A stretch of 64,000 nucleotides of DNA from Acidobacteriota bacterium (GTDB taxonomy: Bacteria > Acidobacteriota > Aminicenantia > UBA2199). Shown in pieces: positions 1 to 64,000 of this stretch; the first letter of the stretch is position 1, and each line of letters opens with the position of its first letter. Under the pieces are notes generated by a model that was given only the letters and a program-made list of their open reading frames with translations, was not told where the DNA came from and did not search any database. The position numbers and the translations under genes were made by a program. Where the stretch lies: positions 1 to 64,000 of the forward strand of contig JALOLA010000001.1 of NCBI GenBank assembly GCA_025456205.1, in the 5' to 3' direction.

Positions 1-25
1 TTTTCGATTATCCTTACCCCGACGA

Positions 26-100
26 GCGGGAATAGCTCAGCGGTAGAGCGCCACCTTGCCAAGGTGGATGTCGCGGGTTCAAATCCCGTTTCCCGCTCCA
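26..100 (+). tRNA. tRNA-Gly (anticodon GCC), CCA encoded
   Basis: Cloverleaf: acceptor gcgggaa/ttcccgc, anticodon loop ttGCCaa, T-loop gggttcaaatccc, 3' T-CCA. Confidence 0.96.
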
Positions 101-102
101 TT

Positions 103-174
103 GGCGGCGTAGCCAAGTGGTAAGGCAGCGCTCTGCAAAAGCGCTATTCATCGGTTCAAATCCGGTCGCCGCCT
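103..174 (+). tRNA. tRNA-Cys (anticodon GCA)
   Basis: Acceptor ggcggcg/cgccgcc, anticodon loop ctGCAaa, T-arm tcggttcaaatccg; CCA not encoded. Confidence 0.94.
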
Positions 175-177
175 CTT

Positions 178-1590
178 TCAATCCATGGATAATTCGAGGG
201 CTTCCGTTTTCAATAATCTCAGGCTGTTGACGATCAGGTTGGCGTTTCCTACCAGGACCACGATCCCTTTTTCCCGGCTGCCGGACTTGTGCCGGGAGCC
301 CATCTGCTCGTCCAGGGCCTGCTGCACGCGGCCGAAGCTCACTTCCTGAAACAGCTCGGGTCCGGGCCGCGGCGGCGGCGGCGTCCCCCGTTCCGTGAAG
401 CGGTCGATCTCCGCCTGCAGGCCATGATCGTAGCGGCTGGTCTCCACCATGGCCTTGCCGACGTAGTAATTCAACGCGTCGAGGTATTCCTTTCTTTCGA
501 TGGGGCGGATGGCGAAGCGCTTGCGCTCCTGCTCGACCAGCAGCAGGAAATTTTCCAGGTCGTTGTAATTCAAGCGCAGGGAATTGCAGAACATGGTGAA
601 ATCCTTCAGGAAAACGGCCTCGCTATTGACCTTGTAGCCCCCCATCATGAACTGGTTCCTTTCGGACTGGTAGATGCGGCCCCCGGGGAAGCCGAAGAGG
701 GAATGATTGCCGATGGCAAAGGGCAGGTAGGCGGGGTCGCCGGCCGGCGGGGCGGTGTCGAACCAGTAGACCATGGGCAGCTCTGGAGAGTTGACGTTCA
801 GGATGAAGATCTTGCGGCCGACGTTGAGCGGGGCGTCCTCCTTTCTGGGCCGCGCCTGCCGCGCCGGGGGCTGCGGCAGGTCCTTTTCGATCATGCCCAG
901 GATGAAATAGGGATTGATCTTCCCCTTCAGGATCAGCAGGGCGTTGTCGGGGCGGAACGTACGCAGCAGGAACGACCGCAACTGGGCCATGTTGATGCCG
1001 TTGAGGATGTCCTGCAGCAGGAAGCCCTGGCTGAAATAAAAATTGCCGGTCAGCTGCTGGTAGGCCAGCAGCTGGGCGATCTCCTTTTTCCAGTCCCGGC
1101 CCCTCATGAACAGCGGCCAGAAATTCTCCTTGCTGCGGTTGAACTTGTTGAGGTGGAAAGACTGGTAGGTGAAGATCTCCTTGAGCAGCTTCGAGAAGGA
1201 AGCCAGGCGGTCGGGGAGAAAATTCATGCTGATCTTCACGTACTCCGGGTTCTGCTCGACCTGGAAATCGTTGCCCTGACGCTGCAGCATGTCCATCAGG
1301 TTGGACGGCGGCGAGTTCAGCGAGCGCTCGAACATGTTCATGACCGCCAGCTGGGCGATGGCCAGGGACGAATAGTTCTGCACGTTGCCGTCGAGGTAGA
1401 TCAGCAGCTGGGCGTGAACGAACGGCAGGTCATTGTCCTGCAGCACCTTGACGGCCAGCCCCTTGGACGTCGAGAACGAGAACAGCCGGGTCTCCGCCTT
1501 CAACCCGCGGCCGGCGGCCAGGAGCAACAGCATGCCGCCCAGCAGGCAGCCGGAAAGGCGCAGCGCGGATCTTCTATTCGCCATAGACAT
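178..1590 (-). CDS. M16-like (insulinase-fold) secreted protein, no HxxEH motif
   Basis: 470 aa with signal-like N-terminus; M16-like layout; ATG overlaps the end of the upstream M16 gene; zinc motif region degenerate ([17 protein letters not shown]). Confidence 0.75.
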
Positions 1591-2881
1591 TGAGGATGAC
1601 CTGGTTTTCCTTCAGCAGGTATTTCTTGGCGCTTTCCAGGATATCATAGCTCGTGATCCTGCGCAGGCGCCGCAGCTGGACATCAAAGAAATTAAGCTCA
1701 TTGAACATGTGATAGAACTCGCCGATGCGCACGCAGCGGTCATCCAGGGCCACCATGCCCTTCAGGAAATCGATCTCCATCAGGGAGCGGACCGCCCGCA
1801 GGTCGTTGTTGCCGAGGGGAACGCCGCCCAGGGCCTGGAACTCCCTTTCCACGACGTACTTGGCCTTCTCGAGATTGATGCGCTTGGCGCTGGAGATCTG
1901 GATCGTCAGGCAGTTGGCCTCCATGTAGTCGGTAAAGCCGCTTTCGATCTCGACGTCCAGGCTGTTCACGGTGTTGAGAACGTGTTCCAGGCGGCCGCTG
2001 CGCGGATCGGTCAGGTAATAGCGCAGGAAATCAAAATACATGAAATTATAGCCGATCTTGGCCGGGGCCTTGATGCCATAGACGACAAAGCTCTTTTTCA
2101 GGCCCGGCACCACCCAGTTCTTGGAAACATGGCTCTTGCGCTGGTCCTGGGCGCTGAAGACCGGGTTGGCCGTCCGCCGCCCCGGCGGGATATTCTGAAA
2201 GAACTCGTTGATCCCGGCCCGCAATTCGTTGGCGTCGAACTTGCCGGCGATGATCAGCAGGATGTTCCCCAGGTTCTGGAAGTATTGGTAGTTCTCGCGG
2301 ATGCGGTCGTTGCTCAGGGAGCGGAGCTTGCCCAGGTCGCCATAGAGGGGCAGCTCGTAGGCCGAACCTTCGAAAACCTTGGTGCTGACCCAGGTCTGGG
2401 CCTTGAAGGACTGGCTCGTTTCCAGCAGGCGGTTGAGGCGGGCGTAGATCTGGTTCTTGTGGTAGTCGATGTTCGCGTCGTTCAGGCGCAGGCTTTTCAG
2501 GCGCTCGCTCTCCAGCCACAGGGCCAGCTTGATCTCCTGGGCCGGAAGCATGTCGTAAAAAACGGCATTGTCATAGTTCACGCGGCCGCTGACCACCCCG
2601 CCCAGTTTGTTGATGAACAGGACATGGTCGAACGGCTCGAGGTTGCGATTGCCGTCGAACATCAGGTATTGGTACAGGTACGAGATGCCGCGGCCGTCGA
2701 CCGGCTCCTGGCGGGCGCCGCGCATATGATAGACGCAGACGGCGGCGGCCTGGGTGCCGCTGCTGGGGGCCAGGATCACTTTCAGCCCGTTGGGCAGTTC
2801 GAACGAGGAAATGGTGAGCGACTGCGCGGAGAGGGAGACGACCTGGGCGGCCAGGAAGCAAAAAAAGAGCCGTGCCTTCAT
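1574..2881 (-). CDS. M16 family peptidase homolog with HxxEH replaced by YLYQY
   Basis: 435 aa; FELPNGLKVILAPSSGTQAAAVCVYHMRGARQE...GRGISYLYQYLMFDG...LALWLESERLKSL matches M16 N-terminal layout. Confidence 0.85.
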   Translation of the reverse strand: MKARLFFCFLAAQVVSLSAQSLTISSFELPNGLKVILAPSSGTQAAAVCVYHMRGARQEPVDGRGISYLYQYLMFDGNRNLEPFDHVLFINKLGGVVSGRVNYDNAVFYDMLPAQEIKLALWLESERLKSLRLNDANIDYHKNQIYARLNRLLETSQSFKAQTWVSTKVFEGSAYELPLYGDLGKLRSLSNDRIRENYQYFQNLGNILLIIAGKFDANELRAGINEFFQNIPPGRRTANPVFSAQDQRKSHVSKNWVVPGLKKSFVVYGIKAPAKIGYNFMYFDFLRYYLTDPRSGRLEHVLNTVNSLDVEIESGFTDYMEANCLTIQISSAKRINLEKAKYVVEREFQALGGVPLGNNDLRAVRSLMEIDFLKGMVALDDRCVRIGEFYHMFNELNFFDVQLRRLRRITSYDILESAKKYLLKENQVILNVYGE

Positions 2882-2951
2882 AACGATTTCATTGTACCGG
2901 GGAACGGGAATTTAGTCAAATCCGGGCAAATACCGGCGCCACCGCCGTCTA

Positions 2952-2981
2952 TTGACATTGGCGAAGGTTTTTAATTATAAT
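2952..2981 (+). promoter_or_regulatory. sigma70-type promoter (TTGACA-N18-TATAAT) upstream of TPR gene
   Basis: Both hexamers exact consensus, 18-bp spacer, 36 bp before the ATG at 3018. Confidence 0.8.
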
Positions 2982-3017
2982 GAAATTTAAAAAGGAAGCC
3001 GTGCGGAGGACACAACG

Positions 3018-4025
3018 ATGAAAAAAACACTGGTCTTTATCGTCATGCTCATTGCGCTCAGTTTGTCCATGCTCTTCGCCCTGGACAAGGAGCAGGTCGA
3101 CTCCTGGACCGCCCTGGTCGGAGAAAAGGACCTGCAGGTCAAAATGCAGAAACTGGAAGCTTATTACAATAAATACGGCGCCAGGGAAGACCGTTATTCC
3201 ATGTACATGTACATCCACCTGGCCCAGACCACCTACATGCTGCAGCAATATGACAAGACCATCCAGTTCGGGGAAAAGGCCCTGACCTACAAGGAGATCG
3301 ACGCCAGCAACAAGCTGCCGCTCTACCTGTACTTGGCCAACTCCTACAACCTGACCAAAAAAGACCTGGACAAGGCCTACGATTACGCCGAGCAGATGAT
3401 CGTTCTCGCCAATTCACTGCGCAGCGAGACCCAGAGCAACTCCGCCATCGACATCAACTTCACCGCGCCGGCGCTGCGCATCCAGGTCCAGCTGCTGGCG
3501 CTCAAGGCCAATGACCCGCAGAGCGCGGATACCGCCTTCAAAAAATCGCTGGAAGCGTACCAACTTGACAAATCAGAAAAATCGGCCAACTTCGTGCTGA
3601 AATTGAGCGAGCACCTGCTCAAGATGAACAAGACCGAGGACGCCATCCGCGGCCTGGAAGCCATCAACCAGGACAAGCCCAACTATGAATACCACAAGCT
3701 GCTGGGTACATGGTATGCGCGCCTCAAGAACAACGTCAAGGCCATCGAGAACTTCAAGGCCTCCTACGGATTGAAGAAGAGCGCCCAGGTGGCGTACAAC
3801 CTGGGCATCCTGCTGAACCAGAACCAGGAGATCGACACCGCCCTCGAGTACCTGGCCGAATCCCACCTTCTGAATGATGAAAAGTACTCCCCCGAGGCCT
3901 TCAAGCTGTTCGAGCACCTTGTTTTCTTCGAAAAAACGAAAGGCCAGCCCCAGCCCGAGCAGGAAAAAGTGTACAACGAGATCCTGACCGCGGCCAAGGC
4001 CCGCCTGGGCATCACTCTGCCCTGA
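3018..4025 (+). CDS. TPR-repeat protein with N-terminal signal peptide
   Basis: 335 aa; MKKTLVFIVMLIALSLSMLFA signal; repeated TPR-like helices (KLLGTWYARLKNNVKAIENFKASYGLKKSAQVAYNLGILLNQ). Confidence 0.75.
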   Translation: MKKTLVFIVMLIALSLSMLFALDKEQVDSWTALVGEKDLQVKMQKLEAYYNKYGAREDRYSMYMYIHLAQTTYMLQQYDKTIQFGEKALTYKEIDASNKLPLYLYLANSYNLTKKDLDKAYDYAEQMIVLANSLRSETQSNSAIDINFTAPALRIQVQLLALKANDPQSADTAFKKSLEAYQLDKSEKSANFVLKLSEHLLKMNKTEDAIRGLEAINQDKPNYEYHKLLGTWYARLKNNVKAIENFKASYGLKKSAQVAYNLGILLNQNQEIDTALEYLAESHLLNDEKYSPEAFKLFEHLVFFEKTKGQPQPEQEKVYNEILTAAKARLGITLP

Positions 4026-4153
4026 CCGGGCACGAGGCGTCTGGAACTCCGGGCCGCGGATTCCCTTTTCTAAAAGAGAGGAAATCCTATGATTTTTAAT
4101 CCACTCACAAATTTATGCAGTAGTTGACCAAGCAGGCAATTGATCTGGTAGGA

Positions 4154-4303
4154 CTCAAGCACCAAGTTCCAAGCACCAAACTCCAAACAAGTACCAAATT
4201 CCAATGACCAAATGACCAAAACGAAGAAAAGACACTTGAAATAGCTTTTTAGTTTGGGACATTGAATTTATTTGGGATTTGGTGCTTGGTGCCTGGAATT
4301 TTC
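4154..4303. repeat. Intergenic imperfect inverted repeat built from CAAGCACCAAnTTCCAA units
   Basis: Left arm caagcaccaagttccaagcaccaaactccaaacaa...; right arm tttatttgggatttggtgcttggtgcctggaatt is the imperfect complement; AT-rich versus surroundings. Confidence 0.7.
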
Positions 4304-4390
4304 TCCCATCCCTCGCTCTTCTGGCCCCAACTTTATCCTTGCTAACCCAAATCCATGCCCGAATTTACGCGAGGAAGCGATTTTGTTTGT

Positions 4391-5434
4391 TTAGGCCCCG
4401 AGCAGGATTTGGCGCTGGTTCCCGACCCGGCAGGTGACGTTCTGCCGGTCCCAGTATTCAAAAAGGACGATCAGGTATTTGCGGCTGTAGGCGGTCAGGG
4501 CGCGCAGGTCGTCGAAGGTCATGATGTCGCCCTGGTTGCGCTTGAATTTTTTCAGGCGGTTGATCAGCTTGGCGTATTCCTCGCTGAAAATGAAATAGCG
4601 CTCGTCCAGCTGCAGGAACTTTTCCTCGTTGACCATGTACCACAGCGCGTCGTTGATCTGCTTGAGGGTATAGGCGGTATTTTTCTGCACGTTCTCGAAG
4701 GTGAAGACCGGCAGCTTGTTCGCCCGCAGCACTCGCTCGATGTCGGCGATGCGCGTCTTTTCCTCCTCGCTCAACGGCAGCTGGGAGAAGATCAGCGCCT
4801 GGGGCATGATGCGGCAGGGGAATTCTTGGCTGCTCTTTTTCAGCAGGTACTTGAAGAAGACCGATTCCTGGGGAACCTTGACGGCCTTTTCCAGCTGGGC
4901 GAACTTGACGGTCCGCTCGCGGCTTGCATAGGCCGCGCGCAGGACCTTCTCCATGGCGGCGAGGCTCTGCAGGAAGTGGTCCCAGGAAGTGACGAACAGG
5001 TAGTTGAGGTTGATCACCTTCGCCTGCCGGGCCAGCTCCAGCTGGGTCAGCATGTCGACGGCCTGCCGCCGTTCCAGCGAAAAGAAGTACAGCAGGCCCT
5101 CCATTTCCAGGAAGTTCTCGACGGCCAGCAGCGCCGGCACAACCTCGCGGAAATCCTTTTCCTCGATACCGGCGAGGAGCTCGCCCAGACGCTTCATCTT
5201 TCTCTGGTTGTATTGCGAGAGGACGGGCAGCAGCACCGTAAAGCCGCCGCGCACGTTCTTGAAGTCGATCCTCTGGCGGAAGGTGAGCTCGACCTGGCTC
5301 ATGAAGTGGACCGTGAAAAGGTCGCCGCTGATTCTGCGGAAGCTTGCGGCCAGGCTTGCGCCGCCGAGCTGGATGCTCCCCTGGAAACTATCCTGGGAAT
5401 GGGCGAGCCGGACGAAATAGGCGTTGAACCTCAT
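4391..5434 (-). CDS. SelB-like protein lacking the GTPase domain (EF-Tu domain III-like plus C-terminal winged helices)
   Basis: 347 aa; C-terminus FDDLRALTAYSRKYLIVLFEYWDRQNVTCRVGNQRQIL resembles the SelB terminal WH motif; N-terminus resembles SelB domain III; no G1-G4 motifs. Confidence 0.7.
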   Translation of the reverse strand: MRFNAYFVRLAHSQDSFQGSIQLGGASLAASFRRISGDLFTVHFMSQVELTFRQRIDFKNVRGGFTVLLPVLSQYNQRKMKRLGELLAGIEEKDFREVVPALLAVENFLEMEGLLYFFSLERRQAVDMLTQLELARQAKVINLNYLFVTSWDHFLQSLAAMEKVLRAAYASRERTVKFAQLEKAVKVPQESVFFKYLLKKSSQEFPCRIMPQALIFSQLPLSEEEKTRIADIERVLRANKLPVFTFENVQKNTAYTLKQINDALWYMVNEEKFLQLDERYFIFSEEYAKLINRLKKFKRNQGDIMTFDDLRALTAYSRKYLIVLFEYWDRQNVTCRVGNQRQILLGA

Positions 5435-5498
5435 GGCCTTTCAAAACGGCCGGGGCGGGGACGGCAGCGGCTTGGGCGCGGGCATGTTCGAGCCGGGA

Positions 5499-6998
5499 TC
5501 AGCCGGCGATGCTGACGCTGGCCTTCTTGACCGGCAGCCGGTTCTTCAGGAGGGTCGAGAGCGAAAGGAAGGAGATGTACAGGTAGCCGTACTGGAACAT
5601 CAGCAGGAAAGGCAGGGTCAGCCAGATGCCCTCGGAGATGCAGGTGATCACAGCGAAGGTGAAATAGAAGCCGAGGACAAGCTCGGTTGCGGTGATGAAG
5701 AGGTTCTTGTTGCCCTTGTATTTTTTTGACGCCCAGTGGTCGTTCTTTTTCTCGATGCCGAACTTGGGGGTGCGCACGAACTCCGATTCCTTGTTCATCA
5801 GGGCTTCCACGACGGCGAACGAGTTGTTGATCGACAGCCCGATGCCCAGCCCCATGAGCAGGGGGAGGTAGCGGAAGGTGACGGTCCAGTTGGAATAAAG
5901 CTCCTTCTGCGAGACGATGTAGAACGCCCCGACGGAAGCGGTGGCCATGAGGAAGAGGGGAACGTCGTAAATGAACATCTGTCCCCAGTTCATGTCCCGG
6001 CGCATCAGGACCACCGGCAGGATGGAGACCGACAGCGGCACCATCAGCAGGTAGGCGAAGTTGGCCGCCAAGTGGAAGAAGGCTTCGCTCTTCACCCGCC
6101 ACGGCAGGCGCGCCCGGAAGATCGTGGGCAGGAGCTTCTTGGCCGTCTGGATGGAACCCTTGGCCCAGCGGTGCTGTTGCGCCTTGAAGGCCACGACATC
6201 CGCGGGCAGCTCGGCCGGGACGGAGAAATCGGGGAGGTAGACGAACTGCCAGCCCTTCATCTGCGTGCGGTAGCTCAGGTCCAGGTCCTCGGTCAGGGTG
6301 TCGTGCTGCCAGCCGCCGCCGTCGATGATGGCGGCCTTGCGCCAGATGCCGGCCGTGCCGTTGAAATTGAAGAAGCGGCCGGAGCGGTTGCGCGCCGTAT
6401 GCTCGATGACGAAATGGCCGTCGAGGAAGATCGACTGCAGGTTGGTGATCAGCGAAAAATTGCGGTTCAGGTGGCTCCAGCGCATCTGCACCATGCCGAT
6501 GTTGGGCGTGGTGAAGAAATGGATGGTGTTGGCCAGGAAGTGCTTGTGGGGGATGAAGTCGGCGTCGAAGACGGCGATGAATTCGCCCTTGGCCACCTTC
6601 ATGCCTTCCTCCAGGGCGCCGGCCTTGTAGCCCTTGCGGTTCTGGCGGTGCAGGTAGGAAATATCGAGCCCCTGCGCCTTGTACTGCTCGACGCAGCGCG
6701 ACGCGATGGCCACGGTCTCGTCGGTGGAGTCGTCCAGGACCTGGATCTCCAGGAGCTCGCGGGGATAGTCCATTTTCACCACGGCATCGATCAGGCGCTT
6801 GGCCACGTACATCTCGTTGTACATGGGCAACTGGATGGTCACCCGCGGCAGCTTCTCGAAGCGGCCCGCCGGCAGGGGCGCGGCCTTCTTGTTCTTATAA
6901 TAAAGATAAACCATGAAATAGCGGTGGGCGCCGAAAACGGCCAGGATTGAAAGCACCACAAAATAAAGCACGACCACAAATTCGTTTAGGTTTTCCAT
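5499..6998 (-). CDS. Membrane GT2 glycosyltransferase, cellulose/mannan synthase-like
   Basis: 499 aa; VTIQLPMYNE, DDSTD, FDADF, TEDLDLSYR, QQHRW motifs plus TM segments. Confidence 0.9.
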   Translation of the reverse strand: MENLNEFVVVLYFVVLSILAVFGAHRYFMVYLYYKNKKAAPLPAGRFEKLPRVTIQLPMYNEMYVAKRLIDAVVKMDYPRELLEIQVLDDSTDETVAIASRCVEQYKAQGLDISYLHRQNRKGYKAGALEEGMKVAKGEFIAVFDADFIPHKHFLANTIHFFTTPNIGMVQMRWSHLNRNFSLITNLQSIFLDGHFVIEHTARNRSGRFFNFNGTAGIWRKAAIIDGGGWQHDTLTEDLDLSYRTQMKGWQFVYLPDFSVPAELPADVVAFKAQQHRWAKGSIQTAKKLLPTIFRARLPWRVKSEAFFHLAANFAYLLMVPLSVSILPVVLMRRDMNWGQMFIYDVPLFLMATASVGAFYIVSQKELYSNWTVTFRYLPLLMGLGIGLSINNSFAVVEALMNKESEFVRTPKFGIEKKNDHWASKKYKGNKNLFITATELVLGFYFTFAVITCISEGIWLTLPFLLMFQYGYLYISFLSLSTLLKNRLPVKKASVSIAG

Positions 6999-7084
6999 TT
7001 GCTCCCCATAGGATCACGACCGAAGTGGGGATTATACAACAAAAACCGGCAGGCTTCAAGTGGGCGGAAGGAAAATGGCGAAAA

Positions 7085-7158
7085 TCGGGGTGAGAGGATT
7101 CGAACCTCCGGCCTTTCCGACCCGAACGGAACGCGCTACCAGTCTGCGCTACACCCCG
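7085..7158 (-). tRNA. tRNA-Pro (anticodon CGG)
   Basis: Reverse complement CGGGGTGTAGCGCAGACTGGTAGCGCG...TTCCG-TTCGGGT-CGGAA...GGAGGTTCGAATCCTCTCACCCCGA. Confidence 0.95.
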
Positions 7159-7210
7159 CGACCGCTGAAAGGGCATTGTACCATAAACGGCGGGGTTTGT
7201 GAACCCGCCT

Positions 7211-7239
7211 TTGCGTCGGGCCCCGGGAACGGATATAAT
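7211..7239 (+). promoter_or_regulatory. Putative sigma70 promoter for purH (TTGCGT-N17-TATAAT)
   Basis: Perfect -10, weak -35, 17-bp spacer, just upstream of the purH RBS. Confidence 0.5.
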
Positions 7240-7261
7240 GCAGGTCACGGAGGGCATGAAC

Positions 7262-8782
7262 ATGAAGCGGGCTTTGATCAGCGTCTATCACAAGTCAACG
7301 ATCGACGGCATCGCCGCCGCCCTGCACAAGGCCGGCTGGGAGATCGTCTCCACCGGCGGCACGGCCGCCTACCTCAAGGGCAGGAACATCCCGGTCAGCG
7401 ACGTGTCGGGCATCACGAATTTCCCCGAGATCCTCGACGGCCGGGTCAAGACGCTGCACCCGCTGATCTTCGGGCCCATCCTCGCCAGGAACACCTCCGC
7501 GCACCTGCGCCAGCTGGAGGAATTCCGCGCCCCGAAGATCGACCTGGTCATCATCAACTTCTACCCGTTCGAGGCCGCCCTGGAAAAAAGATCCGCGGAC
7601 CTGGACGCCATGCTGGAGAACATCGACATCGGGGGTCCGGCCATGGTCCGCGCCGCGGCCAAGAATTTCAAGGACACCATCGTGCTCATCGACGAGAAGG
7701 ACTTCGGGACGATCACGGCCTTCATCGCCGGCGGCGCCGAGGTGCCGCTGGACGTGCGCAAGTCCCTGGCGCAAAAAGCCTTTGCCTATACTTCATTCTA
7801 TGACTCGCTGGTGGCCGCATACCTAGGGCAGGGGGCAGGCGTTCCCCCCGACTACATGACCATCGGCGGCCGCAGGGTGCAGGCCCTGCGCTACGGCGAG
7901 AACCCCCACCAGTCGGCCTTCCTGGCCATCGGCGACCGCAGCTCGCCATTCGCGGCCATCGACCAGCTGCATGGCAAGGAGCTGTCCTTCAACAACATCC
8001 TCGACCTGGCCATGATGTACGAGTTGCTCAACGACTTCCAGGGCAAGAAACACTTCGCGGCGATCGTCAAGCACCAGAACCCTTGCGGGGCCGCCGCGGC
8101 CCCCGCGCAGCTGGCGGCCTTCCGGGCGGCATTCGCCGGCGATCCGCGTTCCGCGTACGGGGGCATCGTCGGTTTAAACCACCGCCTCGAAGCCGAAGCT
8201 GCCGCCGCCATGGGCGAGATCTTTTTCGAGGTGATCATCGCGCCTGATTTCAGCGAAGAAGCCCTGAAGACTTTGCGCCGAAAAAAGAACCTGCGACTGA
8301 TCCGCATGCCGGCCGGCTACGTGGAAAAGGCCGATTTCAAGACCATTCCGGGCGGGTTTGTCTATCAAAGCCGCGACACCGTCGCCTTCGACGTCGACAC
8401 CTTCGAGCTTAAAGCCGGCAAGCCCCTGGGCAAGAAGGAGAAGGCCGACGTCGAATTCGGCTGGAAGATCATCAAATACGTGAAATCGAACGGCATCGCC
8501 ATCGTCAAGAACCTGCAGCTCATCGGCGTGGGGGCCGGTCAGGCCAGCCGCATCGACTCGGTCGAACTGGCCATCCACAAAAGCCGGTCGCCGGTTTCGG
8601 GGGCGGTCCTGCTGTCCGACGCTTTCTTTCCATTCCCGGACTCGATCGAGCTCGCCGCCAGGCACAAGATCGCCGTCGTCGTCGAGACCGGCGGCTCGGT
8701 CAAGGACCCCGATGTCATCCTGACCGCGCAAAAACTGAACGTCTCCCTGCTGTTCTCCGGCATCCGCCATTTCAGGCATTGA
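7262..8782 (+). CDS. purH: Bifunctional AICAR formyltransferase/IMP cyclohydrolase
   Basis: MKRALISVYHKSTID..STGGTAAYL...VKTLHP...RYGENPHQSA...KHQNPCGAA...AYGGIV; start chosen from the cacggagg RBS. Confidence 0.96.
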   Translation: MKRALISVYHKSTIDGIAAALHKAGWEIVSTGGTAAYLKGRNIPVSDVSGITNFPEILDGRVKTLHPLIFGPILARNTSAHLRQLEEFRAPKIDLVIINFYPFEAALEKRSADLDAMLENIDIGGPAMVRAAAKNFKDTIVLIDEKDFGTITAFIAGGAEVPLDVRKSLAQKAFAYTSFYDSLVAAYLGQGAGVPPDYMTIGGRRVQALRYGENPHQSAFLAIGDRSSPFAAIDQLHGKELSFNNILDLAMMYELLNDFQGKKHFAAIVKHQNPCGAAAAPAQLAAFRAAFAGDPRSAYGGIVGLNHRLEAEAAAAMGEIFFEVIIAPDFSEEALKTLRRKKNLRLIRMPAGYVEKADFKTIPGGFVYQSRDTVAFDVDTFELKAGKPLGKKEKADVEFGWKIIKYVKSNGIAIVKNLQLIGVGAGQASRIDSVELAIHKSRSPVSGAVLLSDAFFPFPDSIELAARHKIAVVVETGGSVKDPDVILTAQKLNVSLLFSGIRHFRH

Positions 8783-8816
8783 AGCGGCCGCAGAAATGGG
8801 GCCGGGAAGGAGCGAC

Positions 8817-9503
8817 ATGAAGATATCGGCGGTGATCATCACCTACAACGAAGAGGACCGCCTGCCCGACGCCCTGGCCAGCCTGCGGGAAGTGGCCGAC
8901 GAAATCGTCGTGGTCGACTCCCATTCGACCGATCGCACCGTGGAGATCGCCCGGGAGGCCGGGGCCAGGGTCATGCAGAACCGCTTCGAGGATTACGGCC
9001 AGCAAAAGAATTTTGCCATGGCCCAGGCCGGCCATGAATGGGTGCTCAACCTGGATGCCGACGAGCGGGTCTCCCCGGATCTGCAGCGCGCCATCGCCGG
9101 GCTGAAGGAAAAGGATGTTCCGACCGGCATCGCCGCCTTCGCCATCAAGCGCAAGACCTACTACCTGGGGCGCTGGATCCGTCATTCGGGGTGGTATCCC
9201 GACCGCAAGGTGCGCCTCTTCCGCAAAGACGCCGCCGCCTGGCAGGGGCGGGTCCATGAACGCCTCGATGTGCGGGGCGCCGTAGCCCGTCTGGACGGCG
9301 CCATCCTGCACTTCACCTACCGCGACATCCTGCGCCTGGCCATCCTGCCGCCCGTCACTTTCCTACGCCACTACGTATGGAGGCTGGGCGTGCTCGACGG
9401 CTACCCGGGGCTGGTCATCGCCACGGTCCAATCCTGGGGAACGGCCATGAAATACCTGAAAGCCATCGCTTTTAAGCGCCGCAACACCGGAACGCAAGCC
9501 TGA
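8817..9503 (+). CDS. GT2 glycosyltransferase, WaaE/KdtX-like
   Basis: MKISAVIITYNEEDRLPDALASL..EIVVVDSHSTDRTVEIA..NLDADERVS. Confidence 0.85.
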   Translation: MKISAVIITYNEEDRLPDALASLREVADEIVVVDSHSTDRTVEIAREAGARVMQNRFEDYGQQKNFAMAQAGHEWVLNLDADERVSPDLQRAIAGLKEKDVPTGIAAFAIKRKTYYLGRWIRHSGWYPDRKVRLFRKDAAAWQGRVHERLDVRGAVARLDGAILHFTYRDILRLAILPPVTFLRHYVWRLGVLDGYPGLVIATVQSWGTAMKYLKAIAFKRRNTGTQA

Positions 9504-9539
9504 GTTGCCAAAAGCTCCGATCCGGTCTACAATAAGAGC

Positions 9540-9761
9540 ATGAGCCAAGCCAAAAAATGCAACACCAACCCGACGGCCAAGTGGATCCGCGTCATCGTTT
9601 CCCTGGGAGTCATCGCCGCCGGCATCTATTATAAGAACTGGATCGGCCTGCTGGGCATCGTTACCCTCTTGAGCGCCTTTACTGGCTCCTGCTCCCACTC
9701 CCTGCAGTTCCGCGGCCTGCGCGAATTCAGGATCAAGCGCAACGGCGGCGATGGGGAATAG
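9540..9761 (+). CDS. Small membrane protein, DUF2892/YgaP-TM-like
   Basis: 73 aa; NPTAKWIRVIVSLGVIAAGIYYKNWIGLLGIVTLLSAFTGSCS. Confidence 0.55.
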   Translation: MSQAKKCNTNPTAKWIRVIVSLGVIAAGIYYKNWIGLLGIVTLLSAFTGSCSHSLQFRGLREFRIKRNGGDGE

Positions 9762-9793
9762 CCCGCCTACCCCCCCCTTCCCGGCCGGCGGGC

Positions 9794-9822
9794 TTGACCT
9801 TTTTAACGATATGTGATATCAT
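9794..9822 (+). promoter_or_regulatory. Putative sigma70 promoter (TTGACC-N17-TATCAT)
   Basis: 5/6 at each hexamer, 17-bp spacer, upstream of the ATG at 9854. Confidence 0.6.
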
Positions 9823-9853
9823 TCGCTTGCTTCACTGAATCGAAAGGAAAAAA

Positions 9854-10462
9854 ATGAATCCCCCAAAGAATTTTCGCGGCATCGTATTGTTTTTTATGGG
9901 CTTGTCGGGGCTCTTTCTGGCCTGCGCCATCGTGCTGTCGGCCCGGCAGACCGAAAGCCGCAGGACCATCGCCTCGCTGCAGAAAACCGTCCTGTCGCTC
10001 AATGAAGCCCTCAATACCCATCAGGCCGCCATCGCCAGGACCGACTTCTACCGCTTCCAGGAGAACGTGTACCGCCTGCATGCGCCTGACTTCACCCGCA
10101 TCGCCGGTTCGGTTTTCTCCCTGAGCCGCAAGCACGGCTTCAATCCCTATTTGGTCATGGCCATCATCTTCGTGGAAAGCCGCTTTGACCGCCGCGCCGT
10201 TTCCGGCAAGGGGGCCTGCGGCCTGATGCAGGTGAACGTCCCCGTCTGGAAGGACGCGCTGAACATCGACCGCAGGAAGATCTTCCAGATCGACTACAAC
10301 ATCGAGCTGGGTCTCACCATCCTGAAGGGCTACCTCATGGAGACCCGCGGCGACATCATCCGCGCCCTGATCCTCTACAATAACGGCTACAACTACACCG
10401 GCAACGATTTTCACGAAAAGGTCCTCGCTTCGCGTTTCTATCGGCACGCGGACATCGGCTGA
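9854..10462 (+). CDS. Lytic transglycosylase (SLT domain)
   Basis: HGFNPYLVMAIIFVESRFDRRAVSGKGACGLMQV...YNNG. Confidence 0.88.
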   Translation: MNPPKNFRGIVLFFMGLSGLFLACAIVLSARQTESRRTIASLQKTVLSLNEALNTHQAAIARTDFYRFQENVYRLHAPDFTRIAGSVFSLSRKHGFNPYLVMAIIFVESRFDRRAVSGKGACGLMQVNVPVWKDALNIDRRKIFQIDYNIELGLTILKGYLMETRGDIIRALILYNNGYNYTGNDFHEKVLASRFYRHADIG

Positions 10463-10610
10463 TCCCTCCCGCCCCGTGGCCGGCCGGGGGTTGTAAAATC
10501 CGCTCATCTTCATCATAATCCTGCCGGATGAAACGGCAGGTCGCTTTTTGCCAGTTTTCAGGAAGAAGCCGTCTAACCCGCTTGGCATCCCCGAAACGCA
10601 GGAGGCGAAA

Positions 10611-13600
10611 ATGAAAATTGCACTCTCCATCGTGACCATCGTGCTGGCGGTGTTCCTGGCCGCGGCCGTCGCCCAGGTGCCGGAAAAGAACGATCTGAAG
10701 GCGACCTACACCCTTTCCGGCGTCCTGCAGGACCTGGAGAACAAAGAGCTGACCGTCACTTTTTCCGATGACATGCTGCCGCTGGGCGGCAAGCGCGACG
10801 GCGCCTCCCTGATCCGGATCACGCCCTCAATCAAGGGCGAATTCTCCTGGCGCGGCAACCGCACCCTGGCCTTCAAGCCCGCGCCGCGCTTCCGCTATTC
10901 CACCACCTACACGGCAGCGATCCCGGCCGGGACGCGCTCGCTGGCCGGCAAGACGCTGCCCAGGGGGGTGCGTTGGCAATGGAGCACGCCCCTGGCCTAC
11001 CCCGTCGAGGTCAAGGCCGGCGCCCAGGAATATTTCTCGGACCTGGCTCCCGGGCAAAAGCTGCATTTCCAGGTCTGGGTGCGTGACGCCCTGGTCCTGC
11101 GCTTCAACCAGCCGGTCCCTGCCGCCGGCGCCGGCGATCTCGCTGTCCTCAGGGAAGCGAAAAGCGGGGTTGGGGTCGAACTGCTCGCCTTCCAGAAAGC
11201 CGGGAACGAGATCGAGTTCCGCCACGCCCAGGACCTGAAAAGGGGCACCGTTTACGAGTTCATCCTGAAGAAAGGATTCCGCGGCAGCGAAGGAGCGACC
11301 GGCACCCAAAAAGATTTCTCCTTTTCATTCGCGACCGTACCGGCATTCATATATACCGGCAAAAAACCATTGACCCTCTTCCCCGACGAACCCCGCCTCT
11401 GGCTCACTTTTTCCAACCCGCTGGCCGAATTCGATCCCGGCCTCATCAAGGTTTTCAAGATCTCGGGCAAGGACAGGTTGCCGCTGGCGGTGCGCAGCGA
11501 GTCCCGACACTACGATAACGAAGCCCTTTTCCTGAGCATCGACGGCCACCTGGCCTCAGGCGACGCGCTGCTCATCCAGATCCAGCGGGCGCTGGCCAAT
11601 ATTTATAAGGAACCGCTCCCGGCGAGCCTGGAGCTGGAAGCCCGGGTCTGCTCCAGCCGGTCCCCGCGCATCGACTTCTCCATGCAGGGAAAAACGATCT
11701 CCCTGGCCACAAAGAGCCTGAAAAAGGCCGGTTTGCGGATGTTCAAGCTGAAACCCGGATTCTTCGCCATGCTGGAGCAGCGCGCCTTCGGCCTCCTGCA
11801 GCGGCAGAACTTCGCCGCGGAGTTCGTTGAGAAAGAGCTGCGGCAGACCCTGGATGACCTGCCGGAAAAGGAAAAGACCCACGTGCTGGCGGCTAGCGAG
11901 CTCGGCCACCCCCTCGGATTCTTCGCCTTCCTGGTCCAGCGCTACGAACCGTATAACTCTTGCGCTGATATCGGCCTGATGCGGCTGCCGGCGTTCAATC
12001 CCCCCGTGCTGGAGGTTTTTCACCGCCGCAACATGGACATGGTCATCAAGGCGGGCAGGGAGCAGACGCTGTTCTGGCTGTACGACAACCGCAGCGGCAA
12101 AAACCTTGGAAAATTGCCGCTGTTCATCAAGGGCCATGACAGGGAAACGCAGCCGATCGGCGAATCGGCGGCGAATGGCGTGCTGCTCAGCGCCAGGGGG
12201 CTGAGGGAGGCGGACCTGGTCCTGGCCAGAAAGCCGGTTGACGGCGACATGGCCCTGGCCCATATCAGCCATGACCCGCCGCTGGACAGGGAGGTCAGGA
12301 TCAGCGTGTTCAGCGAGCGGGATTTTTACCGGCCCGGCGACACGGTCCATATCGCCGGCGTCATCAAGGAATACGCCTCGGGAAAGGTCTCTTCTCCCAA
12401 GGCCGCAACGGCCGCGCTGGTGATCACCGGCCCCGACCGGCAACAGGTCAAGGCGGACACGCTGCGCCTTGACCCGCTCGGCGGCTTCCGCTACGAATTC
12501 AAGTCGGACCCTGACGGCAAGAAAGGGAATTACCAGGTCGCCGTCAAGTTCACGGACACGCAGAACTGGCAGGGCCAGCACGGCATCACCATCGATCACT
12601 ACCAGCCGAACACCATGGAGGTGACGATCTCGGGCATGGCGGAACGTTACCTGCCTGCAGACATGTTCCGCCCGCTGGTCCGCGGCTCCTACCTGTCCGG
12701 CAACCCCATGGCCGGCGATGAGCTCGCCTATTCGCTCACCCTGGCGCACACATATGAGAAGGTGTTCGCCTCCGCCGCCCTGGAGCGCTACCGCTTCAGC
12801 CTCGACCCGGACCTGGCGCGCAGGGACCCGCCGCAGCAGGGCGGGAGCAAGCTGGACGCGGAAGGCGGCCATACGCTCGGCATTCCCATGAGCCGGTTCA
12901 AGGACACCAACTTCGCGGCCAAGCTCGGGTTTTCCGCGACCGGAAAATCGGCGGAGGGCAAGGAGTTCACCTCCCGGGCCCAGTCGCTCTTCTTCCCGGG
13001 AAAGCTCCTGGCCGGCATCCATATCGGCTATTACCAGGACCGGAAGGAGGAGATCGAGGCCGAGCTGGCCCTGGTCGATCATCAGGGCAAGCCCGCTGCC
13101 GGCGAAATCCGCGTCACCCTGTACCGGGAATATCATGAAGGCCATAAGCGCAAGCTGAAGAAGATAGGGGAGGCGGAAGACCTCTTCGTTGACAAGAACC
13201 GGACCTACGCCTTCCGCGTCCCGGAGGCAGGCCACTACATCCTGCGCTGCGATGCCTCCGACGCGGAAGACCGCATGGTTTCCACTTCCAGCGGTTTCTT
13301 CGCCTGGGGCTACGGCTACTCCGAGGCAACCGACAGGCTGCGCATCGAATCCGTCCAGACCTCCATCCATACCGGGGAGACGCTGAAGTGCTTCATCCAT
13401 TCCCCGCGGGAGGGCCAGGCGCTGGTGACCATCGAGCGCGGCAAGGTCCTCGATTCCCGGGTCATGGCGCTGCAGAAGATGACGCCGCTCGATATCCCCG
13501 TTAAAAAAGATTATTTTCCGGCAATGCGCGTCAGCGTCATCGCCATGTACGAAAACAATGTTTCGGAGGAGACGGCCAGGGACTTCCAGGTCGAGGACAA

Positions 13601-16361
13601 GGGCAAGGCCCTGCGCGTCAGCCTGGAATTCCCCACTGAGATCAAGCCGGCCAGCAACGCCAAAGTCAGGATCAAGGTGAGCGATTGGCAAAATAATGGT
13701 ATGGCGGCGAAGCTCTTCGTCTATGCCGTGGACGAGGGCAACCTCTCGCTGCGGAATTACCGGACCCCGGACCCGCACGATTTCTTCTATTATCGCGGTT
13801 CGTTGCGGAATAGCGCGCTCCGCACCTATTATTCAAAAAACTACACCCGCTGGACCTTCGCGCGCCCCACCATGGACATCGACCTGCCACAGCCGGCCAT
13901 TTACGGCTGCGTCTTCAAGCCCGACGCCACGCCCCTGGCCGGTGCGATCGTCACCCTGGAAGACGAAAACCATCAAAAACTGAAGAGCGCGACGACCAGC
14001 GCCCAGGGTTACTACCGGTTCAGCGGGATGCCCGGGGGCCGTTACGCGATCAAGGCCGAGGCCCGCGGCTTTCATCCGTTCCTCTGGTCCGACATCTACT
14101 TTGACGGCAGCCGCCACCGCCCCTGCGACATAGCCCTGTTGCCGTCCGCCGGCGGCGGCTACTGGGATCCTGCGGATGAGTTCGGCCCGGAAGGCCGGAT
14201 CGCGGGCGGGGTCATGCCCGCCCCCATGGCCGCGGAGATGAAAAGCATGGCGCGCATGAAGGAGGAAGGGGCGGCGGACGGGATCACCGGCGGTGTCATC
14301 GGCGGGGTCCTCGGCGGAGTCGAGGCCGCCACAGCTGGCATCCGCGTGCGCAGCGACTTCAGGGAGGTCCTTTTCTTCAAGACCGTCGAGACCGACGGGG
14401 CGGGAAACGCCACGGTCGATATCGCAAGCTCTGACCAGCTTTCCACCTATCGCATCATGGCCGTGGCCTACAGCGAAGACAGCTTCGGGGCGGCGGAAAA
14501 GAAGATCATGGTCAGCAAAGACCTGCTCATCTCCGAGGCTATGCCCGAGTTCGCCCGCCAGGGCGACGAATTCAGCGCCGGCGCCCAGCTCAGCAACCGC
14601 ACCAGCCAGAAGCTCGCGGTGACCCTGCTGGCCAAGCCGCAGGGGGGGATCGCTCTCGGCGGCGCCGAGCGGATCGAGCGCGTCCTGGACGCGCGCGGCA
14701 ACAGCCTCTTCCAGTTTCCTTTCCGGGCCGATCGCGTCGGAACGGCCAGGGTCGAATTCTTCGCCTTGAGCGCTGCCGACAGGGACGGCCTCGAAAAAAA
14801 ACTCTTCGTAGGCGATCGCCTGGTGCGGGAGACACTGCTCGATTTCGCCAGCGGCAATGGAATTCGCAAGCGCATCGAACCGCAGGCGGGGGTGGAGAAC
14901 CAGTCCATCCGGGTCCGGGTAGACCCTTCGCTGCTCACGCCGGCGGTGTCCATCGCCAAAAAACTAGTTTTTTATCCGTACGAATGCCTCGAACAGCGGG
15001 CGTCCAAGGTAATGCCCTTCCTGGCCTTCAGCCCGCAGCTGGCTGAACGCCTCGAGCTGGGCCTCGACCGGGCGCAGATCCGTGCCGCCGTCGACGGCTA
15101 CATCCAGGTCATCCCCGAGTTCATGAACGCGCAGGGAGCGCTCTCCTATTACCGCGGCGGCCAGTATCCGTCCGACTACCTGACCGCCTATGTCCTCTGG
15201 AGCCTGCACCTGGCCCGGCAGCGCGACCACAAGGTGGACCCGCGGCTGATGCAGAAGCTGTCGTCGTACCTGCAGCGTTCCGCCCTGGACAGGACCTGCG
15301 CCGCTTTTTACCAGTTCGTCCTGAGCCTGGGCAAGGGGGCCGACGGCATAAAACTGAAAAAACTGGCCGCAGAAAGGGACGGCCTGCCCCTCCCCGCCAG
15401 GGTCTTCCTCTATCGCGCCATGCACAACCAGGGCATCGGCAAGGACCTTCTGTCCTTAATGCTGGCCGAGTTCAACAACAGCCTGCAGGTCGAGGCCGAC
15501 TTCGCTTATTTCGATGCCGGCGAATTCACCTACCAGCGCGACTTCCCTTTCTACTCCTCGCGCTTCGCCACGGCGCTGCTTGTTCAGGCTGTTCTCGAGG
15601 TCGAGGGCGGCCATGTACTGGCCGAGCGCATCATGCGCTGGCTGCTCGAGGCCGAGCCCCATTGCTGGAACACGACCCAGACCAACTTCTGGGTCCTGTG
15701 CGCCATGGACGAGTACCTGAGGAAAGTGGAAAAAACGATCGCGAGCAGGGCCGAGATCGACCTGCTCGGCGAGAAGTCCGCCCAGGAGTTCACCGGCAGC
15801 CGCGACAGCCTGCAGGTCCAGAAAAAGCTTGCGGACAGAAAAGAGCCGGTCGACTTCACTGTCCAGGCCGATCAACCCGTCTACGTCACCAGCGAGCTGA
15901 CCTGGCAATTGGCGCGGGCCGGAAAGAAAAGCCGCGGCATCGACATCCAGCGCAACGTCTACAACGAAAAAGGAGAAGCGGTCAGCGACTTCCAGCGCGG
16001 CCAGGTATATATGGTGGAACTGCTGGTCAAGTCCGACAAGGAGGTCCCCTACGGCGTGGTGGACGAGCCCCTGGCCGCCGGCTTCGAGCTCCTGCGCCAG
16101 GACATCGCCAGCACCCGCGCCCTGAAGGAATTCAACAGCAAATACAGCGGCATGTATCATTCGCCCTGGGCGCGCCAGGAGAACGCCGCCGACCGCCTCG
16201 TTTTCTACACCTACTCCATGCAGGGGCCGTTGCGCTTCATTTATTTCATCAAGGCCATGTATGCGGGCCGTTTCACCTGGATGCCCACCATGGCCCAGGG
16301 CATGTACCACCCGCAGTATTTCGGCCGCACGGCGATCCAGACGATCGAGGTCAGGGAGTAG
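10611..16361 (+). CDS. Bacterial alpha-2-macroglobulin family protein (YfhM-like) with CLEQ thioester and inserted carboxypeptidase-regulatory-like domain
   Basis: DREVRISVFSERDFYRPGDTVHIAGVIKEY; VRSDFREVLFFKTVETDGAGNATVDIASSDQLSTYRIMAVAY; YPYECLEQRASK; insert AIYGCVFKPDATPLAGAIVTLEDENHQKLKSATTSAQGYYRFSGMPGGRY; signal peptide from 10611. Confidence 0.93.
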   Translation: MKIALSIVTIVLAVFLAAAVAQVPEKNDLKATYTLSGVLQDLENKELTVTFSDDMLPLGGKRDGASLIRITPSIKGEFSWRGNRTLAFKPAPRFRYSTTYTAAIPAGTRSLAGKTLPRGVRWQWSTPLAYPVEVKAGAQEYFSDLAPGQKLHFQVWVRDALVLRFNQPVPAAGAGDLAVLREAKSGVGVELLAFQKAGNEIEFRHAQDLKRGTVYEFILKKGFRGSEGATGTQKDFSFSFATVPAFIYTGKKPLTLFPDEPRLWLTFSNPLAEFDPGLIKVFKISGKDRLPLAVRSESRHYDNEALFLSIDGHLASGDALLIQIQRALANIYKEPLPASLELEARVCSSRSPRIDFSMQGKTISLATKSLKKAGLRMFKLKPGFFAMLEQRAFGLLQRQNFAAEFVEKELRQTLDDLPEKEKTHVLAASELGHPLGFFAFLVQRYEPYNSCADIGLMRLPAFNPPVLEVFHRRNMDMVIKAGREQTLFWLYDNRSGKNLGKLPLFIKGHDRETQPIGESAANGVLLSARGLREADLVLARKPVDGDMALAHISHDPPLDREVRISVFSERDFYRPGDTVHIAGVIKEYASGKVSSPKAATAALVITGPDRQQVKADTLRLDPLGGFRYEFKSDPDGKKGNYQVAVKFTDTQNWQGQHGITIDHYQPNTMEVTISGMAERYLPADMFRPLVRGSYLSGNPMAGDELAYSLTLAHTYEKVFASAALERYRFSLDPDLARRDPPQQGGSKLDAEGGHTLGIPMSRFKDTNFAAKLGFSATGKSAEGKEFTSRAQSLFFPGKLLAGIHIGYYQDRKEEIEAELALVDHQGKPAAGEIRVTLYREYHEGHKRKLKKIGEAEDLFVDKNRTYAFRVPEAGHYILRCDASDAEDRMVSTSSGFFAWGYGYSEATDRLRIESVQTSIHTGETLKCFIHSPREGQALVTIERGKVLDSRVMALQKMTPLDIPVKKDYFPAMRVSVIAMYENNVSEETARDFQVEDKGKALRVSLEFPTEIKPASNAKVRIKVSDWQNNGMAAKLFVYAVDEGNLSLRNYRTPDPHDFFYYRGSLRNSALRTYYSKNYTRWTFARPTMDIDLPQPAIYGCVFKPDATPLAGAIVTLEDENHQKLKSATTSAQGYYRFSGMPGGRYAIKAEARGFHPFLWSDIYFDGSRHRPCDIALLPSAGGGYWDPADEFGPEGRIAGGVMPAPMAAEMKSMARMKEEGAADGITGGVIGGVLGGVEAATAGIRVRSDFREVLFFKTVETDGAGNATVDIASSDQLSTYRIMAVAYSEDSFGAAEKKIMVSKDLLISEAMPEFARQGDEFSAGAQLSNRTSQKLAVTLLAKPQGGIALGGAERIERVLDARGNSLFQFPFRADRVGTARVEFFALSAADRDGLEKKLFVGDRLVRETLLDFASGNGIRKRIEPQAGVENQSIRVRVDPSLLTPAVSIAKKLVFYPYECLEQRASKVMPFLAFSPQLAERLELGLDRAQIRAAVDGYIQVIPEFMNAQGALSYYRGGQYPSDYLTAYVLWSLHLARQRDHKVDPRLMQKLSSYLQRSALDRTCAAFYQFVLSLGKGADGIKLKKLAAERDGLPLPARVFLYRAMHNQGIGKDLLSLMLAEFNNSLQVEADFAYFDAGEFTYQRDFPFYSSRFATALLVQAVLEVEGGHVLAERIMRWLLEAEPHCWNTTQTNFWVLCAMDEYLRKVEKTIASRAEIDLLGEKSAQEFTGSRDSLQVQKKLADRKEPVDFTVQADQPVYVTSELTWQLARAGKKSRGIDIQRNVYNEKGEAVSDFQRGQVYMVELLVKSDKEVPYGVVDEPLAAGFELLRQDIASTRALKEFNSKYSGMYHSPWARQENAADRLVFYTYSMQGPLRFIYFIKAMYAGRFTWMPTMAQGMYHPQYFGRTAIQTIEVRE

Positions 16362-16399
16362 CCGGAAGCCGACGGATCGTTTGTCACTGCGCTCCGGCG

Positions 16400-18274
16400 T
16401 CAGGTGGCCATGCCCGGACGCCAGCTGCGCGGGGCGGTCATGGCTTCGACGCTGAGGGCCTCGTCGAGTTTCCTGGCGTCCAGGTAGCCCTTTTCCAAAA
16501 CGATCTCCCGCACCGGGCGTCCCGTCAGCAGGGCCAGTTGTGCCACCTCAGTGCAGCGTTCGTAGCCAATGGCCGGCAGGAGGGCGGTGACGATGCCGAT
16601 GCTGTTTTCCACCAGCTTGCGGCAATGTTCGGTATTGGCGGTGATCCCGCGCAGGCACTTGTCGGCGAGCACGTGCACCGCCGCGGTGAGCATGCGCAGG
16701 CTGGTGGCCAGCGCGAAGGTCAGAACCGGCTCCATGACGTTCAGCTGCAGCTGTCCCGCTTCGGCGGCCAACGTCAGGGTCAGGTCGTTGCCGATGACCT
16801 GAAAGGCCACCTGATTGACCACTTCGGGAATGACGGGGTTGACCTTGCCCGGCATGATGCTGCTGCCGGGCTGCATGGCCGGCAGGTTGATCTCGTGCAG
16901 TCCGCAGCGCGGGCCGCTGCTGAGCAGCCGCAGGTCGTTGCACATCTTGCTGATCTTGACCGCGGTGCGCTTGAGCGCGCCGCTGAAGAGCACGAATGCG
17001 CCGGTATCGGGCGTGGCCTCAATGAGGTTGGCCGCCAGGCTGACGTCGAAGCCGCTGATGCGCTGCAGCTCGTTCACTACCTCCCGGCTGAAGCCGGGAT
17101 CGGCGCAGATGCCTGTGCCGATGGCAGTGGCCCCCATGTTCACCTCCAAAAAGAAGCGGGAGATCTCACGCAAGCGCTCGATGTCCTCGCCCGTGGTGAT
17201 GGCATAGGCCTCGAATTCCTGGCCCAGGGTCATGGGGACCGCGTCCTGGAGCTGGGTGCGGCCCATTTTGATCGCCTGGCTGAATTCGGCGCCCTTGGCG
17301 TGCAGCACGCCTTTCATCTTTTCCAGGGCTGCCAGCAGGTCCTGGCTCTGTTGATGAACCGCCAGCCGTACCGCGGTCGGGTAGACGTCGTTGGTGCTCT
17401 GCCCCAGGTTGACGTGGTCGTTGGGGTGGCAGTGGACGTACTCGCCCCTTTCCCGGCCGAGGATCTCCAGGGCCCGGTTGGCGATGACCTCGTTGGCGTT
17501 CATGTTGCTGGAGGTCCCGGCGCCGCCCTGGATCATGTCCACCGGGAAATGGCCGTGCCAATGGCCGTCGATGATCTCCTGGCAGGCCTGGTCGATGGCT
17601 CCGGCGATAGCGCCGTCAAGAAGACCCAGGCGATGATTGGCCCGGGCGGCGGCCTGCTTGACCATGGCCAGGCTGCGCACCAGCACCGGAAAGTGGCTCA
17701 GGGGGACGCCGGTGATGGGGAAGTTGTGCAACGCCCGCAGGGTCTGGACGCCGAACAGGGCGTCGCTGGGGACATCGAGGCGGCCGATCAGGTCCCCCTC
17801 CGAGCGGGTGCGGCCGCTGGCATAGGCCTGCTCTCGGCCGCTGCGCCCGCTGCCGGTGAACAGCAAGCGCCGGTGCAGGACATTGGCCACCTTGGTCAGG
17901 ATGTGGATCGCGGCGTTCCCGTTCTCTTCCAGCTTGGCCAGGACGACCTCCCTCGGCAGCTCGTAGAGCAGGGCCGCCGTCAAGGTATGGGCCGACGCCA
18001 TATGGAGAGCGGGGGTCAGAAATGCCTGTTCGCCGATCGCGTCCCCGGCTCCGAGGATGATCAGACGCTCGGGGCCCGATCCGCTGTCGCGGAGGATCTC
18101 CACCCGGCCTTCGGCGATGACGAAGCAGGCGCGGCGGGGCTCGCCCTGCCGGAAAAGGGGCGTTCCCGCGGGCACGCGCCGGGGTTGGGCCGCACCGGCC
18201 ACCAGATCCAGATCTCCTTCGTCGAGATCACGGAATATTTCGCAGCGACGCAGGGTCTCTTTCATCGCTTCCAT
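16400..18274 (-). CDS. N-terminal cyclic-nucleotide-binding-like domain fused to aspartate ammonia-lyase/fumarase-family lyase
   Basis: N-term IFRDLDEGDLDLVAGAAQPRRVPAGTPLFRQGEP..CFVIAEGRVEIL; C-part GGAGTSSNMNANEVIANRA, QSTNDVYPTA, GSSIMPGKVNPVIPE. Confidence 0.93.
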   Translation of the reverse strand: MEAMKETLRRCEIFRDLDEGDLDLVAGAAQPRRVPAGTPLFRQGEPRRACFVIAEGRVEILRDSGSGPERLIILGAGDAIGEQAFLTPALHMASAHTLTAALLYELPREVVLAKLEENGNAAIHILTKVANVLHRRLLFTGSGRSGREQAYASGRTRSEGDLIGRLDVPSDALFGVQTLRALHNFPITGVPLSHFPVLVRSLAMVKQAAARANHRLGLLDGAIAGAIDQACQEIIDGHWHGHFPVDMIQGGAGTSSNMNANEVIANRALEILGRERGEYVHCHPNDHVNLGQSTNDVYPTAVRLAVHQQSQDLLAALEKMKGVLHAKGAEFSQAIKMGRTQLQDAVPMTLGQEFEAYAITTGEDIERLREISRFFLEVNMGATAIGTGICADPGFSREVVNELQRISGFDVSLAANLIEATPDTGAFVLFSGALKRTAVKISKMCNDLRLLSSGPRCGLHEINLPAMQPGSSIMPGKVNPVIPEVVNQVAFQVIGNDLTLTLAAEAGQLQLNVMEPVLTFALATSLRMLTAAVHVLADKCLRGITANTEHCRKLVENSIGIVTALLPAIGYERCTEVAQLALLTGRPVREIVLEKGYLDARKLDEALSVEAMTAPRSWRPGMAT

Positions 18275-18342
18275 GGGTTCACCTCCCGTCCATGACAGGC
18301 CTCAAGATCATACCACAAAACCGAAGCAGCCCTGGCTCCGGC

Positions 18343-18426
18343 TGGATGCGGATCGTCTGCCTGGAAGTTTACTGACCGCATTGTCTCGGCCGCACGGCCA
18401 TTCAGACGGTCGAGGTCAGGAAGTAA
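18343..18426 (+). pseudogene. Decayed 3'-end fragment of an alpha-2-macroglobulin gene
   Basis: Gapless alignment to 16278-16361: WMRIVCLEVY*PHCLGRTAIQTVEVRK* versus WMPTMAQGMYHPQYFGRTAIQTIEVRE*; 61/84 nt by hand count, 34/39 over the last 13 codons. Confidence 0.75.
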
Positions 18427-19234
18427 GCAGGGGAGCGAGTTTCTCGCAAAGGGCGGCGTCGGGCTCATGCCCTTTGGTCTCGGCCAGCAGGGCGGCGCTG
18501 ACTCCGGCCAGGGCCAGCGGCGAGATAAATGCCTGGTGCAGCGTCCAGGCGATGACCAGGGCCAGGACAAGCCCGAGCGCCGGGGGCGCGCCGGCACTGC
18601 TGAAAATGAACCAGTTGGCCAGGGCCAGGAACAGGAAAAGCAGCGCCAGGCCGGCAAGCGAAAACGCCGACCAGCTTCTCATCAGGCGCCGGGCCTGGTT
18701 CCCATGCCGCCAGTAGAGCGCCACCCCCTCCCGTATCGCCGCTGCCGGCTCGCCGCCACGGGCGAAGGCCAAGGAAAAAATGGCCGCGCTGAATGCCGCC
18801 TCGGCCCGCCAGCGGAAAATTCCGGGCGTGGCGATGGCGGCCGGCTCGCTTTCCCCGCCCGAACCCACGAATGCCTGGCGCGCACGGCGGTTCCAGCGGG
18901 CCCAGCTGGGATATGCCGGGAAAAAGCGCCGGACCTCGGACCCGGCCTGGGCGGGAGCCATCCCGGCGAACATGGCAAGCATGAGGGCGCGGCGGCGGTA
19001 GAGGAAGAAGCGCTGCCAGGCCAGGATGGTCAGCCATCCTCCCAGCAGGATCGATGCCGCCAGGATCGGAGCCGCGGCGGAAGCCGTGATCCGCGCCAGA
19101 TGCAAGAGAACCAGGACCAATCCAAATTCAAGGAGGATCAGCAGTCCTCCGAAAACCAGGGCCGCCGCATAAAATAAGTATGCAGGAAACGCCCCGGAGA
19201 GCGCAGCGAGCGCTTCCTTGAAATTCAGGTCCAT
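18416..19234 (-). CDS. Hypothetical multi-pass membrane protein
   Basis: 272 aa with several hydrophobic segments; ATG at 19234. Confidence 0.6.
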   Translation of the reverse strand: MDLNFKEALAALSGAFPAYLFYAAALVFGGLLILLEFGLVLVLLHLARITASAAAPILAASILLGGWLTILAWQRFFLYRRRALMLAMFAGMAPAQAGSEVRRFFPAYPSWARWNRRARQAFVGSGGESEPAAIATPGIFRWRAEAAFSAAIFSLAFARGGEPAAAIREGVALYWRHGNQARRLMRSWSAFSLAGLALLFLFLALANWFIFSSAGAPPALGLVLALVIAWTLHQAFISPLALAGVSAALLAETKGHEPDAALCEKLAPLLTS

Positions 19235-19256
19235 GATCCACCCGCGCCCCCCCTTT

Positions 19257-19280
19257 GGCCCGGCCGGCGCGGGCCGGGCC
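19257..19280. other. GC-rich 9-bp hairpin in intergenic region (no U-tract)
   Basis: GGCCCGGCC-ggcgcg-GGCCGGGCC. Confidence 0.45.
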
Positions 19281-19305
19281 CGGGGAGAACGATGGCGGGC
19301 GAAGC

Positions 19306-19800
19306 TCAGCGCTTGCCCTTGAGCAGGAGCTGGCGCGCGAAGGGGATCAGGCCGCCGGCGTCGATGATGGCCTGCCGGGCCTTGGGCAGGGCAATGATCG
19401 GGAAGCTCTTGCCCGAGGTCTTGTTGATCACCTGGTCGCTGGTGATCTCCAGCTCGTCGCCCTCGCTGGCCTCAATGGCCGGGCAGATCACCATCTTGAG
19501 CCCGAGGTTGATGGCGTTCTGCAGGAAGATGCGCGAAAAGTTGCGGGCGATCACCACGAAGTCGGGCCCTTTCAGGCACGAGGCGGCCTGCTCGCGGGAT
19601 GAGCCGCAGCCGAAATTCTTGCCGGCCACGATGATGCTCTGCGGCGGGAACTCCTTTTTCTTTATCTTGGCGTTGAAATCAGGATAATCGACGAAGGCGT
19701 ACTGCGGGGTCTCGGTCGGCAGGACCGTGGCCATGAAGCGGCCCGGGTAGATGATGTCGGTGGAGACGTCGTCCCCTACTTTAAAAACGACTTTGGCCAT
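19306..19800 (-). CDS. LeuD-like hydro-lyase small subunit (aconitase family)
   Basis: VFKVGDDVSTDIIYPGRF...GKNFGCGSSREQAA...NLGLKMVICPAIE. Confidence 0.88.
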   Translation of the reverse strand: MAKVVFKVGDDVSTDIIYPGRFMATVLPTETPQYAFVDYPDFNAKIKKKEFPPQSIIVAGKNFGCGSSREQAASCLKGPDFVVIARNFSRIFLQNAINLGLKMVICPAIEASEGDELEITSDQVINKTSGKSFPIIALPKARQAIIDAGGLIPFARQLLLKGKR

Positions 19801-19801
19801 G

Positions 19802-21094
19802 TTACTCTCCTTTCTTTCTCGGGTCGGTGATGACGCCGGTGATGGCGCTGGCGGCGGCCACGGCCGGCGAGCAGAGGTAGACCTCGGCGTTGGGGTTGCC
19901 CATGCGCCCCTTGAAGTTGCGGTTGGTGGTGGCCAGGGCGACGTCGCCGTCGGCCAGGGCGCCCTGGTGCACGCCCAGGCAGGGGCCGCAGCCCGAGTTC
20001 ATGACCACGGCGCCGGCCTCCATGAAGGTGGCGACATAGCCCTTTTTCAGGGCCTGCAGGTAGATGCGCGTCGAAGCCGGGAAGATGAGCATGCGCGTGC
20101 CTTTGGCCACCTTCTTGCCCTTGAGGATCTTGGCGGCGATGGCCAGATCGTCGAGGCGGCCGTTGGTGCAGGAGCCGATGACGATCTGGTTGAGCTTGAC
20201 GCCCAGGACCTGCTTGATCGGCTTGACGTTGTCCACGGTGTGCGGGCAGGCGATCTGCGGCTGCAGCTTGGAGACATTGATGGTGATCACCTGGTCGTAT
20301 GCCGCGTCGGCGTCAGGGCCGAAAAGCTCGGGGACCTCCGCCACGCCGGCTTCGTCCTTTAAATAGCGCAGCGTTTCGGCGTCGGGGGGGACGATGCCTG
20401 AAGTGGCCCCGGCCTCGACCGTCATGTTGCAGATCACCAACCGGCCGGAGGTCGACATGCTATCGATGGCCGGGCCGTGGAACTCAATGACCTTGAAGTT
20501 GGCCCCCTCGGCGGTCAGCTTGCCGACCAGGTGCAGGATGAGGTCCTTGGGCGCGACGTGGCGCTTGAACTTGCCCTCGCAGACCACCTTGATGGTACCT
20601 GGCACCTCGACGTTCAGCACCCTGCCCAATGCCCAGACCGCGGCCATCTCGGTGGCGCCGATGCCGAAGGAGAAGGCGCCCAGGGCGCCATGGCTGGTGG
20701 TGTGGCTGTCGGTGCCGACGACGACGCTTCCCGGTTGCACGTAGCCGAACTCGGGCAGGATCTGGTGGCAGATGCCGCCGCTGTCGCCGCGGATGTCATG
20801 GAACTTGGCAATGCCCTGCTTGGCCACGAAATCGCGGATCTTCTTCTGGTTGCCGGCCGTCTTCGAGCTCTCGGCCGGGACGCGATGGTCGAAGATGATG
20901 GCGATCTTGCTCGGGTCCCACACCTTGGCCTCGAGCCCCGTGTCCTGGTAGATCTCGTTGAACTGGTTGATGACCAGGGCGCCGTTCTCGTGCGACATGG
21001 CCAGGTCGACCCTGGGCTCGAGCACGTCGCCCGCTTTCACCGCGGCCTGGCCCGTAGCCCTGGCCAGTATCTTTTCAACCATTGTCATTCCCAT
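19802..21094 (-). CDS. LeuC-like hydro-lyase large subunit (3-isopropylmalate dehydratase/homoaconitase family)
   Basis: MTMVEKILARATG..VGTDSHTTSHGALGAFSFGIGATEMA..GSCTNGRLDDLAIAA..NSGCGPCLGVHQG. Confidence 0.92.
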   Translation of the reverse strand: MGMTMVEKILARATGQAAVKAGDVLEPRVDLAMSHENGALVINQFNEIYQDTGLEAKVWDPSKIAIIFDHRVPAESSKTAGNQKKIRDFVAKQGIAKFHDIRGDSGGICHQILPEFGYVQPGSVVVGTDSHTTSHGALGAFSFGIGATEMAAVWALGRVLNVEVPGTIKVVCEGKFKRHVAPKDLILHLVGKLTAEGANFKVIEFHGPAIDSMSTSGRLVICNMTVEAGATSGIVPPDAETLRYLKDEAGVAEVPELFGPDADAAYDQVITINVSKLQPQIACPHTVDNVKPIKQVLGVKLNQIVIGSCTNGRLDDLAIAAKILKGKKVAKGTRMLIFPASTRIYLQALKKGYVATFMEAGAVVMNSGCGPCLGVHQGALADGDVALATTNRNFKGRMGNPNAEVYLCSPAVAAASAITGVITDPRKKGE

Positions 21095-21122
21095 GATAAT
21101 TCCTCCTTTTTATTGACGGCGC

Positions 21123-22316
21123 TCAGATCGCGCCTTTTTCCCTTAAAGCACTGATATCTTCTTCCTTATAGCCCAGCCCTTTCAGGATCTCGCCGGTGTG
21201 CGCCGAAAGCCTTGGCGGCGGCGCATCGATCTGGGCCGGCGTCTTGGAAAACTTGGCGGTCAGGTTGAAAAGCTTGATGTCGCCGATGCCCGGTTCCTTG
21301 ACCGTGGCGATCACTTGCCGGTGCTCGCTCTGGGGCTGGAGCAGCGCCTTCTCCAGGCCGTAAATGTCGCCGGTGGGGATGCCCTTGTCGTTCAGCACGT
21401 CCACCCAGTTCGCGGTGGGTTGCTGCAGGAGCTTTTCCTCCAGCAGCGGGGTGAGCTGCTTGCGGTTGGCCTTGCGCGTGTCGCGCTCCTGAAAGCGCGA
21501 ATCGGTCTTCAGCTCCGGCACCCCCAGGGCGTCGGCCAGGTCCTCCCACTGCTTCTGCTGGTTGGCGGCGATGTTGACGTAGCCGTCCTGGGTGCGGAAA
21601 GAGCCCGAGGGGGCAGCGGTGAAGTTGTCGTTGCCCATCAGCACCGGCTGCTGGTTGCCGATGAGCAGGTTGGCTGCCACCCAGCCCATCAGGGGCATGA
21701 TCGAGTCGAGCATGGCGATATCGATGAACTGCCCCTCGCCGCTGCGCTCGCGGTGGAACAGGGCGGCCATGATGGCGAAGGCGGCGTTGAGGCCGCCCAC
21801 CGTGTCGCAGACCGGGAAGCCGGCGCGCAGGGGATTGAGCCGCTCGTCGCCGTTGACGGCCATGACGCCGCTCAGTCCCTGGATGATCTGGTCGTAGGCC
21901 GGCTTGAAGGCGTCGGGACCGGTCTGGCCGAAGCCGGAGATGGCGCAATAAACGATCTTGGGGTTGATCGCGCAGATCTTTTCATAAGAGAAGCCGAGCT
22001 TGCCCATGACCCCCGGCCGGAAATTCTCCACCACCACGTCGGCCGTCTTGAGCAGCTTGCGGAAGATCTCCTTGCCCTCCTCGAACTTCAGGTTGAGGGT
22101 CAATGACTTCTTGTTGGCGTTCTGGGCCAGGAAACTGGTTCCCATCAGCTGCTTGTTGAGGGGGTTGACGTTGCCCAGCTTGCGGGCCAGGTCGCCGCCA
22201 TCGGGATTCTCGATCTTGATCACCTCGGCCCCGAGCAACGCCAGGTGCATGGTGGCAAAGGGGCCGGATAGGACGTTGGTCAGGTCAAGGACCCTGATCT
22301 TTTCCAGTAATTTCAT
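21123..22316 (-). CDS. CaiB/BaiF (family III) CoA-transferase
   Basis: IRVLDLTNVLSGPFATMHLALLGAEVIKIENPDGGD...NKKSLTLNLKFEEGKEIFRKLLKTADVVVENFRPGVMGKLG. Confidence 0.93.
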   Translation of the reverse strand: MKLLEKIRVLDLTNVLSGPFATMHLALLGAEVIKIENPDGGDLARKLGNVNPLNKQLMGTSFLAQNANKKSLTLNLKFEEGKEIFRKLLKTADVVVENFRPGVMGKLGFSYEKICAINPKIVYCAISGFGQTGPDAFKPAYDQIIQGLSGVMAVNGDERLNPLRAGFPVCDTVGGLNAAFAIMAALFHRERSGEGQFIDIAMLDSIMPLMGWVAANLLIGNQQPVLMGNDNFTAAPSGSFRTQDGYVNIAANQQKQWEDLADALGVPELKTDSRFQERDTRKANRKQLTPLLEEKLLQQPTANWVDVLNDKGIPTGDIYGLEKALLQPQSEHRQVIATVKEPGIGDIKLFNLTAKFSKTPAQIDAPPPRLSAHTGEILKGLGYKEEDISALREKGAI

Positions 22317-22331
22317 GATGGTTCTCCTATA

Positions 22332-23249
22332 TCACGCTTTCTTGAAATGGACGATCGACCCCGCCTTGAGGATAAAGCCGGGCAGCTCGCGGCCGAAAAA
22401 GCCGCCCAGGTCGCGGGCGGTTTCCAGAAGCTTGTCCAGGTCGATGGTTGTGGCCAGACCCTGGCGCTGCAGCGAATGGACCAGGTCCTCGCTGCAGACA
22501 TTGCCGGCCGCCACCTTGGTGAACGGGCAGCCGCCCAGGCCGCCCAGGGCCGATTCGAAATATTTCACGCCGGTCCTCAGCGCGGCATAGCCGTTGGCGA
22601 GGCCCAGGCCGTAGGTGTTGTGGAAATGGCAGGCCAGTTCGACCCCGGGGTCGCGCTTCAGGATCTCGGCGTACAGGGATTCGACCTGGGGCGGGTAGGC
22701 GTGGCCGGCGGTGTCGGCCAGGCTGATGTTGCGGATGCCCGCGGCCAGGTACTTGTCCACGATCGCCAGCACCTGCTCCGCCGGGATGGGGCCCTCAAAG
22801 CCGCAACCGAACGCCGACTGGATGGAGACCTGGATGCGCTTCTGCGCCTTCATGGCCGCCTGGGCCATGGCAATGATCTGGCCGACGGCCTCATCGCTGC
22901 CCTTGCCCGTGTTCTTGCGGCTGTGGGTGTCGCTGGCCGATACGCCCATGCAAAACATGTCGACCCCGCAGGCCATGCCGCGCTCGAGCCCTTTTTCGTT
23001 CAGCACCAGTCCGGAAAGGACGACCCCGGCCGGCTTTTTCCCATCCTGGCTGAAATGGGCGAACAGCTTGTCGGTGTCGGCCATCTGCGGCACCTTCTCG
23101 GGGTTCACGAACGACCCGAGCTGGATCATGTCGATCCCGGCCGCCAGCAACCCCTCGACCCAGGCGATCTTCTTTTCCAGGGGCACGACCTGCTTCTCGA
23201 TCTGCAGCCCGTCGCGCAATCCCACTTCGTGGACCTTGATCTCATTCAT
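22332..23249 (-). CDS. HMG-CoA lyase family protein
   Basis: VHEVGLRDGLQIEKQVV..; ALGGLGGCPFTKVAAGNVCSEDLVH matches the HMG-CoA lyase signature region. Confidence 0.88.
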   Translation of the reverse strand: MNEIKVHEVGLRDGLQIEKQVVPLEKKIAWVEGLLAAGIDMIQLGSFVNPEKVPQMADTDKLFAHFSQDGKKPAGVVLSGLVLNEKGLERGMACGVDMFCMGVSASDTHSRKNTGKGSDEAVGQIIAMAQAAMKAQKRIQVSIQSAFGCGFEGPIPAEQVLAIVDKYLAAGIRNISLADTAGHAYPPQVESLYAEILKRDPGVELACHFHNTYGLGLANGYAALRTGVKYFESALGGLGGCPFTKVAAGNVCSEDLVHSLQRQGLATTIDLDKLLETARDLGGFFGRELPGFILKAGSIVHFKKA

Positions 23250-23297
23250 AGGGTGTTCTCCCATTTGCTTCAAGCGCTTGCCGTTTCCGGTACCGGT

Positions 23298-24443
23298 CTA
23301 TAACTTGGCGGCGATCGCCTCGGCCATTTCCAGCGTCGTGTTGCTGCCTCCCATATCATACGTGCGCACCTTGCCTTCCTTGATGACCGTGGCCACGGCA
23401 TTCTCGACCCTGGCGCCCATCTCCTTTTCACCCAGCCAGTCGAGCATCATCTTGGCCGCCAGGATGGTGGCGATGGGATTGGTCTTGTACTGGCCGGCAT
23501 ATTTGGGGGCCGAGCCGTGGGTGGGCTCGAACACGGCCAGCTTGTCGCCGATGTTGCCCGAGCAACCGAAGCCCAGGCCGCCCACCATCTGGGCGCAGAG
23601 ATCGGAGACGATGTCGCCGAACATATTGGTGGCCACCAGCACCGAGTAGTTCTTGGGGTTCTTCAGCAGCCACATGCAGATGGCATCAATATTGGCATCG
23701 TCCATCTGGATGCCCGGGAAGTCCTTGGCCACTTCCTTGCCGATGTCCAGGAACAGGCCCTCGGTGGCGCGCACGACATTCGCCTTGTGGATGATGGTGA
23801 CCTTGGGATAACCGTGCTTCTTCGCGTACTCGAAAGCGGCACGGATGATGCGCTCAGAGCCCTTGCGGGTGTTGATCTTGCAGGTGATGGCATACTGGTC
23901 CAGGGGGACGTCCTTGAAGGCGGCGAAACCCTTGGCGTTCTTCAGCAGCACGTCCTTGACTTCCTGGGGAACGGGGCTGAACTCCACCCCGGCATACAGG
24001 TCCTCGGTGTTCTCGCGGAAGACCACGAGATCGATCCCTTCCTTGTAATTGATGGGATTGCCCGGATATGCCTTGCAGGGGCGCAGGCAGGTCCAGAGGT
24101 CGAACAACTGGCGCATGCGCACGATCGGCGAGCGGTAGACCAGCCCCTTGCCCTTCAGCTCCGGGACCAGCTCGGCCTCGGCCGCCTTGACCGGCTTCGA
24201 GGTGATGGCGCCGAACATGGAGGCATCAACGCTCTTCAGAAGATCGATGGTGCGCTGCGGAAAGGACTCGCCTTCCTTGCACCAGAACTCCCATCCGATG
24301 TCACCATGAATGTACTCGGCGTTGAATTTGAGTTTGTCCAGGACAATTCTGGCCGCCTCCATCACTTCCTTGCCGATGCCGTCACCCGGAAGCCAGGCGA
24401 TCTTGTACTTCTTGCCTTGTGCTTTTTCACCTGAAACACTCAT
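23298..24443 (-). CDS. Isocitrate/isopropylmalate dehydrogenase family protein (NAD-type ICDH-like)
   Basis: KIAWLPGDGIGKEVMEAA..VVFRENTEDLYAGVEF..TNMFGDIVSDLCAQMVGGLG..EPTHGSAPKYAG. Confidence 0.9.
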   Translation of the reverse strand: MSVSGEKAQGKKYKIAWLPGDGIGKEVMEAARIVLDKLKFNAEYIHGDIGWEFWCKEGESFPQRTIDLLKSVDASMFGAITSKPVKAAEAELVPELKGKGLVYRSPIVRMRQLFDLWTCLRPCKAYPGNPINYKEGIDLVVFRENTEDLYAGVEFSPVPQEVKDVLLKNAKGFAAFKDVPLDQYAITCKINTRKGSERIIRAAFEYAKKHGYPKVTIIHKANVVRATEGLFLDIGKEVAKDFPGIQMDDANIDAICMWLLKNPKNYSVLVATNMFGDIVSDLCAQMVGGLGFGCSGNIGDKLAVFEPTHGSAPKYAGQYKTNPIATILAAKMMLDWLGEKEMGARVENAVATVIKEGKVRTYDMGGSNTTLEMAEAIAAKL

Positions 24444-24476
24444 ATATTCCTCCTTATTAGACAGTAATGCAAGGTT

Positions 24477-24505
24477 TGTATAGCATATAAACAAATCTCC
24501 GTCAA
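24477..24505 (-). promoter_or_regulatory. Putative sigma70 promoter of the ICDH-HMGL-CoAT-LeuCD operon (TTGACG-N17-TATACA)
   Basis: Read on the minus strand; 17-bp spacer; 34 bp upstream of the ATG at 24443. Confidence 0.55.
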
Positions 24506-24549
24506 TCAAAGGACCGACCCGTTGCTGGCGGCGAAAAAACCGCGGGAAT

Positions 24550-24578
24550 TTGCCTTCGCGCGGGGCATTTGCTACAAT
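24550..24578 (+). promoter_or_regulatory. Putative sigma70 promoter (TTGCCT-N17-TACAAT)
   Basis: Hexamers and 17-bp spacer directly upstream of rimO. Confidence 0.5.
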
Positions 24579-24607
24579 GGCAATGGAACCAAATAAACGC
24601 TTCCCCC

Positions 24608-25936
24608 ATGAAGAAAAAGCAGAAAAATGCCCTGTGCCGCGCCGCCTTCGTCAGCCTGGGCTGCTTCAAGAACACCGTCGACAGCGAAGTGCTGGCCGGA
24701 ATGCTGCGCGAGCGGGGGATGACGATCGTCTGCGAATATGAGGACCCCGACTGGCTGTTGATCAACACCTGCGGCTTCATCCGCGACGCCAAGGAAGAGA
24801 GCATCGAGGAGATCCTCTCCGCCCTGGAGAAAAGGGAGAGGGGGAGCATCCGTAAAGTGGCGGTATTCGGCTGCCTGATCCAGCGCTATCACCGGGAACT
24901 GTCGGCCACCTTCGCCACCGCCGACATCCTCTGGGGGGTCAACGACGTCGAGGCGCTGGCCGACGCCGTCGCCGCCGACCGGCCGCAGCCCTATCCCGAC
25001 CGGCAGCTTTTTCTCTACAACGACCGGCATGAGCGGGCGACGTTCACCACCGCCAACTCCACCTTCATCAAGATCTCCGAAGGCTGCAACATGCCCTGCA
25101 GCTTCTGCGCCATCCCGCAGATCCGCGGACCGTTCCGCTCGCGCACGATCCTGTCCATCCTGCGCGAGGCCGAAGCGCTGAAAAAAAAGGGCGTTGTGGA
25201 ACTGAACCTCATTTCCCAGAACTCCACTTATTTCGGCAGGGACCGCGCACCGCGCTCGCAGCTGCCTGAGCTGCTGAAGGAGTTGTCCGCCCTGGGATTC
25301 GCCTGGCTGCGCGTCCTCTACCTCATGCCGGAAGAGGTGACTCCCGAGATCATCGAAGGCTTCGGCCGCCCGTCGGTGCTGCCGTACTTCGACCTGCCGT
25401 TCCAGCACGTTGCGGCAGCGGTATTGAAAAAAATGAACCGCGGCGGCGGCTACGCCAGGAACCTGCGCCTGGTACGGGATATCCGCGCCCGCTTTCCCGG
25501 CGCCGTCCTGCGCAGCACATTCATCGTCGGCTTCCCAGGCGAGAGCGCGGCGGATTTTAGGCAGTTGCTCGATTTCGCCGGCGAGTCAGGCCTGGAGCGC
25601 ATCGGCGCCTTCGTGTATTCTCCCGAGGAGAACACGGCCAGCTTCGACCTGCCCGGGCGGACGAAACCGCGCACCGGCGCCGACAGGAAGCGTCTGCTGC
25701 TGGACGTTTCGGAACGCAACCTGAAGAAATTCAACAAGGGCCTGGTCGGCAAGACCCTCGATTTCCTGCCCCTGGCGCCCTGGACCAGCCGCAGTACCAT
25801 CGGCCGCGTCTGGGCCCAGGCCCCTGAAGTCGACGGGCACTGCGAAGCGGCCACCGCCTTCATTGAAGGGCGGCCCATGTTTCCCATACGGATCAGCGGC
25901 GTCCGGGGCGAGATGCTGCGCGGGGAGAAGAAATGA
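24608..25936 (+). CDS. rimO: Ribosomal protein S12 methylthiotransferase (radical SAM)
   Basis: AAFVSLGCFKNTVDSEVLAGML..INTCGFI..DAKEESIEEIL..ISEGCNMPCSFCAIPQIRGPFRSR..FIVGFPGE. Confidence 0.93.
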   Translation: MKKKQKNALCRAAFVSLGCFKNTVDSEVLAGMLRERGMTIVCEYEDPDWLLINTCGFIRDAKEESIEEILSALEKRERGSIRKVAVFGCLIQRYHRELSATFATADILWGVNDVEALADAVAADRPQPYPDRQLFLYNDRHERATFTTANSTFIKISEGCNMPCSFCAIPQIRGPFRSRTILSILREAEALKKKGVVELNLISQNSTYFGRDRAPRSQLPELLKELSALGFAWLRVLYLMPEEVTPEIIEGFGRPSVLPYFDLPFQHVAAAVLKKMNRGGGYARNLRLVRDIRARFPGAVLRSTFIVGFPGESAADFRQLLDFAGESGLERIGAFVYSPEENTASFDLPGRTKPRTGADRKRLLLDVSERNLKKFNKGLVGKTLDFLPLAPWTSRSTIGRVWAQAPEVDGHCEAATAFIEGRPMFPIRISGVRGEMLRGEKK

Positions 25937-26391
25937 GAAAAATCTGGATCGCCATCGCCACCTTCTTCGGCTGCGGCTACCTGCCCGTGGCCCCCGGGAC
26001 CTGGGCGTCACTGCTGACCGTGCTCATCGTCTATTTCACGCCGTTGGCCCACGCGCCGCTCGGCGTCCTGGTCCTGGTCAGCGCCGTCGTTTTTGTCGTC
26101 GGCATCCCGGCCGCTTCCGCCAGCGAAGCGCATTTCGCCGCCAGGGACCCGCGGCCGGTCGTGATCGACGAAGTGGCCGGGCAGCTGGTCAGCCTCTGGC
26201 TTCTGCCGCACCAGCCCGGCTATTTCATCGGCGCTTTTTTCCTTTTCCGCTTTTTCGATATTTTCAAGCCCTTCCCGGTGAACCGCAGCGAAGCCCTGCC
26301 GCGCGGGCTCGGCATCATGGTCGATGACGTGCTGGCCGGGGCATACGCCATGGCGGTCCTGTTGCTGGCCCGCCACTTTATCTTCAGCTAG
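25933..26391 (+). CDS. pgpA: Phosphatidylglycerophosphatase A
   Basis: TFFGCGYLPVAPGTWASL...DPRPVVIDEVAGQLVSL...FFDIFKPFPV...GLGIMVDDVLAG. Confidence 0.93.
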   Translation: MRKIWIAIATFFGCGYLPVAPGTWASLLTVLIVYFTPLAHAPLGVLVLVSAVVFVVGIPAASASEAHFAARDPRPVVIDEVAGQLVSLWLLPHQPGYFIGAFFLFRFFDIFKPFPVNRSEALPRGLGIMVDDVLAGAYAMAVLLLARHFIFS

Positions 26392-26502
26392 AATTTGCGC
26401 CGCCTTCGGCGGCGATGCCGCTGGACCGCCGGGCACGGCAATTGCATTCCGCCGCGAAAAAGTGTAAAATAGTGGTCACGCTCAAACAAGGAGGCCTCGG
26501 CC

Positions 26503-26694
26503 ATGGCAAAAATATGCGATATATGCGGAAAGAAACCGGTATACGGCCACAATGTCAGCCATTCCCATAAATTGACCAACCGCCGCTGGGAACCCAACCT
26601 GCAGAAGGTCAAGGTCGTGGTCGATGGCAAGACGCAAACGCTGCGCGTATGCACCGCATGCATCCGTTCCGGCAAGGTACAGAAAGCAGTCTGA
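26503..26694 (+). CDS. rpmB: 50S ribosomal protein L28
   Basis: MAKICDICGKKPVYGHNVSHSHKLTNRRWEPNLQKVKV; aaggaggc RBS. Confidence 0.96.
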   Translation: MAKICDICGKKPVYGHNVSHSHKLTNRRWEPNLQKVKVVVDGKTQTLRVCTACIRSGKVQKAV

Positions 26695-27197
26695 CCGCTC
26701 CTTCCGGATTGAAAACCCAACCTGCGAGCATCCCGTCCTTTAGCAAGAGGATCGGCCTCATCGGCGGCAGCGCTCCCTCGCCCCGCCATTTGCGCATCGC
26801 CGAGGAGATGGGCCGCCGCATCGCGGAGAGCGGCTTCACCCTGGTCAACGGCGGCCTGAGAGGGGTGATGGAGGCGTCGGCGCGCGGCGCCAAGGCCGGC
26901 GGGGGCTGGGTCATCGGCATCCTGCCGGGAAAGACCGCCCTGGATGCCAATCCCTTCACCGACATCGCCGTGCCCACCGGGCTGGGCTACCTGCGCAACG
27001 CCCTGGTGGTGTTGAATTCCGATGTCTTGGTGGCCATCGCCGGCGCCTACGGCACGCTCTCCGAGATCGCCTACACCCAGATCTACGGCCGCAAGGTCTT
27101 CGGCATCGAGACCTGGGACATCCCCGGCGTGATTCCGGCCTCATCCGCCCAGGACGCCATGGACCGGATCAACGCGTTCCTGCGCGGACAGATATAG
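26649..27197 (+). CDS. LOG/TIGR00725-like Rossmann protein (start uncertain; TTG at 26709 possible)
   Basis: RIGLIGGSAPSP..GFTLVNGGLRGVMEASARGAKAGGGWVIGILPG..SDVLVAIAGAYGTLSEIAY. Confidence 0.85.
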   Translation: MHRMHPFRQGTESSLTAPSGLKTQPASIPSFSKRIGLIGGSAPSPRHLRIAEEMGRRIAESGFTLVNGGLRGVMEASARGAKAGGGWVIGILPGKTALDANPFTDIAVPTGLGYLRNALVVLNSDVLVAIAGAYGTLSEIAYTQIYGRKVFGIETWDIPGVIPASSAQDAMDRINAFLRGQI

Positions 27198-27211
27198 CGG
27201 GACGAGCCCCG

Positions 27212-27979
27212 ATGACCAACAACTATCGCGTGGTTGTCCATTTCGATGGCACCGAGTATTACGGCTGGCAGTTCCAGACCGCCGATTACCCGACCATCCA
27301 GGCGGAGCTGATCCGCGTGCTGAAGATCATCGCCAAGAAGCAGGTCCTGGTCACCGGCAGCTCGCGCACCGACGCCGGCGTCCATTCCAGCGGCCTGACC
27401 GCAAATTTTCACCTGCCGGTGGCCATCGAGCCCGACTCCCTGAAGCGGGCGCTGAACTCGCTGCTGCCCAGGGACATCCGCATCATGGAATGCGCCGTGA
27501 TGGACAAGTCGTTCAATGCCCGCTTCGGCGCCGTCAGCAAGACCTATGTCTACCGCATATTCACCGGCCAGGTGCAGTCGCCCTTCAACCAGCGCTTCGC
27601 CCTGCACCTGCCTTTTCCGCTCGACCTCAAGGCCATGCGCCGGGCCGCCCGCCACTTCGTCGGCCAGAAGGATTATTCCTCTTTCACCTCCGACGAGCCC
27701 GGGAAAAAAAGGCTGCGCGAGGTGGACCGGTTCCAGATGAAGGTCAAGGGCGAGGAGATCACCTTCACCGTGCGCGGCAAGAGCTTCCTGCGCTACATGG
27801 TGCGCAACATGGTCGGCACCCTGATCGATGTCGGCCGCGGCAAGATCGCCGCCGGCGACATCCCCGCCATCTTCGCGGCCAAGGACCGGCGCCGGGCCGG
27901 GCAAACGGCGCCGGCCAAAGGGCTGACGCTGGTGAAGGTCGAATACGCCCCGCAGGAAGCGGAAAGCGCGCAGGGATAG
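27212..27979 (+). CDS. truA: tRNA pseudouridine(38-40) synthase
   Basis: VVVHFDGTEYYGWQFQ..SSRTDAGVHSSG..FNARFGAVSKTYVYRI..FLRYMVRNMVGTLIDVGRG. Confidence 0.95.
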   Translation: MTNNYRVVVHFDGTEYYGWQFQTADYPTIQAELIRVLKIIAKKQVLVTGSSRTDAGVHSSGLTANFHLPVAIEPDSLKRALNSLLPRDIRIMECAVMDKSFNARFGAVSKTYVYRIFTGQVQSPFNQRFALHLPFPLDLKAMRRAARHFVGQKDYSSFTSDEPGKKRLREVDRFQMKVKGEEITFTVRGKSFLRYMVRNMVGTLIDVGRGKIAAGDIPAIFAAKDRRRAGQTAPAKGLTLVKVEYAPQEAESAQG

Positions 27980-27999
27980 GAGCCGGTGCCGGCGAGGCG

Positions 28000-29487
28000 T
28001 CAGCCCCCGGCTGGTTTTTTCAACAAGTAGTCACGCATGGCAGCGGCAGCTTTTTTACCATCGCCCATGGCCAGGATGACGGTAGCGCCGCCGCGAACGA
28101 TATCACCGCCGGCGAATATGTCCGGCACGGCGGTCTGCATGGTCGCCTCATCGACGACGATCGTTCCCCACTTGCTGACCTCCAGCCCGCGGATCGACCG
28201 CGGAATGAGCGGGTTGGGATCGGTGCCCACGCCGACGACCACGGTGTCCACGTCGATCAGGTAATCCGAACCCGCGATCACCACCGGCCGCCGCCTTCCC
28301 GAATCATCGGCCGCTCCCAGGCCCATTTTCTGCACCTTCATCTGCTGCACCCGGCCTTCGTTGTCGGCGATGTACTCGATGGGATTGGTCAAGGTCAGGA
28401 ACTCGACCCCTTCCTCCTTGGCATGGTGCACTTCCTCGATGCGCGCGGGCATTTCCTGCTCGCTGCGGCGATAGACGATCATCGCCTTCTCGGCCCCCAA
28501 GCGGACGGCGGTGCGCACGGAGTCCATCGCCGTGTTGCCCCCGCCGATGACCGCCACGCGCTTGCCGCGCACGATCGGCGTGTCATAGCTGGGGAACTGA
28601 TAGGCCTTCATCAAGTTGACGCGGGTGAGGTATTCGTTGGAGGAATAGATGCCGATGGCGTTCTCGCCCGGGACATGCATGAATTTCGGCAGCCCGGCCC
28701 CGCTGCCGATAAAGAAGCCCTGGTAGCCCTGCTCGCGCATGTCCTCGATGGTGATGGTCTTGCCGACGATCACGTTCCGTTCAAAGGTCACGCCGAGGGC
28801 CTCCAGGTAGGCGATCTCCGAGCGCACGATGCTCTTGGGCAAGCGGAACTCGGGAATGCCGTAGCTTAAAACGCCGGCCAATTCGTGCAACGCCTCGAAA
28901 ACGGTCACCCGGTATCCCCATTTCGCCATCTGCCCGGCGAAGGTCAGGCTGGCCGGGCCCGAGCCGACGGCGGCAACGCGGACCGGGCTCCGGTTCTCGA
29001 TCGCCGGGACGACGACGTCGCCGGCCAGGCGCTCGCAATCCGAGGCGAACCGTTCCAGGTAGCCGATAGCCACCGGCGGCTTCTTCATCTTCTGGTAAAC
29101 GCAGTTGGCCTCGCACTGCACCTCCTGGGGACAGACCCGGCCGCAGACGGCGGGCAGGGCGTTGGTCTCCTTCAGTTTCCTGGCCGCGGCCAGGAAGTCG
29201 CCCTTCTCGATCAGCTTGATGAAGCCGGGGATGTTGATGTTCACCGGGCAGCCGGATATGCAGGTCGGCGCGGCACAGTCGAGGCAGCGCTTCGCCTCCC
29301 TGACCGCCATTTCCTCGCTCAAGCCGGTATTGACCTCGCGGAAGCCCGCGCTTCTCTCCCGTGCATCCAGCTCGGGCATCCTGACGCGGGGCAGGGCGCT
29401 CCTTTCCTTGGCGCTGAGGCTGGCACGCAATTCATTCCGCCATTCCTGGCCCCTGTCAGCGTGCAAATCCTGGGGATCGACCGGCAT
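28000..29487 (-). CDS. NfnB/GltD-like NADPH-dependent oxidoreductase subunit
   Basis: CLDCAAPTCISGCPVNINIPGFIKLI..CGRVCPQEVQCEANC..GSGPASLTFAGQMAKWGYRVTVFEALHELAGVLSYGIPEFRLPK..GGGNTAMDSVRTA. Confidence 0.92.
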   Translation of the reverse strand: MPVDPQDLHADRGQEWRNELRASLSAKERSALPRVRMPELDARERSAGFREVNTGLSEEMAVREAKRCLDCAAPTCISGCPVNINIPGFIKLIEKGDFLAAARKLKETNALPAVCGRVCPQEVQCEANCVYQKMKKPPVAIGYLERFASDCERLAGDVVVPAIENRSPVRVAAVGSGPASLTFAGQMAKWGYRVTVFEALHELAGVLSYGIPEFRLPKSIVRSEIAYLEALGVTFERNVIVGKTITIEDMREQGYQGFFIGSGAGLPKFMHVPGENAIGIYSSNEYLTRVNLMKAYQFPSYDTPIVRGKRVAVIGGGNTAMDSVRTAVRLGAEKAMIVYRRSEQEMPARIEEVHHAKEEGVEFLTLTNPIEYIADNEGRVQQMKVQKMGLGAADDSGRRRPVVIAGSDYLIDVDTVVVGVGTDPNPLIPRSIRGLEVSKWGTIVVDEATMQTAVPDIFAGGDIVRGGATVILAMGDGKKAAAAMRDYLLKKPAGG

Positions 29488-29499
29488 GGTGCGTCTCCT

Positions 29500-30327
29500 T
29501 TACGACAACGATTTCAAATAGCCGTCGAACGAAAGCTTTTCTTCCGCCTTGTAGGTGTTGAGCCGCTGGATCATCTCGTCATAATCGATCTGGTGGGCGT
29601 CGAACTCGGGACCATCGACGCAGACGAACTTGGTTTTGCCGCCCACCGATACCCGGCAGGCGCCGCACATGCCGGTGCCGTCCACCATGATGGTGTTCAA
29701 GCTGGCGATGGTCGGGACCTCGTAGCGCTTGGTCAGCAGGGCGGTGAACTTCATCATCACCGCCGGCCCGATGGCCACGGCCAGGTGAACGGGCTCGCGC
29801 TTGAGCACGTCCTCGATGCCGACGGTGATCACCCCCTTTCTGCCGTACGAGCCGTCATCGGTCATGATGATCGTCTCGTCGGCGAACGCCGCCATCTCTT
29901 TTTCCAGGATCAGGAGCTCGCGGTTGCGGGCTCCCAGGACGGCGATCAGCCTGTTGCCCGCCTGCTTGAATGCGCGGGCGATGGGGTAGAGGGGGGCGAT
30001 GCCCACGCCGCCGCCGCAGGCCAGCACCGTTCCGAGCTTCTCGACATGGGTCGGCCGACCCAGGGGCCCCGACACGTCCGCCAGTGCATCCCCGGGGTTC
30101 AGGCCGGTGATCTTGCAGGAGGAGGTGCCGACCCTCTGGATGATCAGGGTGATGGTGCCCCTCTCGCGGTCGGCATCGGCGATGGTCAGGGGGATCCTCT
30201 CCCCCTTTTCGTCGGTGCGCACGATGACGAACTGTCCCGGGCACTGCTTGCGGGCGATCGCCTGGGCCTCGACCACCAGCTTTACGACGTTTTCCGACAG
30301 CAGTTCTTTCTCAACGACCTTGTTCAT
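29500..30327 (-). CDS. NfnA-like FAD/NAD and [2Fe-2S] subunit (sulfide DH/DHOD electron-transfer family)
   Basis: MNKVVEKELLSENVVKLVVEAQAIARKQCPGQFVIVR..ACGGGVGIAPLYPIARAF..MVDGTGMCGACRVSVGGKTKFVCVDGPEFDAHQIDYDEMIQRLNTYKAEEK. Confidence 0.93.
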   Translation of the reverse strand: MNKVVEKELLSENVVKLVVEAQAIARKQCPGQFVIVRTDEKGERIPLTIADADRERGTITLIIQRVGTSSCKITGLNPGDALADVSGPLGRPTHVEKLGTVLACGGGVGIAPLYPIARAFKQAGNRLIAVLGARNRELLILEKEMAAFADETIIMTDDGSYGRKGVITVGIEDVLKREPVHLAVAIGPAVMMKFTALLTKRYEVPTIASLNTIMVDGTGMCGACRVSVGGKTKFVCVDGPEFDAHQIDYDEMIQRLNTYKAEEKLSFDGYLKSLS

Positions 30328-30519
30328 GGCGTCGCCCTCCAGGAGGAATAAGAGTAGCAAAGTGCGCAGGCATATACAAACGGAAACGGCACTGCCGGAA
30401 ATCTTTTCAAGACCAAGAGGCCTCCTTCCAAAGACAATGATTTTAAAACAAAATGTAAATAAAATATATATAAAAAAATTTGCCTGTCGAAACCATGGCC
30501 CCACAAGGCTTTTGATTTA

Positions 30520-30592
30520 TAGTGTAAGCGGCAAATATTGTTACACTTGCAAATAATCCATCAATATAGCCGATTAACGACCACAAGTGTAA
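30520..30592. promoter_or_regulatory. Three (A/T)AGTGTAA half-sites as inverted repeats; candidate upstream activator sites
   Basis: tagtgtaa 30520-30527, ttacactt(g) 30541-30549, (c)aagtgtaa 30584-30592; AGTGTAA-N13-TTACACT and TTACACTTG-N34-CAAGTGTAA. Confidence 0.55.
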
Positions 30593-30667
30593 AATATTGA
30601 TGCGGTGTCCGCCTCGCACCGGCCCGTGGTTGCGCGCAGAACCCTTGCCTGGGCCGTATTCCATATT

Positions 30668-30683
30668 TGGCACGCCATATGCT
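30668..30683 (+). promoter_or_regulatory. sigma-54 (RpoN) -24/-12 promoter
   Basis: TGGCACGccatATGCT versus TGGCACGNNNNTTGCW: one mismatch, exact GG-N10-GC spacing; 55 bp before the ATG at 30739. Confidence 0.82.
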
Positions 30684-30738
30684 TATAAGGTAATGGGGAC
30701 AAAAATGAAACCCGAGAATAAACGAAAAGGAGAATAAA

Positions 30739-31749
30739 ATGAACGAAAAGAAAGTGTTGTTGATCGACGATGAGGTTTCCCTGCAGCGCAGCCTGTCCCT
30801 GGGGCTGCTGCAAAAAGGATATGAAACCGAATCCTGCGAAAGCGGCATGTGCGGCCTGAAGGCGCTGGAGCGCATCAAGAACAAGCAGGCCCCCTTCCAG
30901 TACGTGGTCGTCGACCTGCGCCTTCCCGACATCGACGGCATCAACCTGCTCAAGGTGATCAAGTTTAATTACCCCGAGCTGCCCGTGGTGGTGATCACCG
31001 GCTATGGCAACGAAACGACCGAGGCCAACGCCCGGTCCGAGAAGGCCGACGCCTACCTGGAAAAGCCGTTCACCGCCGAAGAGCTGAGCGCCATCCTCGC
31101 GGATATCCCCCTGAAGAAAGCGGCTCCCGAGGTCGCAACGGAGGAGATCGCCGAACCCTCCGGCGCAAGCTCGGTGAGCGCCTACGTCCTGCTGAACTTC
31201 AGCGACACGGCTGACCTGGCCGCGGTCTACCAGGACCTGTACTTCATGGACCAGGTGCTGTACTGCGACGCCATCAAGGGAGATTTCGACCTGGCCCTGC
31301 TGCTGCAGGCGGGGACCCTGGCCGACATCCGCGCCACGGTGGACAACAAGATCAAGACGCTCCCCGGAGTGAAGGAGGCCGTGTTCCTGCCCGTGGATCC
31401 GCCGCAGCTGCCCGAGGGCGTCGCCAACATCATCGGCACGTTTGACAAGGCCCTGGGGCGGGAGAAGGGAAATCCCGACGCGGCCAACAACGCCAATTTC
31501 CAGAAGAGTGCGTCCTCCTATGTCTTCCTGGAGATCGAGAAGGACAAGCTGGAGCAGATCTATCCCACCCTGTACATCAACGACCAGGTCGTCTCCTGCG
31601 ACTGCAGCGCCGGCAGGTATGACATCGTGCTGCTGATGCAGGGAGCGAGCTTCGCCGAGATCGACCGCAACATCCTGGCCAAGATCAAGCCACTGGACGG
31701 CGTGCTGCGCATCAAGGAAATGCCCATCATCAAGCTATTTGAAATGTAA
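30739..31749 (+). CDS. Receiver domain plus two Lrp/AsnC-type (RAM) ligand-binding-like domains, no apparent DNA-binding domain
   Basis: KVLLIDDEVSLQRSLSLGL..VVVDLRLPDIDG..VVVITGYG..YLEKPF; then AYVLLNFSDTADLAAVYQDLYFMDQVLYCDAIKGDFDLALLLQAGTLADIRATVDNKIKTLPGVKEAVFLPV and a second similar copy. Confidence 0.8.
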   Translation: MNEKKVLLIDDEVSLQRSLSLGLLQKGYETESCESGMCGLKALERIKNKQAPFQYVVVDLRLPDIDGINLLKVIKFNYPELPVVVITGYGNETTEANARSEKADAYLEKPFTAEELSAILADIPLKKAAPEVATEEIAEPSGASSVSAYVLLNFSDTADLAAVYQDLYFMDQVLYCDAIKGDFDLALLLQAGTLADIRATVDNKIKTLPGVKEAVFLPVDPPQLPEGVANIIGTFDKALGREKGNPDAANNANFQKSASSYVFLEIEKDKLEQIYPTLYINDQVVSCDCSAGRYDIVLLMQGASFAEIDRNILAKIKPLDGVLRIKEMPIIKLFEM

Positions 31750-31773
31750 GCTGAAATATAAGATAATGGGTGC

Positions 31774-32292
31774 ATGACACCCAATGACAAACTGAAAGCG
31801 CAGCAGAAGAAGAACGGGCTGGCCGGCTTCAAGGTTGACCTCTGGAGCTATGAGGGGGAAAAGGGAGCCCTGATCCCCCTCTTGCAGGCGGCCCAGGACA
31901 CGTACGGCTTCATTCCCGCCAGCGCCATCGACCAGATCAGCGAGATCGTGGGCATCCCGGCAGCCGAGATCTACGGCGTGATCACGTTCTACTCGCAGTT
32001 CCGCCTGAAGCCGCTGGGGAAATTCCTGATCAAGATCTGCGACGGCACCGCCTGCCACGTCAACGGCTCCGAGCGCATCGCCGGCGTGATCGAGGACGAG
32101 CTGCAGATCAGCGGCAACGACACCACCGAGGACGGGCTCTTCACCCTGCAGAAGGTCGCCTGCCTCGGTTGCTGCTCGCTCTCGCCGGTGATCATGATCA
32201 ACGACGAGACCTACGGCCGCCTGACGCCGAAGAAAGTCCAGCAATTGCTGAAAGAATACAAAGCCAAGGCCCAGAACCCCCAAACCGCCTGA
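31774..32292 (+). CDS. NuoE/HydC-like [2Fe-2S] subunit
   Basis: LIPLLQAAQDTYGFIPASAIDQISEIVGIPAAEIYGVITFYSQFRL..ICDGTACHVNGS..ACLGCCSLSPVIMIND. Confidence 0.93.
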   Translation: MTPNDKLKAQQKKNGLAGFKVDLWSYEGEKGALIPLLQAAQDTYGFIPASAIDQISEIVGIPAAEIYGVITFYSQFRLKPLGKFLIKICDGTACHVNGSERIAGVIEDELQISGNDTTEDGLFTLQKVACLGCCSLSPVIMINDETYGRLTPKKVQQLLKEYKAKAQNPQTA

Positions 32293-32310
32293 GCACGCAA
32301 GGAGAAGCAC

Positions 32311-34077
32311 ATGAAGACCATCAAAGTAGGACTCGGCACGTGCGGAGTTTCTGCTGGCGGCGAGAAGGTCTATGCCGCCCTGAAAGAGGAGATCGCCAGG
32401 GAGCAGCTCCAGGTCCGGCTGGTGGAAACCGGGTGCATGGGCAACTGTTACCAGGAGGTCCTCGTTGAGGTCATCGACGAAAAGGGCCGCGACTACATGT
32501 ATGGCAACGTGACGCCGGACAAGGTCAAAAGGATCCTGGACGAGCAGGTGCGCCAGGACAAGCCCATCGGCGAGTGGATCGTCAAGGGGCTCGATCCCGC
32601 TCGCGAGGACACGTTCTTCGCCAAGCAGAAGCGCATTGTCCTGCGCAACTGCGGCATCATCGATCCCGACTCCATCGAGGAATACATCGCCAGCGGCGGC
32701 TACCAGGCCATCCAGAAGGTGCTGAAGGAATACGCTCCCGAGCAGGTCATTGAGATCATACTCCAGTCCGGGCTGCGCGGCCGCGGCGGGGCGGGATTCC
32801 TGACCGGCATGAAGTGGCGCTTCTGCCGCCAGGCCGCCGGCGACAAGAAATACATCATCTGCAACGCCGACGAGGGTGACCCGGGCGCCTTCATGGACCG
32901 CAGCACCCTGGAGGGCGACCCGCATACGGTGCTGGAAGGCATGATGATCGGCGCTTACGCCTGCGGCGCTGACGAAGCCTACATCTACTGCCGCGCCGAA
33001 TATCCCATGGCCGTGCGCCGGCTGCGGCACTCCATCCGCAAAGCCACGGAGATGGGGTTCCTGGGCGAGGGCATTTTCCACTCGAAAATGAACCTGAGGA
33101 TCAAGATCAAGGAGGGGGCCGGCGCCTTTGTCTGCGGCGAGGAGACCGCCCTGATCGCCTCCATCGAGGGGCAGCGCGGCATGCCGCGCTTCCGGCCTCC
33201 TTTCCCCGCGCAAAAGGGCCTGTGGGGCAAGCCGACCAATATCAACAATGTCGAGACCTATGCCAACGTCCCCTGGATCATCCTGAACGGCGCCGGGGCC
33301 TTTGCCGCCATGGGCACCGAGAACAGCAAGGGCACGAAGGTCTTTGCGCTGGCCGGCAAGATCGCCCGCGGCGGCCTGGTCGAGGTCCCCATGGGCCTGA
33401 CCATCAATGAGATCATCTATGACATCGGCGGCGGCATCCGCGACGGCAAGAAATTCAAGGCCGTGCAGATGGGCGGCCCCTCGGGCGGCTGCATCCCGGC
33501 CGGCATGGGCGACCTGCAGATCGACTACCAGAAGATCAACCAGACCGGGGCCATCATGGGCTCGGGAGGCATGGTGGTCATGGACGAGACCACCTGCATG
33601 GTGGAAATGGCCAAGTTCTTCCTGCGCTTCACCCAGGACGAGAGCTGCGGCAAGTGCACATTCTGCCGTATCGGCACCAAACGCATGCTGGAGATCCTGG
33701 AGCGTATCACCGATGGCCGCGGCCGCCAGGGCGACATCGAGCTGCTGGAGGACCTCGCCGACAAGATCCGCAACAACACGATCTGCGGCCTGGGCCAGAC
33801 GGCGCCCAACCCGGTCCTGACCACGCTGAAGTATTTCCGCGAGGAATACGAAACCCATATCCGCGACAAGAAATGCCCGGCGCACAGCTGCGCCCCGCTC
33901 CTGACCTTCACCATCCTGCCGGACCAGTGCACCGGCTGCACCCTCTGCGCCCGGGTCTGCCCGGCCAAGGCCATCAGCGGCGAGAAGAAACAGGCGCACC
34001 ACATCGACCAGGCCGCCTGCATCAAATGCGGCAAGTGTTTCGAGACTTGTAATTTCAAGGCCATCATCAAGGACTGA
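32311..34077 (+). CDS. NuoF/HydB-like NADH/FMN subunit with N-terminal Trx-like [2Fe-2S] and C-terminal 2x[4Fe-4S]
   Basis: ILQSGLRGRGGAGFLTGMKWRFCRQAAGDKKYIICNADEGDPGAFMDR..ESCGKCTFCRIG..CTGCTLCARVCPAKAI..CIKCGKCFETC. Confidence 0.95.
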   Translation: MKTIKVGLGTCGVSAGGEKVYAALKEEIAREQLQVRLVETGCMGNCYQEVLVEVIDEKGRDYMYGNVTPDKVKRILDEQVRQDKPIGEWIVKGLDPAREDTFFAKQKRIVLRNCGIIDPDSIEEYIASGGYQAIQKVLKEYAPEQVIEIILQSGLRGRGGAGFLTGMKWRFCRQAAGDKKYIICNADEGDPGAFMDRSTLEGDPHTVLEGMMIGAYACGADEAYIYCRAEYPMAVRRLRHSIRKATEMGFLGEGIFHSKMNLRIKIKEGAGAFVCGEETALIASIEGQRGMPRFRPPFPAQKGLWGKPTNINNVETYANVPWIILNGAGAFAAMGTENSKGTKVFALAGKIARGGLVEVPMGLTINEIIYDIGGGIRDGKKFKAVQMGGPSGGCIPAGMGDLQIDYQKINQTGAIMGSGGMVVMDETTCMVEMAKFFLRFTQDESCGKCTFCRIGTKRMLEILERITDGRGRQGDIELLEDLADKIRNNTICGLGQTAPNPVLTTLKYFREEYETHIRDKKCPAHSCAPLLTFTILPDQCTGCTLCARVCPAKAISGEKKQAHHIDQAACIKCGKCFETCNFKAIIKD

Positions 34078-34089
34078 GAGGAAGCAGCC

Positions 34090-37000
34090 ATGGACCAAAT
34101 CACGCTCACCATCGACGGCAAGCCAGTGACCGCCCGCCCGGACCAGACCATCCTGGACGTGATCCGCGAGAACCGCATCGCCGAGATCCCCACCCTGTGC
34201 CACGAGCCCAAGCTGCCGCCCTACGGCTCCTGCTACCTCTGCGTAGTGGAGGTCGAGGGCGTCAAGAAGCTGATCCCTTCCTGCTCCAGCCCGGTGGCCG
34301 ACAAGATGGTCGTGCACACCGACAACCCGCGCATCCGCGAGGCCAGGAAGACGGCGCTGGAGCTATTGCTGTCGAACCACTACGCCGATTGCCTGGCCCC
34401 CTGCCAGCAGACCTGCCCGGCCGGCGTCGACGTCCAGGGCTATATCGCCCTGATCGCCATGGGCAAGCCCCAAGAGGCCGTGCGCCTGATCAAGCAAACC
34501 AACCCCCTGCCCCTGGTCTGCGGCCGCGTCTGCGTGCGCGAGTGCGAGGTCGCCTGCCGCCGCAACCGCGTCGACGAGCGCGTGGGCATCGACTACCTGA
34601 AGCGCTACGCCACCGACATCGACATCGAGGACCCATGGACCCCCGCTGTCCCTGCCGCCAACGGCAAGAAAGTCGCCATCGTCGGCGGCGGTCCCGCGGG
34701 ACTGACCTGCGCCTATTACCTGGTGCTGAAGGGGTATGCCGTCACCCTGTTCGAGAAATCGCCGCACCTGGGCGGCATGCTGCGCTACGGCATTCCCGAG
34801 TACCGCCTGCCCAAGGAGCTGCTGGACAAGGAGATCTCCTGGATCACGAACCTGGGGGTGACCGTAAAGACGCATTCCGCCCTGGGCAAGGATTTCTCGA
34901 TCGCTGACCTGAAGCAACAGGGATTCGATGCCGTCTATCTCGCCTTCGGCGCCCAGAAGGCCAAGGGCATGCGCCTGCCCGGAGAGGATGAGATCCAGGG
35001 CGTCATCGGCGGCATCGACTTTCTCTGGCAGCTGCAGTGCGAAGCCAAGCCCGAGATCTACGGCAACGTGGTGGTTGTCGGCGGCGGCAACACCGCCCTC
35101 GACGCCGCCCGCACCGCCCGCAGGCTGGGCGCCGCCAACGTCACCCTTCTCTACCGCCGCACGCGCAACGAAATGCCAGCCCATCCCATGGAGATCGACG
35201 CCGCCCTCGAGGAAGGCGTGGAGCTGATCCTGCTCTCGGCCCCGACAGAGCTGGTGGCGGAGAACGGCCGGCTCAAGGCCCTGACCTGCATCCGCATGGA
35301 GCTGGGCGAGCCCGACGCCAGCGGCCGGCGCAGCCCCGTGCCGAAAGCGGGCTCCGAGTACAGCCTGCCCTGCGATTTCGTGATCTCGGCCATCGGCCAG
35401 GACGTCGACCTCTGCGGCTTGCAGAAGGACCCGCAGTTGAAGTCGACGCGGCACAACACCCTGGTCTTCAGCGAAGATACGTTCGAAACCACTCTCCCCG
35501 GCGTGTTCACCGGCGGCGACATGGCCACCGGGCCGGCCGTGGCCATCGACGCCATCGCCCACGGCAAGATCGCGGCCAATGCCATCGACCACTTCGTGCG
35601 CACGGGCAAGGCCCAGGGCAAGCCTGAGGAATTCATCAGCCGCAAGGAGGCCTTCGGAGACATCCCCGACAGTGATTTTTCCGATTTTGCCAGGCTGCAA
35701 AAGGAAAAAATGCCGGAGCTCCCCGCCGCCGAGCGGGCCAAGACATTCGACGAGGTCGAGCTCGGCTTCAGCGGCGAACAGGCCGACAACGAAAGTGCGC
35801 GCTGCCTGGAGTGCGGCTGCTCGGCCTATTTCGACTGCGACCTGCGCAAGCATGCCGTGGACTTCGGGGTGGACATCAGCAAGTTCGTGGGCGAGGTGAG
35901 GAAATACAAGGTGGACAAGGCCCACCCCTTCATCACCCTCGACCCCAACAAATGCATCGCCTGCGGCCGCTGCGTGCGCACCTGCTCGGAGATATTGCGC
36001 GTCTCGGCCCTGGGCTTCGTTTACCGCGGCTTTCGATCAGTGATGCGGCCCTCCATGGAAAAGAAGCTGCTGGAGACCAACTGCATCTCCTGCGGCAATT
36101 GCATCGCCGCCTGCCCCACCGGCGCCATCGCCGAGAAGCTGCCTTTCGCCAAGCCCGGCCCCTGGGCCGGCACGAAGCATTCAGCCATCTGCCATTTCTG
36201 TTCCGTGGGCTGCGAGCTGCATTACAAAGTCTACGGCCCCGACGCCTACGCAGTTCTGGGGACCGCCGATGCCGCTCACAACAAGGGCTACCTGTGCCAC
36301 AAGGGCCGTTTCGGCTATCGCTACATGCTGGACGACCAGCGCCTGCGCGCCCCGCTGGTCAAGGGCAAGGCCGGCCTGCAGAAGGCCTCTTGGGACGAAG
36401 CGCTCGACCTGGCCGCCGCAAAGATCCAGGCCCTGGTCAAGAAGCACGGGCCGGAGGCCGTGGCCGTCTTCGCCTCGCCCAGGCTGGCCAACGAAGAACT
36501 GTACCAGCTGCAGAAATGGGTGCGCACCGGCTTCAAGAGCAACATGATCGGCAGCTTCACCCACCTGCTGCAGGGCAACGACCTCGACGCGCTGGACGAC
36601 ATGCTCGGCCTGACCGCCTCCACCACGACCATGGACGAATTCCAGAAAGCCGACGTCATCATGGTGGTCAATGCCGAGCTGACCGAGAACAACCTGGTGG
36701 CCGAGCTCAAGATCAAGGAAGCGATGAAGAAAGGGACGCGCCTGTTGTCCGTGAACTCATCGGAGAATCCCCTGAGCCGCATCGCCGACCTTTGGCTCGA
36801 TCCCAAGCGCGGGACCAACACCGCCCTGCTGGCCGGCCTGGCCAGCGCCCTGATCAAGAAGGGCCGGCTCGACAAGGCCTTCGTCGACGCGCGCACGGAA
36901 AACTTCCCCGCCTTCCAGGCGGCGATCCATGCGATCGCCGGCGACCCGGTGGTCGCCTTGACGGGCATCCAGGCCGATAAATTCGACCGCGCCGTCGACA

Positions 37001-37842
37001 TGCTGGCCGGTGCGGCCAACATCATTGTCGTCTACGGCATGGACCAGTTCCTGGAAAAATCCCGCGATGACATCAAGGCCCTGGGCAACCTGCTGCTGCT
37101 CCTGGGCAAGACGGGGCAGCCCGGCAATGGGCTGGTCCTGGTCCGCGACTACGCCAACGCGCAAGGCCTGCTGGACATGGGGGTCGACAGCCGCTACCTC
37201 CCCGGCCTCGTGCGCCCGGGCCAGAAGGCGGTCGAGCGTTTGCAGTCCTTGTGGGACGTGCCCCTGCAGCGGATCTTCAAGCCCGTCGACCTGGAAGCCC
37301 GGCTGAAAAAAGGCGACGTCAAGGCCCTGCTGGTGTTCGGCGAAGACCCGCTGGCGTCCGCCGCGGCGGGCCGCCTGCTGGCCAAGGTGAAATTCAAGCT
37401 GGTGGTCGACCTCTTCCTGACCGCCAGCGCCGCCGAGGCCGATGTGGTCCTGCCCCTGTCGACTCCCCTGGAGAGCACCGGCACCTTCACCGCCTGCGAT
37501 CGCCGCGTACAGCGCAGCGGCGCCCTCGTGCCGCCGGCTTCCGGGAAGGTTAACCTGGAGATCATCCAGCTGCTGGCGGAAAAACTGGGCATGGCTCTGA
37601 AACCCGCCTCCCCGGAGGCGATCCTTGCCGAGATCGGCGCGGCCAACCCCTATTACGCGGAGGTGGCCCCGGGCGGCTTCTGGGGCAATGACCTGTTCCG
37701 CGCGGCCTTCGCCACGGACAGCGGCAAGGCGCGATTCCTGCCCATCGCCATCGCGGCGGCGACCTGCCCGCTGGAAAAGCAACCGCTGCTGTCCAGCGAG
37801 AACTACATGCAACTGAAAATCAAGAACAAATTGGTGCTATAA
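34090..37842 (+). CDS. 1250-aa fusion: [2Fe-2S] ferredoxin, GltD-like FAD/NAD(P) module, 4Fe-4S clusters, NuoG/FdhA-like Mop oxidoreductase domain
   Basis: ITLTIDGKPVTARPDQTILDVIRENRIAEIPTLCHEP; CQQTCPAGVDVQGYIAL; GGGPAGLTCAYYL; GGGNTALDAART; CIACGRCVRTCSEI; CISCGNCIAACPTGAI; CHFCSVGCELHYKVYG. Confidence 0.93.
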   Translation: MDQITLTIDGKPVTARPDQTILDVIRENRIAEIPTLCHEPKLPPYGSCYLCVVEVEGVKKLIPSCSSPVADKMVVHTDNPRIREARKTALELLLSNHYADCLAPCQQTCPAGVDVQGYIALIAMGKPQEAVRLIKQTNPLPLVCGRVCVRECEVACRRNRVDERVGIDYLKRYATDIDIEDPWTPAVPAANGKKVAIVGGGPAGLTCAYYLVLKGYAVTLFEKSPHLGGMLRYGIPEYRLPKELLDKEISWITNLGVTVKTHSALGKDFSIADLKQQGFDAVYLAFGAQKAKGMRLPGEDEIQGVIGGIDFLWQLQCEAKPEIYGNVVVVGGGNTALDAARTARRLGAANVTLLYRRTRNEMPAHPMEIDAALEEGVELILLSAPTELVAENGRLKALTCIRMELGEPDASGRRSPVPKAGSEYSLPCDFVISAIGQDVDLCGLQKDPQLKSTRHNTLVFSEDTFETTLPGVFTGGDMATGPAVAIDAIAHGKIAANAIDHFVRTGKAQGKPEEFISRKEAFGDIPDSDFSDFARLQKEKMPELPAAERAKTFDEVELGFSGEQADNESARCLECGCSAYFDCDLRKHAVDFGVDISKFVGEVRKYKVDKAHPFITLDPNKCIACGRCVRTCSEILRVSALGFVYRGFRSVMRPSMEKKLLETNCISCGNCIAACPTGAIAEKLPFAKPGPWAGTKHSAICHFCSVGCELHYKVYGPDAYAVLGTADAAHNKGYLCHKGRFGYRYMLDDQRLRAPLVKGKAGLQKASWDEALDLAAAKIQALVKKHGPEAVAVFASPRLANEELYQLQKWVRTGFKSNMIGSFTHLLQGNDLDALDDMLGLTASTTTMDEFQKADVIMVVNAELTENNLVAELKIKEAMKKGTRLLSVNSSENPLSRIADLWLDPKRGTNTALLAGLASALIKKGRLDKAFVDARTENFPAFQAAIHAIAGDPVVALTGIQADKFDRAVDMLAGAANIIVVYGMDQFLEKSRDDIKALGNLLLLLGKTGQPGNGLVLVRDYANAQGLLDMGVDSRYLPGLVRPGQKAVERLQSLWDVPLQRIFKPVDLEARLKKGDVKALLVFGEDPLASAAAGRLLAKVKFKLVVDLFLTASAAEADVVLPLSTPLESTGTFTACDRRVQRSGALVPPASGKVNLEIIQLLAEKLGMALKPASPEAILAEIGAANPYYAEVAPGGFWGNDLFRAAFATDSGKARFLPIAIAAATCPLEKQPLLSSENYMQLKIKNKLVL

Positions 37843-37843
37843 T
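37835..37843 (+). promoter_or_regulatory. Putative extended -10 promoter (TGCTATAAT) overlapping the stop of the 1250-aa gene
   Basis: Perfect TGNTATAAT, 26 bp before the histidine-kinase ATG; -35 weak. Confidence 0.4.
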
Positions 37844-37868
37844 ACCCCTGTTGAAACAGAGGGCATTC

Positions 37869-39950
37869 ATGGTGAAGAAAACGGTCCAGCGCAAAGAGTG
37901 CATCGAGTGCGCCCACAAGCTTGAGCTCGACCTCAAGGAGCGGATCAAGGAACTTGAATGCCTTTACTTCGTCAGCTCGCGGATCGAATCGGGAAAAAGC
38001 CTGGGGCAGATCCTGGAAAGCACCGCGGCCAGCCTGGCCCGGGGTTTCCAATTCCCCGAGCTGGCCTGCGCCGCCATTGTTCTGGACCAGGTCCAATATC
38101 CTCCCGGGGCGACGGCGTGCCAGAAGGTCACGTCCGCCCTTCAGGCCGACATCGTGGTCAACGGCCAATGCCGGGGCTACGTCAAGGTCGGCTATGTGAA
38201 GGAAAGCACTTTCCTTGAAGAGGAGAAAAGGCTCATCAAGGAGATCGGCCGCATGATCTCCAAGGCGGTGGAGAAGCATGAGTTGCAGCTGGAGCTCAAG
38301 AAGTATGTCGGCAACCTGAAGGACCTGGTCAAGGCCAAGACCCGGGAGCTGGAAAAATCCACCAAACGCTTCGAGGACCTTTTCGAGAACGCCCCGGACG
38401 GCATCGTCATCTCTGAGCTCAACGGTGACATCCTGAAGGCCAACCGCGCGTTCTACCGCATGCTTCACTACCCCGAGGACGGTTCGGTCAAGCTGAATTT
38501 CGTGCGCGACAAGCTCTACGCCAATATTCCCCGCATCCGTCCCTATATTTTTAAAAAACTGAAGGAAAAAGGGTTTTTTGAGGGCATGGAGATGAGCCTG
38601 ATCGATTCGCGGGGCAAGCAGTGCCCGGTCATCGGCTCGTTCATCTATGTCGACTTCGACGGGCGGCGCTGCATCGAGGAAGTGTACAAGGACATCCGGC
38701 TGCGCAAGGAGCTGGAGCGCAAGCTGATCGAGCAGAACGAAAACCTGGAAAAGACCATACTGAAAAGGACGGCCGACCTGGAGAACCAGAAAAACCTGCT
38801 GGTCAAAAAGAACGCGGAGCTCGTCTCGCTCACCGAAAAACTCAACGAAAGCAAGAACAAGCTGCAGACCCTGTTCGACGCCATCACCGACCAGGTCGTC
38901 ATGATCGACCGCGAATTCAACATCAAGATGGCCAACCGCAAGGAGGGGGCCGACAGCGGCAAGTGCTACAACAAGATATTCAACCGCGAGCGGCCCTGCG
39001 CAGCATGCCCGGGCGCCATGGTATTCCAGCAGAAGCGCTCCATCACCATGGAGGAAAAGTACGGCGACGAGTACTACCTGCTGCAGGCCTACCCGATCTT
39101 CGACGACCAGGGCGAGGTGGAGGGGGTGCTCGAGTTCTCGCGACAGATCACCCAGCAGAAGAACATGGAGCTGCAGCTCATGCAGACCGACAAGCTGGCT
39201 TCGCTGGGCCAGCTGGTCTCGGGCATCGCCCACGAGATCAACAATCCCAACACCTTTATCCGCGGCAACGTGTCGATCATCCAGGAGGCGATGCGCGATA
39301 TCCTGCCCATCCTGGACGAGTACGCCGGCAACGACAGGAACCTGCAGATCGCCCGCTTGAACTACGACGTGTTCCGCAGCAACGTTTTGGTCCTGCTGGA
39401 GGACATGGCGCAGGGCGCCAACCGCATCAAGACCATCGTCGACGGCCTGCGCAAGTTCGCCAAGCGCGATGACGGGGTGCTGAACGACGAGGTGGACCTT
39501 AACGAGATCATCCAAAGCTGCCTGAGGCTGGTGGCCAACCAGATCGGCCGCAAGGCCAAGGTCAGGCTGGAGCTGGATGCGGGCATCCCCAAGGTCAGGG
39601 GCAACTTCCAGCGCCTGGAGCAGGTGGTGGTCAACATCCTGATCAACGCCTCCCAGGCCATTGATAAAAAAATGGGCGACATCGTCATCCAGACGGCGCA
39701 CCTGGAAAAGGAAGGGGAAAACCTGCTGCGCATCAGCGACGACGGCAAAGGCATCGATGAAAAGACCATGAAGCAGATATTCGATCCATTTTTCACGACC
39801 AAGCGCAACCAGGGGGGGACCGGCCTCGGGCTTTCCATCGCCTACGGTATCATCAAGGAGCACAAGGGGCGGATCGAAGTGGAGAGCAAGCCCGGAGCCG
39901 GCACGACGTTCTCGGTGCGCATCCCGATAACGACGAAGGAATCATCATGA
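37869..39950 (+). CDS. Sensor histidine kinase: GAF-like N-terminus, PAS domains (one Cys-rich), HisKA/HATPase
   Basis: FEDLFENAPDGIVISE; CYNKIFNRERPCAACPGAMVF; LASLGQLVSGIAHEINNPNTFI; NILINASQAI; DDGKGID; GTGLGLSIAYGII. Confidence 0.92.
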   Translation: MVKKTVQRKECIECAHKLELDLKERIKELECLYFVSSRIESGKSLGQILESTAASLARGFQFPELACAAIVLDQVQYPPGATACQKVTSALQADIVVNGQCRGYVKVGYVKESTFLEEEKRLIKEIGRMISKAVEKHELQLELKKYVGNLKDLVKAKTRELEKSTKRFEDLFENAPDGIVISELNGDILKANRAFYRMLHYPEDGSVKLNFVRDKLYANIPRIRPYIFKKLKEKGFFEGMEMSLIDSRGKQCPVIGSFIYVDFDGRRCIEEVYKDIRLRKELERKLIEQNENLEKTILKRTADLENQKNLLVKKNAELVSLTEKLNESKNKLQTLFDAITDQVVMIDREFNIKMANRKEGADSGKCYNKIFNRERPCAACPGAMVFQQKRSITMEEKYGDEYYLLQAYPIFDDQGEVEGVLEFSRQITQQKNMELQLMQTDKLASLGQLVSGIAHEINNPNTFIRGNVSIIQEAMRDILPILDEYAGNDRNLQIARLNYDVFRSNVLVLLEDMAQGANRIKTIVDGLRKFAKRDDGVLNDEVDLNEIIQSCLRLVANQIGRKAKVRLELDAGIPKVRGNFQRLEQVVVNILINASQAIDKKMGDIVIQTAHLEKEGENLLRISDDGKGIDEKTMKQIFDPFFTTKRNQGGTGLGLSIAYGIIKEHKGRIEVESKPGAGTTFSVRIPITTKESS

Positions 39951-41314
39951 AAAAAATTCTGGCCATCGACGACGATCAGGCGGTCCTGAATTACCTGAAC
40001 ATCTTGCTTCTGCAGACCGGCGCCTATAAGATCGCCACCCTGGTCAACAGCGCGAAGGCCTTTCATGAGCTGAAAGCCAGCAATTACGACCTGCTGCTCC
40101 TGGACATGGACATGCCCGACGTCAGCGGCCTGGACATCCTGCGCTTTATCAAGGAAAAGGGCATCGACATCGAGACCATCGTCCTGACCGGGGTCGAGGA
40201 CGTCGAACTGGCCGTCTCGGCCATGAAGCTCGGCGCTTTCGATTATCTCACCAAGCCGGTGGACAACGATCAGCTGCTGAAGGTCATCACCACCGTCCTG
40301 GAAACCCGCAAGGCGCGTGGGGCGACCGCGGCCGAGGCCCATGTGTCCCGTGAGCAGTTGCAGTTCAGGGAGGCCTTCCAGGACATCATCACCCAGAACG
40401 CCGAGATGATCGCCATGTTCCAGATGGTCGAGAAAATGGCCCAGCCCGACAACAGCATCCTGATCTGGGGAGAAAGCGGCACCGGCAAGGAGCTGATCGC
40501 CAAGGCCATCCACCGCATCAGCCGCCGGCGCGACGAGAACTTCGTCGCTGTGAACGCCGGGACCTTCGCCAACGAGCTCTTTTCCTCGGAGTTCTTCGGC
40601 CACGACAAGGGGGCCTTTACCGGCGCCAGCGCCGCCAAAAAGGGGTTTTTGGAGGCGGCGGACAGGGGAACGCTGTTCCTCGACGAGATCGGCGAGCTGG
40701 CTCTGCCCATCCAGGTGAAGCTGCTGCGCGTCCTGCAGGAAGGGGAGTTCTTCCGGCTGGGATCGACCCGGAACCAGAAAGTCGACGTGCGCATCATCGC
40801 CGCCACCAACAAGGACCTGCTGAGCGAGATGAAAAAGGGAAATTTCCGCAAGGACCTTTTCTACCGCCTGAACATGAGCTCGGTCTACCTGCTGCCGCTG
40901 CGCGAGCGCAAAGGGGACATCCCGCTGTTGTGCCAGCATTTCCTGGCGAAATACAACGAGCAGAACCAGAAGAGCATCCAGAAAATTTCGGACCCGGCCC
41001 TGCGTCTCCTGAACCGCTACGAGTACCCCGGGAACGTCCGTGAGCTGATGAACATCATCAACAGCGCCGTCATCATCGAGTCGGGAACGGAGCTGCACAA
41101 GAAATCACTGCCCCATTATTTCCTCGAGAGCTCCGCCATACAGGAAACGACGCCATCGGGCCGGCCGCTGCAGACCCTGAACGAGATGGAAAAGGAGCAG
41201 ATCCGGAATGTCATGGCCCATACCGGCGGGAACAAGAGCCAGGCGGCGAAGATCCTGGGCATTTCCCGGGTCAACCTGCTGGCGAAGATCAAGAAATACC
41301 AGCTGCCGGGCTAG
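39947..41314 (+). CDS. NtrC-family sigma-54-dependent response regulator
   Basis: [67 protein letters not shown]; Fis-type [28 protein letters not shown]. Confidence 0.96.
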
Positions 41315-41328
41315 CGGGCCGGCGCCGC

Positions 41329-42510
41329 TCAGGTTTTTTTGTCCAGGCGGGAAATGATCCCCAGGTACTTGGCCTCGATGACCTCCCAGTCATAGTTCTC
41401 CCGGAAGAACTTTTCCCCGTTGGCGCCCAGCTGCTCGCGCAGGCGACGATCGTTGCTCAGAGCCAGGAAGGCGCCGCGGAATTCTTCGTAGTCGGAGTAC
41501 CACAGCCCGGCGTGGCTGCGCCGGCACTGGCCGCGCAACACCTCGGTGCGGCCGTTGGCCAGGACCGGCTTGCCGACGGCCCAGGCCTCCAGCGCGACCA
41601 TGGAGAGCGACTCGTACTGCGACGGCATGGCCAGGAACTCCGCGCCCCGCAGCAGGTCGAACTTTTCCCTGTTCTCCTGAAATCCGACATGGATGATGTC
41701 GGGATTGTCCGGGACCGGCACATGGGCCTTGCCGACCAGCACCAATTTCAGATCGATTCCGGCCTCCGCCTTCAGGCGCAGGTAGAAATCGAACAACTCC
41801 GGCACCCCCTTGTTCTCGTCCAGGCGGCCGATATAGATGAAATAGCGCCCGGCGATCCCCAGCCGCTTCAGCGTAGGCCGCGGGTCGGCCCACCCGGGGA
41901 TCTCGGAACCGACGCCGACCACGGCGCCGGGCACGGCATGGTTGCCGGAAACGCGCTGGATCAGCTCCATCTCCTCGGGCGAATTGTAAACGATCGCCGC
42001 CGGCAGGTTGAAGAAATCCTGGAACAGGCTGAGGTAGATCACCTGGTCGTGCTCGGCCGTCGGCACCAGGATGGCCTTGCCATTGAATTTCCTTACCCCG
42101 TGAAAGGAATGGTAGTAGCGATAAGAGAAGAAAATGAAATAGGCGAACTCCGCCTGCCGCTGCTCCAACTCACGCAGCAGGTCGGGGACCAGCGGCCCCT
42201 CCTCCTCCAGCCAGCGCATCTCGTCGGCCAGAACGTGCTCCTCATGGAAGATATGCAGCTGCAGGCGCCCGAAAATCTCGGGATCGCGAGGTTTTTTCAC
42301 GCGAAAGCGATTGACCGGGATACCGTTCAGTTCTTCCCGCCCCTCCGCGTAGCAGTGGGCCCAGGTGACGTAGTCGTGGGCGGTGGTCGTGAACACCTCG
42401 ACGGCGAAATGCCGGCTCAGCTTCTCGGCGATCAGGCGGGCGTGGTACTCGGCCCCGCCGTTGATCTCCAAGCCATAGCGCTGCACGACAATGGCGATCT
42501 TCCTGGGCAT
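41329..42510 (-). CDS. GT4-family glycosyltransferase
   Basis: IAIVVQRYGLEINGGAEYHARLIAEKL..YFIYIGRLDENKGVPELFDFY..PSQYESLSMVALEAWAVGKPVLANG. Confidence 0.9.
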   Translation of the reverse strand: MPRKIAIVVQRYGLEINGGAEYHARLIAEKLSRHFAVEVFTTTAHDYVTWAHCYAEGREELNGIPVNRFRVKKPRDPEIFGRLQLHIFHEEHVLADEMRWLEEEGPLVPDLLRELEQRQAEFAYFIFFSYRYYHSFHGVRKFNGKAILVPTAEHDQVIYLSLFQDFFNLPAAIVYNSPEEMELIQRVSGNHAVPGAVVGVGSEIPGWADPRPTLKRLGIAGRYFIYIGRLDENKGVPELFDFYLRLKAEAGIDLKLVLVGKAHVPVPDNPDIIHVGFQENREKFDLLRGAEFLAMPSQYESLSMVALEAWAVGKPVLANGRTEVLRGQCRRSHAGLWYSDYEEFRGAFLALSNDRRLREQLGANGEKFFRENYDWEVIEAKYLGIISRLDKKT

Positions 42511-42602
42511 GGGGGTATTATAGTACAACCCCGGAGGTTTGCAACCGGAGCGGGAAGCCGGATTTGAACTCAGGCCGCAGGTCTGCTAGATTGGTTGACA
42601 GG

Positions 42603-43403
42603 ATGAAAACCAAGATCGAGCAATACCTGCGGACCGCAGTGCGGGCGGCACAAAAGGCGGGCGACGCGATCCGCAGCGGGTTCCGCAACCTGAGCACCGG
42701 CGACGTCGAGGTGAAGGGAACGAACGATTTCGTCACCCGCATCGATCGCGAAGCCGAGGCGGCCATCGCGGAGATCATTCTGAAGGAATTTCCCGGCCAT
42801 CGCATCCTGGCCGAGGAGAGCGGCGACTCCGCCGCGGCCAGCGAATTCCTTTGGGTCATCGACCCTTTGGACGGCACGACCAACTTCATCCACGGCATTC
42901 CCCATTTCGCCGTCTCGCTGGCGCTGCTCGAAAATGAGCGGGTGGTTTTCGGCCTGATCTACGATCCGCTTTCCGGGGATCGCTTTCATGCGGGCCTGGG
43001 GCGGGGCGCATTCCTGAACGACCGGCCGATCGCGGTCAGCCGGACACGAACGATCGCCACCTCCCTGGGCGCCACCGGTTTTCCCTTCAAGGCGCCCGAG
43101 CAGCGGCCGGCATACGCCCGGGCTTTCAAGGCCATGATGGGCAAGTGCAAGGACATGCGCCGCTGCGGCTCGGCGGCGCTGGACCTGGCCTACACCGCCT
43201 GCGGCCGCTACGACTTCTTCTGGGAAGCGCACCTGCTGCCCTGGGACTTCATGGCCGGCAAGCTCATCGTCGAGGAGGCGGGCGGCCGCTCCGGTGACTT
43301 CGCCGGCAAGGAGCTGGGGATCGGCGCAAGCACGGTCCTTGCCGCCAACCAAAAGCTATATCCACACTTGCTGAAAGAGTTTAAAAAGCACTTTGCCAAA
43401 TAA
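42603..43403 (+). CDS. suhB: Inositol monophosphatase family protein
   Basis: DFVTRIDREAEAAI..ILAEESGD..WVIDPLDGTTNFIHGIPHFAVSLAL..RRCGSAALDLAYTACGRYDFFWE..PWDFMAG. Confidence 0.93.
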   Translation: MKTKIEQYLRTAVRAAQKAGDAIRSGFRNLSTGDVEVKGTNDFVTRIDREAEAAIAEIILKEFPGHRILAEESGDSAAASEFLWVIDPLDGTTNFIHGIPHFAVSLALLENERVVFGLIYDPLSGDRFHAGLGRGAFLNDRPIAVSRTRTIATSLGATGFPFKAPEQRPAYARAFKAMMGKCKDMRRCGSAALDLAYTACGRYDFFWEAHLLPWDFMAGKLIVEEAGGRSGDFAGKELGIGASTVLAANQKLYPHLLKEFKKHFAK

Positions 43404-43410
43404 TGCCGCT

Positions 43411-43773
43411 TCACTCGTCGCGGTGAACGGTCCGCGGCGAAAAGGCCGGCAGGCAGACGGCGACGTATTCTGCGCCCTCGGGCCCGGGCGAGCTGTAGCG
43501 CACCCACTCGCCGGCGGAAGCCATGATCGCCTCCCCGGCGCGGACGTCATGCGTTCCTTCCCGCGTCTCCACCTGCAGCGTCCCCTTCAGCACGACGGTG
43601 TATTCGTCGAACTCGGGCTTCTGCCCCGGCTCTGCCCAGCCCGAGGGGCTGCGCATCACGGCGATGCTGGCCCGGCCGTCCTGGGAATTGACCAGGCCGA
43701 AGTATTCCTCGATGATCTTTTTCTTGTTCCCCGCCGCCTCGACGATCGTCGGCCCACTGATTTTTCTGATCAT
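43411..43773 (-). CDS. Cupin-domain protein
   Basis: PEFDEYTVVLKGTLQVETREGTHDVRAGEAIMASAGEWVRYSSPGPEGAEYVAVCLPAF. Confidence 0.85.
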   Translation of the reverse strand: MIRKISGPTIVEAAGNKKKIIEEYFGLVNSQDGRASIAVMRSPSGWAEPGQKPEFDEYTVVLKGTLQVETREGTHDVRAGEAIMASAGEWVRYSSPGPEGAEYVAVCLPAFSPRTVHRDE

Positions 43774-43897
43774 GTTTCCTCCGGGAGAGCGCGGACGCCC
43801 CAGGGGAAAATAGCACACGCGGTGGGCGCGGACAAGCCCCGCAAGGCGAAAAAAGAACCGATTTGTCTTGCAACCGGAGTTGTGATAGTTTTACGCC

Positions 43898-44989
43898 ATG
43901 AAAAGAAACCATTTCGCGTTGATCATGGCCGGGGGACAGGGGACGCGCTTCTGGCCCTGGAGCACGGCCGAAAAACCCAAGCAGTTCCTGGCGGTCATCG
44001 GCCAGCAGCCGCTCATCACCCAGACCTACCGCCGCCTGCGCAAATTCATCCCGGCGGGCAATATTTTCGTCATCGCCGACCGTAAATACCTGCCCGCCGT
44101 CCGCGAGTGCCTGCCCGGGTTCCCGCGCCGCAACTTCATCGCCGAGCCGGCGCCGCGCAACACCGCCCCGGCCTTGATCCAGGCCAACATCCATCTGTCG
44201 CGCCTCGACCCCGAAGCCCGCCTGCTCGTGGTCCCCGCCGACCACTACATCGCCGACGAGCAGGTTTTCGCCTCCCAATTGGCGGCCGCCCTCGAACATG
44301 CGGAGAATCGCTGCGTCATCACCGCCGGCATCAAGCCCAGCGAGCCCCACACCGGATACGGCTATATCCAGTTCGTCGAGAACAAGAACAAGGGCCAGTT
44401 CTACCCGGTGAAGCAGTTCAAGGAAAAGCCCGACCACAAAACAGCCACGGAATACCTGGAAAAGGGAAATTTTTATTGGAATTCTGGGATGTTCATCTAT
44501 AAATTGGCTTTTTTTAAGGAATTCATTAAAAAATACGCCCCGTATTACAACCGGCAATACGCAAAACTCGAGCGTTCCCACGCTCAACCTGGAGAATTCG
44601 CCAGGATCTACAAATCGATCACTCCCGAATCGATCGATTATGCCCTGATGGAGAAAATGCAGGAAGCGGTCATGTTCAAGGCTGAATTCTCCTGGAACGA
44701 CGTCGGATCATGGTCTTCCGTCTATGAAATGAATGAAAAAGACTCCCGGGGCAATGTGAGCCGCGGCCGGGCCATCGCCATCGATGCGCGGAATTCGCTT
44801 ATCTTTTCCTCCGGGAAAAAACCGCTGGCCTTGATCGGCCTGGAGCGCGTCGCGGTGATCGATACCGCGAACGGTATCCTGGTGGCGCCCATCGACAAGC
44901 TGCAGCAGGTCAAGCGGGTCATCGATATCCTGAAAAAGGAAAAACCCCGCTCGCAGCCTAAAAGAAAAGGAAAAGCGGCAGCAGGATGA
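43898..44989 (+). CDS. manC: Mannose-1-phosphate guanylyltransferase
   Basis: HFALIMAGGQGTRFWPWSTAEKPKQFLAVIG..EPAPRNTAPALI..VVPADHYI..FYPVKQFKEKPD..FYWNSGMFIYK. Confidence 0.93.
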   Translation: MKRNHFALIMAGGQGTRFWPWSTAEKPKQFLAVIGQQPLITQTYRRLRKFIPAGNIFVIADRKYLPAVRECLPGFPRRNFIAEPAPRNTAPALIQANIHLSRLDPEARLLVVPADHYIADEQVFASQLAAALEHAENRCVITAGIKPSEPHTGYGYIQFVENKNKGQFYPVKQFKEKPDHKTATEYLEKGNFYWNSGMFIYKLAFFKEFIKKYAPYYNRQYAKLERSHAQPGEFARIYKSITPESIDYALMEKMQEAVMFKAEFSWNDVGSWSSVYEMNEKDSRGNVSRGRAIAIDARNSLIFSSGKKPLALIGLERVAVIDTANGILVAPIDKLQQVKRVIDILKKEKPRSQPKRKGKAAAG

Positions 44990-45917
44990 AGAACCAGACG
45001 ATCCACCTGCCGTTGGCCGGCATCTCGCTGTTCTTCCAGCGCAACATCCCGTAGACAGCAGAGGCCAGGAAGAGCAGGGCCAGCGCCACGGCGAGCGCCT
45101 TGACCCAGGGCTCGGCCAATTCGACGTTCAGGGCGCGGAACAGCGGCGCCAGGGGAACAGTGACGAAAAGCCTCTGGAAATCGAAAAGGAAGAACATCCC
45201 GGCATAATAGAAGAAAGCCGCGGCCATGCCCGCACCGAGCGTGGCGATCAGGATGACGATCAGCGCCAGCGGCAGATAAAAATAGACCAGGTAAGGGAAT
45301 TTTACGAAGCGCGTCCCCTCTTCCTGCTTAAGGATGAAAGACCCGGTAATCCCCTGGCCCTGACCGCCTGCGCCCGGGTCTTTTTTGCCCAGGACCCCGG
45401 CCCAGGAGCTGCCGGCAATGGAACCGCCATAATTTTTTACAACGACCGCCTGCCCCTGGCGCAGCAGGAAGATCCCCGCCGGTAGAAGCGTGATGCGGCT
45501 GGCGCCGGAGGGGAGCGCGACCAGGAGCGGACCCAGGTCGAAAAAATCTCCTTCCAGCCCGTTGTTCCAGACCATGAACTCCGCCGGGTGGAACAGGTCG
45601 AAGTATGCGAACACGCGGCCCTGCGGCGCCGCGTTCGGCAGGCGCTGCGCCGCGTCGATATTCTCCCGGTTCAGCGGCGCAAAGCCGAGAAAAGTATATT
45701 CGGGGGTGCCATAGGCGGGTTTCGCCGCGAGTTCCTGGCGCGTGACGCTCCAGATCATGAAAACATTCAGAAAATGAGCGGCCAGAAGGGCCATGAGCAG
45801 CAGCGGCAGGCGCGACAACGGACTGAGATCGATCTTGCGATCTTCTCCCTGGTAGATAGACCCCTGCTCGGGGTTGCCGGTCTTCACGGTCCCTGGCTGG
45901 GAGCCGGCCGGGATCAA
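44958..45917 (-). CDS. Hypothetical membrane protein
   Basis: 319 aa; N-terminal TM, extracytoplasmic region, several C-terminal TMs; start overlaps the stop of the 45914-46474 gene. Confidence 0.65.
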   Translation of the reverse strand: MIPAGSQPGTVKTGNPEQGSIYQGEDRKIDLSPLSRLPLLLMALLAAHFLNVFMIWSVTRQELAAKPAYGTPEYTFLGFAPLNRENIDAAQRLPNAAPQGRVFAYFDLFHPAEFMVWNNGLEGDFFDLGPLLVALPSGASRITLLPAGIFLLRQGQAVVVKNYGGSIAGSSWAGVLGKKDPGAGGQGQGITGSFILKQEEGTRFVKFPYLVYFYLPLALIVILIATLGAGMAAAFFYYAGMFFLFDFQRLFVTVPLAPLFRALNVELAEPWVKALAVALALLFLASAVYGMLRWKNSEMPANGRWIVWFFILLPLFLFF

Positions 45918-46474
45918 AGCCCCAGGAGGCCGCTTTTGAACTTTTCTCCCGGTCCCGGCTTTTTGCCGATCCAGCAGGCAAAAAGGGCGTCGGCAAAGGC
46001 CTTGTCGCCGAGGGTCCCCTTCACTTTCCCCTTGACCTTGACCTCGGTCCCGACGCCTGGCCTGTAAGTGAACTCCAGCTTGTCGCCATCTTTCAGGTTT
46101 TCCATCAAGGCGGCCAGGGCGTCGAACTGGCTCTTCAGCTGCTTCGAATAGCCCGGCGTGTTGGCTTCCAGGCCGTCATACCAGGCCTCGTTCACCTGGT
46201 TGGGGCTGACGCTGCGCAGGAAATGCATGACCGTGCAGCGCGGACCGTCGGCGGCCAGGACCTTTTCGCCGCTCTGCTCCCTGGCGGCGAGATAGAGGCC
46301 GGCCACATACACCTTGAACACGACCTTCTTGCGCAGGGCCATGCCGTTCAACACAAGCTTCTGGCCGTCCAGGTCCATTGTATCGGGAAGGGTGACCCCT
46401 GCCAGGGTGCCGGCGACGATGGGAACAGCGAACAGACAAACCAGCAGCAAAGCGAACCATTTGTGTCGTGCCAT
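45914..46474 (-). CDS. Secreted chalcone-isomerase-like protein
   Basis: TLAGVTLPDTMDLDGQKLVLNGMALRKKVVFKVYVAGLYLAARE..MHFLRSVSPNQVNEAWYDGLEAN. Confidence 0.85.
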   Translation of the reverse strand: MARHKWFALLLVCLFAVPIVAGTLAGVTLPDTMDLDGQKLVLNGMALRKKVVFKVYVAGLYLAAREQSGEKVLAADGPRCTVMHFLRSVSPNQVNEAWYDGLEANTPGYSKQLKSQFDALAALMENLKDGDKLEFTYRPGVGTEVKVKGKVKGTLGDKAFADALFACWIGKKPGPGEKFKSGLLGL

Positions 46475-46498
46475 TTTTCTCCTCCTTTGACGCCAACC

Positions 46499-46527
46499 AT
46501 CATATAATGTTAAAAAAAAATTGTCAA
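46499..46527 (-). promoter_or_regulatory. sigma70 promoter with A-tract spacer (TTGACA-N17-TATGAT)
   Basis: Minus-strand reading tttgacaatttttttttaacattatgat; directly upstream of the ATG at 46474. Confidence 0.7.
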
Positions 46528-46594
46528 AGGAGGGTGCCGGCCGTTTTTCACGCCGCGGCAAATATTATATAATAACGGCCTCAGGGAGGCGCAC

Positions 46595-49159
<2,565 letters not shown>

Positions 49160-49177
49160 GCGCCGGGAACGCCGGTG

Positions 49178-49197
49178 CCGGCGCGCGCCGGATTTTT
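49178..49197 (+). terminator. Rho-independent terminator after clpB
   Basis: CCGGC-GCGC-GCCGG followed by aTTTTTaTT. Confidence 0.6.
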
Positions 49198-49216
49198 ATT
49201 GTTACAGAGTAAACTA

Positions 49217-49246
49217 TTTACAAAAATCCCGCAAACATGGTAAAAT
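49217..49246 (+). promoter_or_regulatory. sigma70 promoter of gdh (TTTACA-N18-TAAAAT)
   Basis: 5/6 hexamers, 18-bp spacer, followed by aaggaggt RBS and ATG at 49282. Confidence 0.65.
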
Positions 49247-49281
49247 ACAGGCAGCCAAAAACAACCAAGGAGGTAACCCAA

Positions 49282-50568
49282 ATGGCTGATAAATCATTCA
49301 ACGCTTTCAAAATGGCCCAGTCCCAATTCGACAATGTCGCCGAGAAGCTCGATCTCGACCAGGCCACCCGCGACCTGCTGCGCAACCCGATCCGCGAGTT
49401 CCACTTTTCCATCCCGGTCAAGATGGACGACGGCACCGTCAAGGTCTTCCAGGGCTTTCGCGTGCAGCACAACGACTCGCGCGGCCCCTGCAAGGGCGGC
49501 ATCCGCTTCCACCCCCAGGAAACCATCGACACCGTGAAGGCCCTGGCCACCTGGATGACCTGGAAGTGCGCGGTCGTCGACATCCCGCTGGGCGGCGGCA
49601 AGGGCGGCGTCATCTGCGACCCGCACAACCTTTCCATGCGCGAGCAGGAGCAGATCTGCCGCGGCTGGGTGCGCCAGGTCGTGCGCAACGTCGGCCCGCT
49701 GCAGGACGTTCCGGCCCCCGACGTCATGACCAACGCCCAGCACATGATCTGGATGATGGACGAGTACGAGACGCTGACCGGGGCCAAGTACCCCGGCTTC
49801 ATCACCGGCAAGCCGGTGGGCATGGGCGGGTCGCTGGGACGCACGGAAGCCACCGGCTTCGGCGTCATCTACACCGTGCGCGAGGCACTGAACGAGCTGG
49901 GCATCGACATCAAGAAAACGACCGCCGCCTTCCAGGGCTTCGGCAACGTTTCGCAATACGCCGTCAAGCTCTACCAGGAATACGGCGGCACGGCCGTCTG
50001 CGTCTCCTGCTGGGACCAGAAGGAAAGCAAGTCCTACACGTTCATCAAGAAGAGCGGCATCGACCTGGAGCAGCTGCTGGGCATCACCGACAAGTTCGGC
50101 GGCATCGACAAGGCCAAGGCCAAGGAACTGGGCTATGAAGTGGCCGACGCCGAGGCCTGGATCCAGCAGGATGTCGACATCCTGGTGCCCGCCGCCCTGG
50201 AGAACCAGATCAACGCCGAGACCGTGAAGAAGATCTCCGCCAGGGTGAAGCTGGTCGCCGAGGGCGCCAATGGCCCGACCACTCCCGAGGCCGACGAAGT
50301 GTTCACGAAGAAGAACATCTTCGTCATCCCCGATTTCCTGGCCAACGCCGGCGGGGTCACCTGCAGCTATTTCGAACAGGTCCAGTGCAACATGAACTAC
50401 TTCTGGACCAAGGAAGAGGTCCTGAGCAAGCTCGACAACATCATGACCTCGGCTTTCCATGCCGTCTACGGCCTGGCCAAGCAGAAAAAAGTGTACATGC
50501 GCGACGCCGCCTACATGATCGCCGTCAACCGCGTCGCCCAGGCCTGCAAGCTGAGAGGCTGGGTGTAA
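49282..50568 (+). CDS. gdhA: Glu/Leu/Phe/Val dehydrogenase (glutamate dehydrogenase)
   Basis: VFQGFRVQHNDSRGPCKGGIRFHP..MTWKCAVVDIPLGGGKGGVICDP..GSLGRTEATGFGVIY..FQGFGNVSQYA. Confidence 0.96.
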   Translation: MADKSFNAFKMAQSQFDNVAEKLDLDQATRDLLRNPIREFHFSIPVKMDDGTVKVFQGFRVQHNDSRGPCKGGIRFHPQETIDTVKALATWMTWKCAVVDIPLGGGKGGVICDPHNLSMREQEQICRGWVRQVVRNVGPLQDVPAPDVMTNAQHMIWMMDEYETLTGAKYPGFITGKPVGMGGSLGRTEATGFGVIYTVREALNELGIDIKKTTAAFQGFGNVSQYAVKLYQEYGGTAVCVSCWDQKESKSYTFIKKSGIDLEQLLGITDKFGGIDKAKAKELGYEVADAEAWIQQDVDILVPAALENQINAETVKKISARVKLVAEGANGPTTPEADEVFTKKNIFVIPDFLANAGGVTCSYFEQVQCNMNYFWTKEEVLSKLDNIMTSAFHAVYGLAKQKKVYMRDAAYMIAVNRVAQACKLRGWV

Positions 50569-50585
50569 GCGCTGAGCGAAACCTG

Positions 50586-50613
50586 GGGGGCGCCCGGCGG
50601 CGCCCCCTTTTTT
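50586..50613 (+). terminator. Strong Rho-independent terminator after gdh
   Basis: GGGGGCGCC-cggc-GGCGCCCCC followed by TTTTTT. Confidence 0.9.
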
Positions 50614-50633
50614 ATTTGCGAACAGGGGGGACG

Positions 50634-53600
50634 ATGGACAAGCCGCAAAATTCTATCGACAAGCTGCTGCACGACATGCGCGAGAGGGCCAAGGAGCTCA
50701 ACTGCCTCTACCAGGTCGAGGAGCTGCTGACCCGGACCAATCAGCCCCTCTCCGAGATCTTCACCCAGATGATCCAGGTCATACCCAGCGGCTACCAATT
50801 CCCCGATATTTGCCAAGTGCGTATCGAATACGACAACCAAACGTATGTCAGCCCCGACTTCATCGATTCCTCCCGCTCCCAGAGCGCCGATATCAGGGTC
50901 GAGGACAAGGTCGTCGGCCGCATTGAAGTCTCCTACACCAACGACGTTCCCCAGACCGAGAACAGCTACTTCCTCAAGGACGAGCACAAGCTGCTGCAAA
51001 CCGTGGCCGAGCGCATCGGCCGCACCATCCTGCACCTGAAGCTGGAGCAGGTATCGCGGGAATGGCAGACCGCCCAGAAGGATCTCAGCGACAAGAACAA
51101 GAAGGAATGGATGGTGATCGTCGATTTGCTGCGGCGCACTGACCAGAACCTCTACATCCACCTCAGCCGCAAGATGATCTACCATCTCTTCTGGAACGGC
51201 GTCATGGAGGCCCAGGCGCTGCTCAAGTCGCTGAGCAAGGACCCGGGCGCGGCCCAGACCGAGCTCAGCGACGACATGAACCGTCCCAGCCAGAAAAAGT
51301 CGCAGCTGGAGCTGCTGGAGCTCAGCGACAAGACCTTCCGCATCGCGGCCCGCTACCTCACCGACAAGGAGATCCTGGGCTGTATTCAGAAATGGATCCA
51401 GGAGGACAAGGCCAGCTTCCTGAGCAAGGCCATCAACAACATCGACATGCCGCTGGTCGACATCATCAACGCCATCACCCACTACCACTACATTTCCGGC
51501 GGCAACTACGAGCTGTCGCCGCCGATGGAAAAGGGCCTGCGCGTCTCGCTGATCCGCCGCTTCTTTTCCGACCAGCTGGAGTTCATCAACATCGCCAAGA
51601 ACCACATCGAGGTGCGCCACTTCTACGACCTGGTGCAGCGCATCATCTATCCCGCCAACGGCTATGGCCGGCTGGGCCGACCTGCGTTTCCCCAAGACCT
51701 GGTACATCACCACCGACGCCATCATGAGCTTCCTCAGCTACAACAACCTGGAGGAGGTGAACGAGCAGAAATACAAGGAGATCGACCAGATCCGTTTGGA
51801 ATACCAGAACGTAATCCAGCTGCTGAAGAACTCCCACTTTCCCATCGAGATCATCAAGGGGCTGTCCATGGCCCTCGACGACCTGGGCGACAAGCCGCTG
51901 ATCGTGCGCAGCTCGAGCCTCCTCGAGGACCGCATGGGCACGGCGTTCTCCGGGAAATACAAGAGCCTGTTCCTGGCCAACCAGGGGACGAAGCAGGAAA
52001 AGCTGGACGCGCTGACCGACGCCATCGCCGAGGTCTATGGCTCCATCTTCGGCCCCGATCCCATCGAGTACCGCGCCGAGCGCGGGCTGCTCGACTTCCA
52101 CGAGGAGATGGGCATCATGATCCAGGAAGTGGTCGGCCAGCAGGTGGGCGATTATTATTTCCCGGCCTTCGCCGGCGTCGCTTTCAGCAACAATGAGTTC
52201 CGCTGGTCGTCGCGCATCAAGCGCGAGGACGGCCTGGCGCGCATCGTCCCCGGCCTGGGCACGCGCGCCGTCGACCGCGTCAGCGACGACTACCCGATCC
52301 TCATCTCGCCCGGGGTGCCCAACCTGCGCGTCAACGTCACCGCCGAGGAGACGATGCGCTATTCCCCAAAGCGCATCGACGTCATCAACCTGAAGACCTG
52401 CACCTTCGAGACCAAGGAGATCCCCGTTCTTCTGGCGGAGTGCGGCGAGGAATACCCCGCGATCGAGAAGATCGTGTCCATGTACGAGGACGACCACATC
52501 TATGCCCCCTCGGCGCTGAACATCGACTTTTCCAAGCGCAACCTGTTCGTCACCTTCGAGGGGCTGATCGCGCGCACGCCCTTCGTCAAGCAGCTGCAGA
52601 CGATCCTCAAGACCCTGCAGGAGAAGATGAACACCCCCGTGGACATCGAGTTCGCCCACAACGGCAAGAACCTCTACTTGCTGCAGTGCCGGCCACAGAG
52701 CTCGACCGCCGGCAACGTGGCCAGCCCCATCCCCAAGGACATCGCCGAAGAGCGTATCGTTTTCTCCGCCAACCGCTACATATCCAACGGCAAGCTGCCC
52801 GACATCACGCACATCGTCTACGTCGATCCGGAGAAGTACAGCCAGCTGGAGCGCAGCGAGGACATGCTCGAGATCGGGCGCGTGGTCGGCAAGCTGAACA
52901 GCCTTCTGCCCAAGCGCCAGTTCGTGCTGATGGGGCCGGGCCGCTGGGGCAGTCGCGGCGACATCAAACTGGGCGTTCCGGTCACCTATTCCGATTTCAA
53001 CAACACCGCCGTCCTCATCGAGATCGCCCGCAAGAAGGGCAACTATGTCCCGGAGCTTTCCTTCGGCACGCACTTCTTCCAGGACCTGGTCGAGGCCTCG
53101 ATCCGCTACCTGCCGCTCTATCCCGACGACCCCGGCATCGAGTTCAACGAGAAGTTCCTGCTGGGATCGAAGAACTACCTGGCCGATATCCTGCCGGAAT
53201 CAGCGGCCCTGGCCGACACCGTCCATGTGATCGACGTCCCGCACGCCACCAACGGCAAGGTCCTGCGCGTGGCGATGAACGCCGACCTGGGCGAAGCACT
53301 CGGCTATATCGCCACGCCGGTTTCGCCCGCCGCCAATACCGAGGAGAAGAACGAGCCCGCCGAGACTCCCAGCGAGGACCACTGGCACTGGCGGCTGCGC
53401 ATGGCGGAGCGCATCGCCAGCCAGCTCGACGGCCGGCGCTTCGGGGTCAAGGCCGTGTACGTGTTCGGCTCCACCAAGAACGCCACCGCCGGCCCGGGCA
53501 GCGACATCGATCTGCTGATCCACTTCCAGGGCAGCGAGGCGCAGAAGCAGCAGTTGGTCCTGTGGCTGGAGGGCTGGAGCCTATGCCTGGCCGAGATCAA

Positions 53601-53745
53601 CTTCTCGCGCACCGGCTACCAGGCCAGCGGCCTGATCGACTACCACCTGCTCACCGACGCGGACATTGAGAATAAAACCAGCTACGCGGTCAAGATCGGC
53701 GCCGTCACCGACGCCGCCCGGCCGCTGCCCCTGAAGAATAGCTAG
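50634..53745 (+). CDS. GAF-like sensor / PPDK_N (PEP-synthase ATP-grasp)-like / GPGRWGS-HFFQ domain / nucleotidyltransferase fusion, interrupted by an apparent frameshift near 51655-51690
   Basis: Frame 1 from ATG 50634 ([22 protein letters not shown]), continuing in the next frame ([81 protein letters not shown]) to 53745. Confidence 0.85.
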
Positions 53746-53755
53746 CCGCGCCCCT

Positions 53756-54595
53756 TCACAGCAGGCGCCGGGTCGCCCGGCCAGGATTTTGCGGGTCGAA
53801 GCCGATCACGGCCAGCTCCGGGCCGTCGTGCGCCGCAGAAAAGCAAAACGTCTTGCCGATCCTTTCCTGCCACGACCCGGTCAGGCGGGTGGACTCATGC
53901 ACATGCCCGTGCAGGGTGATGAGCGGCTGCCGATCCTCGATGAAGCGCCGGATGGCGATGCTGCCCACGTGCACGTCCATGGGGGCGCCATCCACCTGCC
54001 GGCCGTCAAGGGCCGCCCGGTCCAGTCGGGTCTGGTAGGGCGGGGAATGAAAAAGAAAGATCGCCCCCTGCAGCGGGTCGGCGCCGGCCAGCGCCTCCAG
54101 GTCTTCCTGGATGGTCGGAAATCCCTTCTCCTCCCCGGCGACTTCGCTGCTGAAGCGGCCGTCCTCGGGGGCGACGCAGCCCGGATCGACGAAGCGGGAC
54201 ACGTCGTAGCGCTCCCAATCCTTGAGCAGGAACGGGGTGGGGGGCACGCAGGCGTAGCCATAGACCGCGTAGGGCCCCCAGGCCACCCTGCGATTATGAA
54301 CATACTGCCACAATCCCTCTTTTTCATGGCGGATCAGAACCGCTTCCTCGCGGCGCGGATCATCGTTGCCCAGGATCAGGAAAACCCGCGGGTATTCACC
54401 GCCCATTTCCCGGCGCAGCCGGCTCAGCGCGGGCAGCAGGAACCCGGCGCTGAAGTCCGGGGCGCCAGCGGGCAGCAGGTCGCCGCCCAGGAATACCGCT
54501 TGCGGCCGCTCGGCGCGCAGCAGCGAAAAAAGCGTTTGATAGCGGCTTTCGCGGCCATGCAGGTCGCTGGCGAACAGGAACGGTCCGTCAGCCAT
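53756..54595 (-). CDS. Calcineurin-like metallophosphoesterase
   Basis: FASDLHGRESRY, FLGGDLLP, LILGNDD, FLFHSPPY, LHGHVHES motifs. Confidence 0.9.
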   Translation of the reverse strand: MADGPFLFASDLHGRESRYQTLFSLLRAERPQAVFLGGDLLPAGAPDFSAGFLLPALSRLRREMGGEYPRVFLILGNDDPRREEAVLIRHEKEGLWQYVHNRRVAWGPYAVYGYACVPPTPFLLKDWERYDVSRFVDPGCVAPEDGRFSSEVAGEEKGFPTIQEDLEALAGADPLQGAIFLFHSPPYQTRLDRAALDGRQVDGAPMDVHVGSIAIRRFIEDRQPLITLHGHVHESTRLTGSWQERIGKTFCFSAAHDGPELAVIGFDPQNPGRATRRLL

Positions 54596-57590
54596 TCCTT
54601 GCGCCGCCGGCCGCGTCCCCGGGCTTCAAAATGACCCCCTGGCTCTTGCGCCCGTCGATCATCACCGTCAGCGGCTCCGCCAGCCGGACATGCCGCAGAT
54701 GCTCGGTCTCGGCAACGGCGGGCAGGGACTCCAGCCAGGGCCAGTCGATGAAGCCATGGGCGCGATCCAGGGGGACCGTGAAATAGCCGATGCGCAGCGA
54801 GGTCATGTTCTGGAAGAAATGCGACCCTTGAGAGGGGTCGACGTTCATGTTGGGCTGGCAGGCCTCGATCACGACCTTGACGCCGCTGATCTGGCTCCAC
54901 TTGACCGGGATGCCCAGCCAGGGATCGGTGCTGCCCCAGCGCCCGGGGCCGATAAGCACATAGGGCAGGTCCGCGGCGCGCAGCTGCGCGTTGAGTTGGT
55001 CGACTTCGCCGGCGATCTGCGGGCTGCGGCCGGCGTCGAAGGCGGCCGGCTTGACGAAAACGATATCGCGCAGGACCTGGTTGACGCCGTTGCCCAGGAC
55101 CCGGTCGCTGAAGCAGAAGGCCGCCGCGCGCAGGCTCTCGTCCAGCTCCACCTTGACCAGCTCGTCCTGCACCACCAGCGGGCGGACCTGCAGCAGGCTG
55201 AAGCGGGCAGGGAAGACGTCCTGGCTGTCGAGGGCCACCGCGAACTCGGCCTCAACGGCGCAGTTCATCGCCTCGCTGCTCAGCTGCAGCAGGTCGCCGA
55301 CAATGCCCGCCAGCGGGAACACCCCGTTCTTCAGGATGTGAGCGAAATTGACGATGCGCGGCCCGGGGAAGCTGACGCCGTCATAGACGGCATCGTTCTC
55401 CCGCGAATAGGTGGAGGCCAGGTATTCCAGCACTCCGTCCTTCTCCGCCTTTTCCAGCCCGTACTTGACCAGGTACTGGTCCTCCTCCAGGAAGGCGATC
55501 GAGTCCTGGCGGCGCATGGCGATGGCATAAAAATCGCGCTGCGAGAACTGGAACATCTCCTTGATCGAGGTGAACTGCGGCAGGATGCCGGCGAAGGCCG
55601 GGGTGAAGCGCAACGATACCCCGCCGTCAACGATGGTCTTGCCCAGGCCCAGGGCGACGTTGACCACCCCGTCCTCGGGCCTGGCCTGGCCGACGGGATA
55701 ATAGTTATAGGAGCGGGCCACTCCGGAAAAATCGGGATAAAAGCACTCGGCGTGGGCCTGGCCCACCACCGGCTGGATGACGACGGCCATCTTTTCGTCC
55801 TCGACGCGGTGCGGCGTGCTGCCGATATAGGACTTGGCCTGGCGGAAGAAGGTCGAGGCATAGACGAACTTGATGGCGTTGACCAGGTTGAGGAAGCGGA
55901 TGTCGTCGCTGACCTGGTCGTTGGGCAGCATCTTGGTGGCATAGATGCCGGCGAACGGCTGGTACAGGGAATCCTCCAGCAGGCTCGAGGAGCGCACCGC
56001 CAGCGGGACCCTGACGTTGCGGATGAAGTCGCGCAGGTCGCCGACGAACCTGCCCGGCAGGCTGGCCTTGATGAACAGGTTGGCCATGTGGCTGTCGGAA
56101 TGATCCATGACGGCCTGTGGCAGCAGGTCGTTCTCGCGCATGAAGTCGTCAAAGACGTCGGTGCCCAACACCAGGGTGCGGGGAATGGATACCGTCACGC
56201 CCGGGTATTTCGCGGGATCGAAGTGGCGGGCCAGGATGCGGTCCATGAAGGCCAGGCCGCGGGCCTTGCCGCCGATGGAGCCGCTGCCGATGATGCTGAA
56301 CTGGGAGTATTCCTCATGAAAGAACCGCGAGTAGGGGACAATGGAGCCGCGCCGGCTGGCGGTCCGGGAGTCCATGATCAATTTTTTCAAAAGCGGGCCC
56401 GGCTCGGTGCCCGGCGATGCCGCGCCGGCGAAGGCCTGCTGCACGGAATCGGCCAGGGCGAACTCGGTGCGGGCGCGCAGCCAGCGGTCCAGGTCGCAAT
56501 TGGCCAGGGCCTCCTGCAGCGCGGCAACGGGCAGGTCCGCGGCTTCACCGAGCAGCTGGCTGAGGTTGGCGACGCGCGTCCCGCCCTCCGTTCCAGGCAG
56601 CAGCAGGTCGCCGAAGCCGAAATGGCTGGAGAGGAACAGCTTCAGGTCGCGCAGCAGGGTCGGCGAATTCTTCGACAGGAAGGGAATGCCGGCGCTCGCG
56701 GCCATTTCCTCCGCCCCGGCGTCGCTCGATTGCAGCAGGATGGGCAGGTGGGGCCGGCGCTCCCGCACCATCTCCACGAAGCGGATCCCCGCCAGCGCAT
56801 CGACGATCCCGCCGCGCGGAAAGCTGGCGTCGGTGATGATGCCCAGCAGCTCCCCCTGGAACTGGGCGAAGATCGCCTCGGCTTCCTCGTGGCTCGTGGC
56901 CAGGTGGACGCGCGGCCGGGCGTTGCGGCGCAGGAGCCGCTGCGAGTAGGTGAGATCCTCTTTCAGCAGTCCCTCGGTCAACTCGCGCAGCACGGAGAAG
57001 ATCAGCGGCAGATAGGAGGAATAGAAGTCGATGGAGTCCTCGATCAGCAGGATGTTCTGTACGCCGACCAACTGCGTGTCGCTGGCGGCGTTCTTGCGGT
57101 CCTCGATGAACTGGATGATCCCCAGCAGAACGTGGCCGTCGCCCTGCCAGACGAAGATGCGCTCCAGGGCGCTGCCGTCGTCCATCTGCAGCAGGCGCTG
57201 CAGTTCCGGTGTGTTGTAGGCCAGCCCGACCACCGGCAGGCCGGGGTCGATCGCTTTCACCTGGCGGCCGAAGGTAAAGGGATCCATGTCGCCGAGACGC
57301 ATGACCGCCACCACCAGGTCGAACTTCTCCTCGCGCAGGCGCTGCAGGGCCTGCTCGCCGCCGCTGACGCGGACAAAACTGGGGACATAGCCCACGTGCC
57401 ACAACTGGTAGGTCTGCAGCAGCAGGTCCTGCAGGCGCCCGTCCTCCTCCAGCATGAAATAGTCATAGAGGCTGGCCACCAGCAGGAATTTCTTGACCTT
57501 GTAGGGCATCAGGCGGCCGATCTTGTCCAGGGAGGGGCCGGCGGCGATGGACAGGCCGTCACGGGCGACCGGCGGCTCAATTGTCGCCAT
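54588..57590 (-). CDS. Two receiver-like domains fused to a PPDK_N (PEP-synthase)-like module and a GPGRWGS-HFFQ C-terminal domain
   Basis: [107 protein letters not shown]. Confidence 0.85.
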   Translation of the reverse strand: MATIEPPVARDGLSIAAGPSLDKIGRLMPYKVKKFLLVASLYDYFMLEEDGRLQDLLLQTYQLWHVGYVPSFVRVSGGEQALQRLREEKFDLVVAVMRLGDMDPFTFGRQVKAIDPGLPVVGLAYNTPELQRLLQMDDGSALERIFVWQGDGHVLLGIIQFIEDRKNAASDTQLVGVQNILLIEDSIDFYSSYLPLIFSVLRELTEGLLKEDLTYSQRLLRRNARPRVHLATSHEEAEAIFAQFQGELLGIITDASFPRGGIVDALAGIRFVEMVRERRPHLPILLQSSDAGAEEMAASAGIPFLSKNSPTLLRDLKLFLSSHFGFGDLLLPGTEGGTRVANLSQLLGEAADLPVAALQEALANCDLDRWLRARTEFALADSVQQAFAGAASPGTEPGPLLKKLIMDSRTASRRGSIVPYSRFFHEEYSQFSIIGSGSIGGKARGLAFMDRILARHFDPAKYPGVTVSIPRTLVLGTDVFDDFMRENDLLPQAVMDHSDSHMANLFIKASLPGRFVGDLRDFIRNVRVPLAVRSSSLLEDSLYQPFAGIYATKMLPNDQVSDDIRFLNLVNAIKFVYASTFFRQAKSYIGSTPHRVEDEKMAVVIQPVVGQAHAECFYPDFSGVARSYNYYPVGQARPEDGVVNVALGLGKTIVDGGVSLRFTPAFAGILPQFTSIKEMFQFSQRDFYAIAMRRQDSIAFLEEDQYLVKYGLEKAEKDGVLEYLASTYSRENDAVYDGVSFPGPRIVNFAHILKNGVFPLAGIVGDLLQLSSEAMNCAVEAEFAVALDSQDVFPARFSLLQVRPLVVQDELVKVELDESLRAAAFCFSDRVLGNGVNQVLRDIVFVKPAAFDAGRSPQIAGEVDQLNAQLRAADLPYVLIGPGRWGSTDPWLGIPVKWSQISGVKVVIEACQPNMNVDPSQGSHFFQNMTSLRIGYFTVPLDRAHGFIDWPWLESLPAVAETEHLRHVRLAEPLTVMIDGRKSQGVILKPGDAAGGARNG

Positions 57591-58791
57591 ACTTTTCCTT
57601 GATCGCCCGGATCACGTCGTAGATCGAGAGGAACACGTCGACCAGGTCGGGATCGAACTGCCTGCCCCGCTGCCCGCGGATATAGTCCAGCACCTTCTCC
57701 TCGGCCCAGCACTCCTTGTAGGCCCGCTGCGAGGAGAGGGCGTCGTAGACGTCGGAAAGGGCGACGATCCTGGCGAACAGGGGGATCTCTTCTCCCTTCT
57801 TTCCCGGCCCGGGCTGCCAGTCGTCGGCGCTCACGTCGTCGACCTTTCCCGGGTAGCCGCTGCCGTCCCATTTCTCGTGGTGGTTGAGGGCGATCTCGGC
57901 GGCCATGTCGTCCCAGTCCGAGGTGGAGTTCCTGAACAGGCGAGCGCCCAGGATCACGTGCTTCTGCATCTGCATGAATTCGCCGGGGTCGAGGGGCCCG
58001 CGTTTTTTCAGCAGCGTGTCCGAGATCGCCACCTTGCCGACGTCGTGCAGCATGGCGGCGATGCGCAGGATGTCCCGGACGTTCTTGATCTCGCCCTCGG
58101 GAACGCCGTGGTTGGCCGCCCAGCGGGAATAGATCTCGATCGAATAGGCCCCGACGCGGTTGACGTGGGCCCCCGTCTCTTCGGGGTCGCGCAGCTCGGC
58201 GATGCCGATCATGCGCAGGATGATCTCGCGCGTCATCTTCGCCTTTTCGATGCTGCCGGCCGCGTGGTTGGCGAAATAGGCCACCACCAGCTCGTCGTCG
58301 CCGCGGAAGGGGACCGTCTGCCCGTTCTCGTCCAAAGCGTTGATGATCTGCATGACCCCGATCAGCCGGTTCTGGCTGGCCATCAGGGGAACGGTCAGCA
58401 CCGAGCGCGTCCGGTAGGCGGCGGTCTCGTCGAACGAGCGGTTGAAGCCGTAGGGCACGGCGTCGCCCAGGCTGTAGGCGTCGGCGATGATCAGCGGCTT
58501 GCGGGTCATGGCCACGTATCCGGCCATGGACTTGTCATTGACGGCGATCTCATGGTTCTGGTACAGGAACTTCACCCCGCTTTCCTTGCGCATCAGGGTG
58601 TCGTTCTGCACGTAATTGATGCGCAGCTTTCGGTTTTCCAACAGGTAGATGGAGCCGGCGTCGGCCCGGGAAAAACGCCGCGCCTCGAGCAGGACCCGGT
58701 CCAGAAGGGAATCGATGTCCTTGATGCGGTTGAGATCCTCGGTGATCTTCAGTATCGCCGCAACCCTGTTTTTTGTTAAGCCGCTGACCAT
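57577..58791 (-). CDS. GAF + HD-GYP domain phosphodiesterase-like protein
   Basis: GAF N-term; AAMLHDVGKVAISDTLLKKRGPLDPGEF..HVILGA..ALNHHEKWDGSGYPG..IPLFARIVALSDVYDALSSQRAYK. Confidence 0.93.
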   Translation of the reverse strand: MVSGLTKNRVAAILKITEDLNRIKDIDSLLDRVLLEARRFSRADAGSIYLLENRKLRINYVQNDTLMRKESGVKFLYQNHEIAVNDKSMAGYVAMTRKPLIIADAYSLGDAVPYGFNRSFDETAAYRTRSVLTVPLMASQNRLIGVMQIINALDENGQTVPFRGDDELVVAYFANHAAGSIEKAKMTREIILRMIGIAELRDPEETGAHVNRVGAYSIEIYSRWAANHGVPEGEIKNVRDILRIAAMLHDVGKVAISDTLLKKRGPLDPGEFMQMQKHVILGARLFRNSTSDWDDMAAEIALNHHEKWDGSGYPGKVDDVSADDWQPGPGKKGEEIPLFARIVALSDVYDALSSQRAYKECWAEEKVLDYIRGQRGRQFDPDLVDVFLSIYDVIRAIKEKYGDN

Positions 58792-58901
58792 GATGCTTTC
58801 GCCGCCATTATACGATTCCGCCCAGGCAGCGTCAACAGCGCCGGGCATCGCAAAACCGCACCCCCCTGTCCCGGGAGCGTTGTTTGCGTTACAATGCGGC
58901 C

Positions 58902-59678
58902 ATGGGCCACGCCGGTTACATTGATTTTCACTGCCACCTGGACGATCCCTGCTTCGACGGGGAGCGCTGGCGCATCATCGACCAATGTTTCTCCTCGGGG
59001 TTCAGCAGCCTGGTCACCGTGGCCGACGCCTATGACGAAAATTCGCTGGCGCGCACGGCGGAGATCCTCGATTACCACGGCGCCATGGCCGCCGTTGCCG
59101 GGGCCCATCCCCACGGGGCGGACGGCTACGGCCCGGCGGTCGAGAAACAGCTGCTCGCCTTCCTCGACCGCCGTCCTGTCCTGGCGCTGGGCGAGGTCGG
59201 GCTGGATTTCCATTACGACCTGGCGAAACGCGAAAACCAGGAGGCCGCGTTCCGGCGCCAGGTCGCCATCGCGCGCGAGCGCGCCCTGCCCCTGGTCATC
59301 CATTCACGGCAAGCGGAAGCGCGGGTGCTGGAGATCCTGAACCTGGAGCGTTTCGCCGCACCGGTCGTGTTCCACTGCTACACCGGGGACGCGGCCGACG
59401 CGGCCGAGATCTGCGCCCGGGGATATTTCCTCTCGTTCTCCGGCATCATCACCTTCAAGAAAGCGGAAGCGCTGCGTGCCATCGTCGCGGCAACGCCGCT
59501 CGACCGGCTGCTCAGCGAGACTGATTCCCCCTACCTGGCGCCGGAGCCCGAGCGGGGCAGGACCAATACGCCTCTCGCCGTCATGCGGGTGGCGCAAAAG
59601 ATCGCAGAGATCAAGAATACCGATATATCTGTTTTATTGACAGGGATCGCCGGCAACTTCCAGCGCTTGCGCCCCTGA
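58902..59678 (+). CDS. tatD: TatD family deoxyribonuclease
   Basis: YIDFHCHLDDPCF..GAHPHGAD..LALGEVGLDFHYD..LPLVIHSRQAEARVLEIL..FHCYTGD..LLSETDSPYLAPEPERGRTNTP. Confidence 0.93.
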   Translation: MGHAGYIDFHCHLDDPCFDGERWRIIDQCFSSGFSSLVTVADAYDENSLARTAEILDYHGAMAAVAGAHPHGADGYGPAVEKQLLAFLDRRPVLALGEVGLDFHYDLAKRENQEAAFRRQVAIARERALPLVIHSRQAEARVLEILNLERFAAPVVFHCYTGDAADAAEICARGYFLSFSGIITFKKAEALRAIVAATPLDRLLSETDSPYLAPEPERGRTNTPLAVMRVAQKIAEIKNTDISVLLTGIAGNFQRLRP

Positions 59679-62138
59679 TCACTTCTCTTCCTGCTTCACC
59701 TTCTCTATGGCCACCACCCGGTCGCCGGGCTTGAGGTTGACCAGGCGCACGCCCTGGGTGGCCCGTCCCTTGGAGCGCAGCTCCGCGGTGTCCTGCTTGT
59801 TCAGGATGCCCTTCTCCGAACAGAGGATGATCTCGCTGTCCTCGTCATTGAGGGTGACCAGGCCGATGACCTTGCCCAGCTTCTCGGTGATCTTGATGTT
59901 GATCAGCCCCTTGCCGCCGCGGTTCTGCAGGCGGTAGAGCGACAGGTCGGACTTCTTGCCGATGCCGTTCTCGGTGACGGTCAGGATATACTTGTCGTTC
60001 TCGACGATCACGTCGGCCCCGACCACGCAGTCGCCCTTGCCCAGCTTGATGGCGGTGACGCCGCGGGCCCCGCGCCCCATGGGCCGGACGTTCTTCTCGT
60101 TGAACTTCAGCGCCTTGCCCAGGTAGGTGCCCAGGATCACGTCGTTCTCGCCCGAAGTGATCACCGCCTCCAACAGCAGGTCGTCGGCGGGAACTTCGGC
60201 GGCGATGATGCCGTTGTTGCGCGGGTGGGAAAACTCGGCCAGCGAGGTCTTCTTCACGTACCCCTGCTTGGAGAACAGCATGACGTACCTGTCCTCGGGG
60301 AATTCCCTGACATTGATGACCGAGCAGACGCGCTCCTCGGGCCCGATGCCGATCAGGCGGTTGATGGGCTTGCCGCGCCCGGCGCTGTCCGCCTCGGGAA
60401 TGTCGTAGACCTTGATCCAGAACATGCGCCCCTTTTCGGTAAAGGCCAGGATATAGGCATGGGCGGAAGCGACGAACACCCGGGAGATGACATCCTCCTC
60501 CTTGAGGCCGATGCCTTTCTTGCCCATGGTGCCGCGGTTCATGCTGCGATAGGAGCTGAGGGTCGTGCGCTTGATGTAGCTGTTGCGCGTATAGGAGATG
60601 ACGAAGTCCTCGTCCTTGATCATGTCCTCGATCTTGAATTCCGACAGCTGCTTCTCGACGATCACGGTGCGGCGCTTGTCGGCGAACTGCTCCTTGACCT
60701 TGCGCAGCTCCTCCTTGATCAGGTTCAGCATCATGCGCTCGCTGGCCAGCAGCTCCTTGAGGTAGTTGATCAGCTTGATCAGGTCGATGTACTCGTTCTC
60801 CAGCTTCTCGATCTCGAGCCCGGTCAGCCGGTACAGCTGCATGTCGAGGATGGCATCGGCCTGGACGGCGGTCAGCTTGATCTTCTCCATCAGGCCGGCT
60901 TTGGCCTCGGGGCGGTTTTTCGAGCCGCGGATGATCTTGATCACCAGGTCGAGCTTGCCCAGGGCGATCTTGAGGCCCTCGATGATGTGGGCCCGCTTCT
61001 CGGCCTTGTCCAGCTCGAAGAGCGAGCGGCGGCGGATGATCTCCTTGCGGTGGCCGAGGAAGTAGTTGAAATACTCGACCAGGTTGAACTGCTTGGGCTG
61101 CTGGTTGACGATGGCCAGCAGGATGATGGAATAGCTCGTCTGCAGTTGGGTGTGCTTGAACAGCGTGTTGAGGATGACTTCCGGGATCTCGTCCTTCTTG
61201 ATCTCGATGACGATGCGCAGGCCGTCGCGGTCCGACTCGTCGCGCAGGTCGGAGATGCCTTCCAGCCGCTTGGTCTTCACCAGCTCGGCGATGTTCTCCA
61301 GGATCTTGGACTTGTTGGTCTGGTAGGGGATCTCGGTGACCACGATCTTCTGCCGCCCCTTGTTGTCGGTCTCGACCACGGCCTTGGCGCGCACGACGAA
61401 GCCGCCCTTGCCGGTCTCGTAGGCGGCCTTGATCATGTTCTGGCCGAAAATGAAGCCGCCGGTCGGGAAGTCCGGCCCGGGCATGATCTGCATCAGCTCG
61501 CTGACGCTGGCGTCGCGGTTGTCGACGAAATGGGTGAAGGCGTCGATCAGTTCGCCCAGGTTGTGCGGGGGGATGGAGGTGGCCATGCCCACGGCGATGC
61601 CCGATGTGCCGTTCAGGAGCAGGGTGGGCAGCAGGGCGGGCAGGATCGCCGGCTCGGTCAGCGACCCGTCGTAGTTGGGGACGAAGTCGACCGTGCCCTT
61701 GTCCAGGTCGTTGAGCATTTCATTGGTGATCTTCTGCAGGCGGGCCTCGGTGTAGCGCATGGCCGCCGGCGAGTCGCCGTCGATGGAGCCGAAGTTGCCC
61801 TGGCCGTCGACCAGGGTATAGCGCAGCGAGAACTCCTGGGCCATGCGCACGATGGTGTCGTAGATGGCGGCGTCGCCGTGCGGATGGTACTTGCCCATCA
61901 CGTCGCCGACGATGCGCGCCGACTTCTTGTAGGGCTGGTTGAAATGCGAGCCGGTCTGGTGCATCGAATAAAGGCAGCGGCGATGAACGGGCTTCAGCCC
62001 GTCGCGGATGTCGGGGATGGCCCGGCCGATGATGACGCTCATCGAGTAGTCGAGATACGAGGTCTTCATCTCGTTTTCGATCGCGACTTCCTCGATCGCC
62101 GTCGTTCTGGATTCTTTTTCCTTGGTTTTTTCGTCCAT
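59679..62138 (-). CDS. gyrA: DNA gyrase subunit A
   Basis: [61 protein letters not shown]; GyrA-box-like QNRGGKG. Confidence 0.96.
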
Positions 62139-62149
62139 GGCGGGTTCCT

Positions 62150-64000
62150 TTAGATGTCGAGATTGCGCACGTTCAGGGCGTTCTGCTGGATGAAGTCCTT
62201 GCGCTTGGCGGCGTCGTTGCCCATCAGGGTGTCGAATATCTCTTCGCACTCATGGAAGTCGTTCACCGCGACCTGCAGCAGCGTGCGGTGCTCGGGGTCC
62301 ATGGTGGTCTCCCACAGCTGCTCGGGGTTCATTTCACCGAGGCCCTTGTAGCGCTGGATGGTCAGCCCTTTCTTCAGCCGTTCGAACAGGAAGGCCACCA
62401 GCTCCTTGCGGTTTTCCTGGACAAAACTCTCCTTGCCGACCTCGATGAAGTAGGGCGGGGGCGGGAAGTCGCCGAGCTTGACATAGACTTCCTTGATGTC
62501 GGAGAATTCCGGCCCGGTCAGGAAGCTGTGGTCGATGACCCGGCGGGTGCTGACCCCGTTCAGCTCGAACTCGATCTCCAGGGTATAGGCATTGTATTCC
62601 TTGTCGAACTTGGTCTCCACGCTGCGGCAGAGGTCGTCCTTCTGCAGGGCTAGTGACATCAGCTTGACCTTGCCCTTGTCCTGGAAATCATTCTCGCTCT
62701 CGATGATCTCGATGAGCTTCTTCGTGAGCTTGCGGGGCATGCCGCGCTTCTCGAGGTTGCCCATCAGCAGGTTCTTCTTGTGCACCAGCTTGATGAACTT
62801 CACCAGCTTCTGCCCTTTCAGCAGCTCGCCGCTGAAATCCTTTTTATAGAAGGCGACTTCGTCGCCGATCTTGGCAAAGAGGTAGTTCTCCAGCTCTTTT
62901 TCATTCTTCAGGTAGACCTTGGCCTGCCCCTTCTTGATCAGGTACAGCGGGGGCTGGGCCAGGTACAGGTAGCCCTTCTCGATCAGCGACTGCATCTGGC
63001 GGAAGAAAAAGGTCATGATCAGGGTGCGGATGTGCGAGCCGTCGACGTCGGCGTCGGTCATGATCACGATCTTGTGGTAGCGCAGCTTCTCGATGTCGTA
63101 CGTTTCCTTGCCGATGCCCACGCCCAGGGCGGCGACCATCTTCTTGATCTCCTCGTTCTCCAGCATCTTGGTGGCCGAGGCTTTCTCCACGTTGAGGATC
63201 TTGCCTTTCAGCGGCAGGATGGCCTGGAAGCGCCGGTCGCGGCCCTGCTTGGCGGAGCCGCCGGCCGAGTCGCCTTCCACAATGTACAGCTCGCTGTCCT
63301 CGGGGTTCTTGGACTGGCAGTCGGCCAGCTTGCCGGGCAGCGTGGTGTTTTCCAGCAGGTTCGATTTGCGCACCAGGTCCTTGGCTTTCTTGGAGGCCTC
63401 GCGGGCCCTGGCCGCCAGCAGCACCTTGTTGATGATGGCGCGGGCGACCGGGAGGTTCTCGTCGAAGTAATCCCCCAGCTTCTTGTTGACGAAGGACTCG
63501 ACGATGCCCTTGACGTCGGAGTTCCCCAGCTTGGCCTTGGTCTGGCCTTCGAACTGCGGGTCCTTGATGCGGATGGAGACGACGGCGGTCAGCCCCTCGC
63601 GGACGTCGTCGCCGGAAAAGACGTCCTTGAAATCCTTCAGCAGATTGTTGGCCTGGGCGACATTGTTGATCGTGCGCGTGATGCCCGACTTGAAGCCGGA
63701 GAGATGGGTGCCGCCCTCGACGGTATTGATGTTGTTGACGAAGGAGAAGAGGGTCTCGTTGTACGACTCCACGTACTGGAAGGCGATCTCGATCTCGATG
63801 TCGTCCTTCTTGGTGGCCAGGAAGATCGGCGTGTTATGGACGCGCGCCTTGGAGCCCACCAGGTATTTCACGTATTCGACGATGCCGCCCTTGTAATAAA
63901 AAACTTCCTTCTTGTCGACGCGCTCGTCGCTGAGAACGATCGTCAGCCCCTGGTTCAGGAAGGCCAGCTCCTTCAGCCGCCTCGCCAGTACGCCGTAATT
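62150..64000 (-). CDS. gyrB: DNA gyrase subunit B (5' end beyond window)
   Basis: [71 protein letters not shown]; reading frame stays open to 64000. Confidence 0.96.

Follow-up and report, generated by a model that had tools for sequence, protein, structure and literature searches.

The window, the whole 64,000-nucleotide stretch analysed here, carries a gene cluster that begins with a receiver protein fused to two RAM domains (REC-RAM-RAM), continues with three genes for a redox complex and ends with genes for a histidine kinase and an NtrC-type activator (Table 1). From REC-RAM-RAM on, all genes share one strand; successive gaps measure 24, 18, 12 and 8 nt, and the last pair overlaps by 4 nt, the close packing reported in the preliminary description. 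The order REC-RAM-StnA-B-C-HK-NtrC recurs in every locus long enough, the exception being a paralogous REC-RAM locus (L057). The host genome is a 2.59-Mb assembly of 124 contigs, estimated to be 87% complete; among named genomes, those nearest to it are Candidatus Aminicenantes. Most knowledge of Aminicenantes comes from environmental genomes, and nearly all genomes compared here were assembled from environmental samples. A search of one open-access library found no paper on this system. The whole cluster is also present on a contig labelled Syntrophus (L040), in a form nearer to the window's genus than are the family's other genera; transfer or mis-binning may account for it.

Table 1. Features of the cluster and its flanks (window coordinates).
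Feature	Position	Strand	Evidence
NfnB-like subunit	28000..29487	-	domain and homology searches
NfnA-like subunit, divergent	29500..30327	-	domain and homology searches
nfnA promoter candidate, divergent, TTGTAT-N17-TACTCT	30351..30379	-	12/15 genus loci, 17-nt spacing
Candidate activator dyad A, ATGTAAATAAAATATATAT, weak copy, centre -206	30453..30471	.	held-out matrix 4.8 bits, window rank 8
Candidate activator dyad B, weak copy overlapping dyad A, centre -191	30468..30486	.	held-out matrix 5.8 bits, window rank 6
Candidate activator dyad C, GCGGCAAATATTGTTACAC, centre -131	30528..30546	.	rank 1 in whole window, matrix from other genera
Candidate activator dyad D, GTGTAAAATATTGATGCGG, centre about -72	30587..30605	.	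rank 2 in whole window, matrix from other genera
P1, sigma-54 -24/-12 element, TGGCACGCCATATGCT	30668..30683	+	sequence; kept in 25/25 orthologous loci
Ribosome binding site AGGAG of REC-RAM-RAM gene	30728..30732	+	sequence; kept in orthologue alignment
REC-RAM-RAM: receiver and two Lrp/AsnC ligand-binding domains	30739..31749	+	Pfam PF00072, PF01037 x2
P2, predicted second promoter, TTGAAA-N17-GATAAT, six nt before stnA ATG, leaderless arrangement	31739..31767	+	16/16 genus loci
StnA (HydC/NuoE-like, 2Fe-2S)	31774..32292	+	PF01257
StnB (HydB/NuoF-like; FMN, NAD, extra 4Fe-4S)	32311..34077	+	PDB 9bov_B 1.2e-256, 8oh5_B (Stn) 2.3e-255
StnC, 1250 aa (2Fe-2S, GltD-like, NuoG/FdhF-like regions)	34090..37842	+	PDB 9bov_A 3e-267, 8oh5_C (Stn) 1.5e-235
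Histidine kinase, ATG start (longer alternative TTG at 37851)	37869..39950	+	PF13188, PF08448, PF00512, PF02518
NtrC-type activator: REC, AAA+ with GAFTGA, Fis-type HTH	39947..41314	+	PF00072, PF00158, PF02954; alignment
Terminator-like hairpin 3' of activator gene	41313..41329	+	consensus scan only

The three enzyme genes had been described as HydC, HydB and a 1250-aa fusion making up a redox complex. The redox complex stands, and its identity can be refined through the matches to PDB entries 8oh5 and 9bov: by homology, the complex is a transhydrogenase of the Stn type rather than a hydrogenase, and its subunits are StnA, StnB and StnC. This assignment follows from the fusion being a homologue of StnC. 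The fusion aligns with the Stn structure 8oh5, and with 9bov, a related entry, along most of the chain, and StnB does so along nearly all of its own. HydC-like, HydB-like and GltD-NuoG fusion subunits occur together, and the gene set and domain order are like those of Stn, the Sporomusa-type Nfn (StnABC; PMC7483475, PMC10482914). Lys170 is strictly conserved in known StnC, and roles of Lys170 and Arg239 have been described (PMC10482914). The residues aligned with both are kept here, Lys170 as Lys171 of the window protein, whereas the position of StnC Cys114 is occupied by Val. A text search of PMC7483475 and PMC10482914 found no mention of a regulator of Stn, whereas the cluster here has a kinase and an activator. 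Stn and Nfn are reported to be almost mutually exclusive in acetogens (PMC7483475), which makes it noteworthy that an nfnAB-like pair lies divergent from the cluster, Stn and Nfn thus being neighbours; this adjacency is found within the genus only.

The P1 element upstream of REC-RAM-RAM reads TGGCACG-CCAT-ATGCT, and its GG (30669-30670) and GC (30681-30682) put the expected +1 near 30694. The site is exactly as first quoted, with one mismatch and an intact GG-N10-GC spacing in a TGGCAY-N5-TTGCW context, and it fits the sigma-54 search consensus TTGGCATNNNNNTTGCT published in PMC6615313. When the sense strand of the intergenic region (411 nt) was Markov-shuffled 5000 times, a site with at most one mismatch arose in 3 shuffles. 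A lone one-mismatch match is weak evidence, since the window's other such match (26431-26446) overlaps the -35 element of an ordinary sigma-70 promoter, that of the ribosomal protein L28 gene, and is most likely coincidental. P1, with its one mismatch, could on that showing be a chance match as well, but conservation across orthologous loci settles that it is real. A -24/-12 element is present in all 25 orthologous upstream regions, at -47 to -74 from the aligned gene start, and has at most two mismatches in 23 of them, against 0.17 loci expected from shuffles. A chance match is exceedingly improbable, and P1 is, on this comparative evidence, a sigma-54 promoter with its start predicted at the position given above. 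The sole mismatch in the window is an A in place of the first T of TTGC, a T kept in its 15 congeners, and the window's own -12 element is weak. Elsewhere in the phylum, a locus of a different family has a sigma-54 site at -61 with identical dyad offsets; in L117, an f34 genome, both the site and the dyads are degraded. The preliminary description had made its promoter depend on the presence of rpoN, and a profile search of the genome found one RpoN gene (PF04552 at G000:C44, 162 bits). Of 60 genomes searched, 57 have RpoN; completeness is 60%, 63% and 87% in the three that gave no match.

Upstream of P1 lie four copies of a 17-bp dyad, TGTNAA-N5-TTNACA, with fixed centres at about -206, -191, -131 and -73. 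An unseeded palindromic motif search converged on GC-rich blocks and was set aside for a model seeded from a by-eye alignment and then checked by shuffles and held-out training. This palindromic 19-column model gave 83 matches in 26 loci, whereas refitting it to 200 shuffles gave 14 on average and never more than 30. Because the first model was seeded by eye, the matrix was retrained using only the 11 loci that lie outside the genus. The top two of about 64,000 window positions under the held-out matrix were at -131 and -72, and its best slots averaged over the genus were about -131, -191, -72 and -206. In one locus from another family of the phylum the first three dyads occur at the same offsets; in a third family the dyads are about 58-70 bp apart and shifted in position. 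Dyads upstream of the promoter are shared with known sigma-54/NtrC-family systems. Unlike in those systems, the four dyads here have fixed offsets across genera, and those of three dyads recur in at least one further family.

The half-sites TGTTAA/TTAACA resemble sites of the NADH-sensing repressor Rex, and a Rex-type gene (PF06971) is present in the window's own genome and in all 33 same-genus or same-family relatives searched. The dyads might on these grounds be Rex operators, with the adjacent activator acting elsewhere. However, published Rex sites span 18 bp, their half-sites separated by N4 (PMC5886521), whereas the strict matches here have N5 in 12 cases, N4 in none and no other spacing from 2 to 9. 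At 70-210 bp ahead of a sigma-54 promoter, the dyads also lie in the region used for activator binding, and no dyads are present in the genomes whose activator lacks GAFTGA. Binding by Rex is very unlikely, and the operator reading was set aside because the 18-bp, N4 form is not found.

The preferred candidate for the protein that binds the dyads is the regulator encoded at the end of the cluster (39947). It had been described as a co-linear NtrC-type regulator with GAFTGA, and Pfam and alignment agree: Walker A, GAFTGA, a Fis-type HTH and the receiver Asp are all present. The GAFTGA AAA+ domain and Fis-type HTH are shared with known sigma-54/NtrC-family systems; what differs is that activator and kinase are found at the end of the very cluster proposed as their target. 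Across genera, full orthologues of 39947 beside a sigma-54 site and dyads keep the motif as GAFTGA or GSFTGA and resemble one another in the recognition helix. The histidine kinase has two PAS regions and an N-terminal region that by eye is GAF-like, and its H box is kept in orthologues.

Three relatives (L116, L118 and L120) have neither the sigma-54 site nor the dyads. Their upstream regions contain, by eye, a sigma-70-type promoter with a TTGAC-type -35 and a TATAAT or TAATAT -10. Their NtrC homologue has RDWSG(A/T) in place of GAFTGA, and its Walker A and HTH are altered. Since the three genomes form one clade (support 100/100), the joint absence of site, dyads and GAFTGA counts as one event; in the unrooted tree, the sigma-70 state may be a loss or the older state. 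The predicted link between regulator and promoter is supported by the conserved dyads and by this joint absence. The same observations bear on whether another enhancer-binding protein of the genome uses the dyads and P1, the operon's own regulator not being the activator. Similar dyads do stand before sigma-54-like sites of other operons in a relative, G018, and the window's own genome has further sigma-54-like sites. The genome-wide search for promoter plus upstream site that had been suggested earlier yielded these other sites, and none of the 30 examined has a dyad above 9 bits upstream. For the dyads, the whole genome was searched by pattern: a loose dyad pattern was no more frequent there than in the control, and the pattern YRTNAAWWWWWTTNAYR had no match there. 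Given the lack of another dyad array within this scope, the recognition-helix region of 39947 kept across genera and the degenerate state of the regulator in genomes lacking site and dyads, use by another enhancer-binding protein is unlikely. A second dyad match common to G007 and G010 adjoins an unrelated gene, with no sigma-54 site by the pattern used.

P2 is probably a second, sigma-70-type promoter that gives a leaderless stnA message, and from its position it can serve stnABC and the kinase and activator genes. In 14 of the 16 genus loci the gap between REC-RAM-RAM and stnA is about 25 nt and holds no terminator insert, so read-through into stnA is expected. The other two, L011 and L016, have an insert of about 200 nt with a terminator hairpin (-33.9 and -27.2 kcal/mol) between REC-RAM-RAM and P2, and P2 is kept in both although it is no longer coding there. 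In L018 and L021, from other genera, stnA has a Shine-Dalgarno-like sequence and no P2-like element was seen by eye. It is possible, if doubtful, that P1 serves REC-RAM-RAM only and that the transhydrogenase genes are a separate, roughly constitutive unit transcribed from P2. All 16 genus loci share the TTGAAA -35, the 17-nt spacing and the six-nt distance from P2 to the ATG, which would fit such a unit, as would the survival of P2 behind the terminator-bearing inserts, but the read-through expected in the other 14 loci and the apparent lack of P2 in L018 and L021 argue against it. Because P2 occurs in all 16 genus loci and two relatives have a terminator, sigma-54 control of the enzyme genes appears to be only partial. 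It is firm for REC-RAM-RAM, the only gene that, by its position, the sigma-54 promoter serves in every locus of the genus. The preliminary description had claimed sigma-54 control of the operon and autoregulated, signal-dependent expression of the redox complex. The first holds for REC-RAM-RAM, and the link to the activator is retained on the strength of the dyads and the joint absence; full sigma-54 control of the redox complex is not, given P2 and the terminators of L011 and L016. Two further genes in the window, 41329-42510 (-) and 58902-59678 (+), lack a Shine-Dalgarno sequence and carry a -10-like hexamer six nt ahead of the ATG; leaderless messages may therefore be common in this genome.

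It seems likely overall that P1 and P2 act together in one circuit. The kinase, in response to a signal that is probably the redox or nucleotide state, would phosphorylate regulator 39947, which would then bind up to four of the dyads and open RpoN polymerase at P1. The P1 transcript would carry REC-RAM-RAM and, by read-through, the transhydrogenase, kinase and regulator, closing a positive loop. Basal amounts of enzyme, kinase and regulator would come from P2, which would spare the loop from having to start itself. What comparison between genomes shows is the conservation of the promoter, of the gene order, of GAFTGA and of the dyads with their positions, and the joint absence in one clade.

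The place of REC-RAM-RAM in the circuit is more tentative. Receiver residues D11, D59, T87 and K109 are invariant in 31 REC-RAM-RAM sequences, and the predicted structure is confident (pLDDT 85.3). By Pfam, the protein shares a receiver with response regulators and two RAM domains with Lrp/AsnC proteins; it differs from both in fusing a receiver to two RAM domains and in having no recognised DNA-binding domain. The RAM part had no sequence match in the PDB, and the matches listed in a fold search with the model cover the receiver only, except for one diguanylate cyclase at 18.9 A rmsd. No paper on a receiver fused to two RAM domains was found in the one open-access library. That REC-RAM-RAM shares a kinase with the NtrC regulator is a guess. 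It is conceivable, though not the likelier case, that REC-RAM-RAM acts as a phospho-receiver which senses a ligand and shares its kinase with the activator, such that a three-protein relay on a rigid four-dyad enhancer sets transhydrogenase expression by a RAM-bound metabolite. We know of no description of a REC-RAM-RAM/kinase/NtrC relay that sets the expression of a bifurcating transhydrogenase.

To our knowledge, little has been established on the regulation of electron-bifurcating enzymes in anaerobes. For one enzyme of this kind, the cluster offers a circuit definite enough to be tested, with a kinase, an activator, a promoter and predicted binding sites. The clade without the activator motif, dyads and sigma-54 site provides a natural comparison of how one promoter type, sigma-54 or sigma-70, can take the place of the other before the same genes.

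Dyads of this type also occur apart from the cluster. G018 (L124-L130), a relative in which REC-RAM-RAM was not found, has 25 strict dyad matches against 2 in the control. They often occur in twos or threes at intervals of 70-85 bp, and several precede sigma-54-like sites, which indicates that related activators can use such dyads; the G018 dyads are possibly the regulon of a related activator. Two of the G018 dyad loci also hold condensation-type reading frames (NRPS-like, by eye). In the window's own genome, a gene for a type IV pilin-like protein has a sigma-54-like site 46 nt upstream (L082, C49:34084).
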